Shown: in pieces, positions 1 to 47,724 of the stretch
Numbering within the stretch: position 1 is the first letter of the stretch
Layout of the letters: each line of letters opens with the position of its first letter
Source of the DNA: Fibrobacter succinogenes
GTDB taxonomy: Bacteria > Fibrobacterota > Fibrobacteria > Fibrobacterales > Fibrobacteraceae
Direction of reading: 5' to 3'
NCBI GenBank assembly: GCA_902767785.1
Contig: CACXIR010000007.1
Coordinates: 1 to 47,724, forward strand
DNA length: 47,724 nt
Position numbers and translations under genes: made by a program
Notes under the pieces: generated by a model
What the model saw: only the letters and a program-made list of their open reading frames with translations
Told to the model about the DNA's origin: nothing
Database searches by the model: none

Positions 1-444
1 ATGCGACAAGTCAACATTTATACACCTGAAGGCAAATTGCAGACTTCTGAATTTAATTTTTTCGGCAGCGGTGGAGCCATAAACAAGCGATTGAATCGTT
101 GCACCCGTATTTCCATTGACATCGGCCCGAATAAAAAAGCCTATTTCGTGCTATACAATAAGTGGCGATGCAGGCTCGCAACCAAGTGTGTACGCATCTC
201 CTTTCTTGAACCCAAATACGAACTGGGTTCCACATACAATAAATCCGTCTGGTTCCTTGACGATAAAGAGAAAAGAATGCTTATGGAGTTCCTAAAAATA
301 AAAAGGCCCTATGCATCTGATAACGAGCCCTCAAATAACTGGCAATGTGTTATTAGAGCTTTCAACAACAAAATTCGTGACAAATCCTACAGAATTTTAC
401 CCTACGATACACCCATCCCCGACTATACAAAACTGGAGCCATAA
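1..444 (+). CDS. Hypothetical protein, 5' end cut by window edge (paralogue of the gene at 1132-1791)
   Basis: I do not recognise this family. The 147 visible residues line up over their whole length with residues ~73-219 of the protein at 1132-1791: both contain RISFLEPKYELGS, NKSVWFLDD and a C-terminal RILPYD.PIP.Y.KLEP. The paralogue has about 70 more residues in front, so the first ATG here is probably an internal methionine and the true start lies outside the window. There is no signal peptide or membrane segment in the visible part; many aromatic and basic residues suggest a soluble protein. The stop overlaps the ATG of the next gene by one base (TAATG), so the two are likely translated together. 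Confidence 0.7.
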   Translation: MRQVNIYTPEGKLQTSEFNFFGSGGAINKRLNRCTRISIDIGPNKKAYFVLYNKWRCRLATKCVRISFLEPKYELGSTYNKSVWFLDDKEKRMLMEFLKIKRPYASDNEPSNNWQCVIRAFNNKIRDKSYRILPYDTPIPDYTKLEP

Positions 445-1115
445 TGACAAGAGAACTTTCACGCGTGCCACGCTGGGACATACTTCGGAATTTCTATCGC
501 GACTTCGATAACGGCCGCAAGTGTGGCTGTGTTGAAAAGTGGAAAAGGGAAATGCCCAAAGGTGGCCTTAAGCGAGAATTTTTCGAAACCAAAATCCACA
601 CCGAATTCCTGAAGGATCGTCACGAAAAGCTGAACAAGGAATTCCGCTGGACCTATGCGAACATAAAAAAGCTTATCGCGCTTGACCAGCATTTCAGAGA
701 ACTGCACCGGAGCATTGCCCGTACGTTTGAGGCAACCAAGAAGGATATCGCTGTACTCAACGCGAAAAATCACAAGTGGTACAGGGAGTACGAACTCGAA
801 TCGGAAATCTGCCCTGCGAATGATTGGAATATTCCCGGCGAACACGAATACATCAGCGATTTGCTTTTTTGGTACGCGAACTGGGGTTCCATCAACATCT
901 GCTCCAGTACGAACGAACACTACCCCGAACGTCATAAGATTTACCTCGTTCCCGCTTGTAAACAGATGCTGCGCATTGACAAGTTCGCCCAAAACGACGT
1001 CACTTGGGAACTCGACTCGCTTCTCTACGACAGCGATTCAAGCCTCTACACCTTCCACGACATGGTCCGCATGAGACCTGAACAATTTGAGGTGAGCTAT
1101 ACATTGAGATTTTAA
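444..1115 (+). CDS. Hypothetical protein between two paralogues
   Basis: A 223-residue protein I cannot assign. The N-terminal half (residues ~1-110) is rich in Lys, Arg, Glu and Phe and looks mainly helical, with an FRELHRSIARTFEATKKDI stretch typical of amphipathic helices. The C-terminal half contains many aromatic residues and a YERHKIYLVPACKQML-like segment. No signal peptide or membrane span is visible. It begins in the TAATG overlap with the preceding gene and ends 16 bases before the next start, so all three genes probably form one transcript. Sitting between two members of one family suggests that the flanking gene was duplicated around it or that the pair repeats as a module. Function unknown. 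Confidence 0.7.
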   Translation: MTRELSRVPRWDILRNFYRDFDNGRKCGCVEKWKREMPKGGLKREFFETKIHTEFLKDRHEKLNKEFRWTYANIKKLIALDQHFRELHRSIARTFEATKKDIAVLNAKNHKWYREYELESEICPANDWNIPGEHEYISDLLFWYANWGSINICSSTNEHYPERHKIYLVPACKQMLRIDKFAQNDVTWELDSLLYDSDSSLYTFHDMVRMRPEQFEVSYTLRF

Positions 1116-1131
1116 ACAAAAACGAGGTACT

Positions 1132-1791
1132 ATGAGAAGACGATACATTTATCAGCTGGCGGCAACAATACTGCCGAATGGGCTGGGCTATGACACCGTT
1201 GACCACGACCTGGGAATTTTCACGTCGCTACGCACCGCCAAAAAAGTTCTGCGGGATTACGTCAAGGGCGGGGATTTCTATTGCCCGACCTATAGTTTTT
1301 CCATCATGTACCTGCCCGTCGACAACGATCTGGATTATGAATCCGATAGGCAAATCAACGTCTATTCGCCCGATGGCAAATTGCAACTTTCGGAATTCAA
1401 CATGATGTCATGCAACGGGGCGTGGAGCAAGAGCCTGAATATAGACCTTCGCGCCGTCATCGACATCGGCCCCGGTAAAAAGCCGTATTTTACGCTGTAC
1501 AACCATTGGAAACGAGGACTCGCGACCAAGTGCGCGCGCATCTCCTTTCTGGAACCCAAATACGAACTGGGCTCCTCGTACAACAAATCCGTCTGGTTCC
1601 TGGACGACAACGAGAAAAAGATGCTCATGAAGTTCCTGAGAACAAAATGCAGGAGCATATTTAGCGACAAGTGCACGAACAACTGGATGAGCGTCATAGG
1701 GGCATTCAATAACGAAGTCAAAGGCGATGATGACAGCCGCATCCTGCCCTACGATTTACCCATCCCTAATTACAACAAATTGGAACCGTAG
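1132..1791 (+). CDS. Hypothetical protein, full-length paralogue of the gene at 1-444
   Basis: The protein has 219 residues and no recognised domain. ATG is preceded by ACGAGGT (about 1124-1130), a usable ribosome site. Residues ~73-219 match the truncated protein at the window start closely, including RISFLEPKYELGS and NKSVWFLDD; residues 1-72 show what that copy is missing outside the window. The protein lacks a signal peptide and membrane segments. Charged and aromatic residues are spread evenly, as in a soluble cytoplasmic protein. It is the last gene of a compact three-gene cluster and is followed by a long gap with a dispersed repeat. What it does is unknown. Confidence 0.7.
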   Translation: MRRRYIYQLAATILPNGLGYDTVDHDLGIFTSLRTAKKVLRDYVKGGDFYCPTYSFSIMYLPVDNDLDYESDRQINVYSPDGKLQLSEFNMMSCNGAWSKSLNIDLRAVIDIGPGKKPYFTLYNHWKRGLATKCARISFLEPKYELGSSYNKSVWFLDDNEKKMLMKFLRTKCRSIFSDKCTNNWMSVIGAFNNEVKGDDDSRILPYDLPIPNYNKLEP

Positions 1792-1831
1792 TGAGAAAAT
1801 GCCTTTGGGCGTTCCCCGGCCAAATCGATGT

Positions 1832-1867
1832 GTCATCCTGAGCGGAGTGCAACGGAGTCGAAGGATC
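1832..1867. repeat. Dispersed GTCATCCTGAGCG...CGAAGGATC repeat unit, in a 418-base gap
   Basis: The unit begins GTCATCCTGAGCGGAG and ends GTCGAAGGATC. Related copies are seen at 34095-34134 and, on the other strand, at 36426-36461. The remaining gap from 1868 to 2095 has no convincing gene. It contains a small hairpin, CGCCG/CGGCG at 1892-1905, and a GC-rich stretch repeating 'GCTAACG' at two places (1895-1901 and 1921-1927). The sequence then becomes strongly AT-rich up to the promoter at 2096. Confidence 0.6.
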
Positions 1868-2095
1868 TAGCCGGGTCGGGCCATACTCGCACGCCGCTAA
1901 CGGCGCACTCACCGAGCCTTGCTAACGCGAGTCTCGTCCCTTCGGGTAACTGTCCCTAACGCAAAAAGCATAAAGATTTTCCTAGTTAAGGTAATGTGAA
2001 ATTTGTGCTTGTTAGCAGGCTTTTGACCGCTAGGAATAGAATCTTTTTTTTCTGAATCCTCTCACAAAAAAATGCAGAAAAAATCATTTCAACTA

Positions 2096-2124
2096 TTGAC
2101 TTTTAGGGGCGTATTATATATATT
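2096..2124 (+). promoter_or_regulatory. Sigma70-type promoter for 2210-3752
   Basis: The -35 box TTGACT (2096-2101) and the -10 box TATATT (2119-2124) are separated by 17 bases, close to the housekeeping consensus. Transcription would start near 2131 and leave a leader of about 80 bases before the ATG at 2210, which has AAAAGGA at 2194-2200 as ribosome site. Confidence 0.7.
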
Positions 2125-2209
2125 ATGAGTAGTAGGGGCCTAGCCGCTCCGAAATGGAAAAAAGACACAATTAGCTAACTAAAACACAATCTTAAAAGGA
2201 TGGTTTTTT

Positions 2210-2584
2210 ATGTCTGAATTGAATTCTGTTGAAAAAACAGCAAAAATTCTCATCTGCAACGCATTGCTCTATGAACTGGAAAAAGAACGAGAAGTTTCTC
2301 GCTATCGGTTCAGTTATACTACACTAGCGTTCATCGCAAATCGCCAAAGACTTTCTCCTGAATTTCTGAAAGAGTTAGACGATGTTCTTGTAGAACTCGG
2401 ATGGAGTTTCATCAATATGGGAGACTCCTTCGCTATCGTAAAGACAGAAAAAATCAATCAGTGGACCAAACTCGCTTATAAGCGAGTTGAGGATCTTGTA
2501 AATTACTCTGACGAAGAAATTTCTGAAAAGTTCAAAGAATTAATTGACAACGAACCCGATTTCACAACGGAATCGGCTAGTTAG
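2210..2584 (+). CDS. Small hypothetical protein, first gene of a pair with a DUF3883 protein
   Basis: The 124-residue protein is acidic and appears mostly helical. I see no signal peptide, membrane segment or known motif. Residues ~25-75, containing YRFSYTTLAFIANRQRLSPE and FLKELDDVLVELGW, have a spacing compatible with a winged-helix or other small helical DNA-binding fold, but this is only an impression. A near-consensus promoter and an AAAAGGA site stand in front of it. The DUF3883 gene follows 136 bases downstream on the same strand, with a nested hairpin in the gap and no obvious separate promoter, so they may be co-transcribed. The pair sits in an AT-rich accessory region; a role as regulator or partner of the nuclease-like protein is inference. 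Confidence 0.65.
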   Translation: MSELNSVEKTAKILICNALLYELEKEREVSRYRFSYTTLAFIANRQRLSPEFLKELDDVLVELGWSFINMGDSFAIVKTEKINQWTKLAYKRVEDLVNYSDEEISEKFKELIDNEPDFTTESAS

Positions 2585-2603
2585 TTCAACTCCAGCAAAT
2601 CTT

Positions 2604-2653
2604 GCCGTATAGTACCGTGCATGAACCATGCTCGGCATTGGTTGCTATACGGC
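2604..2653 (+). other. Nested hairpin between the small gene and the DUF3883 gene
   Basis: A perfect 9-base outer stem, GCCGTATAG (2604-2612) with CTATACGGC (2645-2653), encloses a second stem, CCGTGCATG (2615-2623) with CATGCTCGG (2627-2635), which has one mismatch and an AAC loop. No T-run follows, so it is not a normal intrinsic terminator. It could be an attenuator, an mRNA processing or stability element, or a protein-binding site. Confidence 0.6.
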
Positions 2654-2720
2654 CTAAGAGATTGTACAAACTTCAAACCACAACAAACAATCAACCGCCC
2701 AACATAAAGGAAATCTAGAT

Positions 2721-3752
2721 ATGAATACTTTGGCAATCAAAATCCATTATGACAATCGTCCCAACCTTACCAACAGCCTTAAATACTCTATGCCACCCAA
2801 AGCAGAAGACTATGCCGAATTCTTTAATGCTGGAGTTCGAAATAATACCGGCTTAGGCTTTCATGAGTGCTTAAACTTTTATAGAACTTCAGATGGTAAA
2901 TGCAGGATTTATTTCCCTCCCACAACAGCAGAAAAGCTTTCAAAAAGAATAGGGGAACGAGTTAATTTAGTTTGGGTCATTTATAGCAATGAAAAAAATT
3001 GCAAATACGCAGAACACATCGTAGGCGTTCACAAGAACGCATTGATTTTAGCAAGTGACTCCTCGTTACAAAGACCTGATTTTCCAGAAATAGAAGGAAA
3101 CGTTCCTGAAGGAATTGATAAGGAACTATTCTATCATGCCGAAGCAGATGCGGAAGATAGCATCCTTTTTAGTGAGCCGATTCCATTTAAGCTGAAACGA
3201 TATTTTCCAAATTTAAAGACCTGGGGCTACGGCTTTCGATATATGGACGAAGATAAGTTCCGTTTGATTCTGGATGATCGTGCAGAATGTATTGGTAATA
3301 CTAGTTCCTTCTTAGAAAAGGAAGAAAAAATACGGCTTCTTGGCTGTTGCCCGATTCCAGATAAGGAACTCGGTCGCCAAGGCGAGGAATTTGTTTATCG
3401 CAAAGAAGTCGCCTTTTTAAAAGAACATGGAATGGATGCTTCTTGTGTTGAATGGGTTGCTGCAAGGTATCCTCAATCTCCATTTGACATCAAAACATTG
3501 AGATTTCTTGATGGTGTACCGGTAACCCACTATCTAGAAGTCAAGTCCACTAAAAGTATGAAGTCTCCTAATATCTACATTTCTCGCCGAGAAATCGATT
3601 TCGCAGAACTTCAAGGAAATAGTCATAGTGTTGTAATTTATGATGCAGAAACACAAACTGCCAAGTACTACAATCTAGACAAAATCCGCCAAATGTTCAA
3701 CTTGCAACCAGTTGAGTACAAACTTAAAGTAAAAAAATACAGAAATAAGTGA
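2721..3752 (+). CDS. DUF3883 (NOV C-terminal) domain protein, putative PD-(D/E)XK nuclease-like
   Basis: The protein has 343 residues. The C-terminal ~125 residues match the DUF3883 pattern: GRQGEEF (218-224), then VEWVAARYPQSPFDIK (243-258), then HYLEVKSTKS (270-279), then ISRREIDFAE (287-296) and VVIYDA (304-309). D256 followed by E273-V-K275 fits the D...ExK core of the restriction-endonuclease-like fold, and E222/E223 the helical acidic residue. DUF3883 is often found in anti-phage and restriction proteins, usually fused to helicases or ATPases; here it is joined to a ~200-residue N-terminal part that I do not recognise. AAAGGA at 2706-2711 serves the ATG. The gene follows a small protein behind a strong promoter. 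Nuclease activity is inferred from the motif. Confidence 0.7.
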   Translation: MNTLAIKIHYDNRPNLTNSLKYSMPPKAEDYAEFFNAGVRNNTGLGFHECLNFYRTSDGKCRIYFPPTTAEKLSKRIGERVNLVWVIYSNEKNCKYAEHIVGVHKNALILASDSSLQRPDFPEIEGNVPEGIDKELFYHAEADAEDSILFSEPIPFKLKRYFPNLKTWGYGFRYMDEDKFRLILDDRAECIGNTSSFLEKEEKIRLLGCCPIPDKELGRQGEEFVYRKEVAFLKEHGMDASCVEWVAARYPQSPFDIKTLRFLDGVPVTHYLEVKSTKSMKSPNIYISRREIDFAELQGNSHSVVIYDAETQTAKYYNLDKIRQMFNLQPVEYKLKVKKYRNK

Positions 3753-3869
3753 TCTCAAAACACCGGGCTTTTCTTTTTCACGATATTCTATTGGCGATTC
3801 TTTTTGAGGGTCGTATATTTTTAGAGTTGTTCTATTTCGCTTTGCTACGATTCAATGCCAATTTCCTGT

Positions 3870-3995
3870 TTAGGGATCCCATTTAAATAAATCTATTGCT
3901 TTTTGGATTACAGCGGCAAGGGATCTTCCTGAAATCATCGCAATACAGGCGATGCCACATAAAGTTGAGTTTTGTGGTTGGCGGATTAAACGCAT
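3870..3995 (-). CDS. Small 41-residue protein resembling the N-terminus of a papain-like/C39-type peptidase
   Basis: This short frame reads ATG (3995-3993) to TAA (3872-3870). It has a very strong ribosome site, GGAGG at 4004-4008, eight bases before the ATG, and a good promoter further upstream. The peptide begins MRLIRQPQNSTLCGIACIAM and ends KWDP. The pattern RQPQNS..CG.ACIAMISG recalls the cysteine-containing first motif of papain-like C39-type peptidases, where the Cys is catalytic. The rest of such a peptidase, including the His motif, is absent, so this is either the remnant of a larger gene or a separately maintained small protein. The rest of the 357-base gap (3753-4109) shows no other gene. 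Confidence 0.5.
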   Translation of the reverse strand: MRLIRQPQNSTLCGIACIAMISGRSLAAVIQKAIDLFKWDP

Positions 3996-4035
3996 TTTAT
4001 TTTCCTCCAAATAATATTATTCGGTGTTTTAAATA

Positions 4036-4065
4036 ATAATACATAAAAAATTATTGCGTTGTCAA
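4036..4065 (-). promoter_or_regulatory. Sigma70-type promoter for the small gene at 3870-3995
   Basis: Read on the minus strand, TTGACA (4065-4060) is followed after 18 bases by TATTAT (4041-4036). The -35 box is a perfect consensus. The leader to the ATG at 3995 is about 35 bases and includes the GGAGG site. Confidence 0.6.
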
Positions 4066-4142
4066 CCTAACGCATTTTGTATCTCTATTTGTCGCATTGA
4101 GTATGTATTTTGAGAAAAAATCTACCATCTCCAATTTACTTT

Positions 4143-4877
4143 ATGCTCAACCATTCAGAAAATTTCACTAACTCCGAATTCGAAGCCTGCCTTAATTTCT
4201 GGCAGCCGATTGTCAAGAAGATTTATGCCTGCAATACTGATGGAATCTTCCCGAATAAAGATGGTGTTTATGCGGCATTTGTTCGTTTGCAAAAGGCATG
4301 GCCAAATATTGGCTTTGAGATTTCTTATAAGCAGGAATCCAGGGGCTATCGCGAATGCGATAAGACGCAGGCCACCTGCATTTCCAAATCTTTTGAGGGG
4401 CGGGGTTCTATCAGCCTTATCGTGAATTGCGAGGCGGAGTTTTTAAGCATCCATTTCGAGTATGCGGATATAGAGGCGTTCAACGTCCCTTTTCGGCGCA
4501 GTCAATGTGACCTCGGCACCACTCTCGATAATCTCGCAAATTTCATCGAGGAATATCCAAGTTACTGCGAACAATCTTCAAGAATCATAACCGAGATCGA
4601 AAAAGAGCAGAAACAGGAAGAAATCGCACGGGATACAATCCGCGCGACGGTTTCGCACATTATGGAATCTTCAAAGTATTCCTGGAATTTGACCAAAGAT
4701 GAAAAAACCTTTTCGCTAGAAGTCTCAATCAACAACGAATACATCGTCGAAATGGATTTCAACACCCAAAATTACCTAGAACGAATTCCGGCATTGCAAG
4801 GTCTCTTGAAACAAACGGAAATCTTCTTAAAAGAAATTTCGTTCCCGATAACGATTCAGTTGCAAGAAAAATCTTGA
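4143..4877 (+). CDS. Hypothetical protein
   Basis: I do not recognise this family. The ATG at 4143 gives 244 residues; a TTG at 4110 in the same frame would add 11 residues, and neither has a clear ribosome site. The predicted protein is soluble, without signal peptide or membrane span. It has a Cys/aromatic-rich N-terminal half and a likely coiled or long helical stretch around EIEKEQKQEEIARDTIRATV at about two thirds of its length, followed by a short beta-rich C-terminal part. It stands alone on the plus strand, divergent from the small minus-strand gene. A hairpin overlapping its stop codon probably ends the transcript. Confidence 0.6.
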   Translation: MLNHSENFTNSEFEACLNFWQPIVKKIYACNTDGIFPNKDGVYAAFVRLQKAWPNIGFEISYKQESRGYRECDKTQATCISKSFEGRGSISLIVNCEAEFLSIHFEYADIEAFNVPFRRSQCDLGTTLDNLANFIEEYPSYCEQSSRIITEIEKEQKQEEIARDTIRATVSHIMESSKYSWNLTKDEKTFSLEVSINNEYIVEMDFNTQNYLERIPALQGLLKQTEIFLKEISFPITIQLQEKS

Positions 4878-4903
4878 AGTCGGAAATTCCGGCTTCAAGT
4901 TTC
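4873..4903 (+). terminator. Hairpin terminator overlapping the stop of the preceding gene
   Basis: CTTGAAGTCGGAA (4873-4885) can pair with TTCCGGCTTCAAG (4887-4899), with one G-T pair, and is followed by TTTCT. The TGA stop of the preceding gene (4875-4877) lies inside the left arm. Confidence 0.5.
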
Positions 4904-4941
4904 TAAGGTGCAAAAATTTCCTCCTTTAATTGTTATTCCCC

Positions 4942-4970
4942 TTGACAATCGTCATCCATGAATTTATATT
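4942..4970 (+). promoter_or_regulatory. Sigma70-type promoter for the ORF6N gene
   Basis: TTGACA (4942-4947) and TATATT (4965-4970) are 17 bases apart, an almost ideal promoter. The leader contains an 8-base hairpin, TCTCGTCT (4991-4998) with AGACGAGA (5010-5017), whose right arm runs into the AAGGAG ribosome site (5017-5022) and could affect translation. Confidence 0.7.
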
Positions 4971-5027
4971 TGTAGTGAACAAGTGTGTAGTCTCGTCTTT
5001 TTTGCATGTAGACGAGAAGGAGTTTAA

Positions 5028-6001
5028 ATGAAGAAAGATGTAACGGCGATTGCTAAACCAGAGTTCTCCCTGATAGACGAAAATATGCTCAAGTCGCGGA
5101 TATATACTATTCGCGGGCTCAAGGTCATGCTTGATGCCGACTTGGCGGAAATTTATGGATATAGTACGAAGGCTTTTAACCAACAGGTTAAGAATAATAT
5201 CGAAAAATTTGATGAAGACTTTCGATTTCAGCTGTGTAGAAATGAATACCGTGAAATTCTAGGGTCAAAATTTTTGACCCTAGAACAGGGAAAATATTCA
5301 AAAACAAGCCCTTACGCCTTTACTGAGGCATTTACATGCTTATGACCGTTCTTAAAGGTGAGCGAGCGACGGCGCAAAGCAAGGCTCTTATCCGTCTTTT
5401 TAAGCAGATGAAGGACTACATCATCGCCGAAAATCGGAATTTGTTGGGTTACGACGGCATCGCACAAATTGCCGTGCAAACGGAAAGGAACACCAAGGAT
5501 ATTGCAGTCATTCAGTCCGATCTTCAAAAGGTCATGGAAAACTTCGTCGATCCATCGACTTTCAAGCATTTCTTGATTTTGAATGGGCGGAGGCTAGACG
5601 CCGATGTTGCTTATACACAGATTTACGGAATGGCGAAGAAGTCCATCACTATTATCGATGACTATGTCGGAGTCAAGACTCTTGACTTGTTGCGTGGAAT
5701 CGCTAGGGGCGTTTCCGTAATGATTTATAGCGATGAAAATGGCTATGAATCGCTGACTGAACAGATTAAGAAAGATTTTTTGAAGGCTCGTCCTGATGTT
5801 AAATTCGACAACAAAAAAACGAAGGAAAAGTTCCACGACCGCTATATCTTTCTGGACTACGGATTAAAAGGTGAAAGGCTTTTCCACTGCGGAGCTTCGA
5901 GCAAAGATGCTGGCAATAAAATCACTACCATTATGCAGATTGAAAATACAGAAATTTATCATGTACTGATGGAAAAATTATCCGTCAAGCCTCAGTTATG
6001 A
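5028..6001 (+). pseudogene. ORF6N-domain protein gene, disrupted by a frameshift
   Basis: The first frame (5028-5345, 105 residues) is an ORF6N domain: IYTIRGLKVMLDADLAEIYG, FNQQVKNNIEKFDEDFRFQL and LTLEQGKYSK.SPYAFTE. ORF6N is a KilA-N-related, probably DNA-binding domain common on prophages and mobile elements. Intact members continue YAFTEQG-(I/V)-x-ML; here the frame breaks at GAG/GC (5327/5328) and the expected IYMLMTVLKGE resumes in another frame (5336-6001, 221 residues, LIRLFKQMKDYI...). The simplest explanation is loss of four bases (CAAG or similar). The second part ends with HDRYIFLD and a GASSKDAG segment, reminiscent of phospholipase-D-like domains. The promoter and ribosome site remain intact, so the damage looks recent, or is a sequencing error. 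Confidence 0.7.
5257..5285. repeat. Perfect 29-base inverted repeat inside the ORF6N gene
   Basis: Arms TTCTAGGGTCAAAA (5257-5270) and TTTTGACCCTAGAA (5272-5285) flank a single central T. It encodes the ILGSKFLTLEQ segment of the protein. Such a long perfect palindrome within a coding sequence is unusual; it may be a binding site for the gene's own product or a coincidence of codon choice. Confidence 0.6.
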
Positions 6002-6740
6002 TTCTGTACGGTTTCTTCAATTCCTTTATGCGGCGGATGTTTTCGCCGGCGCCTTTGCTTTTTCCGTCCCAAACCATGAGAGCCTGGTCGCAATCCTGTG
6101 TCATCTGAATATCTTTAACATACTGGAATGTGCTGCCTGTAAGGCCTTTGGCGGCTTCTGCGCAAGAACGTACTTTTGCTCCCGTAACAAAATTGTTCCT
6201 TGGTGTTTCCCCGCTGCAATAATATTTTTGTACCGCAGCGTCAACGCCGTAACAGTCTCCTATAAGAAATTCTGTACCCAAGGCGATGTGCTCGTCAAGT
6301 AAATATTTGGCTTCTTCGGGCAATTTTGAAATCGATTTAGAGCCGGAGATGAAAAGTTTCATTATCGCTCCTTTTTTCATATAGAAGAATCGGTTAAGTT
6401 CGTGGTCGGTTCCGATGGTTTTGCCATAGCAGATGGAAACCCATGGACTTGGCCATGCGTTCTCGATTGCTTCGACAAGCGCGTTTCTCCTTTCGACAGT
6501 GTATTTGTCAAAATCGGTCGCGTCGAGAACAATATCAATGTGAGCCAGGCGACCCTCGTGGCAGAGGAATGTCGAAAATTGTTCTAGGCGATCTTCTTGA
6601 ATTTGCCTTTTGTCATCCGCAAGAATGTAGCCCGTGATATATTCCCATATTTCATTTCGCATATTCTCATCTGCGTATGAACGCTTTACCAGGGCTTTTA
6701 ATTCATTGTACTTTTGTGTCGATGTCATAACGGTGCTCAT
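5985..6740 (-). CDS. SLOG-superfamily (YspA/LOG-like Rossmann) domain protein with unknown N-terminal domain
   Basis: ATG at 6740 is preceded by AAGGA (6753-6749), so I prefer it to the TTG at 6767; the product has 251 residues. Residues ~127-251 look like a SLOG Rossmann domain: MKLFISGSKSI, LLDEHIALGTEFLIGDCYGVD.AVQ.YY, and a terminal QALMVWDGKSKGAGENI...KKPYRII. SLOG domains bind or process nucleotides, and many occur in conflict and defence systems. Residues 1-126 are charged and mixed helical and are not recognised. The SLOG part starts at an internal ATG (6362) with its own AAGGAG (6373-6368), so it may also be made separately. It follows the gene at 6818-7939 in one direction with 77 bases between them, and its end overlaps the ORF6N pseudogene by 17 bases in convergent orientation. 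Confidence 0.65.
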   Translation of the reverse strand: MSTVMTSTQKYNELKALVKRSYADENMRNEIWEYITGYILADDKRQIQEDRLEQFSTFLCHEGRLAHIDIVLDATDFDKYTVERRNALVEAIENAWPSPWVSICYGKTIGTDHELNRFFYMKKGAIMKLFISGSKSISKLPEEAKYLLDEHIALGTEFLIGDCYGVDAAVQKYYCSGETPRNNFVTGAKVRSCAEAAKGLTGSTFQYVKDIQMTQDCDQALMVWDGKSKGAGENIRRIKELKKPYRIITEA

Positions 6741-6817
6741 ATTTGCATTCCTTGTTTCAAGATACAATCAAAACAATATTTCACAGCAATAAACGAAGTC
6801 GTAAAATATTTAGCACA

Positions 6818-7939
6818 TCATTGCATTACCTCGCTCCATTTTACAAAACAAGTTTCTTTAAGCAAGTTGGCAAATGTGGCATCTGTATGAAATTTCTTGT
6901 TTAGCATTTTTTTTATCTTCTTAGTGTATTCGTCGAAATCAAAGTCATATACTTGCATCGCCATGTAGATATTCTTGCTGTGGTAGCGTTTGGGGTGTGG
7001 GTAAGAATCCGCAACCGATGAATCATCGTTCCATCCCTGAATGATGGAAAAGCCGTGCTCTGGGTAATAGAATTCAAGAGTCTCGTCTATTTCGCGGATG
7101 GGATCGTTCCCGAATACTCGGAAGGTCTGGTCGTATTTGATGCGCTTTGTCTGTGCGTTTACGTGGCAAATGACGATTTGTTCCGCATCTTTGGGAATCT
7201 TGATTCCCACGATGTAGGCAAGGCTATAGATGCCGACGTCACCTCGCTCTATTTCGCCACTGAAGGCACTTCGGCATAATGAGCATGCCTCCCTATCCTC
7301 CCATAATTCATAGTCATCCTTTTTCCCCTTCGGGAAAAGGAAATAGGTGTGTTGCAGGAGTTCCTTGTCGGAATCTTTTCTATCGTCGCTCCATAGCTTG
7401 TTAAAGTGCTCGATTTTTTCACTCGTAATCGGTTCGGCATCTTCCCAAAGGTCATCGAACAGACTCTGGAAAGTCTTGTAATCCGTAGTTTCTATTGCAA
7501 TAGATTTGTCCTCGAAATCATCGTATGAACCGTTGCAACGCGTTGAGCAGACGATGCTGAAAGCCCGCTTTTCTCCAAGGTGGACGAACAGGAGCATATC
7601 TAGGTTTTGGACATGGCGAATTTCGATTTCGGGATACTGCAAAAAGTCCCAAAGTGTACACCAATCTGGCTTGTTGAGGACATCCGTCAAAATTCGGATT
7701 TTAGAGCCTTCCTCGATTCGGCTCATTTCTAACGAATCGGGATCGTCGGTGTCATCGTCATCTTCGTCTTCAATGAATGGCCTATAATCGTCAAAAAGCC
7801 CCGGAACATTATTGTTCATTGATGGGAGTGCCACGAGGCGTTCACCGTTTCCGCTTTCCCAAAAGTCACGAAGCAGGTCTATCAGGGATTTGCCTTCGTA
7901 AACTTGCCCACTAATGATTTTCGCTTTCTTGTTGGTCAT
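6818..7939 (-). CDS. Hypothetical acidic protein upstream of the SLOG gene
   Basis: The protein has 373 residues and I cannot assign it. It has a very acidic stretch, EDEDDDDTDDPDSLE, at residues ~57-71, a CSLC pair about two thirds along that could bind metal, and no signal peptide or membrane segment. AAGGAGC lies just before its ATG (about 7941-7947). It is the first gene of a probable two-gene minus-strand unit with the SLOG-domain protein. The acidic stretch could mimic nucleic acid or hold a basic partner, but nothing in the sequence proves a role. The local AT-rich composition and lack of housekeeping neighbours fit recently acquired DNA. Confidence 0.65.
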   Translation of the reverse strand: MTNKKAKIISGQVYEGKSLIDLLRDFWESGNGERLVALPSMNNNVPGLFDDYRPFIEDEDDDDTDDPDSLEMSRIEEGSKIRILTDVLNKPDWCTLWDFLQYPEIEIRHVQNLDMLLFVHLGEKRAFSIVCSTRCNGSYDDFEDKSIAIETTDYKTFQSLFDDLWEDAEPITSEKIEHFNKLWSDDRKDSDKELLQHTYFLFPKGKKDDYELWEDREACSLCRSAFSGEIERGDVGIYSLAYIVGIKIPKDAEQIVICHVNAQTKRIKYDQTFRVFGNDPIREIDETLEFYYPEHGFSIIQGWNDDSSVADSYPHPKRYHSKNIYMAMQVYDFDFDEYTKKIKKMLNKKFHTDATFANLLKETCFVKWSEVMQ

Positions 7940-8029
7940 GATAGCTCCTTATCTTGATTTATTATCAAAATAGGTTTTTATTGCGACAAATAATGTCGTA
8001 TCTAAAGCCGTTTTCCAGGTAAACGAAAA

Positions 8030-8061
8030 CGCCCCTGCTCAGAGCTACTTGAGCAGGGGCG
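8030..8061. other. Strong isolated hairpin in the 430-base gap before the iron operon
   Basis: CGCCCCTGCTCA (8030-8041) pairs perfectly with TGAGCAGGGGCG (8050-8061) around an 8-base loop. No T-run follows on the plus strand and only GTTTT follows on the minus strand, so an intrinsic terminator is doubtful. The segment 8062-8169 holds no gene that I can see. From 8170 the gap contains the operators and promoter of the iron operon. Confidence 0.55.
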
Positions 8062-8169
8062 CGGTTGTTTCCCCAAAGAGACACAAGAGGGAATTGGATT
8101 TTTGCTTCAACCTGGCAGGCTCCATTCTAACCCTATGGCTACAATTAGAATTTGACCCACCAATTCAAA

Positions 8170-8185
8170 GTTAGACAAATCTAAC
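8170..8185. promoter_or_regulatory. DtxR-type operator candidate 1
   Basis: GTTAGACAAATCTAAC is a palindrome with arms GTTAGA and TCTAAC. It shares the TTAG...CTAA skeleton with three further sites before the regulator gene and one at 12138-12151. Confidence 0.6.
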
Positions 8186-8235
8186 AAGAAAAACAAGGGC
8201 AAAATTGCGATTTTTGGTAAATTTTTAGCAAAATG

Positions 8236-8249
8236 TTAGCCAAACCTAA
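8236..8249. promoter_or_regulatory. DtxR-type operator candidate 2
   Basis: TTAGCCAAACCTAA has the same 14-base length and TTAG/CTAA ends as the other sites in this leader. Confidence 0.55.
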
Positions 8250-8273
8250 AAAAGTACGCCTTTTTTAATAATT

Positions 8274-8287
8274 TTAGCCTTGCCTAA
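8274..8287. promoter_or_regulatory. DtxR-type operator candidate 3, overlapping the -35 box
   Basis: TTAGCCTTGCCTAA overlaps the proposed -35 hexamer TTGCCT (8280-8285). A repressor bound here would block RNA polymerase directly. Confidence 0.6.
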
Positions 8288-8308
8288 TTAGCCGAAAAGA
8301 ACTATATT
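8280..8308 (+). promoter_or_regulatory. Promoter of the dtxR-feoA-feoB operon
   Basis: TTGCCT (8280-8285) and TATATT (8303-8308) are separated by 17 bases. Operator candidate 3 covers the -35 box and candidate 4 begins inside the -10 box, the usual layout for metal-dependent repression of an uptake operon. Confidence 0.6.
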
Positions 8309-8320
8309 AGCCCCGTCTAA
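8307..8320. promoter_or_regulatory. DtxR-type operator candidate 4, at -10/+1
   Basis: TTAGCCCCGTCTAA starts in the -10 box and covers the likely transcription start. A further half-site, TTAGAC, follows at 8327-8332. Confidence 0.6.
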
Positions 8321-8369
8321 TGACGATTAGACAAAAATTAACCCGTATAATCCGAATCGGAGGCCTCGA

Positions 8370-8792
8370 ATGGATCATACAAAACTAAGCCAGAGTCTCG
8401 AAGACTACTTGGAAATGGTGCACATGTTGCGCCTAGCAAACGGAATCGCCCGAGTCAAGGACATTGCCGCAGCCCTTACGGTCAAAATGCCGTCGGTGGC
8501 AAAGGCGATGATAGAACTCAAGAAACTTGGGCTCGTGACCCAGGAACCCTACAGCGGCATAGAACTCACCGAAGAGGGACAGCGCGTCGCTGCCATGATT
8601 CTGAACCGCCACATATTATTGAAGGGATTCCTGATCAAGCTGGGCGTGTCCGAAGCCATTGCCGACAAGGACGCCTGCTGCATGGAGCATATCCTTTCGG
8701 CGGAGACTCTTGGAAAAATCGAAGATTTTATGAAACCGGCGGAGGCTGTGCCCTCGCCCAAAAAGGCAAAGAGCGTCAAAAACAAAAAGTAG
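8370..8792 (+). CDS. DtxR/MntR-family metal-dependent regulator (short form)
   Basis: This 140-residue protein has the family's winged-helix DNA-binding part (residues ~8-65, with VKDIAAALTVKMPSVAKAMIEL) followed by the dimerisation helices. Residues CCMEH (103-107) match the Cys-x-x-Glu-His metal site of DtxR. The other site is altered: H81 is present, but the expected Glu is Lys (85) and the expected second His is Asp (99). The C-terminal SH3-like domain of long DtxR proteins is absent and replaced by a basic tail; FeoA, which has that fold, is encoded next door. GGAGG at 8359-8363 precedes the ATG. It probably represses this operon in response to Fe2+ by binding the TTAG...CTAA sites. Iron rather than manganese is inferred from the feo neighbours. 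Confidence 0.85.
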   Translation: MDHTKLSQSLEDYLEMVHMLRLANGIARVKDIAAALTVKMPSVAKAMIELKKLGLVTQEPYSGIELTEEGQRVAAMILNRHILLKGFLIKLGVSEAIADKDACCMEHILSAETLGKIEDFMKPAEAVPSPKKAKSVKNKK

Positions 8793-8843
8793 GCTGGAAG
8801 TCGCGGCTCATGCGGTATCCGGCCTTTTATACGAGGATAAAAT

Positions 8844-9128
8844 ATGAGCTGTAATTGTGGTTGCGGCGGCAAGTCGCAAGCAAAGAAATGGAACACTGAG
8901 CCGCAGTTTTCGGACTTGAAACGCGGCGACAAGGTGGAAATCGTCGGCTATAACGAAGGCGATTCCCGTTACAAGTCAAAACTACTCTCCATGGGACTGG
9001 TTCGCGGCGTAACCCTCGAGGTTTTGCAGGTGGCCCCTCTTGGTGACCCCATCGAAGTGAGCGTCCTTTCTTACAGGCTCTCGCTCCGCAAGCAAGAAGC
9101 CAACGTTCTCAAGCTGAGGAGGGTATAA
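8844..9128 (+). CDS. feoA: FeoA family protein
   Basis: FeoA is a small SH3-like cytoplasmic protein needed for FeoB-dependent Fe2+ uptake. Residues ~21-94 carry the expected pattern: LKRGDKVEIVGY, YKSKLLSMGLVRGVTLEVLQVAPLGDPIEV and LRKQEANVL. The unusual part is the start, CNCGCGG at residues 3-9, a Cys-rich motif that could bind a metal ion or an iron-sulfur cluster. The stop overlaps the feoB ATG by one base (TAATG), giving translational coupling. It lies 51 bases after the regulator gene in the same operon. Confidence 0.9.
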   Translation: MSCNCGCGGKSQAKKWNTEPQFSDLKRGDKVEIVGYNEGDSRYKSKLLSMGLVRGVTLEVLQVAPLGDPIEVSVLSYRLSLRKQEANVLKLRRV

Positions 9129-12046
9129 TGACTGCCAAGCATTTCACGATTGCCATTGCGGGTAACCCGAACTGCGGTAAGACCGCACTCTTTAACGCCC
9201 TCACGGGCTCGCGTCAACACGTGGGCAACTGGCCCGGCGTCACTGTCGAAAAGAAAGAAGGCTATTTTGAACTGGGCGGACGCCACATCCGCGTGGTGGA
9301 CCTGCCGGGTACCTACGCCATTTTCGCCAACGCCGAAGACGAACGCGCCGCTGTCGATTACTTGCTCAGCCGCGAAGCCGACCTGATTATCAATATTGTC
9401 GATGCCACCAACATCGAACGCAACCTGTTCCTCACGAGCCAGCTTGCCGACATGCACCTGCCCATGGTGATTGCGGTGAACATGATGGACATCGCCGAAC
9501 ACCGCGGCATCGTGCTGGACCTGCAGGCCCTTTCCGAAACCTACGGGATTCCCTGCATCCCGCTTTCTGCCGTAAGCGACAAGAGCGTCATGAACTTCGT
9601 AGGCGAAATGGCACACGTGCTTGCCGCCCCCATGCCTCTCCCGAAACCCATGGTCTATGCCGACAAGGTCGAAGAAGCCGTAAAGCTGTTGGAGCCGAAG
9701 GTGGCTCCCGTGGCAAAGCTCCTGAATGCCGACGACCGTTGGGTCGCCCTGATGTACCTGGGCAACGAAAAGAGCTACGCCGACAAGTTCGCCGAAGCGG
9801 GCGTTACCATCGACAAGGCCGAAGTGACAAGGCTCCTGGGCGAAGAACCCGAATTTGCCATGGCCGAAAGCCGTTACTCCAAATCTCACGAAGTGGCCAA
9901 GGCCGTTATCGAATCCAGCCGTACCAAGAAGACATTCTCCGACAAGATCGACGCCGTGCTTTTGAACCGCTGGGCGGCTCTCCCGATTTTCCTGGTCATT
10001 ATGTATCTGGTGTTCTGGATTGCGGTCACCATCGGTTCTGCATTCATTGATTTCTTTGACGTGCTGTTCGGTGCAATTTTCGTAGATGGCCTCGGCTACC
10101 TGCTGGGCGACGTGCTGGGCTGCCCCTCCTTTGTCACGGCAATTCTCGCCGACGGTGTGGGTGCCGGTATCCAGACGGTTTCCACCTTCATCCCTGTCAT
10201 CTTCTTCATGTTCCTGTGCCTTTCGTTCCTGGAAGACTCGGGTTACATGGCCCGTGCGGCATTCGTTGCGGACCGATTCATGCGGTTCCTCGGACTCCCC
10301 GGTCGTGCCTTTGTGCCGATGATGGTGGGCTTTGGTTGCGGCGTGCCGGGCATTATGGGTTCTCGCGTGCTGGAATCCAAGCGTGAACGCTTCCTCACCA
10401 TTTTCTTGGTGCCGTTCATGAGTTGCGGCGCTCGCCTTCCGGTGTATGCGCTGTTTGCGGCGGCATTCTTCGGCAAGATGGCGGGCACGGTGGTGTTCCT
10501 GCTTTACCTCGCCGGTGTGCTGTTCGCCATTGCTTACGGTTTGTTCCTGAAGAAGTCGCTTTTCCAGGGTCAAGCCAGCAACTTTGTGATGGAACTTCCG
10601 CCCTATCACCTGCCCAAGTTCAAGTCCCTGATGATCCACTGCTGGCAGCGCCTGCACGACTACATCTGGCGTGCCGGTAAGGTGATTACCCTTGCGGTTG
10701 CTGTGCTCGGATTCCTTAATAGCTTCGGTATCGTTGAAAAGATGTATGTCGATGTGAACGGAACCGAAACCGAAATCGTCAAGTCCGAAGAAGGCTACCA
10801 GATGGTTAAGGAAAACGAAGAAGGCGAAGCTGAAAATGTTGCTCTCCCTGAAGGTTTCGTAGTTGACGAATCCAAGATTTCTACCGCTAATGAATTTACG
10901 GCTGGTAACGGTGACTCCGAAAATAGCTTGCTCTCTGTAATCGGTAAGGCCATTACGCCGGTGTTCGAACCCTTCGGTGTCGAGAAGGAAAACTGGCCCG
11001 CGTCCGTTTCTCTGTTCACAGGACTCTTGGCCAAGGAAGCCGTTATCGGTACCATGAACTCGCTGTATTCCATGGTGGGGGAAAATGGCGAAGATCCGGC
11101 TGAAGAAGCGAAGCCTGCAGAAGAGCCGAAGGTTGAAGAACCCGCACCGGAACAAGTGGCGGTTGCTGACTCTGCCGCTACGGATAGCGTGAAGGCTGAT
11201 TCGACAGCCGCCGCAGTTGTAGACTCTGCTGTAACCGATAGTGCCGCAGCACCTGCTGAATCCGCAGAAGTTGTTGCCGAAGCCGCTCCTGCTGAGGCTC
11301 CCGCAGAAGAAAAGCCCCTTATCGCCGGTGTAGACGAATGCCCCGCTGAAGAAGAGAAAGAAGGCGGCGCTCCCGATATGAAGGGTGCACTGCTCGAAGC
11401 ACTCGGCTCGATTCCTGCAAACCTTGCCGAAGTATTTGGCTCCCTCACCGACCCGCTGGGAACCTCTGGCGAATTGGAAGGCCAGGAAGCCGCCGAACTC
11501 AAGAAGGAAACTCTTGACAAGATTACCGACGCCAAGGTGCTGACCTGCGAAGAATATGCAGCCATTGAAACCTTTGGCGAAGAAGAAGAGGATGAAAAGA
11601 CTCGCGAAGCCGTGTTCGAAAAACTCGCCGCCGCAGGCCTTGAACTCTCCGAAGACGAAATGGGCGCTCTCGAAGAAGGCGACCTTTCCGAAACTGCCGA
11701 CATCTACGCCAACCTCCGCTCTTACTTCCACAATCCGGACAAGGACGGAAACCCGGTGGACGGTTTCAACTGGCAGGTGTTCGCATTCCTCATCTTCATC
11801 TTGCTCTACGTGCCGTGCCTTGCCGCCATGGGTGTCGTTGCCCGTGAGATCGGCCTCGGCCTCGCTATCCTCATGGCAACGGTGCAGACCCTCCTTGCCT
11901 GGGCTGTGGCAGTTCTTCTTTACCAGGTGCCCGTCGGCGGAAACACGACATGGATTGTCGCCGCCATCGTAGTACTGGTGGGTACGGGAATCTTCCTCAA
12001 GCTCTTCGGCATGAAGGCTAATAAGGAAAAGCGCTTCGAAGACTAA
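9128..12046 (+). CDS. feoB: Ferrous iron transporter FeoB with a large disordered insertion
   Basis: FeoB imports Fe2+ across the inner membrane and has a GTPase domain. Visible GTPase motifs are GNPNCGKT (12-19, P-loop), DLPGTY (58-63), NMMD (118-121) and SAVS (147-150). The membrane core carries both Gate motifs, GCGVPGIMGSR (403-413) and PFMSCGARLPVY (429-440), and ends with membrane segments at ~882-960. At 972 residues it is about 200 longer than usual FeoB. The extra length is a soluble, Pro/Ala/Glu-rich acidic segment (~650-870) between membrane parts, plus a smaller acidic loop (~540-600). The acidic loop resembles the low-complexity regions of the barrel protein at 12317 and of NuoM. 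It is the last gene of the operon, with a terminator at 12091-12125. Confidence 0.95.
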   Translation: MTAKHFTIAIAGNPNCGKTALFNALTGSRQHVGNWPGVTVEKKEGYFELGGRHIRVVDLPGTYAIFANAEDERAAVDYLLSREADLIINIVDATNIERNLFLTSQLADMHLPMVIAVNMMDIAEHRGIVLDLQALSETYGIPCIPLSAVSDKSVMNFVGEMAHVLAAPMPLPKPMVYADKVEEAVKLLEPKVAPVAKLLNADDRWVALMYLGNEKSYADKFAEAGVTIDKAEVTRLLGEEPEFAMAESRYSKSHEVAKAVIESSRTKKTFSDKIDAVLLNRWAALPIFLVIMYLVFWIAVTIGSAFIDFFDVLFGAIFVDGLGYLLGDVLGCPSFVTAILADGVGAGIQTVSTFIPVIFFMFLCLSFLEDSGYMARAAFVADRFMRFLGLPGRAFVPMMVGFGCGVPGIMGSRVLESKRERFLTIFLVPFMSCGARLPVYALFAAAFFGKMAGTVVFLLYLAGVLFAIAYGLFLKKSLFQGQASNFVMELPPYHLPKFKSLMIHCWQRLHDYIWRAGKVITLAVAVLGFLNSFGIVEKMYVDVNGTETEIVKSEEGYQMVKENEEGEAENVALPEGFVVDESKISTANEFTAGNGDSENSLLSVIGKAITPVFEPFGVEKENWPASVSLFTGLLAKEAVIGTMNSLYSMVGENGEDPAEEAKPAEEPKVEEPAPEQVAVADSAATDSVKADSTAAAVVDSAVTDSAAAPAESAEVVAEAAPAEAPAEEKPLIAGVDECPAEEEKEGGAPDMKGALLEALGSIPANLAEVFGSLTDPLGTSGELEGQEAAELKKETLDKITDAKVLTCEEYAAIETFGEEEEDEKTREAVFEKLAAAGLELSEDEMGALEEGDLSETADIYANLRSYFHNPDKDGNPVDGFNWQVFAFLIFILLYVPCLAAMGVVAREIGLGLAILMATVQTLLAWAVAVLLYQVPVGGNTTWIVAAIVVLVGTGIFLKLFGMKANKEKRFED

Positions 12047-12053
12047 GTTAAAT

Positions 12054-12078
12054 GGATCCCCGCCTGCGCGGGGATGAC
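12054..12078. repeat. Dispersed REP-like hairpin repeat
   Basis: GGATCCCCGC and GCGGGGATGAC flank a CTGC loop; the core stem is ATCCCCGC with GCGGGGAT. Similar units are at 12156-12179 and 30142-30165. Confidence 0.65.
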
Positions 12079-12090
12079 GATGAGTGAAAT

Positions 12091-12125
12091 GGGCTGGTAG
12101 GCCCGAAACCTGCCAGCCCTTTATT
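12091..12125 (+). terminator. Terminator of the feo operon
   Basis: GGGCTGGTAGG (12091-12101) pairs with CCTGCCAGCCC (12109-12119), with one G-T pair and a 7-base loop, and is followed by TTTATT. Confidence 0.7.
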
Positions 12126-12137
12126 AAAAAGTTTGAG

Positions 12138-12151
12138 TTAGACAAGTCTAA
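12138..12151. promoter_or_regulatory. DtxR-type operator candidate 5, upstream of the barrel gene
   Basis: TTAGACAAGTCTAA is the most symmetric of the five sites (TTAGAC, AA at centre, GTCTAA). It lies after the feo terminator and 166 bases before the outer-membrane barrel gene at 12317, suggesting that this gene belongs to the same metal regulon. A clear promoter beside it is not visible. Confidence 0.55.
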
Positions 12152-12155
12152 TTAA

Positions 12156-12179
12156 GATTCTCGCCTGCACGGGGATGAC
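12156..12179. repeat. Dispersed REP-like repeat
   Basis: GATTCTCGCCTGCACGGGGATGAC is a mixed copy of the unit at 12054-12078; its stem is less perfect. Confidence 0.5.
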
Positions 12180-12316
12180 GATGTTCAAACATATTGGCAC
12201 GCATTTTGCTTTACTACGCGCGAAACAGCGTCTGCCTACCATTTTTGTGACATGAACTGTAAAACAGTGGACGGAGTGTTACAAAAACGACAAAAAATCC
12301 GTCAAAGGAGATAAAA

Positions 12317-13816
12317 ATGAAGAACCGTTTAACGTCCCACCTCTTGTCCGGACTCGCTGCCGCAGCATTCTTTGCGATGCCGGCACTTGCACAGGACGCA
12401 GCACCCGCGACAACAGAAGCCGCTCCTGCCGCCACCGCTGCTGAGCAGCCCGCTACAGAAGAAGCGAAGCCCGCGGTAGAAGAAGCACAGTCTGCAGCGG
12501 AACAGCCGAAGGCCGAAGAATCTGTCGCTGCTGAACAGACGGAAGCGCCGGCCGCCGAGCAGGCCGCGGCACAACCCGCGCAGGAACAGCCCGCTGAGCA
12601 GACGGCAGCGGCACAGCCCGCCGAAGAACCTAAGGCTGAAGAGGCTAAGCCCGAGCAGCCCGCCGAACAGGCCGCAGCCCCTGCCGAGAACACCAACCCG
12701 GGCGAAGTGGCTAATGCTGCCGGTAACGCCCTCGACATGCTCAAGGCCAGCATGAACGAAGGCACTTCCGAAGCCAAGATGGAAGTCAAGTTCGGTGGTG
12801 AAGTGGAATTCGACGCCTACACAGGCAACGTCTGGGTGGATGACGACCTGAACCACAGCTACGCATCTACCTTTGACCTGAACTTTGAAATCCAGTTCAA
12901 CGAAAAGTGGTCAGCCTTCGTAGGCCTCGAAGCCGACGATGAGACTACAGATCCTCCCGCCGTCTATAACGGAGCCTACATCCAGTACCAGCCTGCAGAA
13001 TTCTTTGCTGTCAAGGCCGGTGACCTGACCTTCTCCGAAGGCGCATTCGTCGCCTACTACGACTACGACGATCCTGCCGACAACGCCGCCGGCATGAAGG
13101 AACATGACATCCGCGGTCTTGAAATCGATCTGGCCGGATTCGTGCTCGGATTCGGTTTCGGTCGCGGAGATAACGACTGGGCCGACGACGAAGGCGCCAA
13201 GGTTTACAATGTCCACGCCGCCTACGAATTCGACTACGCCGGTCAGCACCTGCGTCCGTATGTGGACTACAAGAGCTTCCAGACCGCACAGCACAACGAA
13301 CTCCACGCCGGTGTCGAAGCGGGCCTCTCCCTCGGCGGGTTCGGTTTCCGTGCCGTCTATGGATTCCATGGTGACTACCTGATGGACGACGGCGACGTGG
13401 CAAAGGGACAGGACTGGACCTCTACCGCCCACACCTTCTTGGCCGAACCTTCCTTTGAACTGGGCATGTTCGAAATCAAGACCACGGCCTTCTACGCCCT
13501 CATCGACAGAGGCGATGCCGTCGAAGACGCCAGCGATCTCGACAACGGCGAAATTCCCGAATACTTCTTCGCCTACGCCGAGCCCGCTCTCAAGCTTGCC
13601 GAATTCATCAAGTTGGGCATCCCTGTAGAATACCACACCCACACGCTGGATGACGACGACGAGACTGCCGCCACATTCGACGTGGGTGGACGCGTCTACA
13701 TCACGCCGGTGGAGAACCTGGAAATCACGGCCTTCGGCATGGTGGACATGCCTATCCAGGACAACGAAGACGACGATGTCCTCCGCTTTGGTGTGGAAAC
13801 CGTGTTCAGCTTCTAA
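12317..13816 (+). CDS. Putative outer-membrane beta-barrel protein with Pro/Ala/Glu-rich N-terminal region
   Basis: The 499-residue protein starts with a clear signal peptide ending at about ALAQ. A ~100-residue stretch made almost only of Ala, Glu, Pro, Gln and Lys follows. From about residue 155 the sequence alternates in the manner of a transmembrane barrel and ends in VETVFSF, with the terminal Phe typical of outer-membrane proteins. The segment GDLTFSEGAFVAYYDYDDP...DIRGLEI resembles GDLTYSAGAF.YYYWRDP...GLRGVGAEFG in the protein at 38854, so both belong to one family. AAGGAG (12304-12309) precedes the ATG. It sits between the iron operon and the zinc operon, with a DtxR-type palindrome upstream; a role as a metal-linked porin is inference. 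Confidence 0.75.
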   Translation: MKNRLTSHLLSGLAAAAFFAMPALAQDAAPATTEAAPAATAAEQPATEEAKPAVEEAQSAAEQPKAEESVAAEQTEAPAAEQAAAQPAQEQPAEQTAAAQPAEEPKAEEAKPEQPAEQAAAPAENTNPGEVANAAGNALDMLKASMNEGTSEAKMEVKFGGEVEFDAYTGNVWVDDDLNHSYASTFDLNFEIQFNEKWSAFVGLEADDETTDPPAVYNGAYIQYQPAEFFAVKAGDLTFSEGAFVAYYDYDDPADNAAGMKEHDIRGLEIDLAGFVLGFGFGRGDNDWADDEGAKVYNVHAAYEFDYAGQHLRPYVDYKSFQTAQHNELHAGVEAGLSLGGFGFRAVYGFHGDYLMDDGDVAKGQDWTSTAHTFLAEPSFELGMFEIKTTAFYALIDRGDAVEDASDLDNGEIPEYFFAYAEPALKLAEFIKLGIPVEYHTHTLDDDDETAATFDVGGRVYITPVENLEITAFGMVDMPIQDNEDDDVLRFGVETVFSF

Positions 13817-13846
13817 TCAAAGGCCAACACCTTTATCATAGAACCT

Positions 13847-13876
13847 CCCGCCCGGCCAATGCCGCGGCGGGTTTTT
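13847..13876 (+). terminator. Intrinsic terminator after the barrel gene
   Basis: CCCGCCCGGC pairs with GCCGCGGCGGG (one bulged C), followed by five T's at 13872-13876. Confidence 0.8.
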
Positions 13877-13908
13877 CTATAAGCAATATCCCTACACGTT
13901 TTTTTTAC

Positions 13909-13940
13909 TATATTTGAATTTGCGAATGAGTCGCAAATTC
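13909..13940 (+). promoter_or_regulatory. -10 box and Zur-type operator for the zinc operon
   Basis: A TATATT -10 box (13909-13914) is followed immediately by a perfect inverted repeat, GAATTTGCGA (13916-13925) and TCGCAAATTC (13931-13940), spaced by ATGAG. The palindrome covers the expected transcription start, so a bound repressor would block the promoter. A recognisable -35 box is lacking. Autoregulation by the Zur-like protein encoded next is inferred. Confidence 0.65.
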
Positions 13941-13978
13941 GTTCCGCCAGGGACAGTCCGGCTCATTTTGGAGTCAAA

Positions 13979-14368
13979 ATGGAATACAAAACGCAAACGC
14001 GACAAGTCATTATGGACTATATGGTCAATAACCCCGACCGCATTTTCAAGGCGTCGGATATTGCCAAAAACCTGCCCTCCGTCTCGTTAAGCACCATCTA
14101 CAGGAACCTATCACGCCTAGAAAAAATGGGCATTGTGCAGATTGTAGGTGCCGAAGAGAACAAGGAACTTCAGTACCGCTATACAGGCCCCGGCAGGTGC
14201 CAGACAAAAATGCACCTAGTCTGCAAGGAATGCGGAAAGTTCTTCCACCTAGATGGCCCCGCCCTCAAGATGCTGCAGCTTTCGCTCCAACGCATCAAGG
14301 GCTTTGAACTAGACCAGCAACAATCAGTCTTATTAGGCCGCTGCGCCGGGTGCATTCGCCATGCTTAA
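13979..14368 (+). CDS. zur: Fur-family regulator, probably Zur
   Basis: The 129-residue protein has the Fur winged-helix (residues ~5-60, with SLSTIYRNLSRLEKMGIV as the recognition region) and a metal-binding part. H79, C82 and C85 (MHLVCKECGKFFH) and C122/C125 (CAGC) form the two structural zinc pairs of the family. It heads an operon with znuA, znuC and znuB (8-base overlap with znuA), which argues for zinc as the sensed metal rather than iron. A GGAG at 13969-13972 precedes the ATG. It probably represses the operon through the palindrome at 13916-13940. Confidence 0.85.
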   Translation: MEYKTQTRQVIMDYMVNNPDRIFKASDIAKNLPSVSLSTIYRNLSRLEKMGIVQIVGAEENKELQYRYTGPGRCQTKMHLVCKECGKFFHLDGPALKMLQLSLQRIKGFELDQQQSVLLGRCAGCIRHA

Positions 14369-15332
14369 AAACTCTTTTATCCGCCTTTTCGCTATTTGCA
14401 CATTGTTTTTACTTGTCGCCTGCCAAAGCGATTCCCCCGCCCCGAAAAAGATTTCGGTGGTCGCTGCCATCTACCCCCAGTACGACTGGATCAAGAACAT
14501 CCTGGGCGAGCGTTCCGACTCGCTGAACCTGGAGCTGCTGGTCAAGAATGGCATGGACTTGCACAGCTACAACCCCTCTGCCAAGGACATCGCCACCATC
14601 GCGGAAGCCGACATGGTCGTTTACGTAGGCGGAGAATCCGACGCTTGGATCGAGAAGGCTCTGGAAGCCACCCCGAAGGCAGGCCGCATCGAGGTGAACC
14701 TGATGAAAGCCCTCGGTGACCGGGTGAAAGAAGAAGAAATCGTGGAAGGCATGCAGGCAGAGGAGGAACACGATGAGCATGCCGAAGAAGCCGAAAACGA
14801 CGAACACGTTTGGCTCTCGCTAAAGAATGCGGAAATACTGGTAATGGCCCTTGCAGAGGCCATTTCAAAACAGGATACGGCACATGCCATGGAATATCGT
14901 ATGAATGCAGCCCTCTATATCGCCAAGGTCAGCGCACTGGACGCCCAGTACCGCGAAGCCGTGGCCAAGGCAAGCCACAAGACCATCCTGTTTGGCGACC
15001 GGTTTCCCTTCCGCTACCTGGTGGACGATTACGAAATCAAGTACTACGCCGCATTCGTGGGCTGTTCCGCCGAAAGCGAGGCCAGCTTCGAGACAGTGGC
15101 ATTCCTTGCAGGGAAAATGGATTCCTTGCAACTGCCCGCCATTTTCACCATCGACGGAAGCGACGGCAAAATCGCCCGGGCCATTCTCGAAGCCAGCAAG
15201 CAATCCAAGAACGCTCAGGTGCTGACCCTGAATTCCATGCAGTCCATGACAGACGCCCAGGCAGAGGCCGGAGCCGATTACCTGTCCATTATGTCCGAAA
15301 ATTTGGATGTTTTAAAAAAGGCAATTGAATGA
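14361..15332 (+). CDS. znuA: Zinc/manganese ABC transporter substrate-binding lipoprotein (ZnuA-like)
   Basis: The 323-residue protein has a lipoprotein signal with Cys at residue 21 (LFLLVAC). It belongs to the cluster 9 metal-binding proteins: IYPQYDWIKNILGE, MDLHSYNPSAKDI (H68) and EHVWLS (H149). The third His of classical ZnuA is replaced by Asp in ILFGDRFPFRYLVDDY (D213), a variant typical of a known subgroup. A Glu/His-rich loop (residues ~134-149) is present, as in zinc-specific members. It should bind Zn2+ in the periplasm and pass it to ZnuB. Its start overlaps zur by 8 bases and its end overlaps znuC by 4 bases, so the operon is tightly coupled. Confidence 0.88.
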   Translation: MLKNSFIRLFAICTLFLLVACQSDSPAPKKISVVAAIYPQYDWIKNILGERSDSLNLELLVKNGMDLHSYNPSAKDIATIAEADMVVYVGGESDAWIEKALEATPKAGRIEVNLMKALGDRVKEEEIVEGMQAEEEHDEHAEEAENDEHVWLSLKNAEILVMALAEAISKQDTAHAMEYRMNAALYIAKVSALDAQYREAVAKASHKTILFGDRFPFRYLVDDYEIKYYAAFVGCSAESEASFETVAFLAGKMDSLQLPAIFTIDGSDGKIARAILEASKQSKNAQVLTLNSMQSMTDAQAEAGADYLSIMSENLDVLKKAIE

Positions 15333-15985
15333 ACGAAACAACGCCTCTGATTAAATGCCGCCAGCTGACCCTGGGATACGGGAGCAAGGACCTGGTCCGA
15401 GACCTGGACTACGAAGTGAACGTAGGGGACTACCTCTGCATTATCGGGCAAAACGGTTCCGGCAAAACCACGTTCCTTCGGGGTCTGGCCGGGCTGCTTT
15501 CACCAAAATCCGGGAACATCGAACTCTGCGAAGGCCTAAAACGCAGCGAAATCGGCTTCCTACCGCAAATGAACGTGGTCCAGAAGGACTTTCCCGCCTC
15601 GGTAGAAGAAATCGTGCTTTCTGCATTCCAGGGCAAGTTCCGCCTGCTTCCGCTTTATGGACGGGCCCAGCGGGATCGCGCCATGGAATGCATGGCGCTT
15701 ACCCGCACCGAAAGTTTGCGGAAGTCCTGCTTCCGCGAACTTTCGGGGGGCCAAAAGCAGCGCGTGCTTTTGGCCCGGGCCCTCTGTGCCGCAGACCGCC
15801 TGCTACTTCTGGACGAACCCGTTACAGGCCTGGACCCCGAATCCACAGAGACTATGTACCACGTTATAAAAGACCTGCATCAGCAGGGAATGACCATCGT
15901 GATGGTGACCCACGACGTGGAAGACGGCCTGGACGATGCCACCCGCGTTTTGAACTTTGACCAGATTTCTGTGAAGGGGAAATAA
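15329..15985 (+). CDS. znuC: Zinc ABC transporter ATP-binding protein
   Basis: This is a 218-residue ABC ATPase with every key motif: Walker A GQNGSGKTT (40-48), Q-loop Q80, signature LSGGQ (138-142), Walker B LLLLDEP (158-164) and the switch His H195. It energises metal uptake by ZnuB. The ATG overlaps the znuA stop (ATGA), and znuB starts two bases after its stop. It is shorter than E. coli ZnuC because it lacks the C-terminal extension. Specificity follows from the operon partners, since ATPases of zinc and manganese systems look alike. Confidence 0.9.
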   Translation: MNETTPLIKCRQLTLGYGSKDLVRDLDYEVNVGDYLCIIGQNGSGKTTFLRGLAGLLSPKSGNIELCEGLKRSEIGFLPQMNVVQKDFPASVEEIVLSAFQGKFRLLPLYGRAQRDRAMECMALTRTESLRKSCFRELSGGQKQRVLLARALCAADRLLLLDEPVTGLDPESTETMYHVIKDLHQQGMTIVMVTHDVEDGLDDATRVLNFDQISVKGK

Positions 15986-15987
15986 CC

Positions 15988-16839
15988 ATGCCTGAACTGA
16001 TTGAAAAACTTTCGTTCTATCTGGACTTTCCCTTTGTACGCTACGCCATTATCGTGGGCGTGCTAGTTTCCCTCTGTTCCTCGCTGCTGGGCGTTACCCT
16101 TGTACTCAAGCGCTACTCCTACATTGGCGACGGCCTTTCCCACGTGGCCTTCGGTGCTTTAGCCATCGCATCGGTACTGAAGTTCTCTAACAACATGTTC
16201 CTGATTTTGCCCGTGACAGCCGCCGTAGCCGTGTTGCTGCTCTGCACCGGCAAAAACACCCGCATCAAGGGAGACGCAGCCATCGCCATGGTATCGGTAG
16301 GGGCACTTGCCATCGGCTACTTGCTGATGAACATATTCTCTACGTCGGCAAACATCTCGGGTGACGTATGCACCACCCTGTTCGGCTCCACGTCCATACT
16401 CACCTTAAAGGCAGAAGAAGTGTACCTGTGCATCGTCCTCTCCTGCCTGGTGCTTTTGACATTCGCTCTATTCTACCACAAGATTTTCGCCATCACCTTC
16501 GACGAAAATTTTGCCCGTGCCACAGGGGTCAACACGAACCTTTTCAACCTGCTCATTGCGGTCATCGTAGCCATTATCATAGTGCTGGCCATGAACCTGG
16601 TGGGAGCGCTATTGGCTTCCGCCCTGGTAGTTTTCCCAGCCCTTTCTGCCATGCGGGTTTTCAAGAGCTTTTTCTCGGTGACGGTGGCGGCGGCAACCCT
16701 GTCGGTGGTTTGCTCGCTAGTGGGCATACTGATAGCCATCCTGGCAGGAACCCCCGTGGGTTCCACCATCGTAGCCGCAGACATAGTGGCCTTTGGGCTG
16801 TTCTATTCCGCAGGACTAATCCGCAACGGCGGGAATTAA
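15988..16839 (+). CDS. znuB: Zinc ABC transporter permease
   Basis: The 283-residue protein has about eight hydrophobic segments and the ABC-3 family pattern, including YSYIGDGLSHVAFGALAIA near residue 45 and the LVGALLASALVVFPALSAMRV segment near residue 210. It forms the inner-membrane channel of the zinc importer with ZnuC and ZnuA. It is the last gene of the zur-znuACB operon. Only three bases separate its stop from that of the convergent DUF1846 gene and no hairpin lies between, so transcripts may run into each other. Confidence 0.9.
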   Translation: MPELIEKLSFYLDFPFVRYAIIVGVLVSLCSSLLGVTLVLKRYSYIGDGLSHVAFGALAIASVLKFSNNMFLILPVTAAVAVLLLCTGKNTRIKGDAAIAMVSVGALAIGYLLMNIFSTSANISGDVCTTLFGSTSILTLKAEEVYLCIVLSCLVLLTFALFYHKIFAITFDENFARATGVNTNLFNLLIAVIVAIIIVLAMNLVGALLASALVVFPALSAMRVFKSFFSVTVAAATLSVVCSLVGILIAILAGTPVGSTIVAADIVAFGLFYSAGLIRNGGN

Positions 16840-16842
16840 TTT

Positions 16843-18327
16843 CTACCCGTGGTAGAGATTGCTAGTCTGGTAGTTAGGTTCCGTGGTAAGGTTCACGCCC
16901 AAGCGACGGAACACGCCCACATCCACCTGTGACAAAATCACGCTGGAATGGACTTCGCAATGGCGGAGTTCCGGCAACTTCTCTAGGGCAATTTTCGCAT
17001 TGTAGTCCGTAAGGGCGCAAACAGAAAGTGCCACCAAAGCCTCGTCCATGTGCAAACGGGGGTTCCTGTGGCCCAACTGCTTGGTCTTGAGGCTCTGAAT
17101 GGGTTCAATCACCATGGGAGAAAGCAGGCGCACTTCATCGGGAATGTGGGCCAAATGCTTAAGTGCATCCAGCAGCATGGCAGAAGAGGCTCCCAACAGC
17201 GAAGAAGTCTTTGCAGAAATAATGGCACCGTCATTTAGCTGGATTGCAACTGCGGGGCCACCGGTGATTTCGGCCTTCTCCACAGCGGCAGCAATTACAG
17301 GGCGGTCGGCAGTGCTAATCTGCGCCTGCTCCATAATGAGTTCCTGCTTGTAAATCTGATCCTTGTCCGCATTGCCCTTGCGTACGTCGCAAAGGGTATT
17401 GTAATAACGGCGAATAATCTCTTGCTTGGCAGCCTCGCAAACGGCATCATCGTCAATAATGCAGTTGCCCGCCATGTTCACGCCCATGTCCGTAGGACTC
17501 TTGTAGGGGGACTCGCCCAGAATGCGGGTAAACAAAGCATTCAGCACCGGGAAAATTTCCACATCGCGGTTGTAGTTGATGGTGGTCTGCCCATAGGCTT
17601 CCAGGTGGAACGGGTCGATCATGTTCACGTCGTTCAGGTCGGCGGTAGCAGCCTCGTAGGCCAGGTTCACCGGATGCTTCAGCGGGATATTCCAAATGGG
17701 GAACGTCTCGAACTTGGCATAGCCTGCCTTGACGCCTCGCTTATTCTCATGATAAATCTGGGAGAGGCACACGGCCATCTTTCCACTTCCAGGACCGGGA
17801 GCTGTCACCACCACCAGTTCGCGAGAGGTTTCCACAAATTCATTCTTGCCGTAGCCGTCGTCGCTCACCACCAGCGGGATGTTGCTGGGGTAACCGGCGA
17901 TAGGATAATGACGGTAAACCTTCAGGCCCAAATCTTCCAGCTTCTTCTGGTAAGCCACAGCACTGGGCTGTTCCTGCCAGCGGGTCAGCACCACAGAGCT
18001 CACGTACAGTCCGTAACCACGGAAGGCATCAATCAGGCGGAGTACGTCCTGGTCGTAGGTAATTCCCAAGTCTCCACGGACCTTGTTCTTCTCAATGTCA
18101 CCTGCGTTAATGGCGATAATGACTTCGGCCTTATCCTTCAGTTTTTCAAGCATGCGGATCTTACTGTCGGGTGCGAAGCCAGGCAGCACGCGGGATGCGT
18201 GATGGTCATCAAACAGCTTTCCGCCAAATTCCAGATAAAGTTTTCCGCCAAACTTCGCAATGCGCTCGGCAATTTTTTCGGACTGCGTCTTGAGGTACGC
18301 CTCGTTGTCAAAACCAATTTTGAACAT
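16843..18327 (-). CDS. DUF1846 (UPF0371) family protein
   Basis: The 494-residue protein matches the DUF1846 family over its full length: MFKIGFDNEAYLKTQSE.I..RI, LYLEFGGKLFDDHHASRVLPGF, DLGITYDQDVLRLID and APGPGSGKMAVCLSQIYHE. The last segment looks like a nucleotide-binding loop. Structures are known for the family but its reaction is not established, to my knowledge. It is cytoplasmic, with no signal or membrane segment. It stands alone on the minus strand; the ilvC terminator separates it from the upstream ilvC gene, so it must have its own promoter within 18328-18397, which is AT-rich. Confidence 0.88.
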   Translation of the reverse strand: MFKIGFDNEAYLKTQSEKIAERIAKFGGKLYLEFGGKLFDDHHASRVLPGFAPDSKIRMLEKLKDKAEVIIAINAGDIEKNKVRGDLGITYDQDVLRLIDAFRGYGLYVSSVVLTRWQEQPSAVAYQKKLEDLGLKVYRHYPIAGYPSNIPLVVSDDGYGKNEFVETSRELVVVTAPGPGSGKMAVCLSQIYHENKRGVKAGYAKFETFPIWNIPLKHPVNLAYEAATADLNDVNMIDPFHLEAYGQTTINYNRDVEIFPVLNALFTRILGESPYKSPTDMGVNMAGNCIIDDDAVCEAAKQEIIRRYYNTLCDVRKGNADKDQIYKQELIMEQAQISTADRPVIAAAVEKAEITGGPAVAIQLNDGAIISAKTSSLLGASSAMLLDALKHLAHIPDEVRLLSPMVIEPIQSLKTKQLGHRNPRLHMDEALVALSVCALTDYNAKIALEKLPELRHCEVHSSVILSQVDVGVFRRLGVNLTTEPNYQTSNLYHG

Positions 18328-18396
18328 CTTTTTTGCCTATCAATTAATCAAAAATTCAACCTCACAAAGATAAAAAATTTCGCTGCATTTCGCAAC

Positions 18397-18428
18397 AAAA
18401 AAACTCGCCGAAATCGGCGAGTTTTTTG
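18397..18428 (-). terminator. Terminator of ilvC
   Basis: ACTCGCCG (18403-18410) and CGGCGAGT (18415-18422) surround an AAAT loop, with A- and T-runs on both sides. It can act in both directions but lies at the 3' end of ilvC. Confidence 0.85.
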
Positions 18429-18456
18429 CTTAGACGTTTTGTGAATCAAGAAGCGA

Positions 18457-19872
18457 TTACACGACCTTGGTCATACCAGACATACGGTCTCTCAACCAAG
18501 CGCCAACTTCCTCGACAGGATGCTGACGGATGTTCTTGTTCACCTTGATGAGCTCTTCGTTATCCACAGCGGTGGTCTTGCCTTCGCCGTAGATAGCGCC
18601 GATGTCGTCCTTCTTCACTTCGTTCTTCATGAAGTCGGCGAGCAGAGGCACGCACTTGTTGGCGAACAGGTAGCAACCGTATTCGGCGGTGTCGCTGATC
18701 ACGCGGTTCATTTCGTACAACTTCTTACGAGCGATGAGGTTCGCGATGAGCGGAGTCTCGTGGAGGGATTCGTAGTAGGCGCTCATCGGCTTGATGCCCA
18801 CGGAGCACATGGTTTCGAATGCGAGTTCCACACCGGCCTTGATCATGGCGGTCATGAGAACGCCGCGGTCGAAGTATTCCTGTTCGGTGATGACCTTGTC
18901 GGTAGCTTCGACCTTTTCGAATTCGAGCTCGCCCGTTTCGCCACGCCACTTGAGCAAATCCTTGTCGCCGGCTTCCCAGTCGACCATCATGGTGCTGGAG
19001 AACTTGCCAGAGATGATGTTGTCCTGGTGTTCGCAGTAGAGCGGCTTCATGATCTTCTTCATCTTTTCGGCGAGTTCCGTGGCGCGGATCTTGGCCGGGT
19101 TGGAGAGACGGTCCATCATGTTGGTGATGCCGCCGTGCTTCAGGGCTTCGGAAATGGTTTCCCAGCCGTACTGGAGCAGCTTGACCGCGTAAGCCGGTTC
19201 AACGCCGAAATCCTTCACCATCTTGTCGTAGCAGAGGATGGTGCCGGTCTGGAGCATACCGCAAAGGATAGTCTGTTCGCCCATGAGGTCGGACTTCACT
19301 TCGGCAACGAAAGAGCTTTCGAGAACGCCCGGACGGTCGGCATGGAGGCCAGCGGCGTAAGCCTTGGCGTAGTCCCAACCCTTACCTTCGGGGTCGTTTT
19401 CCGGGTGCACAGCGATAAGGCAGGGCATACCGAAACCGCGAACGTATTCGCTACGGACTTCGGAACCCGGGCCCTTCGGGGCGACCATGATCACCGTGAT
19501 GTCCTTGCGGATTTCCTGGCCTTCTTCAACGATGTTGAAGCCGTGGCTGTAAGAGAGGGCGGCGCCCTTCTTCATGAGCTTCATGATGGCCGGGATCACG
19601 TTGTGGTGCTGCTTGTCCGGTGTGAGGTTGCAAACGAGGTCTGCATCCGGAATCATTTCTTCGTAGGTACCGACCTTGAAGCCGTTTTCAGTAGCGTTCT
19701 TCCAGGACTGGCGCTTCTGTTCGATGGCTTCCTTGCGGAGCGTGTAAGAGACGTCGAGGCCGCTATCGCGCAGGTCAAGACCCTGATGGAGACCCTGGGC
19801 ACCGCAACCGACGAACACGATCTTCTTGCCCTTGAGGGCTTCAACACCACGGCTGAATTCAGAATGTTCCAT
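18457..19872 (-). CDS. ilvC: Ketol-acid reductoisomerase, class II; start region disturbed
   Basis: IlvC converts acetolactate and acetohydroxybutyrate to dihydroxy acids in valine, leucine and isoleucine synthesis, using NADPH and Mg2+. The Rossmann loop [38 protein letters not shown] and [17 protein letters not shown] identify the long class II form. From the ATG at 19872 it has 471 residues and lacks the usual ~20 N-terminal residues. In the same frame, upstream DNA still encodes IGHCRF, matching the GKCRFM of other IlvC proteins, but without a start codon. The ATG at 19901, with AGAGG before it, lies in another frame. A one-base loss close to 19895, a sequencing error or an unusual start would explain this. 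Confidence 0.92.
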
Positions 19873-19939
19873 GAAACGGCAGTGGCCAATTTCTTCGTCA
19901 TTTTTTGAACCTCTGTTAAATAAAATTGTTCCGGCGGGT

Positions 19940-19968
19940 AATATAGCAAAGTAGATGGCAAGATGTAA
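19940..19968 (-). promoter_or_regulatory. Possible ilvC promoter
   Basis: On the minus strand TTACAT (19968-19963) and TATATT (19945-19940) are 17 bases apart. The -35 box is weak, the -10 box good. Confidence 0.45.
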
Positions 19969-20026
19969 GATGTGGACAAGAAAAAGGATGATTTGGAAGA
20001 GTTTCTTAGCCTCATTCGCCTTGCAG

Positions 20027-20932
20027 TCAGTCTTTTACGCAACGAACTGAGAACCCATAGTACTTGACATTAACGCCCTGGGTCGCATAATCGTAGTTGT
20101 AGAGCAGGTACATATAGCCGGCGTTGCGTTCGCCTTCCATGGTGTTCCAGATGTAAGCATGATAACCGGCACCATCGAAACTGCCATCATCGATTCTGTA
20201 GCCACCAGGCTGCGCAGAAAAACCGTAGGCATCCTCGTTGGAGATATAGCTATATGCATACCAGTCTGTCAGGGACTTGAGTTTTTTGCCGGCCGTGGAC
20301 CACCCACCCACTACGGCGAACAAGGTTTCCCACTCGTCATTTGTGGGAACATGCCAATCTTCGGGGCAAACTCCACGCACCTTTTCTGGCAGTGTACAAG
20401 TTTTGTCGTAACCGCAGTCCTGCGGGTTATCCGCATCGTTTACCAAAGCCACCGAGTCTATTGCCGCCGCCCAAGTATACAAGCGCCCATATTTAGCGCA
20501 ATTACTAGGGTTGTTGTCGTAGCACCAGTTTCTTTCTAACAAACTCGGCGTTTTGACACTGTCGGCATAGTTCATATTTTCAGCCATCCACCACTGGTCA
20601 CCAATTTTCACAGTCTTGTAAGTTTGACCATCTCGTTCGTCAGTTAATTCGCCATATTCGCAGCTGTCCTCGGTTTTCGTCTTGCAAGGAGTCGCTAAAG
20701 TTACTACACTCGATGAGCTGGATTCACCCCTAATGCTCATGTTAGAAGGCGACGACAAATCACCCCTCTTTTCGACCTTTTCTGAAGAAGAAGACTTCTC
20801 ATCAGAATCGCTGCTAGAAACTGTCGGAGTAGAACACGCAGCAAGGAATGCCATGAACAAGAGAAGAGAGAAAGAGAATGCTACGTTCACTTTCTGCAAA
20901 TTCACAACGATGTGTTTTTCGCTGTTTTCCAT
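20027..20932 (-). CDS. FISUMP-domain lipoprotein
   Basis: I start the gene at the ATG at 20932 (301 residues); a TTG at 20989 would lie inside the promoter. The signal peptide ends in a lipobox, LAAC, so the protein is probably lipid-anchored at Cys33. A Ser-rich spacer of about 50 residues follows. The C-terminal ~200 residues are the FISUMP domain known from Fibrobacter surface proteins: [51 protein letters not shown] and the closing FSVRCVKD. The domain occurs in many paralogues; its function is unclear, although the fold is thought to be C-type-lectin-like and an adhesion role is often suggested. It lies between ilvC and a cellulase on the same strand. Confidence 0.85.
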
Positions 20933-20959
20933 AGGCAATTTTTGTTTTTTACCTACCTC

Positions 20960-20989
20960 AATATAAACAATTCTTGCCGATATCGGCAA
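20960..20989 (-). promoter_or_regulatory. Promoter with palindrome for the FISUMP lipoprotein
   Basis: TTGCCG (20989-20984) and TATATT (20965-20960) are 18 bases apart on the minus strand. A perfect 16-base palindrome, TTGCCGATATCGGCAA (20974-20989), covers the -35 box and may be a repressor site. Confidence 0.55.
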
Positions 20990-21022
20990 ATTTTACGCTA
21001 AAAAGCATCAATCCTTTTCACA

Positions 21023-21058
21023 ATAGACAAAGGACGCCTTGCATTTGCAAAGCGTCCT
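21023..21058 (-). terminator. Hairpin after the GH8 cellulase gene
   Basis: AGGACGC (21031-21037) and GCGTCCT (21052-21058) pair, with an inner TTGC/GCAA stem. On the minus strand it is followed by TTTGTC, a weak T-run. Confidence 0.5.
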
Positions 21059-21086
21059 GTCGATCCAAAGCTATTCCAGCAGTGTT

Positions 21087-23369
21087 TTACTTGACAATTA
21101 CCCTGTGGACCCTACCGTTTACACGCACAAGGTAGGAACCCTTATTGGGAACCGTCACCCTGGCCTGGCCAAAGGCAGCCTTGCCAGAGGCGACCAGCTT
21201 GCCCTGCATGGTAAACACGGCTACGTCAGCATTAAGCTTGGCTCCTTCCACAGAGATGCTCATGCCGGCCACAGAAATCCTAGCCAGAGGAGCGAAAGCA
21301 TGGTTCCCAACGGATTCAAGAGAACCCTTTCCATCGGGATTATTTTTAGAACCATCGTCAGCAGAAGAGCTGCTTCCAGGATTCACCAACGAGCCTTCTG
21401 ATCCGACAAGGTTCGAAGGAACAACAACTCCTGTAAGCTGATACGGGTCGATAACTTTGTTATTTGCATCAAGGAATTCAATGGACATAATGGAAATTTC
21501 TCCAATGCCACCCTTTGCATCCTTGACTTCCCATTTGAAACCTGTAACAGATGTGATGATTTCGCTACCTTCGGGGACGGCATTCTTGTTAACCCAATCA
21601 AGAAGCCCGCCGTTATTGTCGTCATCGAAGCCGACAAAGCCATAACTCATCGGGGTCAAGTCATAGGTGATAGCCTTGTAGTCTTCGGAATTGTCGACAT
21701 AGACACCCGGTTCAGAACCTGCACCCGCATTCTTAACATGATTCGCCTCATTTTCATCAGTAAAGGTATTGAGGATTGCCATACGAATGGGGCCAGAAAC
21801 CTTTGCCGTTACACGGACATACTTGATGCCGAGAGCATTAAAATTAACGCCGCAGGTATTGGTCTCTTTGCATTCCTCGCTCTTGAAAGACACGGCAATT
21901 CCAGCAGAGGGATACTTGAGGGTTCCTGCCGCTGCGGCTTCAGCAGTCCATTCCGGTTCCGGACCTATTTCCATGGAAGCTTCAGCAAAAATAGAACCAC
22001 TCTCCTTCCTGAAAAGCGGAGAAGAGCCGGAATCCGGCACCATCTTGGTTCCAATGCCAAGCTTATCGTGATAGGCACCCCAGTTCCAAAGACCGGTAAT
22101 ACCCACAGTCTGGTCGCCATGTTCCATCTGGATACCGCCAATTTCAGAAATAGACGGAGCCTTGCTCGGATCCGGCGTGAAACTGGTAAAGCCGTTGAGG
22201 TTGTAGAGGTTCGGCATGTTACCCGTTATAAGGAGGAGGTAGAGCACGTTCAAAGTAGCCGGATAGTACTTTTCACCAGTGACAGAGCCTTCTCCGCAAC
22301 CCTGAGCGGTAGCACAGCTTGTTTTTTCCTTGAGGACCTTGTAAACTGTACCGAGGTAAGTCTCTGCTTCGGTGCTATTGACAGAAGATGCTGCAAGGCC
22401 AAGACCACCGGAGAAGGTAGAAGAAACAAAGCGACGTTCATCGCTGTTGTCGGCCTCATAGGTACTCTTGCTGTCAACATACTTGTAACCAGAGTTCACG
22501 CCACTGGCAGTACGAGTTGCTGGGATAAGCCAATCGACAACCTTCTTGTTGAAAGACTGTGCCTTGGTATCACCGTACCAGTAATAGGCCCATGCCATAC
22601 GCCACGGAGTACGGGCAGCGTCATCGTAAAAGCCCTCGTCGTTTGCCACAGCTGCAGACGTCGTAATCGGCTTGTGGCTGTTCCAGTCGCACCAGTCCGG
22701 AACAAGACCGGTCTTGGAATCCTGGCAACCGCTCAAGTCGATATAGGCCTGAGAGATGACGTTCGACCAAGAACCGCCATTAACGTCCTGGAACAGCTGG
22801 AAGTTGGCCGTTGTCGCATAGCTCGGGTTGAATCCGTCATTCCACTGGTTACCCGGCTTAATCTTGTTGCCATTGATATCGTTAGAGGCAATCCAAGTCA
22901 TGAGATTCTTGCCAGCCGTAAGGTAAGAAGCGTCATTCCATTGCTTGGAGGCCATCACAAGAGCAAGAGCAGCGTCGAAGTCGGCATCAGAAGCAGTTCC
23001 TGTGCCACCACTGCAACCGATACGCCAGTTCATGCCAGTATTGGCACTGGCACTATTGCTCGTCCAGGTGCTATAAAGTTTCTTGAAGACATCTTGATCG
23101 TCCATGTAGACGGAAATCAGCATACCATAAGCAATAGCTTCAGATACGGTAGAGCAAGTCCCTTCTGGAGCATACACCCATCCATTGCTTGCGTTGTACC
23201 AGGCAGATTTCCACTTCTGGTAATGTGCCTTAATCATATCCGTATCGGCGTATTCGATAATCTTGCCGTGGGGATATTTCTTGTTCTGCGGGAACGGATA
23301 CTGCCCTGCAGAAGCAGTCGCCGCAGCAGCCACAAGCACGCCCAAACCAATCTTGAAAAGGTTTTTCAT
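21087..23369 (-). CDS. Secreted glycoside hydrolase family 8 cellulase with C-terminal modules
   Basis: The 760-residue protein has a signal peptide (cleavage near TASAG). Residues ~23-390 are a GH8 catalytic domain: TVSEAIAYGM with the likely proton donor E77, the SDADFD motif (127-132), and YDDAARTPWR with the probable base D250. Residues ~410-640 form a beta-rich module without assigned name, possibly carbohydrate-binding. A Ser/Gly/Asp linker (~655-685) leads to a ~60-residue C-terminal domain ending GSYLVRVNGRVHRVIVK, like type IX secretion sorting domains. GH8 enzymes cut beta-1,4 glucans such as cellulose and lichenan by inversion. It faces away from a FliB-like gene, with a promoter at 23403-23431. 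Confidence 0.9.
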   Translation of the reverse strand: MKNLFKIGLGVLVAAAATASAGQYPFPQNKKYPHGKIIEYADTDMIKAHYQKWKSAWYNASNGWVYAPEGTCSTVSEAIAYGMLISVYMDDQDVFKKLYSTWTSNSASANTGMNWRIGCSGGTGTASDADFDAALALVMASKQWNDASYLTAGKNLMTWIASNDINGNKIKPGNQWNDGFNPSYATTANFQLFQDVNGGSWSNVISQAYIDLSGCQDSKTGLVPDWCDWNSHKPITTSAAVANDEGFYDDAARTPWRMAWAYYWYGDTKAQSFNKKVVDWLIPATRTASGVNSGYKYVDSKSTYEADNSDERRFVSSTFSGGLGLAASSVNSTEAETYLGTVYKVLKEKTSCATAQGCGEGSVTGEKYYPATLNVLYLLLITGNMPNLYNLNGFTSFTPDPSKAPSISEIGGIQMEHGDQTVGITGLWNWGAYHDKLGIGTKMVPDSGSSPLFRKESGSIFAEASMEIGPEPEWTAEAAAAGTLKYPSAGIAVSFKSEECKETNTCGVNFNALGIKYVRVTAKVSGPIRMAILNTFTDENEANHVKNAGAGSEPGVYVDNSEDYKAITYDLTPMSYGFVGFDDDNNGGLLDWVNKNAVPEGSEIITSVTGFKWEVKDAKGGIGEISIMSIEFLDANNKVIDPYQLTGVVVPSNLVGSEGSLVNPGSSSSADDGSKNNPDGKGSLESVGNHAFAPLARISVAGMSISVEGAKLNADVAVFTMQGKLVASGKAAFGQARVTVPNKGSYLVRVNGRVHRVIVK

Positions 23370-23402
23370 AAATCATCCTTTTTGCTGTTGTATACAGGGT
23401 TA

Positions 23403-23431
23403 AATATAAAATTGAACCACTTTTGCGGTAA
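23403..23431 (-). promoter_or_regulatory. Promoter of the minus-strand GH8 gene
   Basis: TTACCG (23431-23426) and TATATT (23408-23403) are 17 bases apart on the minus strand; AAGGAT follows shortly before the ATG at 23369. Confidence 0.5.
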
Positions 23432-23530
23432 GGTCACGTATGTAACAAATATGCTGCAGCAACCTTATTGCAGGTAACTTTTTGGGAACATTGCGGCCGA
23501 ACGTAAAAAACTTTTTATATTCGTGGAAAA

Positions 23531-24511
23531 ATGATCCTTCGCAAGCCCGATTTTTACGACTATTTCAAGTGTACCGCTTCAAAATGCACCGACACCTGTT
23601 GCATCGGTTGGGAAATCGACATTGACACGGCCTCGCAAGAGGCGTACCGCAAGGTGGCCGGCATTTTTGGCGACAAACTCCGATTGAATGTCGAGGATGG
23701 GCATTTCAAGCTACTCCCCCACGACCGCTGCCCCTTTTTGGACAAGGACAACCTCTGCGAAATATACAGGAACCTAGGCGAATGCGCACTCTGCGACATT
23801 TGCCGGGAACACCCGCGTTTCGTGGAAGTCTACGGCGACATCATGGAGCGGGGCCTCGGGCTCTGTTGCGAGGAGGCCGCCCGCCTTTTGTTCCAAGGTA
23901 GCGGTCCACTCACGTTTGTCACCGAAGAATGCGACGAACCCGAAGACGAGCTGGGCGAAGACGACATTGAAATCCGCAACCAGGTGTTCTACGAACGGGA
24001 AACCATTTTCAACATCCTTGCCGACACGAGAAAGCCCTTTGGAAACAAACTTTACGAAGCATTCGGCTACACAGAACCTATCGATTCCGACAGCAAGTCT
24101 ATTGCACCGCTAAACAGAGCACGCCAAATGGTGGAACTTCTGGCTCAAACCGAAAGTTTCGGCACTGCATGGGACAACGCCTTAACACGAATCAAGGCAA
24201 GCGTCGACGCAACCGCAAACGACACGACAGCCATCTGCGACCAGGGATATTTCTCTAAAAACGAGAGCACTCGGCTCCTCGCCTACCTTGTCTACCGACA
24301 TTACGCCAAGTGCCTTTTCGAGGGCCATGCCGACGGCAAACGCAATTTTGCCATCTTCTTCTGGAATGTCGCAAGGTTCTTTACCCGGGAACTCGCCGGC
24401 AGCACAACAGACAGCGTCATCGCGAAAATCAACGCCATCAAGATACTCTCCCGACAGCTTGAATACTCCGAAGAAAACATGGACCTCATAGAAACTGCGC
24501 TAGACGAGTAA
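23531..24511 (+). CDS. FliB-like (flagellin lysine-N-methylase family) cysteine-rich protein
   Basis: The 326-residue protein has the cysteine pattern of the FliB family: FKCTASKCTDTCCIGWEIDID (residues ~12-32), CPFLDKDNLCEIYRNLGE and CALCDICREHPRF. The Cys residues probably hold an iron-sulfur cluster or metal ion. The family was named for methylation of flagellin lysines in Salmonella, but members are common in bacteria without flagella, so the substrate here is unknown. A TATATT -10 box at 23516-23521 would place transcription start only a few bases before the ATG at 23531, so the mRNA could be almost leaderless. No flagellar gene is visible in the window; the neighbours are a secreted cellulase and an anion transporter. 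Confidence 0.8.
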   Translation: MILRKPDFYDYFKCTASKCTDTCCIGWEIDIDTASQEAYRKVAGIFGDKLRLNVEDGHFKLLPHDRCPFLDKDNLCEIYRNLGECALCDICREHPRFVEVYGDIMERGLGLCCEEAARLLFQGSGPLTFVTEECDEPEDELGEDDIEIRNQVFYERETIFNILADTRKPFGNKLYEAFGYTEPIDSDSKSIAPLNRARQMVELLAQTESFGTAWDNALTRIKASVDATANDTTAICDQGYFSKNESTRLLAYLVYRHYAKCLFEGHADGKRNFAIFFWNVARFFTRELAGSTTDSVIAKINAIKILSRQLEYSEENMDLIETALDE

Positions 24512-24579
24512 AGTCGCATCTAGCCGAATCAGGGCTTTTTTTCTAGCTTTGGCCCCGTTGGGTAATTTGAGAGGATAGA

Positions 24580-26142
24580 ATGCTACAGGGAATTCTTTCT
24601 TTTGAATGGATGGGCCTATCGGGCAATGCCTGGTTTACCATAGCCGTCGTACTTTCGCTTTTTGCAACCTTGATTTTTACAAAGGTACGTACCGACATCG
24701 TATTTATCCTGGGCATCTTCATCCTATACGTCAGCGGGGTTCTCGACGCAAAGACGGCCTTCGGCGGATTCAGCTCCACCTCCGTCGTGGTCATCGCTGT
24801 GCTTTACGCGGTCATCGCGGGCCTGAACTACACGGGCTTTCTGAACTGGGTGGTAAAACACCTGATGGGTTCCCCAAAGACCCTAACCCGTGCCATTTTG
24901 CGGACTATGTTCCCGGTGGCCGTCATGAGTTCGTTCCTCACCAACACCACGGTGGTGGCCATCTTTATTGACGTGGTGAAAATCTGGTCCAAAAAGCTGG
25001 GCATTTCGCCATCAAAGCTCCTAATTCCCTTGAGCTACGCCTCGGGCATGGGCGGCATCTGCACCCTCATAGGCACGGCGCCGAACCTGATTATCTCCGG
25101 ACTCTATGCCGACAATACCGGAACGCACCTGAGCATCTTCGCCCCTACCCTTTGTGGACTCTTCTGCCTTGCGGTAGGAGTCACCGCCATCATCTTGCTG
25201 CAAAAGTTGCTTCCCATCCGCAAATCTCCCTTGAGCAGCGGCGAAGATGACGACCTGACGCTAGAACTCCGTGTCCCTTCCAGGCACAAGCTTATCGGCA
25301 TGTCCCTGCAAGAGATTTATGAGCAGAACCCCAAGGGGTTCGAGAAAAACAAGAGTTCTATCCTCGCCATCCGGCGTTTCGACAACGACGTGGAGGTGGC
25401 CACGCCAGAAACCTACATCATGGGTTCCGACCATATTATCGTCTCGGGCAAGGCAGAGCAGCTGCAGTGGATTTGCGAAAACCTGGATCTAAAGAATGAC
25501 CACCTGAAGGGTTTCCTGGAAAATGCGGCCGGCGAGAAGGCCATCGGCAAGAAAACCATCGTCTCCTCGATCATCATGCTCGCCATGGTCCTGCTTTCGG
25601 CATTCGACGTGCTGCCCCTGCTTTCGGCCAGCATCCTTGCCGCTGTGGCCATGGTGGTTTTCCGCTGCTGTACCAGCACCCAGGCCATGAACTCCGTCAA
25701 TTGGAATATCCTCATCATCTTCGCTGGCAGCATCTGCCTGGGCAAGGCACTGGAATCTACGGGGGTAGCCCAAATGATTGCAAACAACCTTCTGGATATT
25801 TGCGGAACCAACCCCTACGTGGTACTTGCGGCCATCTGCCTGGTGGCCACCTTCATTACCGAATTTATCAGCAACACGGCTACGGCGGCCATGTTCTGCC
25901 CCATCACCATCAGCGCCGCTACCGCCCTGGGCGTGAACCCCCTCACCTTCTGCATTGCCCTGATGATTTCGGTAAGCAGCAGTTTTGCCACCCCCATCGG
26001 CTCGGGCTCCCACATGCTGGTCTACGGCGCTGGCGGCTACAGGTTCACGGACTTCATGAAGATAGGGATTCCCATGAATTTCATCATCCTTGTCGCGAAC
26101 CTGTTCATAACCCCCATCGTATTCCCCATGTATTCTACGTAA
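24580..26142 (+). CDS. SLC13/DASS-type transporter with one TrkA-C domain
   Basis: The 520-residue membrane protein has about eleven hydrophobic segments. GTAPNLIISGLY (~residue 167) and the repeat ISNTATAAMFCPITI with SSSFATPIGSGSHMLVYGAGGYRFTDFMKIG (~430-500) are the hairpin signatures of the divalent anion/Na+ symporter family. A soluble TrkA-C (RCK_C) domain lies at ~225-305 in the central loop (LIGMSLQEIYEQ...GSDHIIVSGKAEQL); family members often have two. Likely substrates are dicarboxylates or sulfate driven by Na+, but these cannot be told apart from sequence alone. It follows the FliB-like gene by 68 bases and precedes a FISUMP gene by 62. Confidence 0.85.
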   Translation: MLQGILSFEWMGLSGNAWFTIAVVLSLFATLIFTKVRTDIVFILGIFILYVSGVLDAKTAFGGFSSTSVVVIAVLYAVIAGLNYTGFLNWVVKHLMGSPKTLTRAILRTMFPVAVMSSFLTNTTVVAIFIDVVKIWSKKLGISPSKLLIPLSYASGMGGICTLIGTAPNLIISGLYADNTGTHLSIFAPTLCGLFCLAVGVTAIILLQKLLPIRKSPLSSGEDDDLTLELRVPSRHKLIGMSLQEIYEQNPKGFEKNKSSILAIRRFDNDVEVATPETYIMGSDHIIVSGKAEQLQWICENLDLKNDHLKGFLENAAGEKAIGKKTIVSSIIMLAMVLLSAFDVLPLLSASILAAVAMVVFRCCTSTQAMNSVNWNILIIFAGSICLGKALESTGVAQMIANNLLDICGTNPYVVLAAICLVATFITEFISNTATAAMFCPITISAATALGVNPLTFCIALMISVSSSFATPIGSGSHMLVYGAGGYRFTDFMKIGIPMNFIILVANLFITPIVFPMYST

Positions 26143-26204
26143 GGGCTTGGCCATAGGCCTTACAATTACTAAATTTGCGATAGCTTTCTCAGAAAGGAAA
26201 CACT

Positions 26205-26960
26205 ATGGAAACATCCTTTATCGTATTCAACGTCATCGCCCTCGTCGTTGTTATCGTGGCAGCCTTCCGTATCGGAGCCACCGTCAACAAGGCCCAGAAG
26301 AAAGAAGCCTCCGAAAGGGAAAACCTGATATCTTACGAAGATTGCATGGCCCTCAACACAAAGAAATTCAACTACGAAACATTCACCGACGCCCGCGATG
26401 GTGAAACCTACCGCACCGTGAAGATTGGCAACCAAGTTTGGATGGTGGACAACCTGCGTTTCAAGACAGAAGAAAGCTACGCTCCGGGTAACGACGAAAC
26501 CAACATCGCGAAATACGGCCGTCTCTACACCTGGACAGCGGCTCTCGGCATCCCTGCCGATTTCAGCGAGCAGTCCCCCGCCAAGGACCTGGAAATGTAC
26601 CACAACATCCGCCAGGACAACTACCAGGGAATCGCTCCCGAAGGCTGGCATATCCCCAGCTACAAGGAATGGGAACAGCTCCTAGAGAACCTGCCCAAGA
26701 ATTCCAACGGCAAGGAACTGCGTAGCGAGTGCTTCTGGGGCAATCCCGGCGAGGATTCCTTCGGGTTCTTCGCCCTGCCCGCCGGCTACCGCTTCGACAA
26801 CGGTGCCTTCTGCCGTTTCGGCAAGCGCGCCCGCTTCTGGTGCAAGGACGAGTATGGCAAGTCCAACGCCTACCGCCTGAGCATCACGAACAATTCCGTG
26901 GACATCGAGGGCGTCTACCGCTCCGACGCCATGTCCGTGCGCTGCGTAAAGAACGCTTAA
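26205..26960 (+). CDS. FISUMP-domain protein with N-terminal membrane anchor
   Basis: The 251-residue protein begins with one hydrophobic segment (residues ~4-27) without lipobox, then a charged linker, then a FISUMP domain from about residue 55: [55 protein letters not shown], and the closing MSVRCVKNA. The anchor probably holds it in the inner membrane or acts as an uncleaved signal. A sister gene at 20027-20932 is a lipoprotein, so the same domain is presented by two different anchors. AGAAAGGA (26190-26197) precedes the ATG. A strong terminator follows. Confidence 0.85.
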   Translation: METSFIVFNVIALVVVIVAAFRIGATVNKAQKKEASERENLISYEDCMALNTKKFNYETFTDARDGETYRTVKIGNQVWMVDNLRFKTEESYAPGNDETNIAKYGRLYTWTAALGIPADFSEQSPAKDLEMYHNIRQDNYQGIAPEGWHIPSYKEWEQLLENLPKNSNGKELRSECFWGNPGEDSFGFFALPAGYRFDNGAFCRFGKRARFWCKDEYGKSNAYRLSITNNSVDIEGVYRSDAMSVRCVKNA

Positions 26961-26979
26961 AAAAGCAAATTCGCATTTT

Positions 26980-27014
26980 AAATACTCCGCAATCCTGCGG
27001 AGTATTTTGTTTTT
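26980..27014 (+). terminator. Intrinsic terminator after the FISUMP gene
   Basis: AAATACTCCGC (26980-26990) pairs perfectly with GCGGAGTATTT (26997-27007), followed by TGTTTTTT. Confidence 0.9.
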
Positions 27015-27145
27015 TCGGGATTTTTAACCCCAGTCCGGCCCGACTAGGTCAAAAGGCCCCACAAAATTTCTTACAAACATATGCCGCCTTTTTCGTTTTA
27101 GGCGTATTTTATTTATTTTTCAAAGAAAAGGATGAGAGGTGTGTT

Positions 27146-28684
27146 ATGGGATTACCCACTAAAGTCTTAGCGGCCGGTTTGGTCGCATTTGGAATTTCAA
27201 GCGCAACGGTAAATTTCCCGTTTCCGCAGAAAGCGAATTATGGGAACGGCATCGAAGTGTCGGACAAGGACGCGGCGGCAAGCCATCTCAAAACAGCATT
27301 CAACTACTACTATACCACGCTATACTACGAAAATGGGAATTATGCGTGCATCAGGGCCGATCCGGGCGACAACCAGTGCTTCTCGGAAGGCGTGGGCTAT
27401 GGTATGCTGATGATGGTCTATTTCAGCGACAACACCAAGAGTTATCAGGGCGAATTTGACAAAATCTGGGCACTCTACAAGGCAGCAGTAGATGCCGATG
27501 GACTGATGAACTGGAAAATTGGAAACGCCAACCCGAATACCGTATGGGGAGAACATGCCGCTACGGACGCCGAAATGGATGTGGCTGCAGCGCTTATCAT
27601 GGCTGCTTACCAGTTTGGCAACGAATCCTATCTTAACGAAGCAAAAAACCTGTTAGGGAAAGTCAAGAACAAGGAATTTGAAAGCAACGGCCTCCACAAG
27701 CCCGGCAACAACTGGAACGACAAGAAGAACCCGTCATATGTGGCGCCGGCCTACTACCGCCTATTCGCTGCTGTCGATACCGACAACGCCACGTTCTGGA
27801 ACACGACGGCAATGAATGCAAACTACACGTTGCTAGAAGCGAATTCAAATGCGACAACCACAGGGCTTTTCGACAACTGGTGTGACGCCAGCGGTAACGG
27901 ACTTGACAAATCCTATGGCTACGACGCAGCACGCACCCCTTGGCGACTGGCCCAGGATTTTTACTGGTTTGGAGAATCCCGCGCTAAGACCATGCTAAAC
28001 AAACTCGGTGCCTGGGTTAGCGGCAAATCAGCAAGCTCGGTTAGCGGAGCCATTTCTACATCCGGCAATATGGGAGGTACCCACAACAACACTTTTGTTT
28101 CGACCCTGATGTCCTCCCTTGTGGCAAATTCCTCCTATCAGGAAAAATTAGACGAATACTGGGGAGAATCTGTCAGTACGACAAACAGCGAGTCTAACAA
28201 AAAGTATTTCCAAAAATCAATGGAAATACTGAACGGCCTCTTGGTCTCTGGCAACATGCCGAACTTGGCCGCCGGCGAATTGGACATTATCATTCCAGAT
28301 CCACCTAGCAGTTCCTCTCAGCAGGGAGGATCCTCAGGCTCTACCCAGCCGTCCTCTTCTGGCTCCCAGGGTACAGAACCGCAATCTTCCGGATCTACAC
28401 AACCGAACCCCTCCAATGGGCAAGACGCAAATTCCGACCAAAGCATAGAAGCCATCGGGACCTTGGCACAAAGCACTATCGGACTTTCCATCCACGGACG
28501 GGTCTTGCACATCGGCGGAGCCAATACCGCAGACGTGTCTGTCTTTGACATGCAAGGGCGTCCAGTTCTTGCCCTGCATAACGTCTCTGGCAATGTATTC
28601 ATGAAGGATATTGCCACGGGATCCTATATTGTGCAGATTAGGACTCCCAACGCAAACCTGACACGAAAGATTTCCATCAAGTAA
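27146..28684 (+). CDS. Secreted GH8 cellulase, first of a tandem pair
   Basis: ATG at 27146 is preceded by GAGAGG (27134-27139) and gives 512 residues. The frame is open further upstream, but that part encodes no signal peptide and overlaps a terminator. A signal peptide ends near SSA. The GH8 domain covers ~22-375: SEGVGYGM with donor E81, TDAEMD (140-145) and YDAARTPWR with the probable base D260. A Ser/Gly/Gln/Pro linker (~385-430) leads to a C-terminal ~70-residue domain (VSVFDMQGRPVLAL...GSYIVQI) of the sorting type. The catalytic part is close to that of the next gene, 32 bases downstream, so the pair probably arose by duplication and is co-transcribed. Confidence 0.9.
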   Translation: MGLPTKVLAAGLVAFGISSATVNFPFPQKANYGNGIEVSDKDAAASHLKTAFNYYYTTLYYENGNYACIRADPGDNQCFSEGVGYGMLMMVYFSDNTKSYQGEFDKIWALYKAAVDADGLMNWKIGNANPNTVWGEHAATDAEMDVAAALIMAAYQFGNESYLNEAKNLLGKVKNKEFESNGLHKPGNNWNDKKNPSYVAPAYYRLFAAVDTDNATFWNTTAMNANYTLLEANSNATTTGLFDNWCDASGNGLDKSYGYDAARTPWRLAQDFYWFGESRAKTMLNKLGAWVSGKSASSVSGAISTSGNMGGTHNNTFVSTLMSSLVANSSYQEKLDEYWGESVSTTNSESNKKYFQKSMEILNGLLVSGNMPNLAAGELDIIIPDPPSSSSQQGGSSGSTQPSSSGSQGTEPQSSGSTQPNPSNGQDANSDQSIEAIGTLAQSTIGLSIHGRVLHIGGANTADVSVFDMQGRPVLALHNVSGNVFMKDIATGSYIVQIRTPNANLTRKISIK

Positions 28685-28716
28685 GGCAGTAACTTTTCAC
28701 CCCAAGGGAGATTCCC

Positions 28717-30138
28717 ATGAAAGCAGCGACAAAATTTTTTGCGGTCTCCGCATTCGCATTCGGCCTAGCACAAGCCACCGTCAACTTTCCGTTCCCGCAG
28801 AACTCGGATTACAATGGCAAGGCGACTTTGCTTTCCAACAAGGAAACTGCAGCCACCCAACTAAAACAGGGCTTCGAATGGTGGAAGTCGGCTTTTTACA
28901 ACGAATCTGGAGACATCGCCGGTGTTCGCTCCAACGAAGGCTCCAACGAGTATTTCTCTGAAGGCGTTGGCTATGGAATGCTTCTGATGGTCTATTTCAG
29001 CGACAACACTACCAGTTACCAGGCCCAGTTTGATAAACTGTGGAATTTCTATAAGAAATTCGAGAACAAGAACGGGTTGATGGTTTGGAAAATCGGCAAT
29101 ATGTCGGAGTCCTGGGACGCAGGAAACGGAGCAGCCCTTGACGGCGATATTGATGCCGCAGCAGCCTTAATCATGGCGGCCTATCAATTCGGCGATACCA
29201 AATACCTCGACGAAGCCAGGACCCTTATCAAGGCCATGAAGAACGCAGAATTCGAATCCAACGGTCTGCATATGCCTGGAGACGCCTGGGGAGACGCCGC
29301 ATACAACCGCAAAAACCCCGGCTACTTTGACCCCGCCTATATGCCTCTCTTTGCAGCCGTGGACACCGACAATTCAACATTCTGGAGCAATACCGCTTAT
29401 GACGCAAACATGAAACTCTATGAAGCCAGTTCAAATGAGGTTTCAACGGGCCTAATTGACGACTGGACCGACAAGAATGGAAAGAGTGAAGACGACTACT
29501 ACAGTTACGACGCCTCCCGAGCCCCCTGGCGCAATGCCAAGGCGGTATGCTGGCATGGAGACCAACGGGCTCTGGCCTTGGACAAGAAAATGGCGGCTTG
29601 GGTAGCCAACATTCCGGCATCCAGCATGAGTGGAGCCGTTATTCGCTCTTCGGGGCAACTTGGAGGGGACCACAACAGCACTTTTGTAACCTCCCTTATG
29701 ACGGCACTGATTTCGGACCCCTCATACCAATCCAAACTTGACGAATATTGGGCCGAAGCTGTCAACCTCGGTAACGAGAACTACTTCAACCAGTCCTTGA
29801 AACTGCTCAATGGCCTCCTGGTCTCTGGCAACATGCCGAACCTGACCGTAGGGACCAACAACAATGGCGGAAGCAAAGTCGATCCACCGCCTGCAGCCCT
29901 CCCAAGAGTCCTTGCAAACGGCACGTATTTCAGCTATGCCAACAACACCGTGAACCTGAAGCTGCAGGGCGTATCCAACGTGGAACTGCTGAACCTGCAG
30001 GGGCAAAAGGTTCAAACGCTCTGGAGCGGCAGCAGCAACGAATCTGCAAGCCTAAAGGTAAATGCAAAACCAGGACTCTACCTGGTGCGTATCCAGGGAG
30101 TAAGCATTCACGAAACCCACAAGATTGCTGTGCGGTAG
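28717..30138 (+). CDS. Secreted GH8 cellulase, second of a tandem pair
   Basis: The 473-residue protein has a signal peptide ending near AQA, then the same TVNFPFPQ start of the mature part as the preceding enzyme. GH8 motifs are SEGVGYGM with donor E82, LDGDID (141-146) and YDASRAPWR with the probable base D265. The region before W279 differs (AVCWHGD instead of DFYWFGE), which may alter substrate binding. The linker is short and Pro-rich (~385-397), unlike the long Ser linker of its neighbour, and the C-terminal sorting-type domain contains VELLNLQGQKVQTLW and GLYLVRIQG. AAGGGAG at 28702-28708 is the ribosome site. Confidence 0.9.
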   Translation: MKAATKFFAVSAFAFGLAQATVNFPFPQNSDYNGKATLLSNKETAATQLKQGFEWWKSAFYNESGDIAGVRSNEGSNEYFSEGVGYGMLLMVYFSDNTTSYQAQFDKLWNFYKKFENKNGLMVWKIGNMSESWDAGNGAALDGDIDAAAALIMAAYQFGDTKYLDEARTLIKAMKNAEFESNGLHMPGDAWGDAAYNRKNPGYFDPAYMPLFAAVDTDNSTFWSNTAYDANMKLYEASSNEVSTGLIDDWTDKNGKSEDDYYSYDASRAPWRNAKAVCWHGDQRALALDKKMAAWVANIPASSMSGAVIRSSGQLGGDHNSTFVTSLMTALISDPSYQSKLDEYWAEAVNLGNENYFNQSLKLLNGLLVSGNMPNLTVGTNNNGGSKVDPPPAALPRVLANGTYFSYANNTVNLKLQGVSNVELLNLQGQKVQTLWSGSSNESASLKVNAKPGLYLVRIQGVSIHETHKIAVR

Positions 30139-30141
30139 ATA

Positions 30142-30165
30142 GATTCTCGCATTCGCGAGAATGAC
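30142..30165. repeat. REP-like hairpin between convergent genes
   Basis: ATTCTCGC and GCGAGAAT pair around an ATTC loop. It fills the 28-base gap between the stops of the GH8 gene and the decarboxylase gene and may end both transcripts. Confidence 0.65.
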
Positions 30166-30166
30166 G

Positions 30167-31093
30167 TTAAACGATGGTCTTGAAATACTCGATGGTCTTC
30201 TGGAGGCCGTCGAACAAGTTGACCTTGGGTTCCCAGCCCAGGGCCTTTTTTGCAAGGCTAATATCGGGGCGGCGCATCTTGGGATCGTCGCCGGGCAGGG
30301 GCTGGTACACAATCTTGCTCTTGGAACCCGTCTGGTCCAACACCGCATGGGCCAGTTCCAACATGGTAAACTCGCCGGGGTTGCCTACGTTCACAGGCCC
30401 GATGATTTCGTCCTGGTCCATCATGCGGACAAAGGCCTCTACCATGTCATCTACATAGCAGAAACTGCGGGTCTGGCTGCCATCGCCATAGATGGTCAGG
30501 TCCTCGCCCTTCAGGGCCTGTACGATAAAGTTAGACACCACGCGGCCGTCGTTCATGAGCATGCGGGGGCCGTAGGTGTTGAAAATGCGTACAATGCGGA
30601 TATCCACTTTGTTCTGGCGGTGGTAATCCATAAAGAGGGTTTCGGCCACGCGCTTGCCCTCGTCGTAGCAGCTGCGGATACCGATGGGGTTTACGTTTCC
30701 CCAGTAGTCCTCTTTTTGCGGATGTACCGCCGGGTCGCCGTAGACCTCGCTGGTGCTGGCCTGCAATATGCGGGCATGGACCCGCTTGGCAAGGCCTAGC
30801 ATGTTGATGGCCCCCATGACGCTGGTCTTGATGGTCTTTACCGGATTGAACTGGTAATGGACCGGACTTGCGGGGCAGGCCAGGTTGAAAATCCGGTCCA
30901 CTTCCAAAAGGATGGGCTCGGTAACATCGTGACGGATCAGCTCAAAGTTGCGGTTGTCCCGCAAGTGGGCGATGTTCTGAAGGCGACCGGTGAAGTAATT
31001 GTCCAGGCACAGGACCTCGTGTCCGTCGTTCAAGAGCCTCTCGCAGAGGTGGCTACCCAAGAATCCGGCACCGCCGGTCACCAAGCATCTCAT
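30167..31093 (-). CDS. UDP-glucuronate decarboxylase (UDP-xylose synthase)
   Basis: The ATG at 31093 with GGAGT (31102-31098) gives 308 residues. It is an extended short-chain dehydrogenase: GGAGFLG (7-13) for NAD+ binding, STSEVYGDP (113-121), and the catalytic Y143-x3-K147. [20 protein letters not shown] and [10 protein letters not shown] match UDP-glucuronate decarboxylases closely. The enzyme makes UDP-xylose for polysaccharide or glycan synthesis in the cytoplasm. It is a single gene here, convergent with a cellulase gene. UDP-glucose epimerases share the fold, but the CPASP motif favours this assignment. Confidence 0.9.
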
Positions 31094-31204
31094 AAATACT
31101 CCATTTTTCAGTCCACAATATAGCAAGGAAACCTTCATTTTATCGGAAAATTATGCATTTGGTCACAAAATAGCCCAATTCTTAACTATTTTTTACCCAT
31201 CGTC

Positions 31205-31233
31205 TTGCACAACAGGGTTTTTCTTGTTATCTT
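31205..31233 (+). promoter_or_regulatory. Promoter of the barrel gene at 31269
   Basis: TTGCAC (31205-31210) and TATCTT (31228-31233) are 17 bases apart; AAGGAG (31256-31261) follows seven bases before the ATG. Confidence 0.6.
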
Positions 31234-31268
31234 GTTGGCAGACAACAACTTACATAAGGAGAACACAC

Positions 31269-32027
31269 ATGTTCAAGAAAATCGCTCTCGCTACCGCTCT
31301 GGTGGCAACTGCTTCCTTCGCTACCTGGGACAAGTTCCCGGTTCTCGAAAACCACAAGGGCCAGGCCAAGGTCGGCTTCACCTACGGTTTGCCCGCCGAC
31401 AAGGTCAGCACGGGCGACCTCTATGCCGGTGCACGCTACACCGTCATTCCTAACTTGGAATTGGGAACCGTGTTTAACTACAAGCTGTTCACCGACGCAG
31501 ATGGCAACGATGGTGTAGACGGCATGCACAACCTCCCCCTCATGGTCCGTTACCAGTTCATGCCTGTCATGAACGCCTTCTTGGACGTGAGCCTGCCCAT
31601 CGGTGAAGAAGAATTCAACAGTGACGGCATCGGCTTCCACTTCGGTGCCCAGTTCTCTCAGAAGTTCGGCATGGTTGCCCTGGGTTCTGAACTCGGCCTC
31701 CAATTGGAAACTGCCGGCGATGACAAGACCACCCCTCCTTGGACACTCAACCTCGGTGTTGAAGGCGACTTCGCCGTGAACGAAATGATCACCCCGTATG
31801 TTGGTATCGACCTGCTCATGTTCCTCGGCAAGTACACCTATGATGGCGACAACTACGGCGACAGCAAGACCGGCGACATGGGCTTTGAACCCTACCTCGG
31901 TGTTGCCATCGCTTTCAACCCGATGTTCGCCCTGGATCTCTCCGCCAAGTTCAAGATGGGTGAAGACTACTACGGACACGATGACACCCAGATGTACTTC
32001 GATGCTCACCTGAACATCAACTTCTAA
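31269..32027 (+). CDS. Putative outer-membrane beta-barrel protein
   Basis: ATG at 31269 gives 252 residues; upstream in-frame DNA is not coding-like. A short signal peptide (ATALVATASFA) is followed by alternating hydrophobic strands with aromatic girdles and a C-terminal Phe (HLNINF), as in outer-membrane barrels of 8-10 strands. Gly, Asp and Met-Phe-Tyr patterns resemble transporter or OmpW-like small barrels, but I do not recognise a family. It is flanked by a good promoter and a strong terminator and stands alone. Codon use looks biased to C-ending codons, suggesting strong expression. Confidence 0.7.
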   Translation: MFKKIALATALVATASFATWDKFPVLENHKGQAKVGFTYGLPADKVSTGDLYAGARYTVIPNLELGTVFNYKLFTDADGNDGVDGMHNLPLMVRYQFMPVMNAFLDVSLPIGEEEFNSDGIGFHFGAQFSQKFGMVALGSELGLQLETAGDDKTTPPWTLNLGVEGDFAVNEMITPYVGIDLLMFLGKYTYDGDNYGDSKTGDMGFEPYLGVAIAFNPMFALDLSAKFKMGEDYYGHDDTQMYFDAHLNINF

Positions 32028-32051
32028 TCTAGGTTTGATCCTGTGATTGTG

Positions 32052-32079
32052 GCCCTCGGCTTAGCCGAGGGCTTTTTTT
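32052..32079 (+). terminator. Intrinsic terminator after the barrel gene
   Basis: GCCCTCGGC (32052-32060) and GCCGAGGGC (32064-32072) form a perfect stem with a TTA loop, followed by seven T's. Confidence 0.92.
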
Positions 32080-32090
32080 ATTCATGGACC

Positions 32091-32684
32091 CTATCGAGCC
32101 TTTGCAAGGCTCTCCAGGGTGACATTGACGAGTTCCTGCAGCTGTTCTAGAGAACCACTGTTTTCGATTTTCACGACGGGTGTGCCGCAGCCAGCCCAGA
32201 GGGCGGCGATATCGCCTTGGGTTTCTATACGGTGCTCAGCATCCTCGCGAGAAAGGCTCCGCTGCTGGAGCCTCTCCAAGCGGACCTTTGCGGGGGCGTC
32301 CACCAGCCATACCTGGTCCAGGAGTTTCACCACTTCGGGGATCCGGTGCAGGAGGGCGGCCTCCAGGAATGCCTCGCCAGGGTTCTCAGCAAAGAATTCC
32401 CGTACAGCATCCGTCAGGTACGGATAAACTAAAGATTCCAGCTTTTCGCGGGCAGAGCCGTCCTTGAAAATCAGTTCGGCAAAGAACTTACGGTTCACGC
32501 CGTCTGCAGTTAGACATTCCGGACCGAAAGCGGTGGCGAGCTTTTCGCGCAAGGCGGTACAGTCCCGATAGAGCATGTGCACGCAGGCGTCGGCATCTAG
32601 CACAGGAAAGCCCTGGCGGCGGAGGATCTCCCCTACCGTCGACTTGCCGGACCCTATGGTCCCCGTTATGCCTATCCGTTTCAT
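32091..32684 (-). CDS. coaE: Dephospho-CoA kinase
   Basis: CoaE phosphorylates dephospho-CoA, the last step of coenzyme A synthesis. The P-loop GTIGSGKST lies at residues 8-16, followed by LDADACVHMLY (the DAD motif) and VDAPAKVRLERLQQRSLSREDAEHRI, all typical. The ATG at 32684 gives 197 residues, the normal size; a GTG at 32690 would add two. It follows the EamA-type gene with almost no gap, so the two share a transcript. There is no unusual feature apart from a relaxed C-terminus. Confidence 0.93.
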   Translation of the reverse strand: MKRIGITGTIGSGKSTVGEILRRQGFPVLDADACVHMLYRDCTALREKLATAFGPECLTADGVNRKFFAELIFKDGSAREKLESLVYPYLTDAVREFFAENPGEAFLEAALLHRIPEVVKLLDQVWLVDAPAKVRLERLQQRSLSREDAEHRIETQGDIAALWAGCGTPVVKIENSGSLEQLQELVNVTLESLAKAR

Positions 32685-32690
32685 ACTCAC

Positions 32691-33560
32691 CTATTTGCCC
32701 AGAGAAATCAGGCAGAGGCCTGCCACAATCCCCAGCAACGCCAAAAACTTGGTTTTGCTTTTCCGTTCCTTAAAGATAACAATCCCCGCCAAGAAACTGA
32801 TGAACACGCTGGAACGGCGAAAAACGGTAATCACGGAAATCAAGGCATCCTTGTCGCTTACCGCAAGGAAGTAGCAGCGGTCCGCCACAATCAGGAGCAA
32901 CGCCACCAATACAAAGGTCCAGCGGAACTGGAAGGGCTTGGTGGACTTGCACCTGGGGTACCAGGTCACCGCACAAATAATGAACTGCCACAAGGTCATG
33001 TAGAGGCTGAACCACACTTGCACCGTCAGGGGGTCAAAATTCATCCGCTGCAAAATCAGCTTGTCGTAGACACCGCTGCAGGCGGCAAGGATGGTACCCA
33101 GCACCATGGAAATAACCCAGGGGCTACTGAAGAAATGCCCCATCTCCTTACGGCCCGCCAAGCTTAGTCCGATATACGAAACTACGCACAGTCCGATTCC
33201 CACCCACTGCAGAGGGAAGGGACGCTCCCCCATAAAGCTCACCGCAATGCCGATGGTAAAGAGGGGGGCCAAAGCCCGGATGGTGGCCGAAATGCTAAGG
33301 GGCATATGGGCGATGGCGTTATAGGTCAAGAGCCAGCTCCCGCCCACAATCAGGGCCTTTCCCATAAGGAACACATGCTCGTGGAGGTCCATAGACTGGC
33401 AGTGTCCCAAAAGCAGCACCGGCAAAAGCATCAAGGCATAAAAGGCGCTGCACAGGAACAGCACCGGACGGACCGCATTGTCCTGGACCGACTTTTTCTT
33501 GGCCAAATCGTAAAAACCCAAGAAAAAGGCCGACGCAAACGCAAGCAACAACCATGACAT
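32691..33560 (-). CDS. EamA/DMT-family transporter
   Basis: The 289-residue protein has ten hydrophobic segments in two repeats, as in drug/metabolite transporters. The first half has the pattern GGSWLLTYNAIAHMPLSISATIRALAPLFTIGIAVSFMGERP, the second ends with the matching SDKDALISVITVFRRSSVFISFLAGIVIFKERK. Substrate cannot be inferred; relatives export amino acids, sugars or drugs. It precedes coaE in the same direction with a gap of at most six bases and is divergent from mscL. Confidence 0.8.
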   Translation of the reverse strand: MSWLLLAFASAFFLGFYDLAKKKSVQDNAVRPVLFLCSAFYALMLLPVLLLGHCQSMDLHEHVFLMGKALIVGGSWLLTYNAIAHMPLSISATIRALAPLFTIGIAVSFMGERPFPLQWVGIGLCVVSYIGLSLAGRKEMGHFFSSPWVISMVLGTILAACSGVYDKLILQRMNFDPLTVQVWFSLYMTLWQFIICAVTWYPRCKSTKPFQFRWTFVLVALLLIVADRCYFLAVSDKDALISVITVFRRSSVFISFLAGIVIFKERKSKTKFLALLGIVAGLCLISLGK

Positions 33561-33642
33561 AGGTCACAAAATCTAGAAATTCATCTTGCCAAGAGACTCC
33601 ACTATACTATTTTTTGATAAAACATCAACTAGGAGGACCCTC

Positions 33643-34086
33643 ATGGGTATCAAAGGAAAGGCATCTTCACTGATTGAAGAATTCAAGGCATTCGCCCTCA
33701 AGGGCAACATCGTCGACATGGCCATCGGTGTTATCATCGGCGGCGCTTTCGGTAAAATCGTCACCAGCTTCGTGAACGACATCGTCATGCCCTGCGTGAA
33801 CGCCATCGTGGCAAGCTTCGGTGCAGAAGGTGCCGGCGAAGGCCTCAAGGCCCTGACCTACACCACCGCCTCCGGAGCCCAGATCCCTTACGGTGCCTTC
33901 ATCGGCAACATCGTGGACTTCTTGATCGTGGCCATCGTGGTGTTCATCGTGATGAAGAAGTTCCTGGGCTTTGTGCAGAACATGCGCAAGAAGGAAGAAG
34001 AAAAGCCGGCCGAACCGCCTGCACCGCCAGAGCCGTCCGCCGAAGAAAAGCTCCTTACCGAAATCCGCGATTTGCTGAAGAAGTGA
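33643..34086 (+). CDS. mscL: Large-conductance mechanosensitive channel
   Basis: The ATG at 33643 has AGGAGG (33631-33636) at good distance and gives 147 residues; a TTG at 33586 in frame is less likely. FKAFALKGNIVDMAIGVIIGGAFGKIVTSFVNDIVMP is the first membrane segment and pore region of MscL, IVDFLIVAIVVFIVMKKF the second, and the C-terminal KLLTEIRDLLKK helix bundle is typical. It opens under membrane tension to release solutes in osmotic downshock. The stretch before the last helix is Pro/Glu-rich (EEKPAEPPAPPEPSAEE), as in other envelope proteins of this window. A TATACT -10 box is seen near 33604. Confidence 0.95.
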   Translation: MGIKGKASSLIEEFKAFALKGNIVDMAIGVIIGGAFGKIVTSFVNDIVMPCVNAIVASFGAEGAGEGLKALTYTTASGAQIPYGAFIGNIVDFLIVAIVVFIVMKKFLGFVQNMRKKEEEKPAEPPAPPEPSAEEKLLTEIRDLLKK

Positions 34087-34094
34087 CACGAAGT

Positions 34095-34134
34095 GTCATC
34101 CTGAGCGAGGGCGAAGCCCGAAGTCAAAGGATCC
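34095..34134. repeat. Dispersed GTCATCCTGAGCG...GGATCC repeat
   Basis: This copy begins GTCATCCTGAGCGAGG and ends AAAGGATCC. It lies between the mscL stop and its terminator, preceded by a small TGACAC/GTGTCA hairpin (34084-34098). It matches the copies at 1832 and 36426 at both ends while the middle differs. Confidence 0.65.
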
Positions 34135-34149
34135 AAAAAAAGCAAAACG

Positions 34150-34180
34150 AAGACCGCCCTAGCGCGGTCTTTTATTTTTT
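34150..34180 (+). terminator. Terminator of mscL
   Basis: AAGACCGC (34150-34157) pairs with GCGGTCTT (34164-34171), followed by a T-rich run to 34182. Confidence 0.85.
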
Positions 34181-34236
34181 TTCGCACCGGCAGGTGCCCA
34201 AGCTCTAACGAATGTTTGAGCTTGCTGGGAGGGTCT

Positions 34237-34259
34237 TAGGGAGGGTTGAACCCTCCCTA
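34237..34259 (-). terminator. Perfect 23-base hairpin at the 3' end of recF
   Basis: TAGGGAGGGTT (34237-34247) and AACCCTCCCTA (34249-34259) form a palindrome just after the recF stop. There is no T-run on the minus strand. A similar CTAGGGAGGGT string is found after rph (44322-44332), so it may instead be a repeat. Confidence 0.4.
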
Positions 34260-34263
34260 GTTG

Positions 34264-35379
34264 TCATAGGTTTATCTCAGTATCAGCCTTGAAAGGCAGT
34301 TCTTCGGATTGCGGGGTGGCAATAACCACCTGGCATTCCTTGTCGCGGATAAGACCAGCCACCGCATTACGGCGGTTCAGGTCCAGTTCTGCAAAGATGT
34401 CATCCAGTAGCAGGATGGGTTTTTCCAGATAGCGGCTAGCCACCTCCACCGCGGCAAACCGCATGGCGATGGCGGCACTGCGGCATTGCCCCTGGGAACC
34501 TACGGAACGCATGCCATAGCCAGAAATGCACAAATCCAAGTCGTCCCGATGGGGACCCGCCATGGTCATGCCCAAGGCCTTTTCCGCAGGCTCCAGTTCC
34601 GCAAGTTTTGCGCGGTAGGCCTCCATGAAAGCTTCCTCGGACAGGGACAGCTCGGAGGTTTCTGAATCCGAATCCTCCAAGCACTTCAAGATGGAGCTTT
34701 TGTAGGCGCAGGTGATTTCGTCTGCGCCGCCAGAAAGCCTGCGGTAATAATCCGTAATGATGGGAGAAATTTCCTTGGAAAGGTTCACGCGAACAGCCCA
34801 AAGTTTCGCACCCAGGTCCACCAACTGCTCCGTGAGTACGGAAAACAGCTCTCCGCCGCCGACCGCCACACCGTCTTGCTTGAACTGCCGCAGCCACTGG
34901 TTCCGCTGCTGCAGTATCCGCTTGTACGCCCTGAGGGTAGCGCCGTTGCCCGCAGAACGGAAACACAGGATTTCGTCTAGCCAACGGCGGCGGACATCCG
35001 GTGCACCCCGCAAGAGCTCCATGTCAGAAGGCTGCATGATTACCGCGGGGCAGCATCCAAAGAAACCCGCGGGGGACCGCAGGTCCTCGCCGTTTTGCCG
35101 TGCGTTCACTTTGCGGGGTGCAACCCCAAGGCCCCTGCTCCATTTTTTTCCAGAACCTTCGAACTCCCCCCGCAATACCAGCTCGTCGCTATTCCAGCGG
35201 ATCAGTTCCTTCAGTTCCTTGGCCCTGAAGGAGAAGCCCTGGGAAAGCAGGTGGATAGATTCCAGCACGGAAGTCTTTCCGCAGCCGTTAGGGCCAGAGA
35301 CTACGTTGATTCCCGGAGAGAATTCAAACTCCCGTGACACCAGGCTCCGGACATTTTCCACCCACAACTTGGAAATCAC
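34264..35379 (-). CDS. recF: DNA repair and recombination protein RecF
   Basis: RecF loads RecA at gaps in DNA with RecO and RecR. The SMC-like ATPase motifs are visible: Walker A GPNGCGKT (29-36), MQPSDMELLRGAPDVRRRWLDEIL, the signature SVGSQGQCRSAAIAM and Walker B ILLLDDIFAELD. I start it at the GTG at 35379, which overlaps the stop of the preceding gene (GTGA) and gives 371 residues, the family's usual size; a start at 35418 is possible. Unusually, it is the last gene of a set of outer-membrane and lipoprotein-transport genes, not near dnaA, dnaN or gyrB. Confidence 0.92.
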   Translation of the reverse strand: MISKLWVENVRSLVSREFEFSPGINVVSGPNGCGKTSVLESIHLLSQGFSFRAKELKELIRWNSDELVLRGEFEGSGKKWSRGLGVAPRKVNARQNGEDLRSPAGFFGCCPAVIMQPSDMELLRGAPDVRRRWLDEILCFRSAGNGATLRAYKRILQQRNQWLRQFKQDGVAVGGGELFSVLTEQLVDLGAKLWAVRVNLSKEISPIITDYYRRLSGGADEITCAYKSSILKCLEDSDSETSELSLSEEAFMEAYRAKLAELEPAEKALGMTMAGPHRDDLDLCISGYGMRSVGSQGQCRSAAIAMRFAAVEVASRYLEKPILLLDDIFAELDLNRRNAVAGLIRDKECQVVIATPQSEELPFKADTEINL

Positions 35380-36476
35380 GGGATGTAACCTCGCAAGCCA
35401 AAACTCAAGGGGTTCCAAAGCCCCGCCTCGGATTCGTAGGTCAGGGCGTAGTTCACGTCGAACAGGTATTTCTTTTTCCCGATGGGAATCTTGAACTTGT
35501 AGCCCAAGCCCACCATGTAGTTCAAGTCGTCCATGCCCACGCGGACCGCTCCATCGGGAATGATTTCACATTCAAAGCCCATGCGGGCCGTCCACAAGTG
35601 CCAATGGGTATCGAACACCAGCAAAGTATCTGCCAGCTGGTAATCCAAAGCTTCCATCCAGGCATAAACGGGCTTGCCCATCACCTTAGAACGGTAACCT
35701 GCGCCAATTTGCAAAACCTTGGGACGAACGCCCTCGGTAGAGGAAACGGAATTGTCACCACTCACCGTCTTGGTCCAGCGGGAAGACAAGTTTTTGCTAA
35801 AGCTCAGGTTCCGAATGACCACGGAAGTGGACCACTTTTCGTTCCACTGCCTAAGCCACCCCAAATTCAGGGACACGGGGCTCGTATAGCCATCGTTCAA
35901 ATCCACGTTGTCGTAATATTCGGCAATGTCCATGTTGTCGTAACTCATGGAAAGGGAAAGGCCGAAAGCGTCCCTGCGGGTAGCCCTGTAGGAAAACCCC
36001 AGATACATCATGGAAAAGAAGGGCGTGGCCGTTCCAAGAGTCTGGTCGTCGTCATCAATGACCTTGAAATCCAGGTCCCCGCGGTAAAGCATGGCGAAGC
36101 CTACGCCCATGCGCTTGCCTACCGGGGATTCAATACCCACGGCGCCGCCGGCACGGTCCAGGTCTCGCTTTTCTCCATTCAGAGTGTAGCCCAAATTGCC
36201 CCTAAACCCAAGGATGGCGGGGTTCCAGTAGGCAGCAGGCATAGAGGCCGTATCTGCTGAACCCGTATTGCCACGGCCAAGCTCACGGGTGCCTGCACCC
36301 ATACGCTCCACAAAGCCGTCAAAACCGCCCAAAGAGGCCTTCTTTTCTACAACGCCTGCAAAGGCAGAGGACGCCAGGAGGGCCAGCAGAAGGGCAGCAA
36401 GAACTGCGGGCTTCAGGAGTCGGGCCTGGATCCTTCGCGGTCCCTGTCCGCTCAGGGTGACATTTAGCAAATTCAT
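35376..36476 (-). CDS. PorV/UPF0164-like outer-membrane beta-barrel protein
   Basis: The ATG at 36476 overlaps the stop of the preceding gene (ATGA) and gives 366 residues. A signal peptide of type AALLLALLASSAFAG is preceded by ~17 residues encoded by a dispersed repeat. GAGTRELGRGNTGSADTASMPAAYWNPA is the signature of PorV/PorQ and UPF0164 proteins, which are FadL-like 14-stranded barrels; PorV serves type IX secretion as a shuttle for C-terminal sorting-domain proteins. Cellulases with such domains are encoded 5-15 kb away, so a role in secretion is plausible. It is coupled by overlap to the FlgD-like gene before it and recF after it. Confidence 0.78.
   Translation of the reverse strand: MNLLNVTLSGQGPRRIQARLLKPAVLAALLLALLASSAFAGVVEKKASLGGFDGFVERMGAGTRELGRGNTGSADTASMPAAYWNPAILGFRGNLGYTLNGEKRDLDRAGGAVGIESPVGKRMGVGFAMLYRGDLDFKVIDDDDQTLGTATPFFSMMYLGFSYRATRRDAFGLSLSMSYDNMDIAEYYDNVDLNDGYTSPVSLNLGWLRQWNEKWSTSVVIRNLSFSKNLSSRWTKTVSGDNSVSSTEGVRPKVLQIGAGYRSKVMGKPVYAWMEALDYQLADTLLVFDTHWHLWTARMGFECEIIPDGAVRVGMDDLNYMVGLGYKFKIPIGKKKYLFDVNYALTYESEAGLWNPLSFGLRGYIP
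36426..36461. repeat. Dispersed repeat inside a coding region
   Basis: Read on the minus strand this is GTCACCCTGAGCGGACAGGG followed by ACCGCGAAGGATCCAG, close to the repeat at 1832-1867 at both ends. It encodes VTLSGQGPRRIQ just ahead of the signal peptide of the PorV-like protein. Confidence 0.6.
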
Positions 36477-38095
36477 CGGCCGCCCCCCAGAGTCATGACT
36501 TTGCCCCAACCCACGTGGCCGTGGTTGTCCTTGACCCGCACGTAATAGATCCCCATGGTACAGGGGCGGCCGGCGTCATCCATGCCGTCCCAGAAGTCTT
36601 CCTTGGGGTCGGTACTGCGGGAAGCGTCTCCGTAGCGGGGAGCAGAACTTACGATTTTGCGGACCCGCCGCATGTCGTAGCTAAAGACCTCTATGGTAAT
36701 CTTGGAATCCTTCCCCACCTTGTAAGACACCAGGGACTGGTCGCCAGCAGTAATAACCGAAGGTACCATGCGGACGCTCCCCAAGTTCCCGCCCAGCTTG
36801 GCGCGGTTCAAAACGGGAGTCCAGGTCTTGCCTGTGTCTGCAGAAACAGAAATCCCGTTGCCGTCGGTAGCCACCGCCAATGCCATGGTCTTTGCGTCTA
36901 GCGGGAACTTGGCAATGGAAGTGATGATGGCATCGCGGTCCGTCACCCCAGTCTCGAATCCGTTGAGCCATGGACCGCCGGATTCACTTTTCTTTCCATG
37001 GGTACGGGCCCCTTTAGAATCCAGCAGAAGGTAACCGCTAACAGAACCTCCGGCCACCCAGACGCCAACAAAAGCCTTGTCCCCCATAAACACCACATTG
37101 GTGACGGTGTAGTCGCTATTGTCGTAAATGTCCTTCTTCTGTGCCGTACCAGCAGAATCCAGGAACGCCACTCGCTGGAAGTCCCCTTTGGAGTCCAGGT
37201 ACTTGCGCCAAAGGCCTCCTTCCAAGTTTCCCTTGTTCAGGGCGGAAGTCTCTACAATGGCCTGAAGGGGACTCCCGCCAATCCAGACTCCCGTGACCCG
37301 CTTAGATTCCAGTGCCTTGGACGCGCTTGAAACAGAGCCGTCTGCGGATTCCAGCCAGAGCCCTTGGGAACTGGCGACCCACACCTCTCCTGTTGTTGGA
37401 TTTTCTGCCAAGCCCCATACGTCCAGGTACTTGGAGAAATCCACGTTGCTGGAGGGGGGGAGTTTTACCCACTGGTGACTTTGTTTTTCCAAGACCTTGT
37501 TAGAAATCTGAGGGTTTCCCGCCCCCTTGGAAATGTCGTATTCCACGATTCCCAGGCGGCCACGGGCTATACGCAATGTCTTTTTAGATTCACGGTAGGC
37601 AAAGTCAGTGACCGCGTAATCCATGGGTTCACTAATGAACTCCGCAGATGCAGGAACTTCTAAAGGGGAAAGATCCACAGCGCCAACGCGTTTCAGGGAG
37701 AAAAATCCGCGAGGTTCCAAAAAATGGTCCGATTCGTCCAAACCGAACATGGGGAGCACTACCCCCAGGCCCCCAGCCGATTCTGTTGGAATACGGCGGC
37801 GTTCGGCTTGCTTGTCTGCGTAAATATTGGCCTGCACTGCAGAAAATTCGTTGTCCACGGGTTCCACGTCGGACTTTTCCACCTTGATCTTCCCAGAACC
37901 ATCGACAGCCAGCCGCAACAGGGCCACGCCCTGATTCACCTCGCCGCGGGAAAACACCCACAGGGTTCCCTGGTCGGGTCCGGGCGCCACGGTCACTGCC
38001 CAGTTGCTAAAGAGGGTCTCCCCCGCCGCAAATGCGATACCGCACCCAAGGGCCACAGCCCCCAAAAAACGATGTCCAAGCCCAAAAGAAAACAA
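36473..38095 (-). CDS. Secreted beta-propeller-like protein with C-terminal FlgD-like Ig domain
   Basis: I prefer the TTG at 38095 because AAGGAG (38107-38102) stands six bases before it and because it gives a clean signal peptide (LGAVALGCGIAFAAG); an ATG at 38125 overlaps lolA by 20 bases and has no such site. The product has about 540 residues. The middle contains repeats of the type WVASSQGLWL, ALAVATDGNGISVSADTGKTW, as in propeller proteins and sialidase-type BNR repeats. The end, FSYDMRRVRKI...DFWDGMDDAGRPCTMGIYYVRVKD.HGHVGWGKV, is a FlgD-Ig-like domain. It may assist the PorV-like protein encoded next. No enzyme motif is visible. Confidence 0.7.
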   Translation of the reverse strand: MFSFGLGHRFLGAVALGCGIAFAAGETLFSNWAVTVAPGPDQGTLWVFSRGEVNQGVALLRLAVDGSGKIKVEKSDVEPVDNEFSAVQANIYADKQAERRRIPTESAGGLGVVLPMFGLDESDHFLEPRGFFSLKRVGAVDLSPLEVPASAEFISEPMDYAVTDFAYRESKKTLRIARGRLGIVEYDISKGAGNPQISNKVLEKQSHQWVKLPPSSNVDFSKYLDVWGLAENPTTGEVWVASSQGLWLESADGSVSSASKALESKRVTGVWIGGSPLQAIVETSALNKGNLEGGLWRKYLDSKGDFQRVAFLDSAGTAQKKDIYDNSDYTVTNVVFMGDKAFVGVWVAGGSVSGYLLLDSKGARTHGKKSESGGPWLNGFETGVTDRDAIITSIAKFPLDAKTMALAVATDGNGISVSADTGKTWTPVLNRAKLGGNLGSVRMVPSVITAGDQSLVSYKVGKDSKITIEVFSYDMRRVRKIVSSAPRYGDASRSTDPKEDFWDGMDDAGRPCTMGIYYVRVKDNHGHVGWGKVMTLGGGR

Positions 38096-38105
38096 GAAAC
38101 GCTCC

Positions 38106-38738
38106 TTAACGCATGTCAATTTCATCTACGCCGGGCAGGGCCTTGTACCTAAAGTCCTCGACAGAGGCCGACTTGACCACCTTGAGGTTGACGATGTTGT
38201 ACCAGCTAGAATTGCCCGACGGATCCACCGTGAACAGGCGCACCGGCGAATAATCCTTCTGGGACAGCCACACCTCCATCTGGACAAACTGGCCCGCATA
38301 CTTGGAGGGGTCCAACTTCAGCACCCAGAGCTTCTGGTTGGCAAAAACGCCTTCCGTGACGCTCAGCGCCTTGCAGTTCAGATACTTGAACAAAAGTTCC
38401 GAAGGGTGCAAGGCACTGGACAAATCCTCTACAGACTTGATCAAGACCTGTTTTTGCTCCACGTTGTGCTGCCAAAGGCTCTCTCCGTCGCTATAGAACT
38501 TGATGCCCGCCAGCTCCAGCTTGAAACGGTCTCCTTCCGCCACCACCAGACTCCCCTGCTGGCTTACTATATCCGGAGAATCCGCATAAAAGAGCTGCAG
38601 CTTGAAACTCAGGCTCCACGCCTTCCCCGACTTGAACCAGTCCTGGGATTTTTTCATGACCTGGTCGGCGGAAACGGCGAAGGCGCCTTGGGCAAGCGAC
38701 AACAACAAAGGGAGCAGCAGGCGGCAAAAAAACTTCAT
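38106..38738 (-). CDS. lolA: LolA-like outer-membrane lipoprotein carrier
   Basis: ATG at 38738, with GGAGA upstream, gives 210 residues. A signal peptide (LLLPLLLSLAQGAFAVSA) precedes a LolA-like fold: QDWFKSGKAWSLSFKLQLFY, GSLVVAEGDRFKLEL, FYSDGESLWQHNVEQKQVLI and the strand pattern VWLSQKDYSPVRLFTVDPSG. LolA carries lipoproteins through the periplasm to LolB. Identification rests on the strand pattern and the D-G-x-x-L/W pair, as LolA proteins are poorly conserved. It is the first gene of the coupled set that ends in recF. Several lipoproteins in this window would be its clients. Confidence 0.75.
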   Translation of the reverse strand: MKFFCRLLLPLLLSLAQGAFAVSADQVMKKSQDWFKSGKAWSLSFKLQLFYADSPDIVSQQGSLVVAEGDRFKLELAGIKFYSDGESLWQHNVEQKQVLIKSVEDLSSALHPSELLFKYLNCKALSVTEGVFANQKLWVLKLDPSKYAGQFVQMEVWLSQKDYSPVRLFTVDPSGNSSWYNIVNLKVVKSASVEDFRYKALPGVDEIDMR

Positions 38739-38853
38739 AAATCTCCAACGAATATGCCCAAAAATACAAAATGAAGGCCCAGCAGATGCAAATCCAGTGT
38801 TTTCCGTCCTCAAAAATTTCTATTTTAGGCGGGAACTTTTTTGAAAGGATTTT

Positions 38854-39978
38854 ATGCGTAAACTGTTTATACCCATGGCCCTGGCAATCGCATCGTCTGC
38901 ACTTGCAGCCGAGGTGGAACTCCACGGAGCCATCAATGCGGACTACGCTAGTTATTTTGACAGCGATTTCGACCCCACCAACGCGGCCAACCAGGATATC
39001 GACCTGGCCGCCACGGCCCACATGGACGAGAACTTTTCCGTAACCGTCAGGACCAACACCCACAGCACCTACGTGACCGACGACAGCACGGGAGCCCGCG
39101 ACGCCTCGGAAACCCGGCGCCACTACTGGGCTAGGACTACGGCCATGGGCGACGGCGGACGCTATACCGAATTCAACTTTGATGGCGTGGAATTCCGCTG
39201 GGACGTGACCCACGCCGTGGCCCTGGTGTTTGGCGACCTCACCTATAGCGCCGGTGCCTTCAACTACTACTACTGGCGCGACCCCGCCCGTTATGCAGTG
39301 ATTGTCCGGGAAGAAGGACTCCGTGGCGTGGGTGCCGAGTTCGGCAACGACAAGTACGGCAAGGGCAAATTCTACTTTGGCGCCTCCGAAGACACCGACC
39401 ACACCATGGCCCTTTTCGGAACATACGCCTTCCCCCTGCTGAACCGCGCCAACGAGCACCTGGTGCTTACCCCCAGCGTGGACTGGATGTTCGGCCAGCA
39501 TATCAACCGCACCCACACCTACGTGCTAGGTACCGAAGTGGACTACTCCAAGAGCTATGAGAACCTGAACTACGGAATTTACGCCGTGTGGGGACTCCAC
39601 CCCTACAAGGGCAAGGGCGTCCACTCCTTCCTTCTGGAACCCAGCTTCAACTTCTACTTCTTCAACTTGGGATTTACCTACTTCTATGCCATTACCGACA
39701 AGGACTACGAAGCGGAACCCCAGCTGACCACCGATGACCAGTACCTGCTGGCCGTGGAACCCAGCTTCAACCTGCACAAGAAATTCACTCTAGGTGTCTC
39801 TTACGAATACCACGACCCTGACACGGAAATCCACGACAACGACTACACCTTCTTGGGGATGAACTTCTACCTTTACCCCACCATGGGCAGCGAAGTGGTG
39901 TTCTGGTTCGGCTACAACTTCAGCGACAATATCGATACCGACTTTGCCTTGGGCATAAGCGGCAAGGTGGAATTCTAA
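38854..39978 (+). CDS. Putative outer-membrane beta-barrel protein, paralogue of the one at 12317
   Basis: The 374-residue protein has a signal peptide (ALAIASSALAAE), barrel-like strands throughout and a final KVEF. GDLTYSAGAFNYYYWRDP and LRGVGAEFG correspond to GDLTFSEGAFVAYYDYDDP and IRGLEIDLAGF of the protein at 12317, but the Pro/Ala/Glu-rich N-terminal part is missing. Repeats of LLEPSFNFYFFNLGFTYFY and AVEPSFNLHKKFTLGVSYEYH inside the barrel suggest internal duplication. GAAAGGA (38842-38848) precedes the ATG and a terminator follows. The substrate of the barrel is unknown. Confidence 0.72.
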   Translation: MRKLFIPMALAIASSALAAEVELHGAINADYASYFDSDFDPTNAANQDIDLAATAHMDENFSVTVRTNTHSTYVTDDSTGARDASETRRHYWARTTAMGDGGRYTEFNFDGVEFRWDVTHAVALVFGDLTYSAGAFNYYYWRDPARYAVIVREEGLRGVGAEFGNDKYGKGKFYFGASEDTDHTMALFGTYAFPLLNRANEHLVLTPSVDWMFGQHINRTHTYVLGTEVDYSKSYENLNYGIYAVWGLHPYKGKGVHSFLLEPSFNFYFFNLGFTYFYAITDKDYEAEPQLTTDDQYLLAVEPSFNLHKKFTLGVSYEYHDPDTEIHDNDYTFLGMNFYLYPTMGSEVVFWFGYNFSDNIDTDFALGISGKVEF

Positions 39979-40008
39979 AATCTAGGGTTTAATCCCCAGA
40001 AAACAAGA

Positions 40009-40047
40009 AAAGCCGGGTTTATCCCGGCTTTCTTTCTTTTTTTCGTT
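40009..40047 (+). terminator. Terminator of the barrel gene
   Basis: AAAGCCGGG (40009-40017) and CCCGGCTTT (40023-40031) form a stem with TTTAT loop, followed by a T-rich run (TCTTTCTTTTTTTC). Confidence 0.9.
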
Positions 40048-40099
40048 TCTCGGCTCTACGTGAGCAATCTAAATCTCCGTGAGCGGTCGTTATGTGAGC

Positions 40100-40127
40100 A
40101 AAAAGCCCCCGGGTGTTAACCGGGGGC
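40100..40127 (-). terminator. Terminator of the TPR-like lipoprotein gene
   Basis: GCCCCCGG (40105-40112) and CCGGGGGC (40120-40127) pair; on the minus strand the stem is followed by TTTTT (40104-40100). Confidence 0.8.
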
Positions 40128-40188
40128 GTTTGCGAGAGCGAGGACCAGCCCTGTACTTGTTTCCAGGATCTAGTGCGAACAGTCGTTA

Positions 40189-41247
40189 TTACTGACCGAG
40201 GAACTTGCGGCCAATGCCGAATTCGTCCTTGTATTCCACGTAGTCAGGCACGAAGCCCTTGCCGAAGGAGAAGCTCACGTTCAGGGAGCACTGGAATTCG
40301 TTCATCAGCTTGCCCTTTTCGCCGGCCTTGATCTTCTGCTGCTTCTTTTCGATCTTTTCGTCACCCTTCTTGCCTACCAGGACTTCGGCTTCGCACCAGC
40401 CACCGGTAGCCTTGGCAACCACTTCCTGACCGTCGGTAGAAACCAGCTTGATCTTGGAGGGGTCAAGTTCGGTGTTGTTGCCGGTAGAGGCCCAGAACTG
40501 AAGTTCGCCGGAGAGGGAACCCGGACCGATCTTGATGCTGGGGAATGCCATGACATAGCCCCACTTGTCAATACGGCGGTTCACCGGTTCGCCAATCTGT
40601 TCACCGAAGATGAGGAAGTAACCGCGAGTACCCAGGCGGCTCTTGTTAAGGGCGGCCTTCACATCGGAGTTTTCGGGAGCCATTTCGGCAATCTTCATAA
40701 TCTGGTATTCGCTCACCACCGGGTCGGACTCGCTCCTGGCGTCGGCCAAGTTCTTGGCCACGTAAGCGTTTTCGGCTTCGGTGCGGATGGCCTTCACGGC
40801 GCCTTCGGCCACATTGCGGGCCTTGGCGGTAGCAAGGGCGGTATCAATCTTAGCGAAAGCGTTGATGATGGTGTTGTAGTCCACACCTTCCTGGGCGGCC
40901 TGCTGCTTACCCACGTTGGCAAGGGTGGTCACGTATTCTTCAACCACCACGTCTTCCTTGACTTCGGGCATGTTCACCGAGGCCTTTTCAAAGTAGCCGT
41001 TGATAAGGTCGCTATTCAAGTCCTTCTTGGCTTCCACCTCGGCGGCACGGACCAGGGCCAGGGTGAAGTTGTCGTAGAATTCACTAGACATGCTGCCCTT
41101 CTTCTTGGCTTCCAGGTAGGAATTGATGGCGTTGCGGAAACGGCCTTCCTTGAGGTGTTCGTCACCGCGCTTTTCGTTGGTTCCCTTGCAGCCGGTCATG
41201 GACAGAGCCACGGACGCGACCAGGGCAGCTACTAGAAATTTCTTCAT
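40189..41247 (-). CDS. TPR-like lipoprotein
   Basis: The 352-residue protein has a lipoprotein signal ending LSMTGC (Cys20). Residues ~26-60 (GDEHLKEGRFRNAINSYLEAKKKG) look like one TPR helix pair, and the following helices to about residue 205 may contain more diverged repeats. The C-terminal ~140 residues are beta-rich (GYVMAFPSIKIGPGSLSGELQFWAS...) and not recognised. It is probably anchored in the outer membrane, facing the periplasm. No partner gene is adjacent: the upstream glycogen-synthase-like gene is divergent. AGGATT precedes the ATG and a terminator follows. Confidence 0.7.
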   Translation of the reverse strand: MKKFLVAALVASVALSMTGCKGTNEKRGDEHLKEGRFRNAINSYLEAKKKGSMSSEFYDNFTLALVRAAEVEAKKDLNSDLINGYFEKASVNMPEVKEDVVVEEYVTTLANVGKQQAAQEGVDYNTIINAFAKIDTALATAKARNVAEGAVKAIRTEAENAYVAKNLADARSESDPVVSEYQIMKIAEMAPENSDVKAALNKSRLGTRGYFLIFGEQIGEPVNRRIDKWGYVMAFPSIKIGPGSLSGELQFWASTGNNTELDPSKIKLVSTDGQEVVAKATGGWCEAEVLVGKKGDEKIEKKQQKIKAGEKGKLMNEFQCSLNVSFSFGKGFVPDYVEYKDEFGIGRKFLGQ

Positions 41248-41393
41248 TTTTTGAATCCTCGTATATTAAGTTCGAAAAGAAACCTTTTATCCGCAAAAAT
41301 TGGATTTAGGACTTTCAAAACATAATTTAATTAAATAAATTTGGCCTAATACATTCATAAAAAGTAAATTTTTATTAGGAGAGGGCAAATTTA

Positions 41394-42818
41394 ATGGAAA
41401 TTCTGGTCGTCAGTCCGGAAGCGGGAAACTGGAAAACCCAGAGTCCCCTGGGAACGGCCGTAAACCGGATGACCTACGCTTTTGCCCGCGCAGGGGCCAA
41501 CGCCCTGACCTGCTCCCCCTTTTACAAGCCCCTTTTGAAGGACCTGGAAAGCTACCAGAAGGTGTATAGCGGCACGGAACGGCTCCACGGCAAGCCCTAC
41601 GAGGTGTGGAAGCTCCCGGACGACCCCTACCACACCTATATCTACAACGAGGAGTACTTCGGAAGGCCCTTTGTCTACGGCCCCCCGGGAGAGATTCCCT
41701 ACGGGGACAACCACCTACGGTTCGCCTTTTTGGCCTCCGCGGCCCTGGATTACGCCCACAACAGCGGCTTTAATTGCCAGGCCATTTTGGGCCACGAATG
41801 GGGCGGAGCCTTGGCCGGGGCGCTTACCCACAGCGTCTACAAGGAAGAATTCGGGAAAGTCCCCTTCTTCTTTACGGTACACAACATCAATTACGACTTT
41901 CACGTGCCCTCTAGCGAAATCGAGAACATGGGCCTGCCCAGGGAAGACTACAACATGGACGGGTACGAGTTCTGGGGCAAGGTGAGCTTGCTAAAAACGG
42001 GCATTTGCTACGCCACCAAGGTGCTGTTCCCCTCCCCCGGCTACCGGGACGCCATGATCAACACCAACCTGCCCGGCGGGCTAAGCGGATTCCTCATCCA
42101 CAACCAGGAAAAGCTCATTGGCGTGCAGTTCGGGGTCAGCTACCAGGTCTGGGACTTCAACAGCAAGGACAAGCTGCCCATCAAGGCTGCCAAAAAGAAA
42201 ATCCGCGGAAAATTGGAGGGAATACTAGGGTGCGAGGTCGGAAACCGACCCATCCTGTACGCCCACTTGGATTCCGAAGCAGGGAACACCTCGGAAACCC
42301 TGGCCACCATCCTTTCCGACATCGCCAAGCAGGACATCTTCATTGTGGTGGGAATCGACCCCGAAGACACGGAATGGAACTACTACCAGGACGTGTCCAA
42401 GCAGTACCCGGGTATCATGACCGTGTACCCGCTGGCCTCCAAGAGCGCCAGCTCGCTCCGGGACGTACTTGCAGGGTCCGATATTTTGTTTGCCGCCAAC
42501 CTGAAGGAACCCTCCACCTCCATCATTTTGAAGGCACTTGCCACGGGAACGCTGCCCCTTACCGGAAGGAGCGTGGGCGTGGCGTCCATGCTGGATGACT
42601 ACGCCCCCGAAACCGCAGGCTGCGCCAACGCATTCCTGGTGGACGACGCCAACGCTCCCCACCAGATGCTACGCCGTTTGAAGGACGCTCTCCACGTGTA
42701 CTACAACGAACCGGCGGACTGGGACAAGGCGGTGATAAATGCCTACAGCGGATTCCACTACGAGTGGGACAGGACAATCGGAAAATATTTACTAATTTTG
42801 GGCGAGTTGGGACTTTAG
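41394..42818 (+). CDS. Glycogen/starch synthase-like glycosyltransferase (GT5-like) with altered motif
   Basis: The 474-residue protein follows the GT-B layout of glycogen synthases: an N-terminal start MEILVVSPEAGNWK, GHEWGGALAGAL, FTVHNINYDF, a SPGYRDAM loop and, in the C-terminal half, NLKEPSTSIILKALATGTLPLTGRSVGV at the place of the EPCGLTQL sugar-nucleotide site. The N-terminal KxGGL motif that binds ADP-glucose is changed to KTQSPLG (14-20), and the second catalytic Glu pair is only half visible, so activity may differ or be lost. AGGAGAGG (41377-41384) precedes the ATG. Its last ten bases belong to a tRNA gene. Confidence 0.75.
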   Translation: MEILVVSPEAGNWKTQSPLGTAVNRMTYAFARAGANALTCSPFYKPLLKDLESYQKVYSGTERLHGKPYEVWKLPDDPYHTYIYNEEYFGRPFVYGPPGEIPYGDNHLRFAFLASAALDYAHNSGFNCQAILGHEWGGALAGALTHSVYKEEFGKVPFFFTVHNINYDFHVPSSEIENMGLPREDYNMDGYEFWGKVSLLKTGICYATKVLFPSPGYRDAMINTNLPGGLSGFLIHNQEKLIGVQFGVSYQVWDFNSKDKLPIKAAKKKIRGKLEGILGCEVGNRPILYAHLDSEAGNTSETLATILSDIAKQDIFIVVGIDPEDTEWNYYQDVSKQYPGIMTVYPLASKSASSLRDVLAGSDILFAANLKEPSTSIILKALATGTLPLTGRSVGVASMLDDYAPETAGCANAFLVDDANAPHQMLRRLKDALHVYYNEPADWDKAVINAYSGFHYEWDRTIGKYLLILGELGL

Positions 42819-42882
42819 CTCAATTGGTTAGAGCCGCGGACTCATAACCCGCTGGTTCCCGGTTCAAGTCCGGGAGGTCCCA
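42809..42882 (+). tRNA. tRNA with CAU anticodon (Ile2 or elongator Met)
   Basis: A full cloverleaf is visible: acceptor GGGACTT with AGGTCCC, D-arm GCTC/GAGC, anticodon loop CTCATAA, variable loop, T-arm CCCGG-TTCAAGT-CCGGG. The anticodon is CAU. Similarity of the GACTCATAA...GCTGGTT part to E. coli ileX favours tRNA-Ile2, whose C34 is changed to lysidine, but elongator tRNA-Met is possible. One A-C mismatch closes the anticodon stem. CCA is not encoded (ACGA instead). The first ten bases overlap the end of the glycogen-synthase-like gene. Confidence 0.93.
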
Positions 42883-42884
42883 CG

Positions 42885-42921
42885 AAAGCCCCGCAACCTT
42901 GACGGCAGCGGGGCTTTTCCT
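42885..42921 (+). terminator. Terminator after the tRNA
   Basis: AAAGCCCCGC (42885-42894) and GCGGGGCTTT (42908-42917) form a perfect stem, followed by a short T-rich tail. Confidence 0.85.
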
Positions 42922-42999
42922 TTATTTACAGAATATGATACATGACCAAAAGCCTCTTTTTTTAAATTTCTGGCTGTACAATACATTACGGAGTTTTAC

Positions 43000-43560
43000 A
43001 TGAAAACATTCAAGAAAATCCCTTTAATTGGAGCAATCGCATTTGCGATACTCGCCCTCAACGCCTGCGACGACTCCGGCTCCGGCAGCGGGCCCGACGG
43101 AACGGGCACGCAGAATTCCTCGAACAATTCTGGCCACTCAAGTCCATTCGATTTCGACTGCCATATTTACCAAAAAAGCAACTGCGACTTCAAGATTACC
43201 GACGCCTCCTGGAAAATCTCCATTGCAAAGTATGGTCACTGCAGCAACATTACCACGGGAACGGAAGATACCATTTGGGTGTCCAAGATCTATACGCCAA
43301 ACGAAACCGGCTATACTCTAGAAGACAGCTGGAGTATCACTGGATTCGTATTCGAAAGCAACTGCAGGAATTCTCCTCTGGGCGTTGTATACGAAAATAA
43401 GAGCGACACCCTAAATGTCAAGAGGATGTGCAACCCCACAACGCACTCTTCCGAAATGATTAGGCCCTATGAATACGAAAAGGTCGGCAAAACGCTCGAG
43501 AGCCTGTACGAAGAAGCGCTAAAGGAATGCGAATCCGCAAATACTGAGGAAGATTGGTAA
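43000..43560 (+). CDS. Hypothetical lipoprotein
   Basis: The 186-residue protein has a lipoprotein signal with the lipobox LNAC (Cys23), then a Gly/Ser/Asn-rich spacer of about 25 residues. The rest holds six more Cys residues (DCHIYQKSNC, HCSN, SNCRN, MCNP, ECES), an arrangement that suggests disulfides in a small exported domain. I do not recognise the family; small lipoproteins with this Gly/Ser spacer are frequent in Fibrobacter. GGAG precedes the ATG. It stands 30 bases before rph. Confidence 0.7.
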   Translation: MKTFKKIPLIGAIAFAILALNACDDSGSGSGPDGTGTQNSSNNSGHSSPFDFDCHIYQKSNCDFKITDASWKISIAKYGHCSNITTGTEDTIWVSKIYTPNETGYTLEDSWSITGFVFESNCRNSPLGVVYENKSDTLNVKRMCNPTTHSSEMIRPYEYEKVGKTLESLYEEALKECESANTEEDW

Positions 43561-43590
43561 CTACTACATTCAAGAGCAAGAGGTATCATC

Positions 43591-44313
43591 ATGAGCCGTA
43601 TTGACAATCGCAAAAATGACGAGATGAGAAAAATCAAGATGACTACCGGGTTCGTGTCCAGCGCGGACGGTTCCGTGCTTATCGAGATGGGACACACACG
43701 GGTGCTGTGCAATGCAACGCTTTTACCAGAAGTACCCAAGTGGCTTGCCGGGAAGGGCCGTGGCTGGATTACTGCCGAATACTCCCTGCTGCCACAAAGC
43801 ACGGGCCAGCGTGTGGAACGTGAACGGAAAGGGGCCAGCGGCCGCACTCAAGAAATTCAACGTTTGGTGGGCAGGTCACTACGGGGAGCTGCCAACCTGA
43901 ACGCCCTGGGGGAACACGCCCTGGTGGTGGACTGCGACGTTATCGAGGCCGATGGCGGCACCCGTACCGCAAGCATTATCGGCGGGTTCGTGGCCCTGGC
44001 TCTCGCCCTCAAGAAGGTGAAGCCCGCCATAGAGGTTACAGAACAGGTGCTGCAGCACAACATCAGCGCCATTTCCGTAGGGGTCATTGACGGAGAACCC
44101 CGCTTGGACCTGTGTTACGAAGAGGACTGCCGTGCCGACGTGGACATGAACATCGTGATGCGGGACGCCGCGGAATACATCGAGCTGCAAGGAACCGGTG
44201 AACACGCCTCCTTCGACCGCAAGACCCTGGACGCCCTCCTTGCCCTGGGCGAAAAGGCCTGCAAGGAAATCAAGGAGATGCAGATGTCCCTTATTGGCGG
44301 GGAACTGCCGTAA
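43591..44313 (+). CDS. rph: Ribonuclease PH
   Basis: RNase PH trims the 3' ends of tRNA precursors by phosphorolysis. The 240-residue protein matches the family along its whole length: SVLIEMGHTRVLCNATL, GWITAEYSLLPQST, RTQEIQRLVGRSLR (with the phosphate-binding Arg), DCDVIEADGGTRTASIIGGFVAL and ISVGVIDGEPRLDLCYEED. AAGAGG precedes the ATG. A strong terminator follows and separates it from the convergent complex I genes. A tRNA gene without encoded CCA lies 700 bases upstream, consistent with a need for end maturation. Confidence 0.95.
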   Translation: MSRIDNRKNDEMRKIKMTTGFVSSADGSVLIEMGHTRVLCNATLLPEVPKWLAGKGRGWITAEYSLLPQSTGQRVERERKGASGRTQEIQRLVGRSLRGAANLNALGEHALVVDCDVIEADGGTRTASIIGGFVALALALKKVKPAIEVTEQVLQHNISAISVGVIDGEPRLDLCYEEDCRADVDMNIVMRDAAEYIELQGTGEHASFDRKTLDALLALGEKACKEIKEMQMSLIGGELP

Positions 44314-44345
44314 TACAACTAGGGAGGGTGCAGCCGCCCACGGCA

Positions 44346-44380
44346 CAAAAAAAGCCGGATGCGAAATCCGGCTTTTTTTT
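44346..44380. terminator. Bidirectional terminator between rph and nuoN
   Basis: AAAGCCGGAT (44351-44360) and ATCCGGCTTT (44366-44375) form a stem with A-run before and eight T's after (44373-44380), serving both convergent genes. Confidence 0.92.
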
Positions 44381-44396
44381 CGTCTAAACAAGCTTA

Positions 44397-45881
44397 TTAA
44401 AGCATTGCAAGGCTTGGCATAATGCCAAGTGCCAGCAGCACCAGCGCCGAGATGGCCACGGTAAACTTCAGCATGTAGCTATAGCAAGCGGAGGAGCAGG
44501 AAAAATCCTTTGCATTGCATTCACAGCATTCGCCGCCGTCCTTACGGGGGGCAAACAGGACGAAGGCTATGCGCAGGTAGTAGACTGCAGCCACCAAAGA
44601 CAGTCCAAACCCTGCAACGGCAAGCCAGCCGATATTGGCCGCAAAGACGCCCGTGAACAGGGAGAACTTGGCCAGGAATCCTGCTGCAGGCGGAAGGCCC
44701 GCCAACGAGGCAAGGCACACTGCCACGCCCAAAGAGACAAAGGGACGGCGGCGACCTGCTCCACGCAAGTCATCCAGTGTTTCCATGCGGTCCTCTTTAC
44801 CCGCCAAGTAGGCAACACCCGTAAGAGCACCTGCACTGGCAATGGCATATGTCACCAAGAAGTAGTACATGGGTCCAAATTGCACCGTACCGTTTGCAAG
44901 GTAGTTGGGAAGCAAAAGCCCGATTACGATAAAGCCCGCATTCATCACCGCAGAGAAAGCAAGAATGCGACGGACTGATTTCTGGGCTAGGCCGCTAAAG
45001 GCGCCCACCGCCATGGAAAGCAGGGAGATGATGATAATCAGGAATCCCAAAACATCCAAGTGGGAATCAATGGTCACCTGCTCGGCAAGGTTCCAGGCAG
45101 GAGCCGTACCTGCACGAGTCACCAGCACGGAAAGCCAGATAGATCCCAGCGCGGCAAGAGCGCCCACTTTCACCACGGCAGCCATAAAGCCGGTCACCGC
45201 TACGGCGGCACCGGTATAAACGTCGGCCACCCAGTAATGAACCGGTGCAGCACCGGCCTTGAAAAGCACTCCGAAAAGTACCATCAACACGCCAATACCG
45301 TAAATGGGTTCGCGGCCAGGAATAATGCTTGCAAAGAAGCTGGTAGTACCCGTAGCGCCATAAATCATGGACACGCCATACAAGAAGACGGCACTGAAAA
45401 TGGCACCAGAAACAAAATACTTGAACACTCCTTCGCTGGCGTTAAAGTCCTTGCGGCGGAGTCCCACCAGGGCGTACACCGGGAAGGAAGTCAGCTCCAT
45501 GGCAATGAACAGGGAAAGGAAATCGATAGCCTGGATCATGAGCATGGCACCAGCCGTAGCCAAAAGCATTAGCCCATAGGGTTCACCGCCCTTGCGGCCT
45601 TCGTGGCCAAGAGTCCACTGCAAGCCCGAAATGCCCATGAGGGAACACAGCAGCACCGCTATGGAAAGCATGCGGCGCATGGGGTCCATGGCGAACAGGT
45701 TGAAGAGGGTGTCGTCGGAGACAATCCAGAAGGAGGCCGCAGAGAGGGAAACAAACAATGCAGCCACCCAAGGGAGGATCTTATGCTTGTTCTCGTCCCT
45801 GATAAATGGTTCCGCAGCAACGGAAATCATAGCCCCGACGATCACCAGAATTACGGGAAAGAGGTTGATGTAATTACTCAT
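44397..45881 (-). CDS. nuoN: NADH-quinone oxidoreductase subunit N
   Basis: NuoN is one of three antiporter-like membrane subunits of complex I, which couples NADH oxidation to proton or sodium pumping. The 494-residue protein has about 14 hydrophobic segments; SLFIAMELTSFPVYALVGLRR carries the conserved membrane Glu and KAGAAPVHYWVADVYTGA the conserved Lys. A small Cys cluster (GGECCECNAKDFSCSSAC) lies in a loop near the C-terminus, unusual for NuoN; it could bind metal. Its ATG overlaps the nuoM stop by 8 bases. It is the last gene of the operon. Confidence 0.93.
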   Translation of the reverse strand: MSNYINLFPVILVIVGAMISVAAEPFIRDENKHKILPWVAALFVSLSAASFWIVSDDTLFNLFAMDPMRRMLSIAVLLCSLMGISGLQWTLGHEGRKGGEPYGLMLLATAGAMLMIQAIDFLSLFIAMELTSFPVYALVGLRRKDFNASEGVFKYFVSGAIFSAVFLYGVSMIYGATGTTSFFASIIPGREPIYGIGVLMVLFGVLFKAGAAPVHYWVADVYTGAAVAVTGFMAAVVKVGALAALGSIWLSVLVTRAGTAPAWNLAEQVTIDSHLDVLGFLIIIISLLSMAVGAFSGLAQKSVRRILAFSAVMNAGFIVIGLLLPNYLANGTVQFGPMYYFLVTYAIASAGALTGVAYLAGKEDRMETLDDLRGAGRRRPFVSLGVAVCLASLAGLPPAAGFLAKFSLFTGVFAANIGWLAVAGFGLSLVAAVYYLRIAFVLFAPRKDGGECCECNAKDFSCSSACYSYMLKFTVAISALVLLALGIMPSLAML

Positions 45882-47634
45882 TTTCGGATGCCTCCGTCTT
45901 TGCAGTATCTACAGCCTGGGGCGCAGTTTCCTGGGCGGCAGCAGGCACAGTTTCAGCAGGTTGTTCCGCAGCGGGAACTTCTGCAGCGGATTCGCCCGCA
46001 GCAGACGAATCATCAAGATCCGTTTCGTCAGCGGTCAGACTATCTGCAGGCAGGGATTCCATAATTTGATCCAACAGGGCCTTACGTTCCTCGGCAGAAA
46101 AGCCCGAGGCTTCCAAGGTGGAATCCAGCTGGTGAAGTTCCTCTGCCGTCATGGGAGCTTCCTCGCCCTCTTCCTGGACTACCGTGCTGGAAATCGCCTC
46201 TTCGGAAGGTCCGTCCTCAAACAGGCGCAGGGAATTGGTGATGAAAGCCGGATGCAAGCCAAAGGTCAGGAGCAAAACCAGCATAGTGCCAAAGGCCACT
46301 CCTTCCAAAGCAGAGGTTCGCGGACCTTCCTCATATTCGCGAGCCGACTTGCCGAAGAGGACCTTCTGGACAAAGCGGAGCACATAGGCCGCAGAAAGGA
46401 TCAAGCAGAAGCCCGCCACCAAAGCCGGCAGGGGTCCCAAATCCCACAAGGAGAGGAGTATGGTAAATTCGCCTACAAAGCCCGCAGTTCCAGGCACAGC
46501 CAAGGCCATGATGGCTGCCGCGCCAAAGAGGAAACTGAATACGGGATTCTTGGAGGCAAGACCGCCCATCTGATCGATATTGCGGGTTCCCACCATCCTT
46601 TCGCCTACGCCCATCAAGAAGTACTGGAGGCCTGCGGAAATACCATGAGCCACCAACAGCACCAACACTGCGGGGAGCATGGCTTCGGAAAGACTGAACA
46701 CGCCAGCCACAGCAAGGCCCAAGTGGCTCATGGAACTATAAGCCAAAAGCTTTTTGCCATCCGTAGCACGGAGCGCCATAAGGGCTCCGTAAATCGCAGT
46801 GCCCAGGCCAAGCCACAAGAGTCCGTATATGTAGTGCAAATCCATGGGGAACAGGGGCAGTATCCAAACGATAAAGCCGAACACACCCGCCTTGCTCATG
46901 GCACCCGTAAGGATGGAAGATAGAGGGGCCGGGGCTTCGGAATAGGAAATAGCTTGCCAGCCGTGGAAAGGGAATATGGGGGTCTTCACCAAGAAGGCCA
47001 ACAAGAAGCTCAAAAGCAGCACAGACTGCGTCACTGCAGGCAGGCCCTGGATCGCCACCGCCAAGGATAGCATCAGGGAGTTGTCCGCAACCGTCAGCAG
47101 GTACCAAAGGGCCACCATCATGGGAGCAGATCCCACCAAGGTGTATATGGCAAATGTCATGGCCGCCTTTTTCCGCTGTTCGCCGCCATAGCCTGCAATC
47201 AAGATTGCCGCAGGAATCACCATGGCTTCGAAGAAGAAGAAGAACAGCACCGCGTCTGCCGCGAGGAAGGTGCCGTTCATGGCTCCCATCAATGCAAAGA
47301 TGCCAATGGCAAAATTGCGGTAGCCCTTGCCCGTGGTACAGCGTGCCGAAATAAGCGCCACCAAGGAGAGTCCACAGGACAGAAACACCATCCAAGCCCC
47401 GAGACCATGAGCATGCAGGTAGTAATAGACCGGTCCCCTACAACCAGGTATGCGGAACCACTCCATGGGAATGGTAGTCTGGTCACCGCCGACAATCAGC
47501 ATGACAGACATAACCAAGAAGGCAACGCCCATGAGGATGGCCATACGGGAAGAAGCCTTGAAGTCTTCCTTGGACCCCAGGACCATCAGGATGGCAGCAA
47601 CAAAAGGAGCAATAACAAGAAGGTGCAGCAGCAT
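45874..47634 (-). CDS. nuoM: NADH-quinone oxidoreductase subunit M with long acidic C-terminal tail
   Basis: NuoM is the second antiporter-like subunit. Residues ~1-470 hold about 14 hydrophobic segments, with FFFEAMVIPAAILIAGYGG (conserved Glu) and LVKTPIFPFHGWQAISYSEAPAPLSSILTGAMSKAGVFG (conserved Lys). At 586 residues it exceeds the usual ~500 by a ~110-residue tail rich in Glu, Ala, Pro, Ser and Thr (EEGEEAPMTAEELHQL...VPAAEQPAETVPAA). This tail resembles the insertion in FeoB and the N-terminal part of the barrel protein at 12317. The ATG overlaps the nuoL stop by one base. Confidence 0.93.
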   Translation of the reverse strand: MLLHLLVIAPFVAAILMVLGSKEDFKASSRMAILMGVAFLVMSVMLIVGGDQTTIPMEWFRIPGCRGPVYYYLHAHGLGAWMVFLSCGLSLVALISARCTTGKGYRNFAIGIFALMGAMNGTFLAADAVLFFFFFEAMVIPAAILIAGYGGEQRKKAAMTFAIYTLVGSAPMMVALWYLLTVADNSLMLSLAVAIQGLPAVTQSVLLLSFLLAFLVKTPIFPFHGWQAISYSEAPAPLSSILTGAMSKAGVFGFIVWILPLFPMDLHYIYGLLWLGLGTAIYGALMALRATDGKKLLAYSSMSHLGLAVAGVFSLSEAMLPAVLVLLVAHGISAGLQYFLMGVGERMVGTRNIDQMGGLASKNPVFSFLFGAAAIMALAVPGTAGFVGEFTILLSLWDLGPLPALVAGFCLILSAAYVLRFVQKVLFGKSAREYEEGPRTSALEGVAFGTMLVLLLTFGLHPAFITNSLRLFEDGPSEEAISSTVVQEEGEEAPMTAEELHQLDSTLEASGFSAEERKALLDQIMESLPADSLTADETDLDDSSAAGESAAEVPAAEQPAETVPAAAQETAPQAVDTAKTEASENE

Positions 47635-47724
47635 TAGAAAAGCCCTCCCATCTTAATGACAAGTAGCACAAGGATAGCCACGCCCGCTATGCCAATAGCC
47701 AGCTGAAGCCTTACCTTGCGGACC
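47634..47724 (-). CDS. nuoL: C-terminal end of a complex I subunit, probably nuoL (cut by window edge)
   Basis: Only the last 29 residues are inside the window, ending in a hydrophobic helix and KMGGLF. The sequence VRKVRLQLAIGIAGVAILVLLVI fits the last membrane helix of NuoL, and the position directly before nuoM (TAATG overlap) is the usual place of nuoL. The rest lies beyond the right edge. Confidence 0.75.
   Translation of the reverse strand, partial: VRKVRLQLAIGIAGVAILVLLVIKMGGLF

Follow-up and report, generated by a model that had tools for sequence, protein, structure and literature searches.

A predicted single-chain, modification-dependent nuclease following a small phage-family gene in a restriction slot of Fibrobacter

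Introduction

Proteins of the EVE-PD(D/E)XK and EVE-HNH types have been put forward as putative type IV restriction endonucleases (PMC7641849), and DUF3883 has been called a novel restriction endonuclease (REase) domain fused to SNF2 helicases (PMC3710099). PMC10952713 includes PD-T4-1 among anti-phage systems of the PD(D/E)XK kind. For the regulation of such genes, PMC12255303 presents RptR, a 79-aa repressor of restriction-modification loci; RptR thus provides a precedent for a small regulator heading restriction genes.

Here we analyse a locus in a 47,724-nt stretch of Fibrobacter succinogenes DNA (contig CACXIR010000007.1; hereafter the window), for which a sequence-only reading had proposed a two-gene defence unit comprising a small protein and a DUF3883 nuclease-like protein. 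Like EVE-PD(D/E)XK and EVE-HNH proteins, the nuclease found here has a predicted EVE/YTH reader and a PD-(D/E)xK (in siblings, HNH) domain in one chain, in a defence context; unlike them, neither Pfam EVE nor a profile comparison picks up its N-terminal family, and its nuclease domain is of the NOV_C type, with the main text of PMC7641849 naming neither DUF3883 nor NO VEIN. The PADLOC candidate PDC-S36 shares a C-terminal NOV_C-type nuclease (window residues 214-334 match profile positions 155-276 of 280, E 1e-11); however, its N-terminal ~150 positions are unmatched by the window nuclease, the match falls short of the whole profile, and full members such as L032 (E 1e-97) have another N-terminal part. 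Text describing PDC-S36 was not found in the papers searched. The PD-T4-1 profile of PADLOC matches the NOV_C part of two related proteins (L013, 1.5e-5; L032, 6.5e-20), whereas the window nuclease has no PD-T4-1 match at E <= 1. Four kindred loci have McrBC, a type IV system, in this chromosomal slot, but McrBC consists of two proteins with an AAA-type motor, and the window locus has none. Like RptR, the small window protein (ORF124) would be a small regulator with its promoter ahead of restriction genes; it is, however, modelled as a winged helix and belongs to a phage family, whereas the word "winged" does not occur in PMC12255303. A protein combining an EVE-like domain with NOV_C was not found in print by a limited literature search.

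Layout of the locus

The features of the locus, all on the + strand, are as follows:

444..1791, + strand: left edge of the slot, a 223-aa and a 219-aa gene (gene order compared with kin; 219-aa gene search)
2096..2124, + strand: promoter-like site TTGACT-17-TATATT, sigma-70-like (10 of 12 consensus positions; hexamers and spacing kept in genome G096)
2210..2584, + strand: ORF124, 124 aa, small predicted winged helix of the PHROG 26231 family (PHROG profile, predicted model, dN/dS)
2604..2653, + strand: hairpin between ORF124 and the nuclease gene, arms GCCGTATAG/CTATACGGC plus an inner stem (folding compared with shuffles)
2721..3752, + strand: 343-aa predicted modification-dependent nuclease, EVE/YTH-like domain plus NOV_C (Pfam, predicted structure)
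2721..3290, + strand: nuclease residues 1-190, predicted EVE/YTH-like (PUA superfamily) reader domain with motif GFHECxN[FY] (Foldseek, VIA)
3354..3713, + strand: nuclease residues 212-331, NOV_C / PD-(D/E)xK core (Pfam NOV_C, VIA)
3486..3545, + strand: catalytic motif D256 (3486-3488), E273 (3537-3539), K275 (3543-3545) (sequence, alignment A8)
4110..6001, + strand: right edge of the slot, a 255-aa gene and an ORF6N gene (gene order compared with kin)

The promoter-like site, both proteins and the three catalytic residues are present as the sequence-only reading had described them. Both open reading frames have ATG starts and AAAGGA-like ribosome sites, and they lie 136 nt apart. At 38% GC, the two genes lie below both the window (52%) and the neighbouring 219-aa gene (49%), which fits DNA acquired from elsewhere. 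Five sites of the TTGACT-17-TATATT type were observed in the region against 5.6 +/- 2.5 expected by chance; sites of this quality are therefore not unusual here, and the consensus match by itself means little. Better evidence for a promoter comes from G096, a second genome carrying ORF124, where the two hexamers and the 17-nt distance between them are unchanged despite a diverged spacer (8 of 17 bases differ, counted by eye). The spacer between ORF124 and the nuclease gene contains no promoter-like site on the + strand.

A NOV_C nuclease with a predicted modified-base reader

Residues 221-306 of the 343-aa protein match Pfam NOV_C (PF13020), which we take to be DUF3883 under its old name, with a score of 31.6 bits (E 1.8e-7; cut-off 22.1). 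Moreover, D256, E273, and K275 are invariant in all six rows of alignment A8 that cover them. The nuclease reading draws on this above-cut-off match together with the constant D-ExK motif, and the earlier description of DUF3883 as an REase domain lends it published support. An AlphaFold2 model built from an 11-row alignment, of middling confidence (pLDDT 66, pTM 0.55), predicts a restriction-endonuclease-like C-terminus: in VIA comparisons, its residues 212-331 matched Archaeoglobus Hjc (Z 7.6 over 90 residues, rmsd 2.9), the SPARDA nuclease (Z 7.6), a splicing endonuclease (Z 7.6, tied top), a PrfA-type resolvase (Z 7.3), and I-Ssp6803I (Z 7.1). The core is not absent from the model, though these Z values, all below 8 and obtained from a model of pLDDT 66, count against it. 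PDB sequence searches returned no credible match.

The preceding 200 residues, which the sequence-only reading had left as an unknown part, likely adopt an EVE/YTH-like modified-base reader fold in residues 1-190. The first eight Foldseek ranks for the predicted model are EVE/YTH-type, among them 2p5d (E 1.3e-4, prob 1.00), PH1033, THYN1 with 5mC DNA, and YTH domains; rank 18 is the Thermococcus McrB reader with m5C DNA. VIA likewise gives 2p5d as the best match to the nuclease (Z 9.6 over residues 1-186; 132 residues, rmsd 3.3), followed for residues 1-190 by 1wmm (Z 9.1), 2hd9 (9.0), 2ar1 (8.8), and YTHDC2 (8.0), such that the top five are all EVE/YTH-type. The motif GFHECxN[FY] is constant in the nine A8 rows covering it, two of which are near-identical. 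Against the reader fold stand three points: the middling model; the lack of a Pfam EVE (PF01878) match to the nuclease, or anywhere in its genome; and the negative profile comparison, in which hhalign of the N-terminal family against a Pfam-EVE alignment gave P 0.12-0.44 for four alignments, with eight column shuffles at 0.35-0.91 (the EVE alignment came from 11 EVE loci, with L103 and L106 left out as their frames were not cleanly cut). As Pfam EVE and profile comparison are both negative, the EVE/YTH assignment is a structural and predicted one. It would nonetheless shift the expected mechanism from an unknown part plus a partner to modification-dependent cutting by a single chain.

Another Fibrobacter NOV_C protein (L030, 1384-2433; 349 aa) has a different N-terminal part with a VGWYENA motif and a weak match to the reader profile; this part is possibly a distant relative of the reader domain.

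Relatives of the nuclease

Full-length relatives with the same order of parts, at 36% identity, are found in Pseudomonas resinovorans, a Gammaproteobacteria MAG, and a Methylococcaceae MAG, with NOV_C above the Pfam cut-off in all three. Together with copies in Lamprocystis and a Chromatiaceae MAG, whose frames are broken, they bring the fusion of the N-terminal domain to NOV_C to five gammaproteobacterial loci. Within the phylum, nine of 167 genomes contain the N-terminal domain, in two cases as a partial or distant copy. The nine genomes belong to a single genus, and here the nuclease domain is swapped: the N-terminal domain is joined to HNH in Fibrobacter G057, G088, and G090, and has no recognised nuclease domain after it in G055, nor, by eye, in G075 and G092. 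The PADLOC profile of a type IV methyl-directed enzyme matches the HNH siblings of G057 (9.6e-22) and G090 (8.9e-5). Neither the nuclease nor its N-terminal domain has a match in the G096 genome. Relatives of the nuclease were not found in genome_contigs (single query) or in viral contigs, and the gammaproteobacterial relative had no match in plasmids or phages.

A scan of the pair together with seven neighbours, nine window proteins in all, revealed no DNA methyltransferase. Likewise, for six scanned neighbours of the gammaproteobacterial relatives (L013-L015), the sole methyltransferase was the Hen1 RNA-repair protein of L014, where a Hen1-Pnkp RNA-repair pair (1149-5083) lies directly upstream of the nuclease relative.

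A chromosomal slot for restriction nucleases

At E <= 1e-40, the 219-aa gene on the left edge occurs in 17 of 80 genus genomes, giving a survey of 17 loci, one per genome and the window included (a further copy, G035:C17, was left out). The gene is at least 76% identical in 12 of these loci and 52-61% in the other five. A nuclease follows it in 10 of the 12 closer loci. The cargo comprises (i) ORF124 with the NOV_C nuclease in the window and with an HNH_2 protein in G096, (ii) the N-terminal domain joined to HNH in G057 and G088, (iii) a McrB-like AAA protein with McrC in G091, G056, G029, and G027 (PF10117, 4e-98, in the one McrC scanned; the other three assigned by cluster), (iv) a PLD/NgoFVII-like nuclease in G035, and (v) two HNH_2 proteins in G060. 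In G094 there is an AAA plus VWA pair with no nuclease recognised, while G059 has no such cargo after the 219-aa gene and different neighbours. At the distant loci, MmeI-like type IIG genes lie near the G076 and G037 copies and GmrSD near that of G092 (the GmrSD protein and one of the MmeI-like proteins were identified by scanning, the other MmeI-like protein by cluster). This is a restriction slot of the Fibrobacter chromosome, in which nucleases replace one another.

Across the slot loci (window 1132-6001, L008, L011, L012, L085-L091), most of the cargo consists of restriction nucleases (McrBC, HNH_2, EVE-like-HNH, EVE-like-NOV_C, PLD). Three of these loci share a cassette of a UDG-like, a 141-aa, and an HNH_2 protein. 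In a Pfam scan, neither the 219-aa nor the 223-aa protein of the left edge gave an above-cut-off match.

ORF124, a predicted winged-helix protein of a phage family

ORF124 matches PHROG 26231 (E 8e-20, profile positions 6-100 of 106). Its model (pLDDT 85.7) has the order H-E-H-H-E-E-H, with helices at 7-25, 36-43, and 50-62 and wing strands at 65-69/73-78, and thus predicts a winged-helix DNA-binding-like protein. Matches to PDB structures are weak (best Z 6.2; CtsR Z 6.0, PurR Z 5.2); among predicted viral folds, the closest are jumbo-phage proteins, some of them of the PHROG 26231 family. Homologues at 34% identity occur in Klebsiella Yonseivirus phages, ahead of a nucleoside deoxyribosyltransferase-like gene, and through a Klebsiella homologue further ones were reached in Erwinia/Dickeya jumbo phages. 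Two earlier candidate identities, Pfam Abi_alpha (E 0.08, below cut-off) and PADLOC PD-T4-6 (E 0.017, weak), were superseded by the PHROG match. Weak ORF124 matches in the genus (E <= 10) were inspected at five places; all fell within or next to unrelated genes, with one group ExbD-like by eye.

In the Klebsiella phages, the deoxyribosyltransferase-like gene adjoins the family member at L056 5004-5300 and L057 5001-5300; in the jumbo phages (L058-L061) the member comes after a gene of ~190-250 aa, three of which were scanned with no Pfam match above cut-off.

Under the partnership suggested by the sequence-only reading, ORF124 would serve this particular nuclease as its antidote, its activator, or a partner that loads it onto DNA. 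Consistent with this, the genes are adjacent on one strand with a promoter-like site ahead of the first and none in the spacer on that strand, a nuclease directly follows ORF124 in both Fibrobacter occurrences, and ORF124 is a real gene under purifying selection (dN 0.057 against dS 0.528 relative to the G096 copy; dN/dS about 0.11). However, the pair occurs together in the window genome only: ORF124 is present in two of 111 family genomes, and the G096 copy, 90% identical, precedes an unrelated HNH_2 nuclease, such that the nuclease behind ORF124 varies although ORF124 and its promoter are kept. Conversely, nuclease relatives occur without ORF124 in four other Fibrobacter genomes and in five gammaproteobacterial ones, although the empty search in the latter shows little. 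Phage copies adjoin other genes, as with the deoxyribosyltransferase-like gene, and in the window the two genes are separated by 136 nt containing a hairpin. The G096 copy and the relatives lacking ORF124 rule out a dedicated partnership as the best reading, and we consider it unlikely. The conserved co-occurrence that it predicts was not found; what stands of the proposed defence unit is a nuclease-like protein in a slot shared with McrBC, HNH, or PLD nucleases. The two-gene idea is therefore weakened, and the nuclease idea strengthened and made specific.

Further searches with the ORF124 family gave no match to its profile in 369 gammaproteobacterial genomes and nothing in a profile comparison with the nuclease family; ORF124 had no relative in viral contigs or plasmids, nor the phage homologue in plasmids.

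ORF124 is thus more likely a portable regulator than a dedicated partner, given that it keeps its hexamers and sequence ahead of different nucleases. The predicted fold is the basis on which it may be assigned a regulatory role, against which the weak PDB matches are to be set.

Discussion

We find it fairly probable that the 343-aa protein is a single-chain type IV-like restriction nuclease and that ORF124 is a portable regulator. On this reading, phage DNA entering the cell would be bound at a modified base by the EVE/YTH-like domain and cut by the NOV_C PD-(D/E)xK core, presumably metal-dependent; this would afford phage defence with no partner methyltransferase required. ORF124, expressed from the upstream promoter, would regulate whichever nuclease comes after it. 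Gene structure, nuclease family and motif, the exchange of NOV_C for HNH, the contents of the slot, and selection on ORF124 come from computation on the sequences; the EVE/YTH fold and the winged helix are predictions, and base reading, DNA cutting, phage defence, and regulation are inferred. The type IV-like reading draws on (i) the EVE/YTH-type top structural matches, (ii) the fusion of the N-terminal family to HNH as well, one such protein with the type IV methyl-directed match, (iii) McrBC in the same slot of four kindred loci, (iv) the published view of EVE-PD(D/E)XK and EVE-HNH as putative type IV enzymes, and (v) the nine scanned window proteins being free of a methyltransferase; the low GC of the pair also counts for it by way of acquired DNA.

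Alternatively, the protein could be an orphan sequence-specific or phosphorothioate-sensing nuclease instead of a modified-base reader. The G096 HNH_2 protein, in the same place, weakly matches a phosphorothioate-DNA restriction model, and PMC10609329 puts DUF3883 "presumably" (its authors' word) among type IIR groups; yet the absence of a methyltransferase among the scanned window proteins and the resemblance of the N-terminal model to base readers make this rather improbable. Least probable, and to our mind very unlikely, is recognition of modified RNA by a YTH-like domain, with NOV_C acting on RNA or aborting infection after RNA sensing: YTH m6A-RNA readers make up much of the structural match list and YTH-like domains are described in predicted RNA-directed type IV relatives (PMC11090510), but the core resembles DNA enzymes (Hjc, the PrfA-type resolvase, I-Ssp6803I), albeit with a tRNA-splicing endonuclease tied, and DNA-directed nuclease families occupy the slot.

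An extension of the preferred reading, a type IV-like nuclease under a portable regulator, is that the phage-derived winged-helix gene, with its own conserved promoter, serves as a plug-in controller of the type IV slot, behind which different modification-dependent nucleases are exchanged. As phages carry the ORF124 family, phage factors may be sensed by such a controller or may titrate it, switching the nuclease on at infection; we give this idea little credence.

The single-chain reading proposes a function, open to test, for an N-terminal domain family left nameless by our Pfam searches, and it links NOV_C nucleases to modified-base readers. It also marks a Fibrobacter slot of mutually replacing restriction nucleases, of which several are type IV or resemble that type. 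This would be of use in finding more such systems, and in choosing strains or DNA modification states for the transformation of rumen Fibrobacter.

Additional features of the locus

The hairpin at 2604-2653 folds with z -3.5 (none of 200 shuffles folded equally well), occurs once in the genome, and has no T run; a counterpart was not evident in the G096 spacer. It is a possible attenuator or processing site. At the left edge, paralogues of the 219-aa gene lie on either side of the 223-aa gene, at 1-441 (partial) and 1132-1791. At the right edge, the ORF6N gene (5028-6001) is broken into two overlapping frames of 105 and 221 aa where most kin have a single frame of 325-345 aa, the split being a frameshift or an assembly error.

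Follow-up and report, generated by a model that had tools for sequence, protein, structure and literature searches.

The systems closest to the one described here belong to the DtxR family of metal-dependent repressors. For IdeR, the single-dimer site has a 14-bp consensus, TTAGGNNNNCCTAA (PMC8464063). PgMntR of Porphyromonas gingivalis binds Mn2+ as well as Fe2+ and controls a manganese importer (PMC4805248), and in treponemes the gene gpm is linked to the tro locus (PMC2628430). Our literature search found no study of a DtxR-family regulator in Fibrobacter or its phylum. We analysed a stretch of 47,724 nucleotides from Fibrobacter succinogenes (the window), in which a group of palindromes precedes the genes dtxR-feoA-feoB. 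Judging from sequence comparisons, these palindromes are very probably the tandem operators of the adjacent repressor, a two-domain, MntR-type member of the DtxR family that is most likely activated by Fe2+ and controls dtxR-feoAB together with a porin gene.

A probable tandem operator array upstream of dtxR-feoAB

Four exact TTAG-N6-CTAA dyads (TTAGNNNNNNCTAA) were found upstream of dtxR-feoA-feoB, starting at 8171, 8236, 8274 and 8307 (exact-match spans 8171-8184, 8236-8249, 8274-8287 and 8307-8320 in a pattern search of the 47.7-kb window). Candidate operator site 1 (8170..8185) is the 16-mer GTTAGACAAATCTAAC, which extends the 14-bp dyad at 8171-8184 and whose register is kept in relatives. 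Candidate site 2 (8236..8249, TTAGCCAAACCTAA) is an exact match that was also compared with relatives. Candidate site 3 (8274..8287, TTAGCCTTGCCTAA) contains the -35 box, and its last half abuts a further TTAG half-site; this junction (CTAATTAG, 8284..8291) was found in 42/61 loci. Candidate site 4 (8307..8320, TTAGCCCCGTCTAA) spans the last bases of the -10 box together with the predicted transcription start. A degenerate candidate site 5 (8327..8341, TTAGACAAAAATTAA) lies 20 bp downstream of site 4 and begins with the half-site TTAGAC at 8327; some relatives (e.g. L016, L030) carry a full fifth site at the equivalent position. The palindromes and half-site that an earlier, sequence-only reading had described before the operon were thus confirmed, as four exact dyads and a degenerate fifth. 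That reading did not include the perfect site at 12138 before the porin gene.

The number of dyads by far exceeded expectation. Shuffling of the whole window gave a mean of 0.42 and a maximum of 3 matches per 47.7 kb against 5 observed, and when the intergenic stretch 7940-8369 was shuffled 20,000 times no run had more than 2 matches, against 4 observed. On the strength of these shuffles and of the comparative counts given below, we rejected a chance origin from AT-rich sequence. Relaxing the pattern to two mismatches yielded only a chance number of matches within the window.

The consensus proposed by the sequence-only reading, TTAG(A/C)C-NN-(G/C)-(T/C)-CTAA, had to be changed. It asked for G or C at position 9, where the sites at 8171 and 8236 both have A, and because two of its own four sites thus did not fit the written form we corrected it to TTAG-N-Y-NN-R-N-CTAA. 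A matrix built from 103 distinct sites gave the consensus WWWN-TTAG-N-Y-NN-R-N-CTAA-NWWW, with arms that were invariant across relatives and variable inner bases.

The alignment of relatives placed the dtxR-feoAB promoter on the forward strand within this array. The -35 box TTGCCT (8280..8285; TTGACT in many relatives) lies inside site 3, and the -10 box TATATT (8303..8308) follows after a 17-bp spacer, its last two bases forming the start of site 4, so that the proposed overlap of two palindromes with the -35 and -10 boxes holds. In 42 distinct promoters the distance between sites 3 and 4 was 33 or 34 bp, with TTGMCT and TATATT-like boxes 17 bp apart. The asymmetric centre of site 3 can be explained by its double role, since the site must also serve as the -35 box. 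Spacings between full sites were mostly 20-21, 26, 33-34, 38 and 65-67 bp; they do not correspond to a 19-bp site with two interleaved dimers, and the abutting half-site after site 3 follows at +14 bp.

As predicted from the sequence, this layout is that of a repressor that excludes RNA polymerase, supplemented by extra sites of which several are separated by two helical turns. In a cytoplasm rich in divalent metal, which is most likely Fe2+, the metal-loaded dimer would bind the 14-bp sites. Occupation of sites 3 and 4 would keep RNA polymerase off the dtxR-feoA-feoB promoter, which we propose because the -35 box lies under site 3, and the transcription start and the last bases of the -10 box under site 4. 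Sites 1 and 2 on the upstream side and site 5 on the downstream side would increase occupancy, several being spaced by two helical turns. The sites, their conservation, their phasing with the promoter, the gene linkage and the regulon content come directly from the sequences; binding, repression, cooperativity and the role of Fe2+ as the signal are inferred. As the regulator gene is the first one in the operon, dtxR-feoAB would be autoregulated.

Distribution of the sites in Fibrobacter and related genomes

In the source genome (2.53 Mb, 88% complete), the pattern search located just eight TTAG-N6-CTAA sites: four at the dtxR promoter, one at 12138 and three away from the locus. Five of the eight thus fall in two neighbouring promoters at the iron locus. 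The sequence-only reading had named a random genome distribution as the outcome that would speak against an operator; what we observed was strongly non-random. Since the one-mismatch sites elsewhere in this genome were, among those read, almost all located within open reading frames, the regulon was not extended there. The strict sites of the source genome mark only these two promoters, and the wider regulon presented below is drawn from other genomes of the group, several of which are close relatives of one another. The dyad was also scarce compared with a reversed-pattern control (8 vs 45 in the source genome, 12-21 vs 66-144 in relatives). We did not take this as active avoidance, because TTAG and CTAA carry stop codons and are hence rare in genes.

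A scan for the regulator recovered 64 loci, nearly all from Fibrobacter, of which 61 were usable. These held 168 sites in the 15.25 kb upstream of the regulator gene, compared to 45 in the 589 kb elsewhere, and TTAG-N6-CTAA ranked first among 3,328 dyads (all 4-base arms with spacers of 0 to 12). At least one site was present in 58/61 loci, so that within the genus the sites track dtxR-feoAB, which together with the non-random distribution supports the earlier prediction of an operator for the DtxR-like protein. Many of the 45 sites elsewhere belonged to the porin promoter, 3.7-3.9 kb downstream, or to a DUF3793-flavodoxin promoter about 5 kb downstream. The sister genus g5 has the gene order dtxR, porin, feoA, feoB, with two to three sites, often the same TTAGCCTTGACTAA or TTAGTCTTGACTAA, in the porin-feoAB promoter. 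The sites therefore follow the feo genes after rearrangement. Two loci titled Clostridia and Prevotellaceae (L026, L067) encoded a Fibrobacter-like regulator at 86-93% identity and are probably misbinned contigs.

Outside the genus, a single site was found where the regulator gene has its -10 region in four loci of the same family (L207, L213, L214, L216) and in three of other families (L219 of f6, L221 of f13 and L226 of f10). Other phylum members (L218, L222, L224) encoded a regulator homologue without such a site. The operator had been assigned to the phylum as a whole; this description applies to sister genera and to families f6, f10 and f13, and does not extend to these last three loci.

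The regulator and its metal

The regulator gene (8370..8792, forward strand) encodes a protein of 140 aa with a winged helix-turn-helix domain (PF01325, E 4e-12) and a metal-binding and dimerisation domain (PF02742, E 1.5e-14), both above cut-off. The PF02742 match stops at residue 125, and no SH3-like or FeoA-like domain follows. The best PDB matches were MntR of E. coli and B. subtilis. Scores stayed below the cut-offs of the NCBIfam MntR models (PRK11050, 110.9 vs 153; PRK03902, 87.2 vs 138) and of the DtxR equivalog NF053665 (26.8 vs 290). Among 74 sequences the predicted metal ligands were conserved: Asp12 in 71/74, His81 in 73/74, and Glu15, Cys103, Glu106 and His107 in 74/74. The regulator thus carries the ligand set of the DtxR/MntR family (Asp/Met8, Glu11, His77, Glu/Cys99, Glu102 and His103 in B. 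subtilis numbering), and at the position of MntR Glu99 all 74 sequences have Cys103, the equivalent of DtxR Cys102. By this predicted build, the protein is of the MntR type rather than a classical DtxR. Its recognition helix has a conserved Pro41-Ser42, the counterpart of Pro39-Thr40 of IdeR.

Many genomes of the genus encode a second copy of the regulator. For three tandem second copies (G013:C7:228034-228429, G017:C58:9503-9898 and G063:C116:6421-6816) the matched stretch crosses one in-frame TGA. In another case a second regulator-feoB2 locus (L138:7994-11036; FeoB of about 780 aa) lies close to the main feo locus and has a candidate operator pair of its own.

The ligand set alone does not settle whether Fe2+ or Mn2+ is sensed, because the same mixture of Asp and Cys occurs in PgMntR, with its affinity for both metals and its manganese importer as target. 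Regulon content favours iron: flavodoxin, riboflavin synthesis, a TonB receptor and ApbE recur among the predicted targets and represent an iron-starvation set. A search of 80 genomes of the genus for the Nramp manganese importer (PF01566) gave no match. Fe2+ is thus the probable co-repressor. An alternative with the same operators and protein is a true MntR that responds to Mn2+ and controls a Feo-type Mn2+ importer, like PgMntR and FB2 of P. gingivalis. The closest models and structures are indeed those of MntR, and Asp12, Glu15, His81, Glu106 and His107 fit a manganese site, with Asp12 a manganese-type ligand. PgMntR has the same Asp and Cys hybrid and regulates a manganese-transporting FeoB2 (PMC4805248). 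In two genomes (L122, L153) a gene for a dPGM-like phosphoglycerate mutase is among the predicted targets, and gpm forms part of the tro locus of treponemes (PMC2628430). The replacement of the MntR glutamate by Cys103 and the recurring iron-starvation targets speak against this alternative, which we consider unlikely.

Which protein occupies the sites

An alternative to the adjacent DtxR-family protein is a regulator of the Fur/PerR family. A Fur/PerR-like gene (13979-14368, 129 aa) lies directly after the porin gene, its product might occupy the sites instead, and two Fur-family matches were found in the source genome. If the sites were Fur boxes, a Fur-family protein would be expected wherever they occur, yet genomes G129 and G148, both rated 100% complete, have sites at their feo genes and no match to PF01475. 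A DtxR-family protein, in contrast, was present in 12/12 genomes examined, and the TTAG/CTAA half-site is that of DtxR and IdeR. We therefore regard binding by a Fur/PerR-family regulator as very improbable. Still less credible is that the palindromes act in RNA or are non-functional, as weak hairpins, mobile repeats or AT-rich chance: the arms are short and the region is AT-rich (36% G+C), but hairpins with arms of four bases and loops of six should be weak, the predicted transcription start lies downstream of most sites, the arms are fixed while the inner bases vary, and the site count was never reached in shuffles.

The adjacent DtxR-family protein remains by far the best candidate for binding the sites. 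This assignment follows from its being the only PF01325 protein found in the source genome, from the Fur-less genomes with sites, from the IdeR-like 14-bp geometry and from the conserved Pro41-Ser42.

A porin gene with a candidate operator

The feo genes follow the regulator gene on the forward strand: feoA (8844..9128, PF04023) and feoB (9128..12046, TIGR00437 above cut-off). FeoB is unusually long with 972 aa and has an acidic Ala/Glu/Pro-rich stretch between its membrane parts. Just downstream of feoB, a forward-strand gene (12317..13816) encodes an outer-membrane porin of 499 aa with a C-terminal Phe. An AlphaFold2 model showed a barrel of about 18 strands at moderate confidence (mean pLDDT 65.6), with residues 1-133 mostly unstructured; a Foldseek search with this model matched porins, the best being the C. 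jejuni MOMP (E 2.8e-13). Upstream of the porin gene lies the perfect palindrome TTAGACAAGTCTAA (candidate operator site 6, 12138..12151), which has equivalents in relatives.

We argue for a role of this porin in ferrous-iron entry, since its gene is located between dtxR and feoAB in g5 and is preceded by a candidate operator in the window. It probably admits Fe2+, or chelates of it, to the periplasm for FeoB, and the same repressor bound at site 6 would limit its production. For E. coli, a link between OmpC and ferrous uptake has been reported (PMC7315122).

The porin gene appears to have a canonical sigma-54-type -24/-12 promoter (TGGCACGCATTTTGC, 12195..12209, forward strand), with site 6 lying some 45-60 bp upstream. 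At about 60 bp from such a promoter simple occlusion would not work, and repression of the porin may instead block either the binding of an activator or a second promoter. The pattern TGGCACG-N4-TTGC occurred 15 times in the source genome vs 0 for a reversed control, and sigma-54 promoters seem to be common in Fibrobacter.

Predicted regulon in relatives

Sites preceded a DUF3793-flavodoxin gene in 9/11 loci examined for this pairing, with further cases in other relatives; this flavodoxin was not found in the source genome. Other genes preceded by sites in relatives encoded riboflavin synthase, ApbE, a TonB-dependent receptor, an ABC transporter, an AraC regulator and NuoB. In one locus (L123:2143-4618), genes for ApbE, NusG_II and Hpre_diP_synt_I form a divergent cluster around an operator-like site; the NusG_II and Hpre_diP_synt_I neighbours presumably resemble EetA/EetB of flavin-based extracellular electron transfer. 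Targets seen in two genomes only (GAPDH, dPGM, NuoB) may include chance cases. GC-rich sites in G028 and G029 (L125-L129, L180-L187) were often located within open reading frames or at their 3' ends and were excluded as targets. Operator-like sites were also seen before GGDEF-EAL genes adjoining nuo genes (L134, L172, L177) and before a gene for a 202-aa HD-domain protein (L135, L158, L164, L167) in several genomes, which may point to a connection of metal control with cyclic-di-GMP.

We tentatively suggest a wider reading, in which a small protein of the MntR type, whose metal site is an Asp/Cys hybrid, might be the main Fe2+ repressor of Fibrobacterota in place of Fur. Acting on tandem 14-bp operators, it would govern FeoAB, an outer-membrane porin dedicated to ferrous iron, the substitution by flavodoxin and riboflavin, and a flavin-based electron transfer of the ApbE/EetAB kind.

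Comparison with known systems

The locus looks like an undescribed iron-control circuit in Fibrobacterota that is built from known parts. A DtxR/MntR repressor with its operator is known; new are the phylum, the promoter-phased tandem array of 14-bp sites and a regulon that contains a porin. For a phylum that includes major degraders of fibre in the rumen, the analysis provides an operator matrix that can be tested and a candidate iron regulon, and it links a phylum-specific porin to ferrous-iron uptake. The protein, a natural two-domain regulator that combines the Asp of MntR with the Cys of DtxR, further bears on how the family tells Fe2+ from Mn2+.

The sites resemble most those of IdeR/DtxR of Actinobacteria (19-bp TTAGGTTAGSCTAACCTAA; 14-bp form as given above; PMC8464063), with the same TTAG...CTAA half-sites at identical 14-bp spacing. 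Both systems place their sites over iron-uptake promoters and have a conserved Pro followed by Ser/Thr in the recognition helix, and the Saccharopolyspora nuo promoter with a single-dimer site finds a parallel in the nuoB-proximal site of Fibrobacter relatives. Arms and spacing are common to the TTAGG-N4-CCTAA class, whereas the inner G/C pair of that class (positions 5 and 10) is not fixed in Fibrobacter. Moreover, the Fibrobacter sites are separate tandem 14-bp sites instead of two interleaved dimers on 19 bp, and unlike DtxR the regulator has no SH3-like domain and carries Asp in place of Met10. TroR of Treponema (PMC2628430) likewise belongs to the DtxR family and represses an operon for metal uptake; its operator is located at a sigma-70 promoter, and a phosphoglycerate mutase is linked to the system. 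It differs in its 18-bp operator of other sequence and in its ABC transporter target. With MntR of E. coli and B. subtilis (PDB 2h09, 1on1) the Fibrobacter regulator shares the two-domain build and most metal ligands, but Glu99 is replaced by Cys, the mntH (Nramp) target is absent from the genus and the B. subtilis mntH operator TTTGCCTTAAGGAAAC (within a probe quoted in PMC9861239) differs in sequence from the Fibrobacter sites. PgMntR of P. gingivalis (PMC4805248) has the same hybrid metal site of Asp, Cys, Glu and His and also shares an operon with a FeoB-type transporter. At its C-terminus it has two FeoA domains, and its target is a manganese importer, whereas the Fibrobacter regulator lacks a FeoA domain and its predicted regulon is centred on iron.
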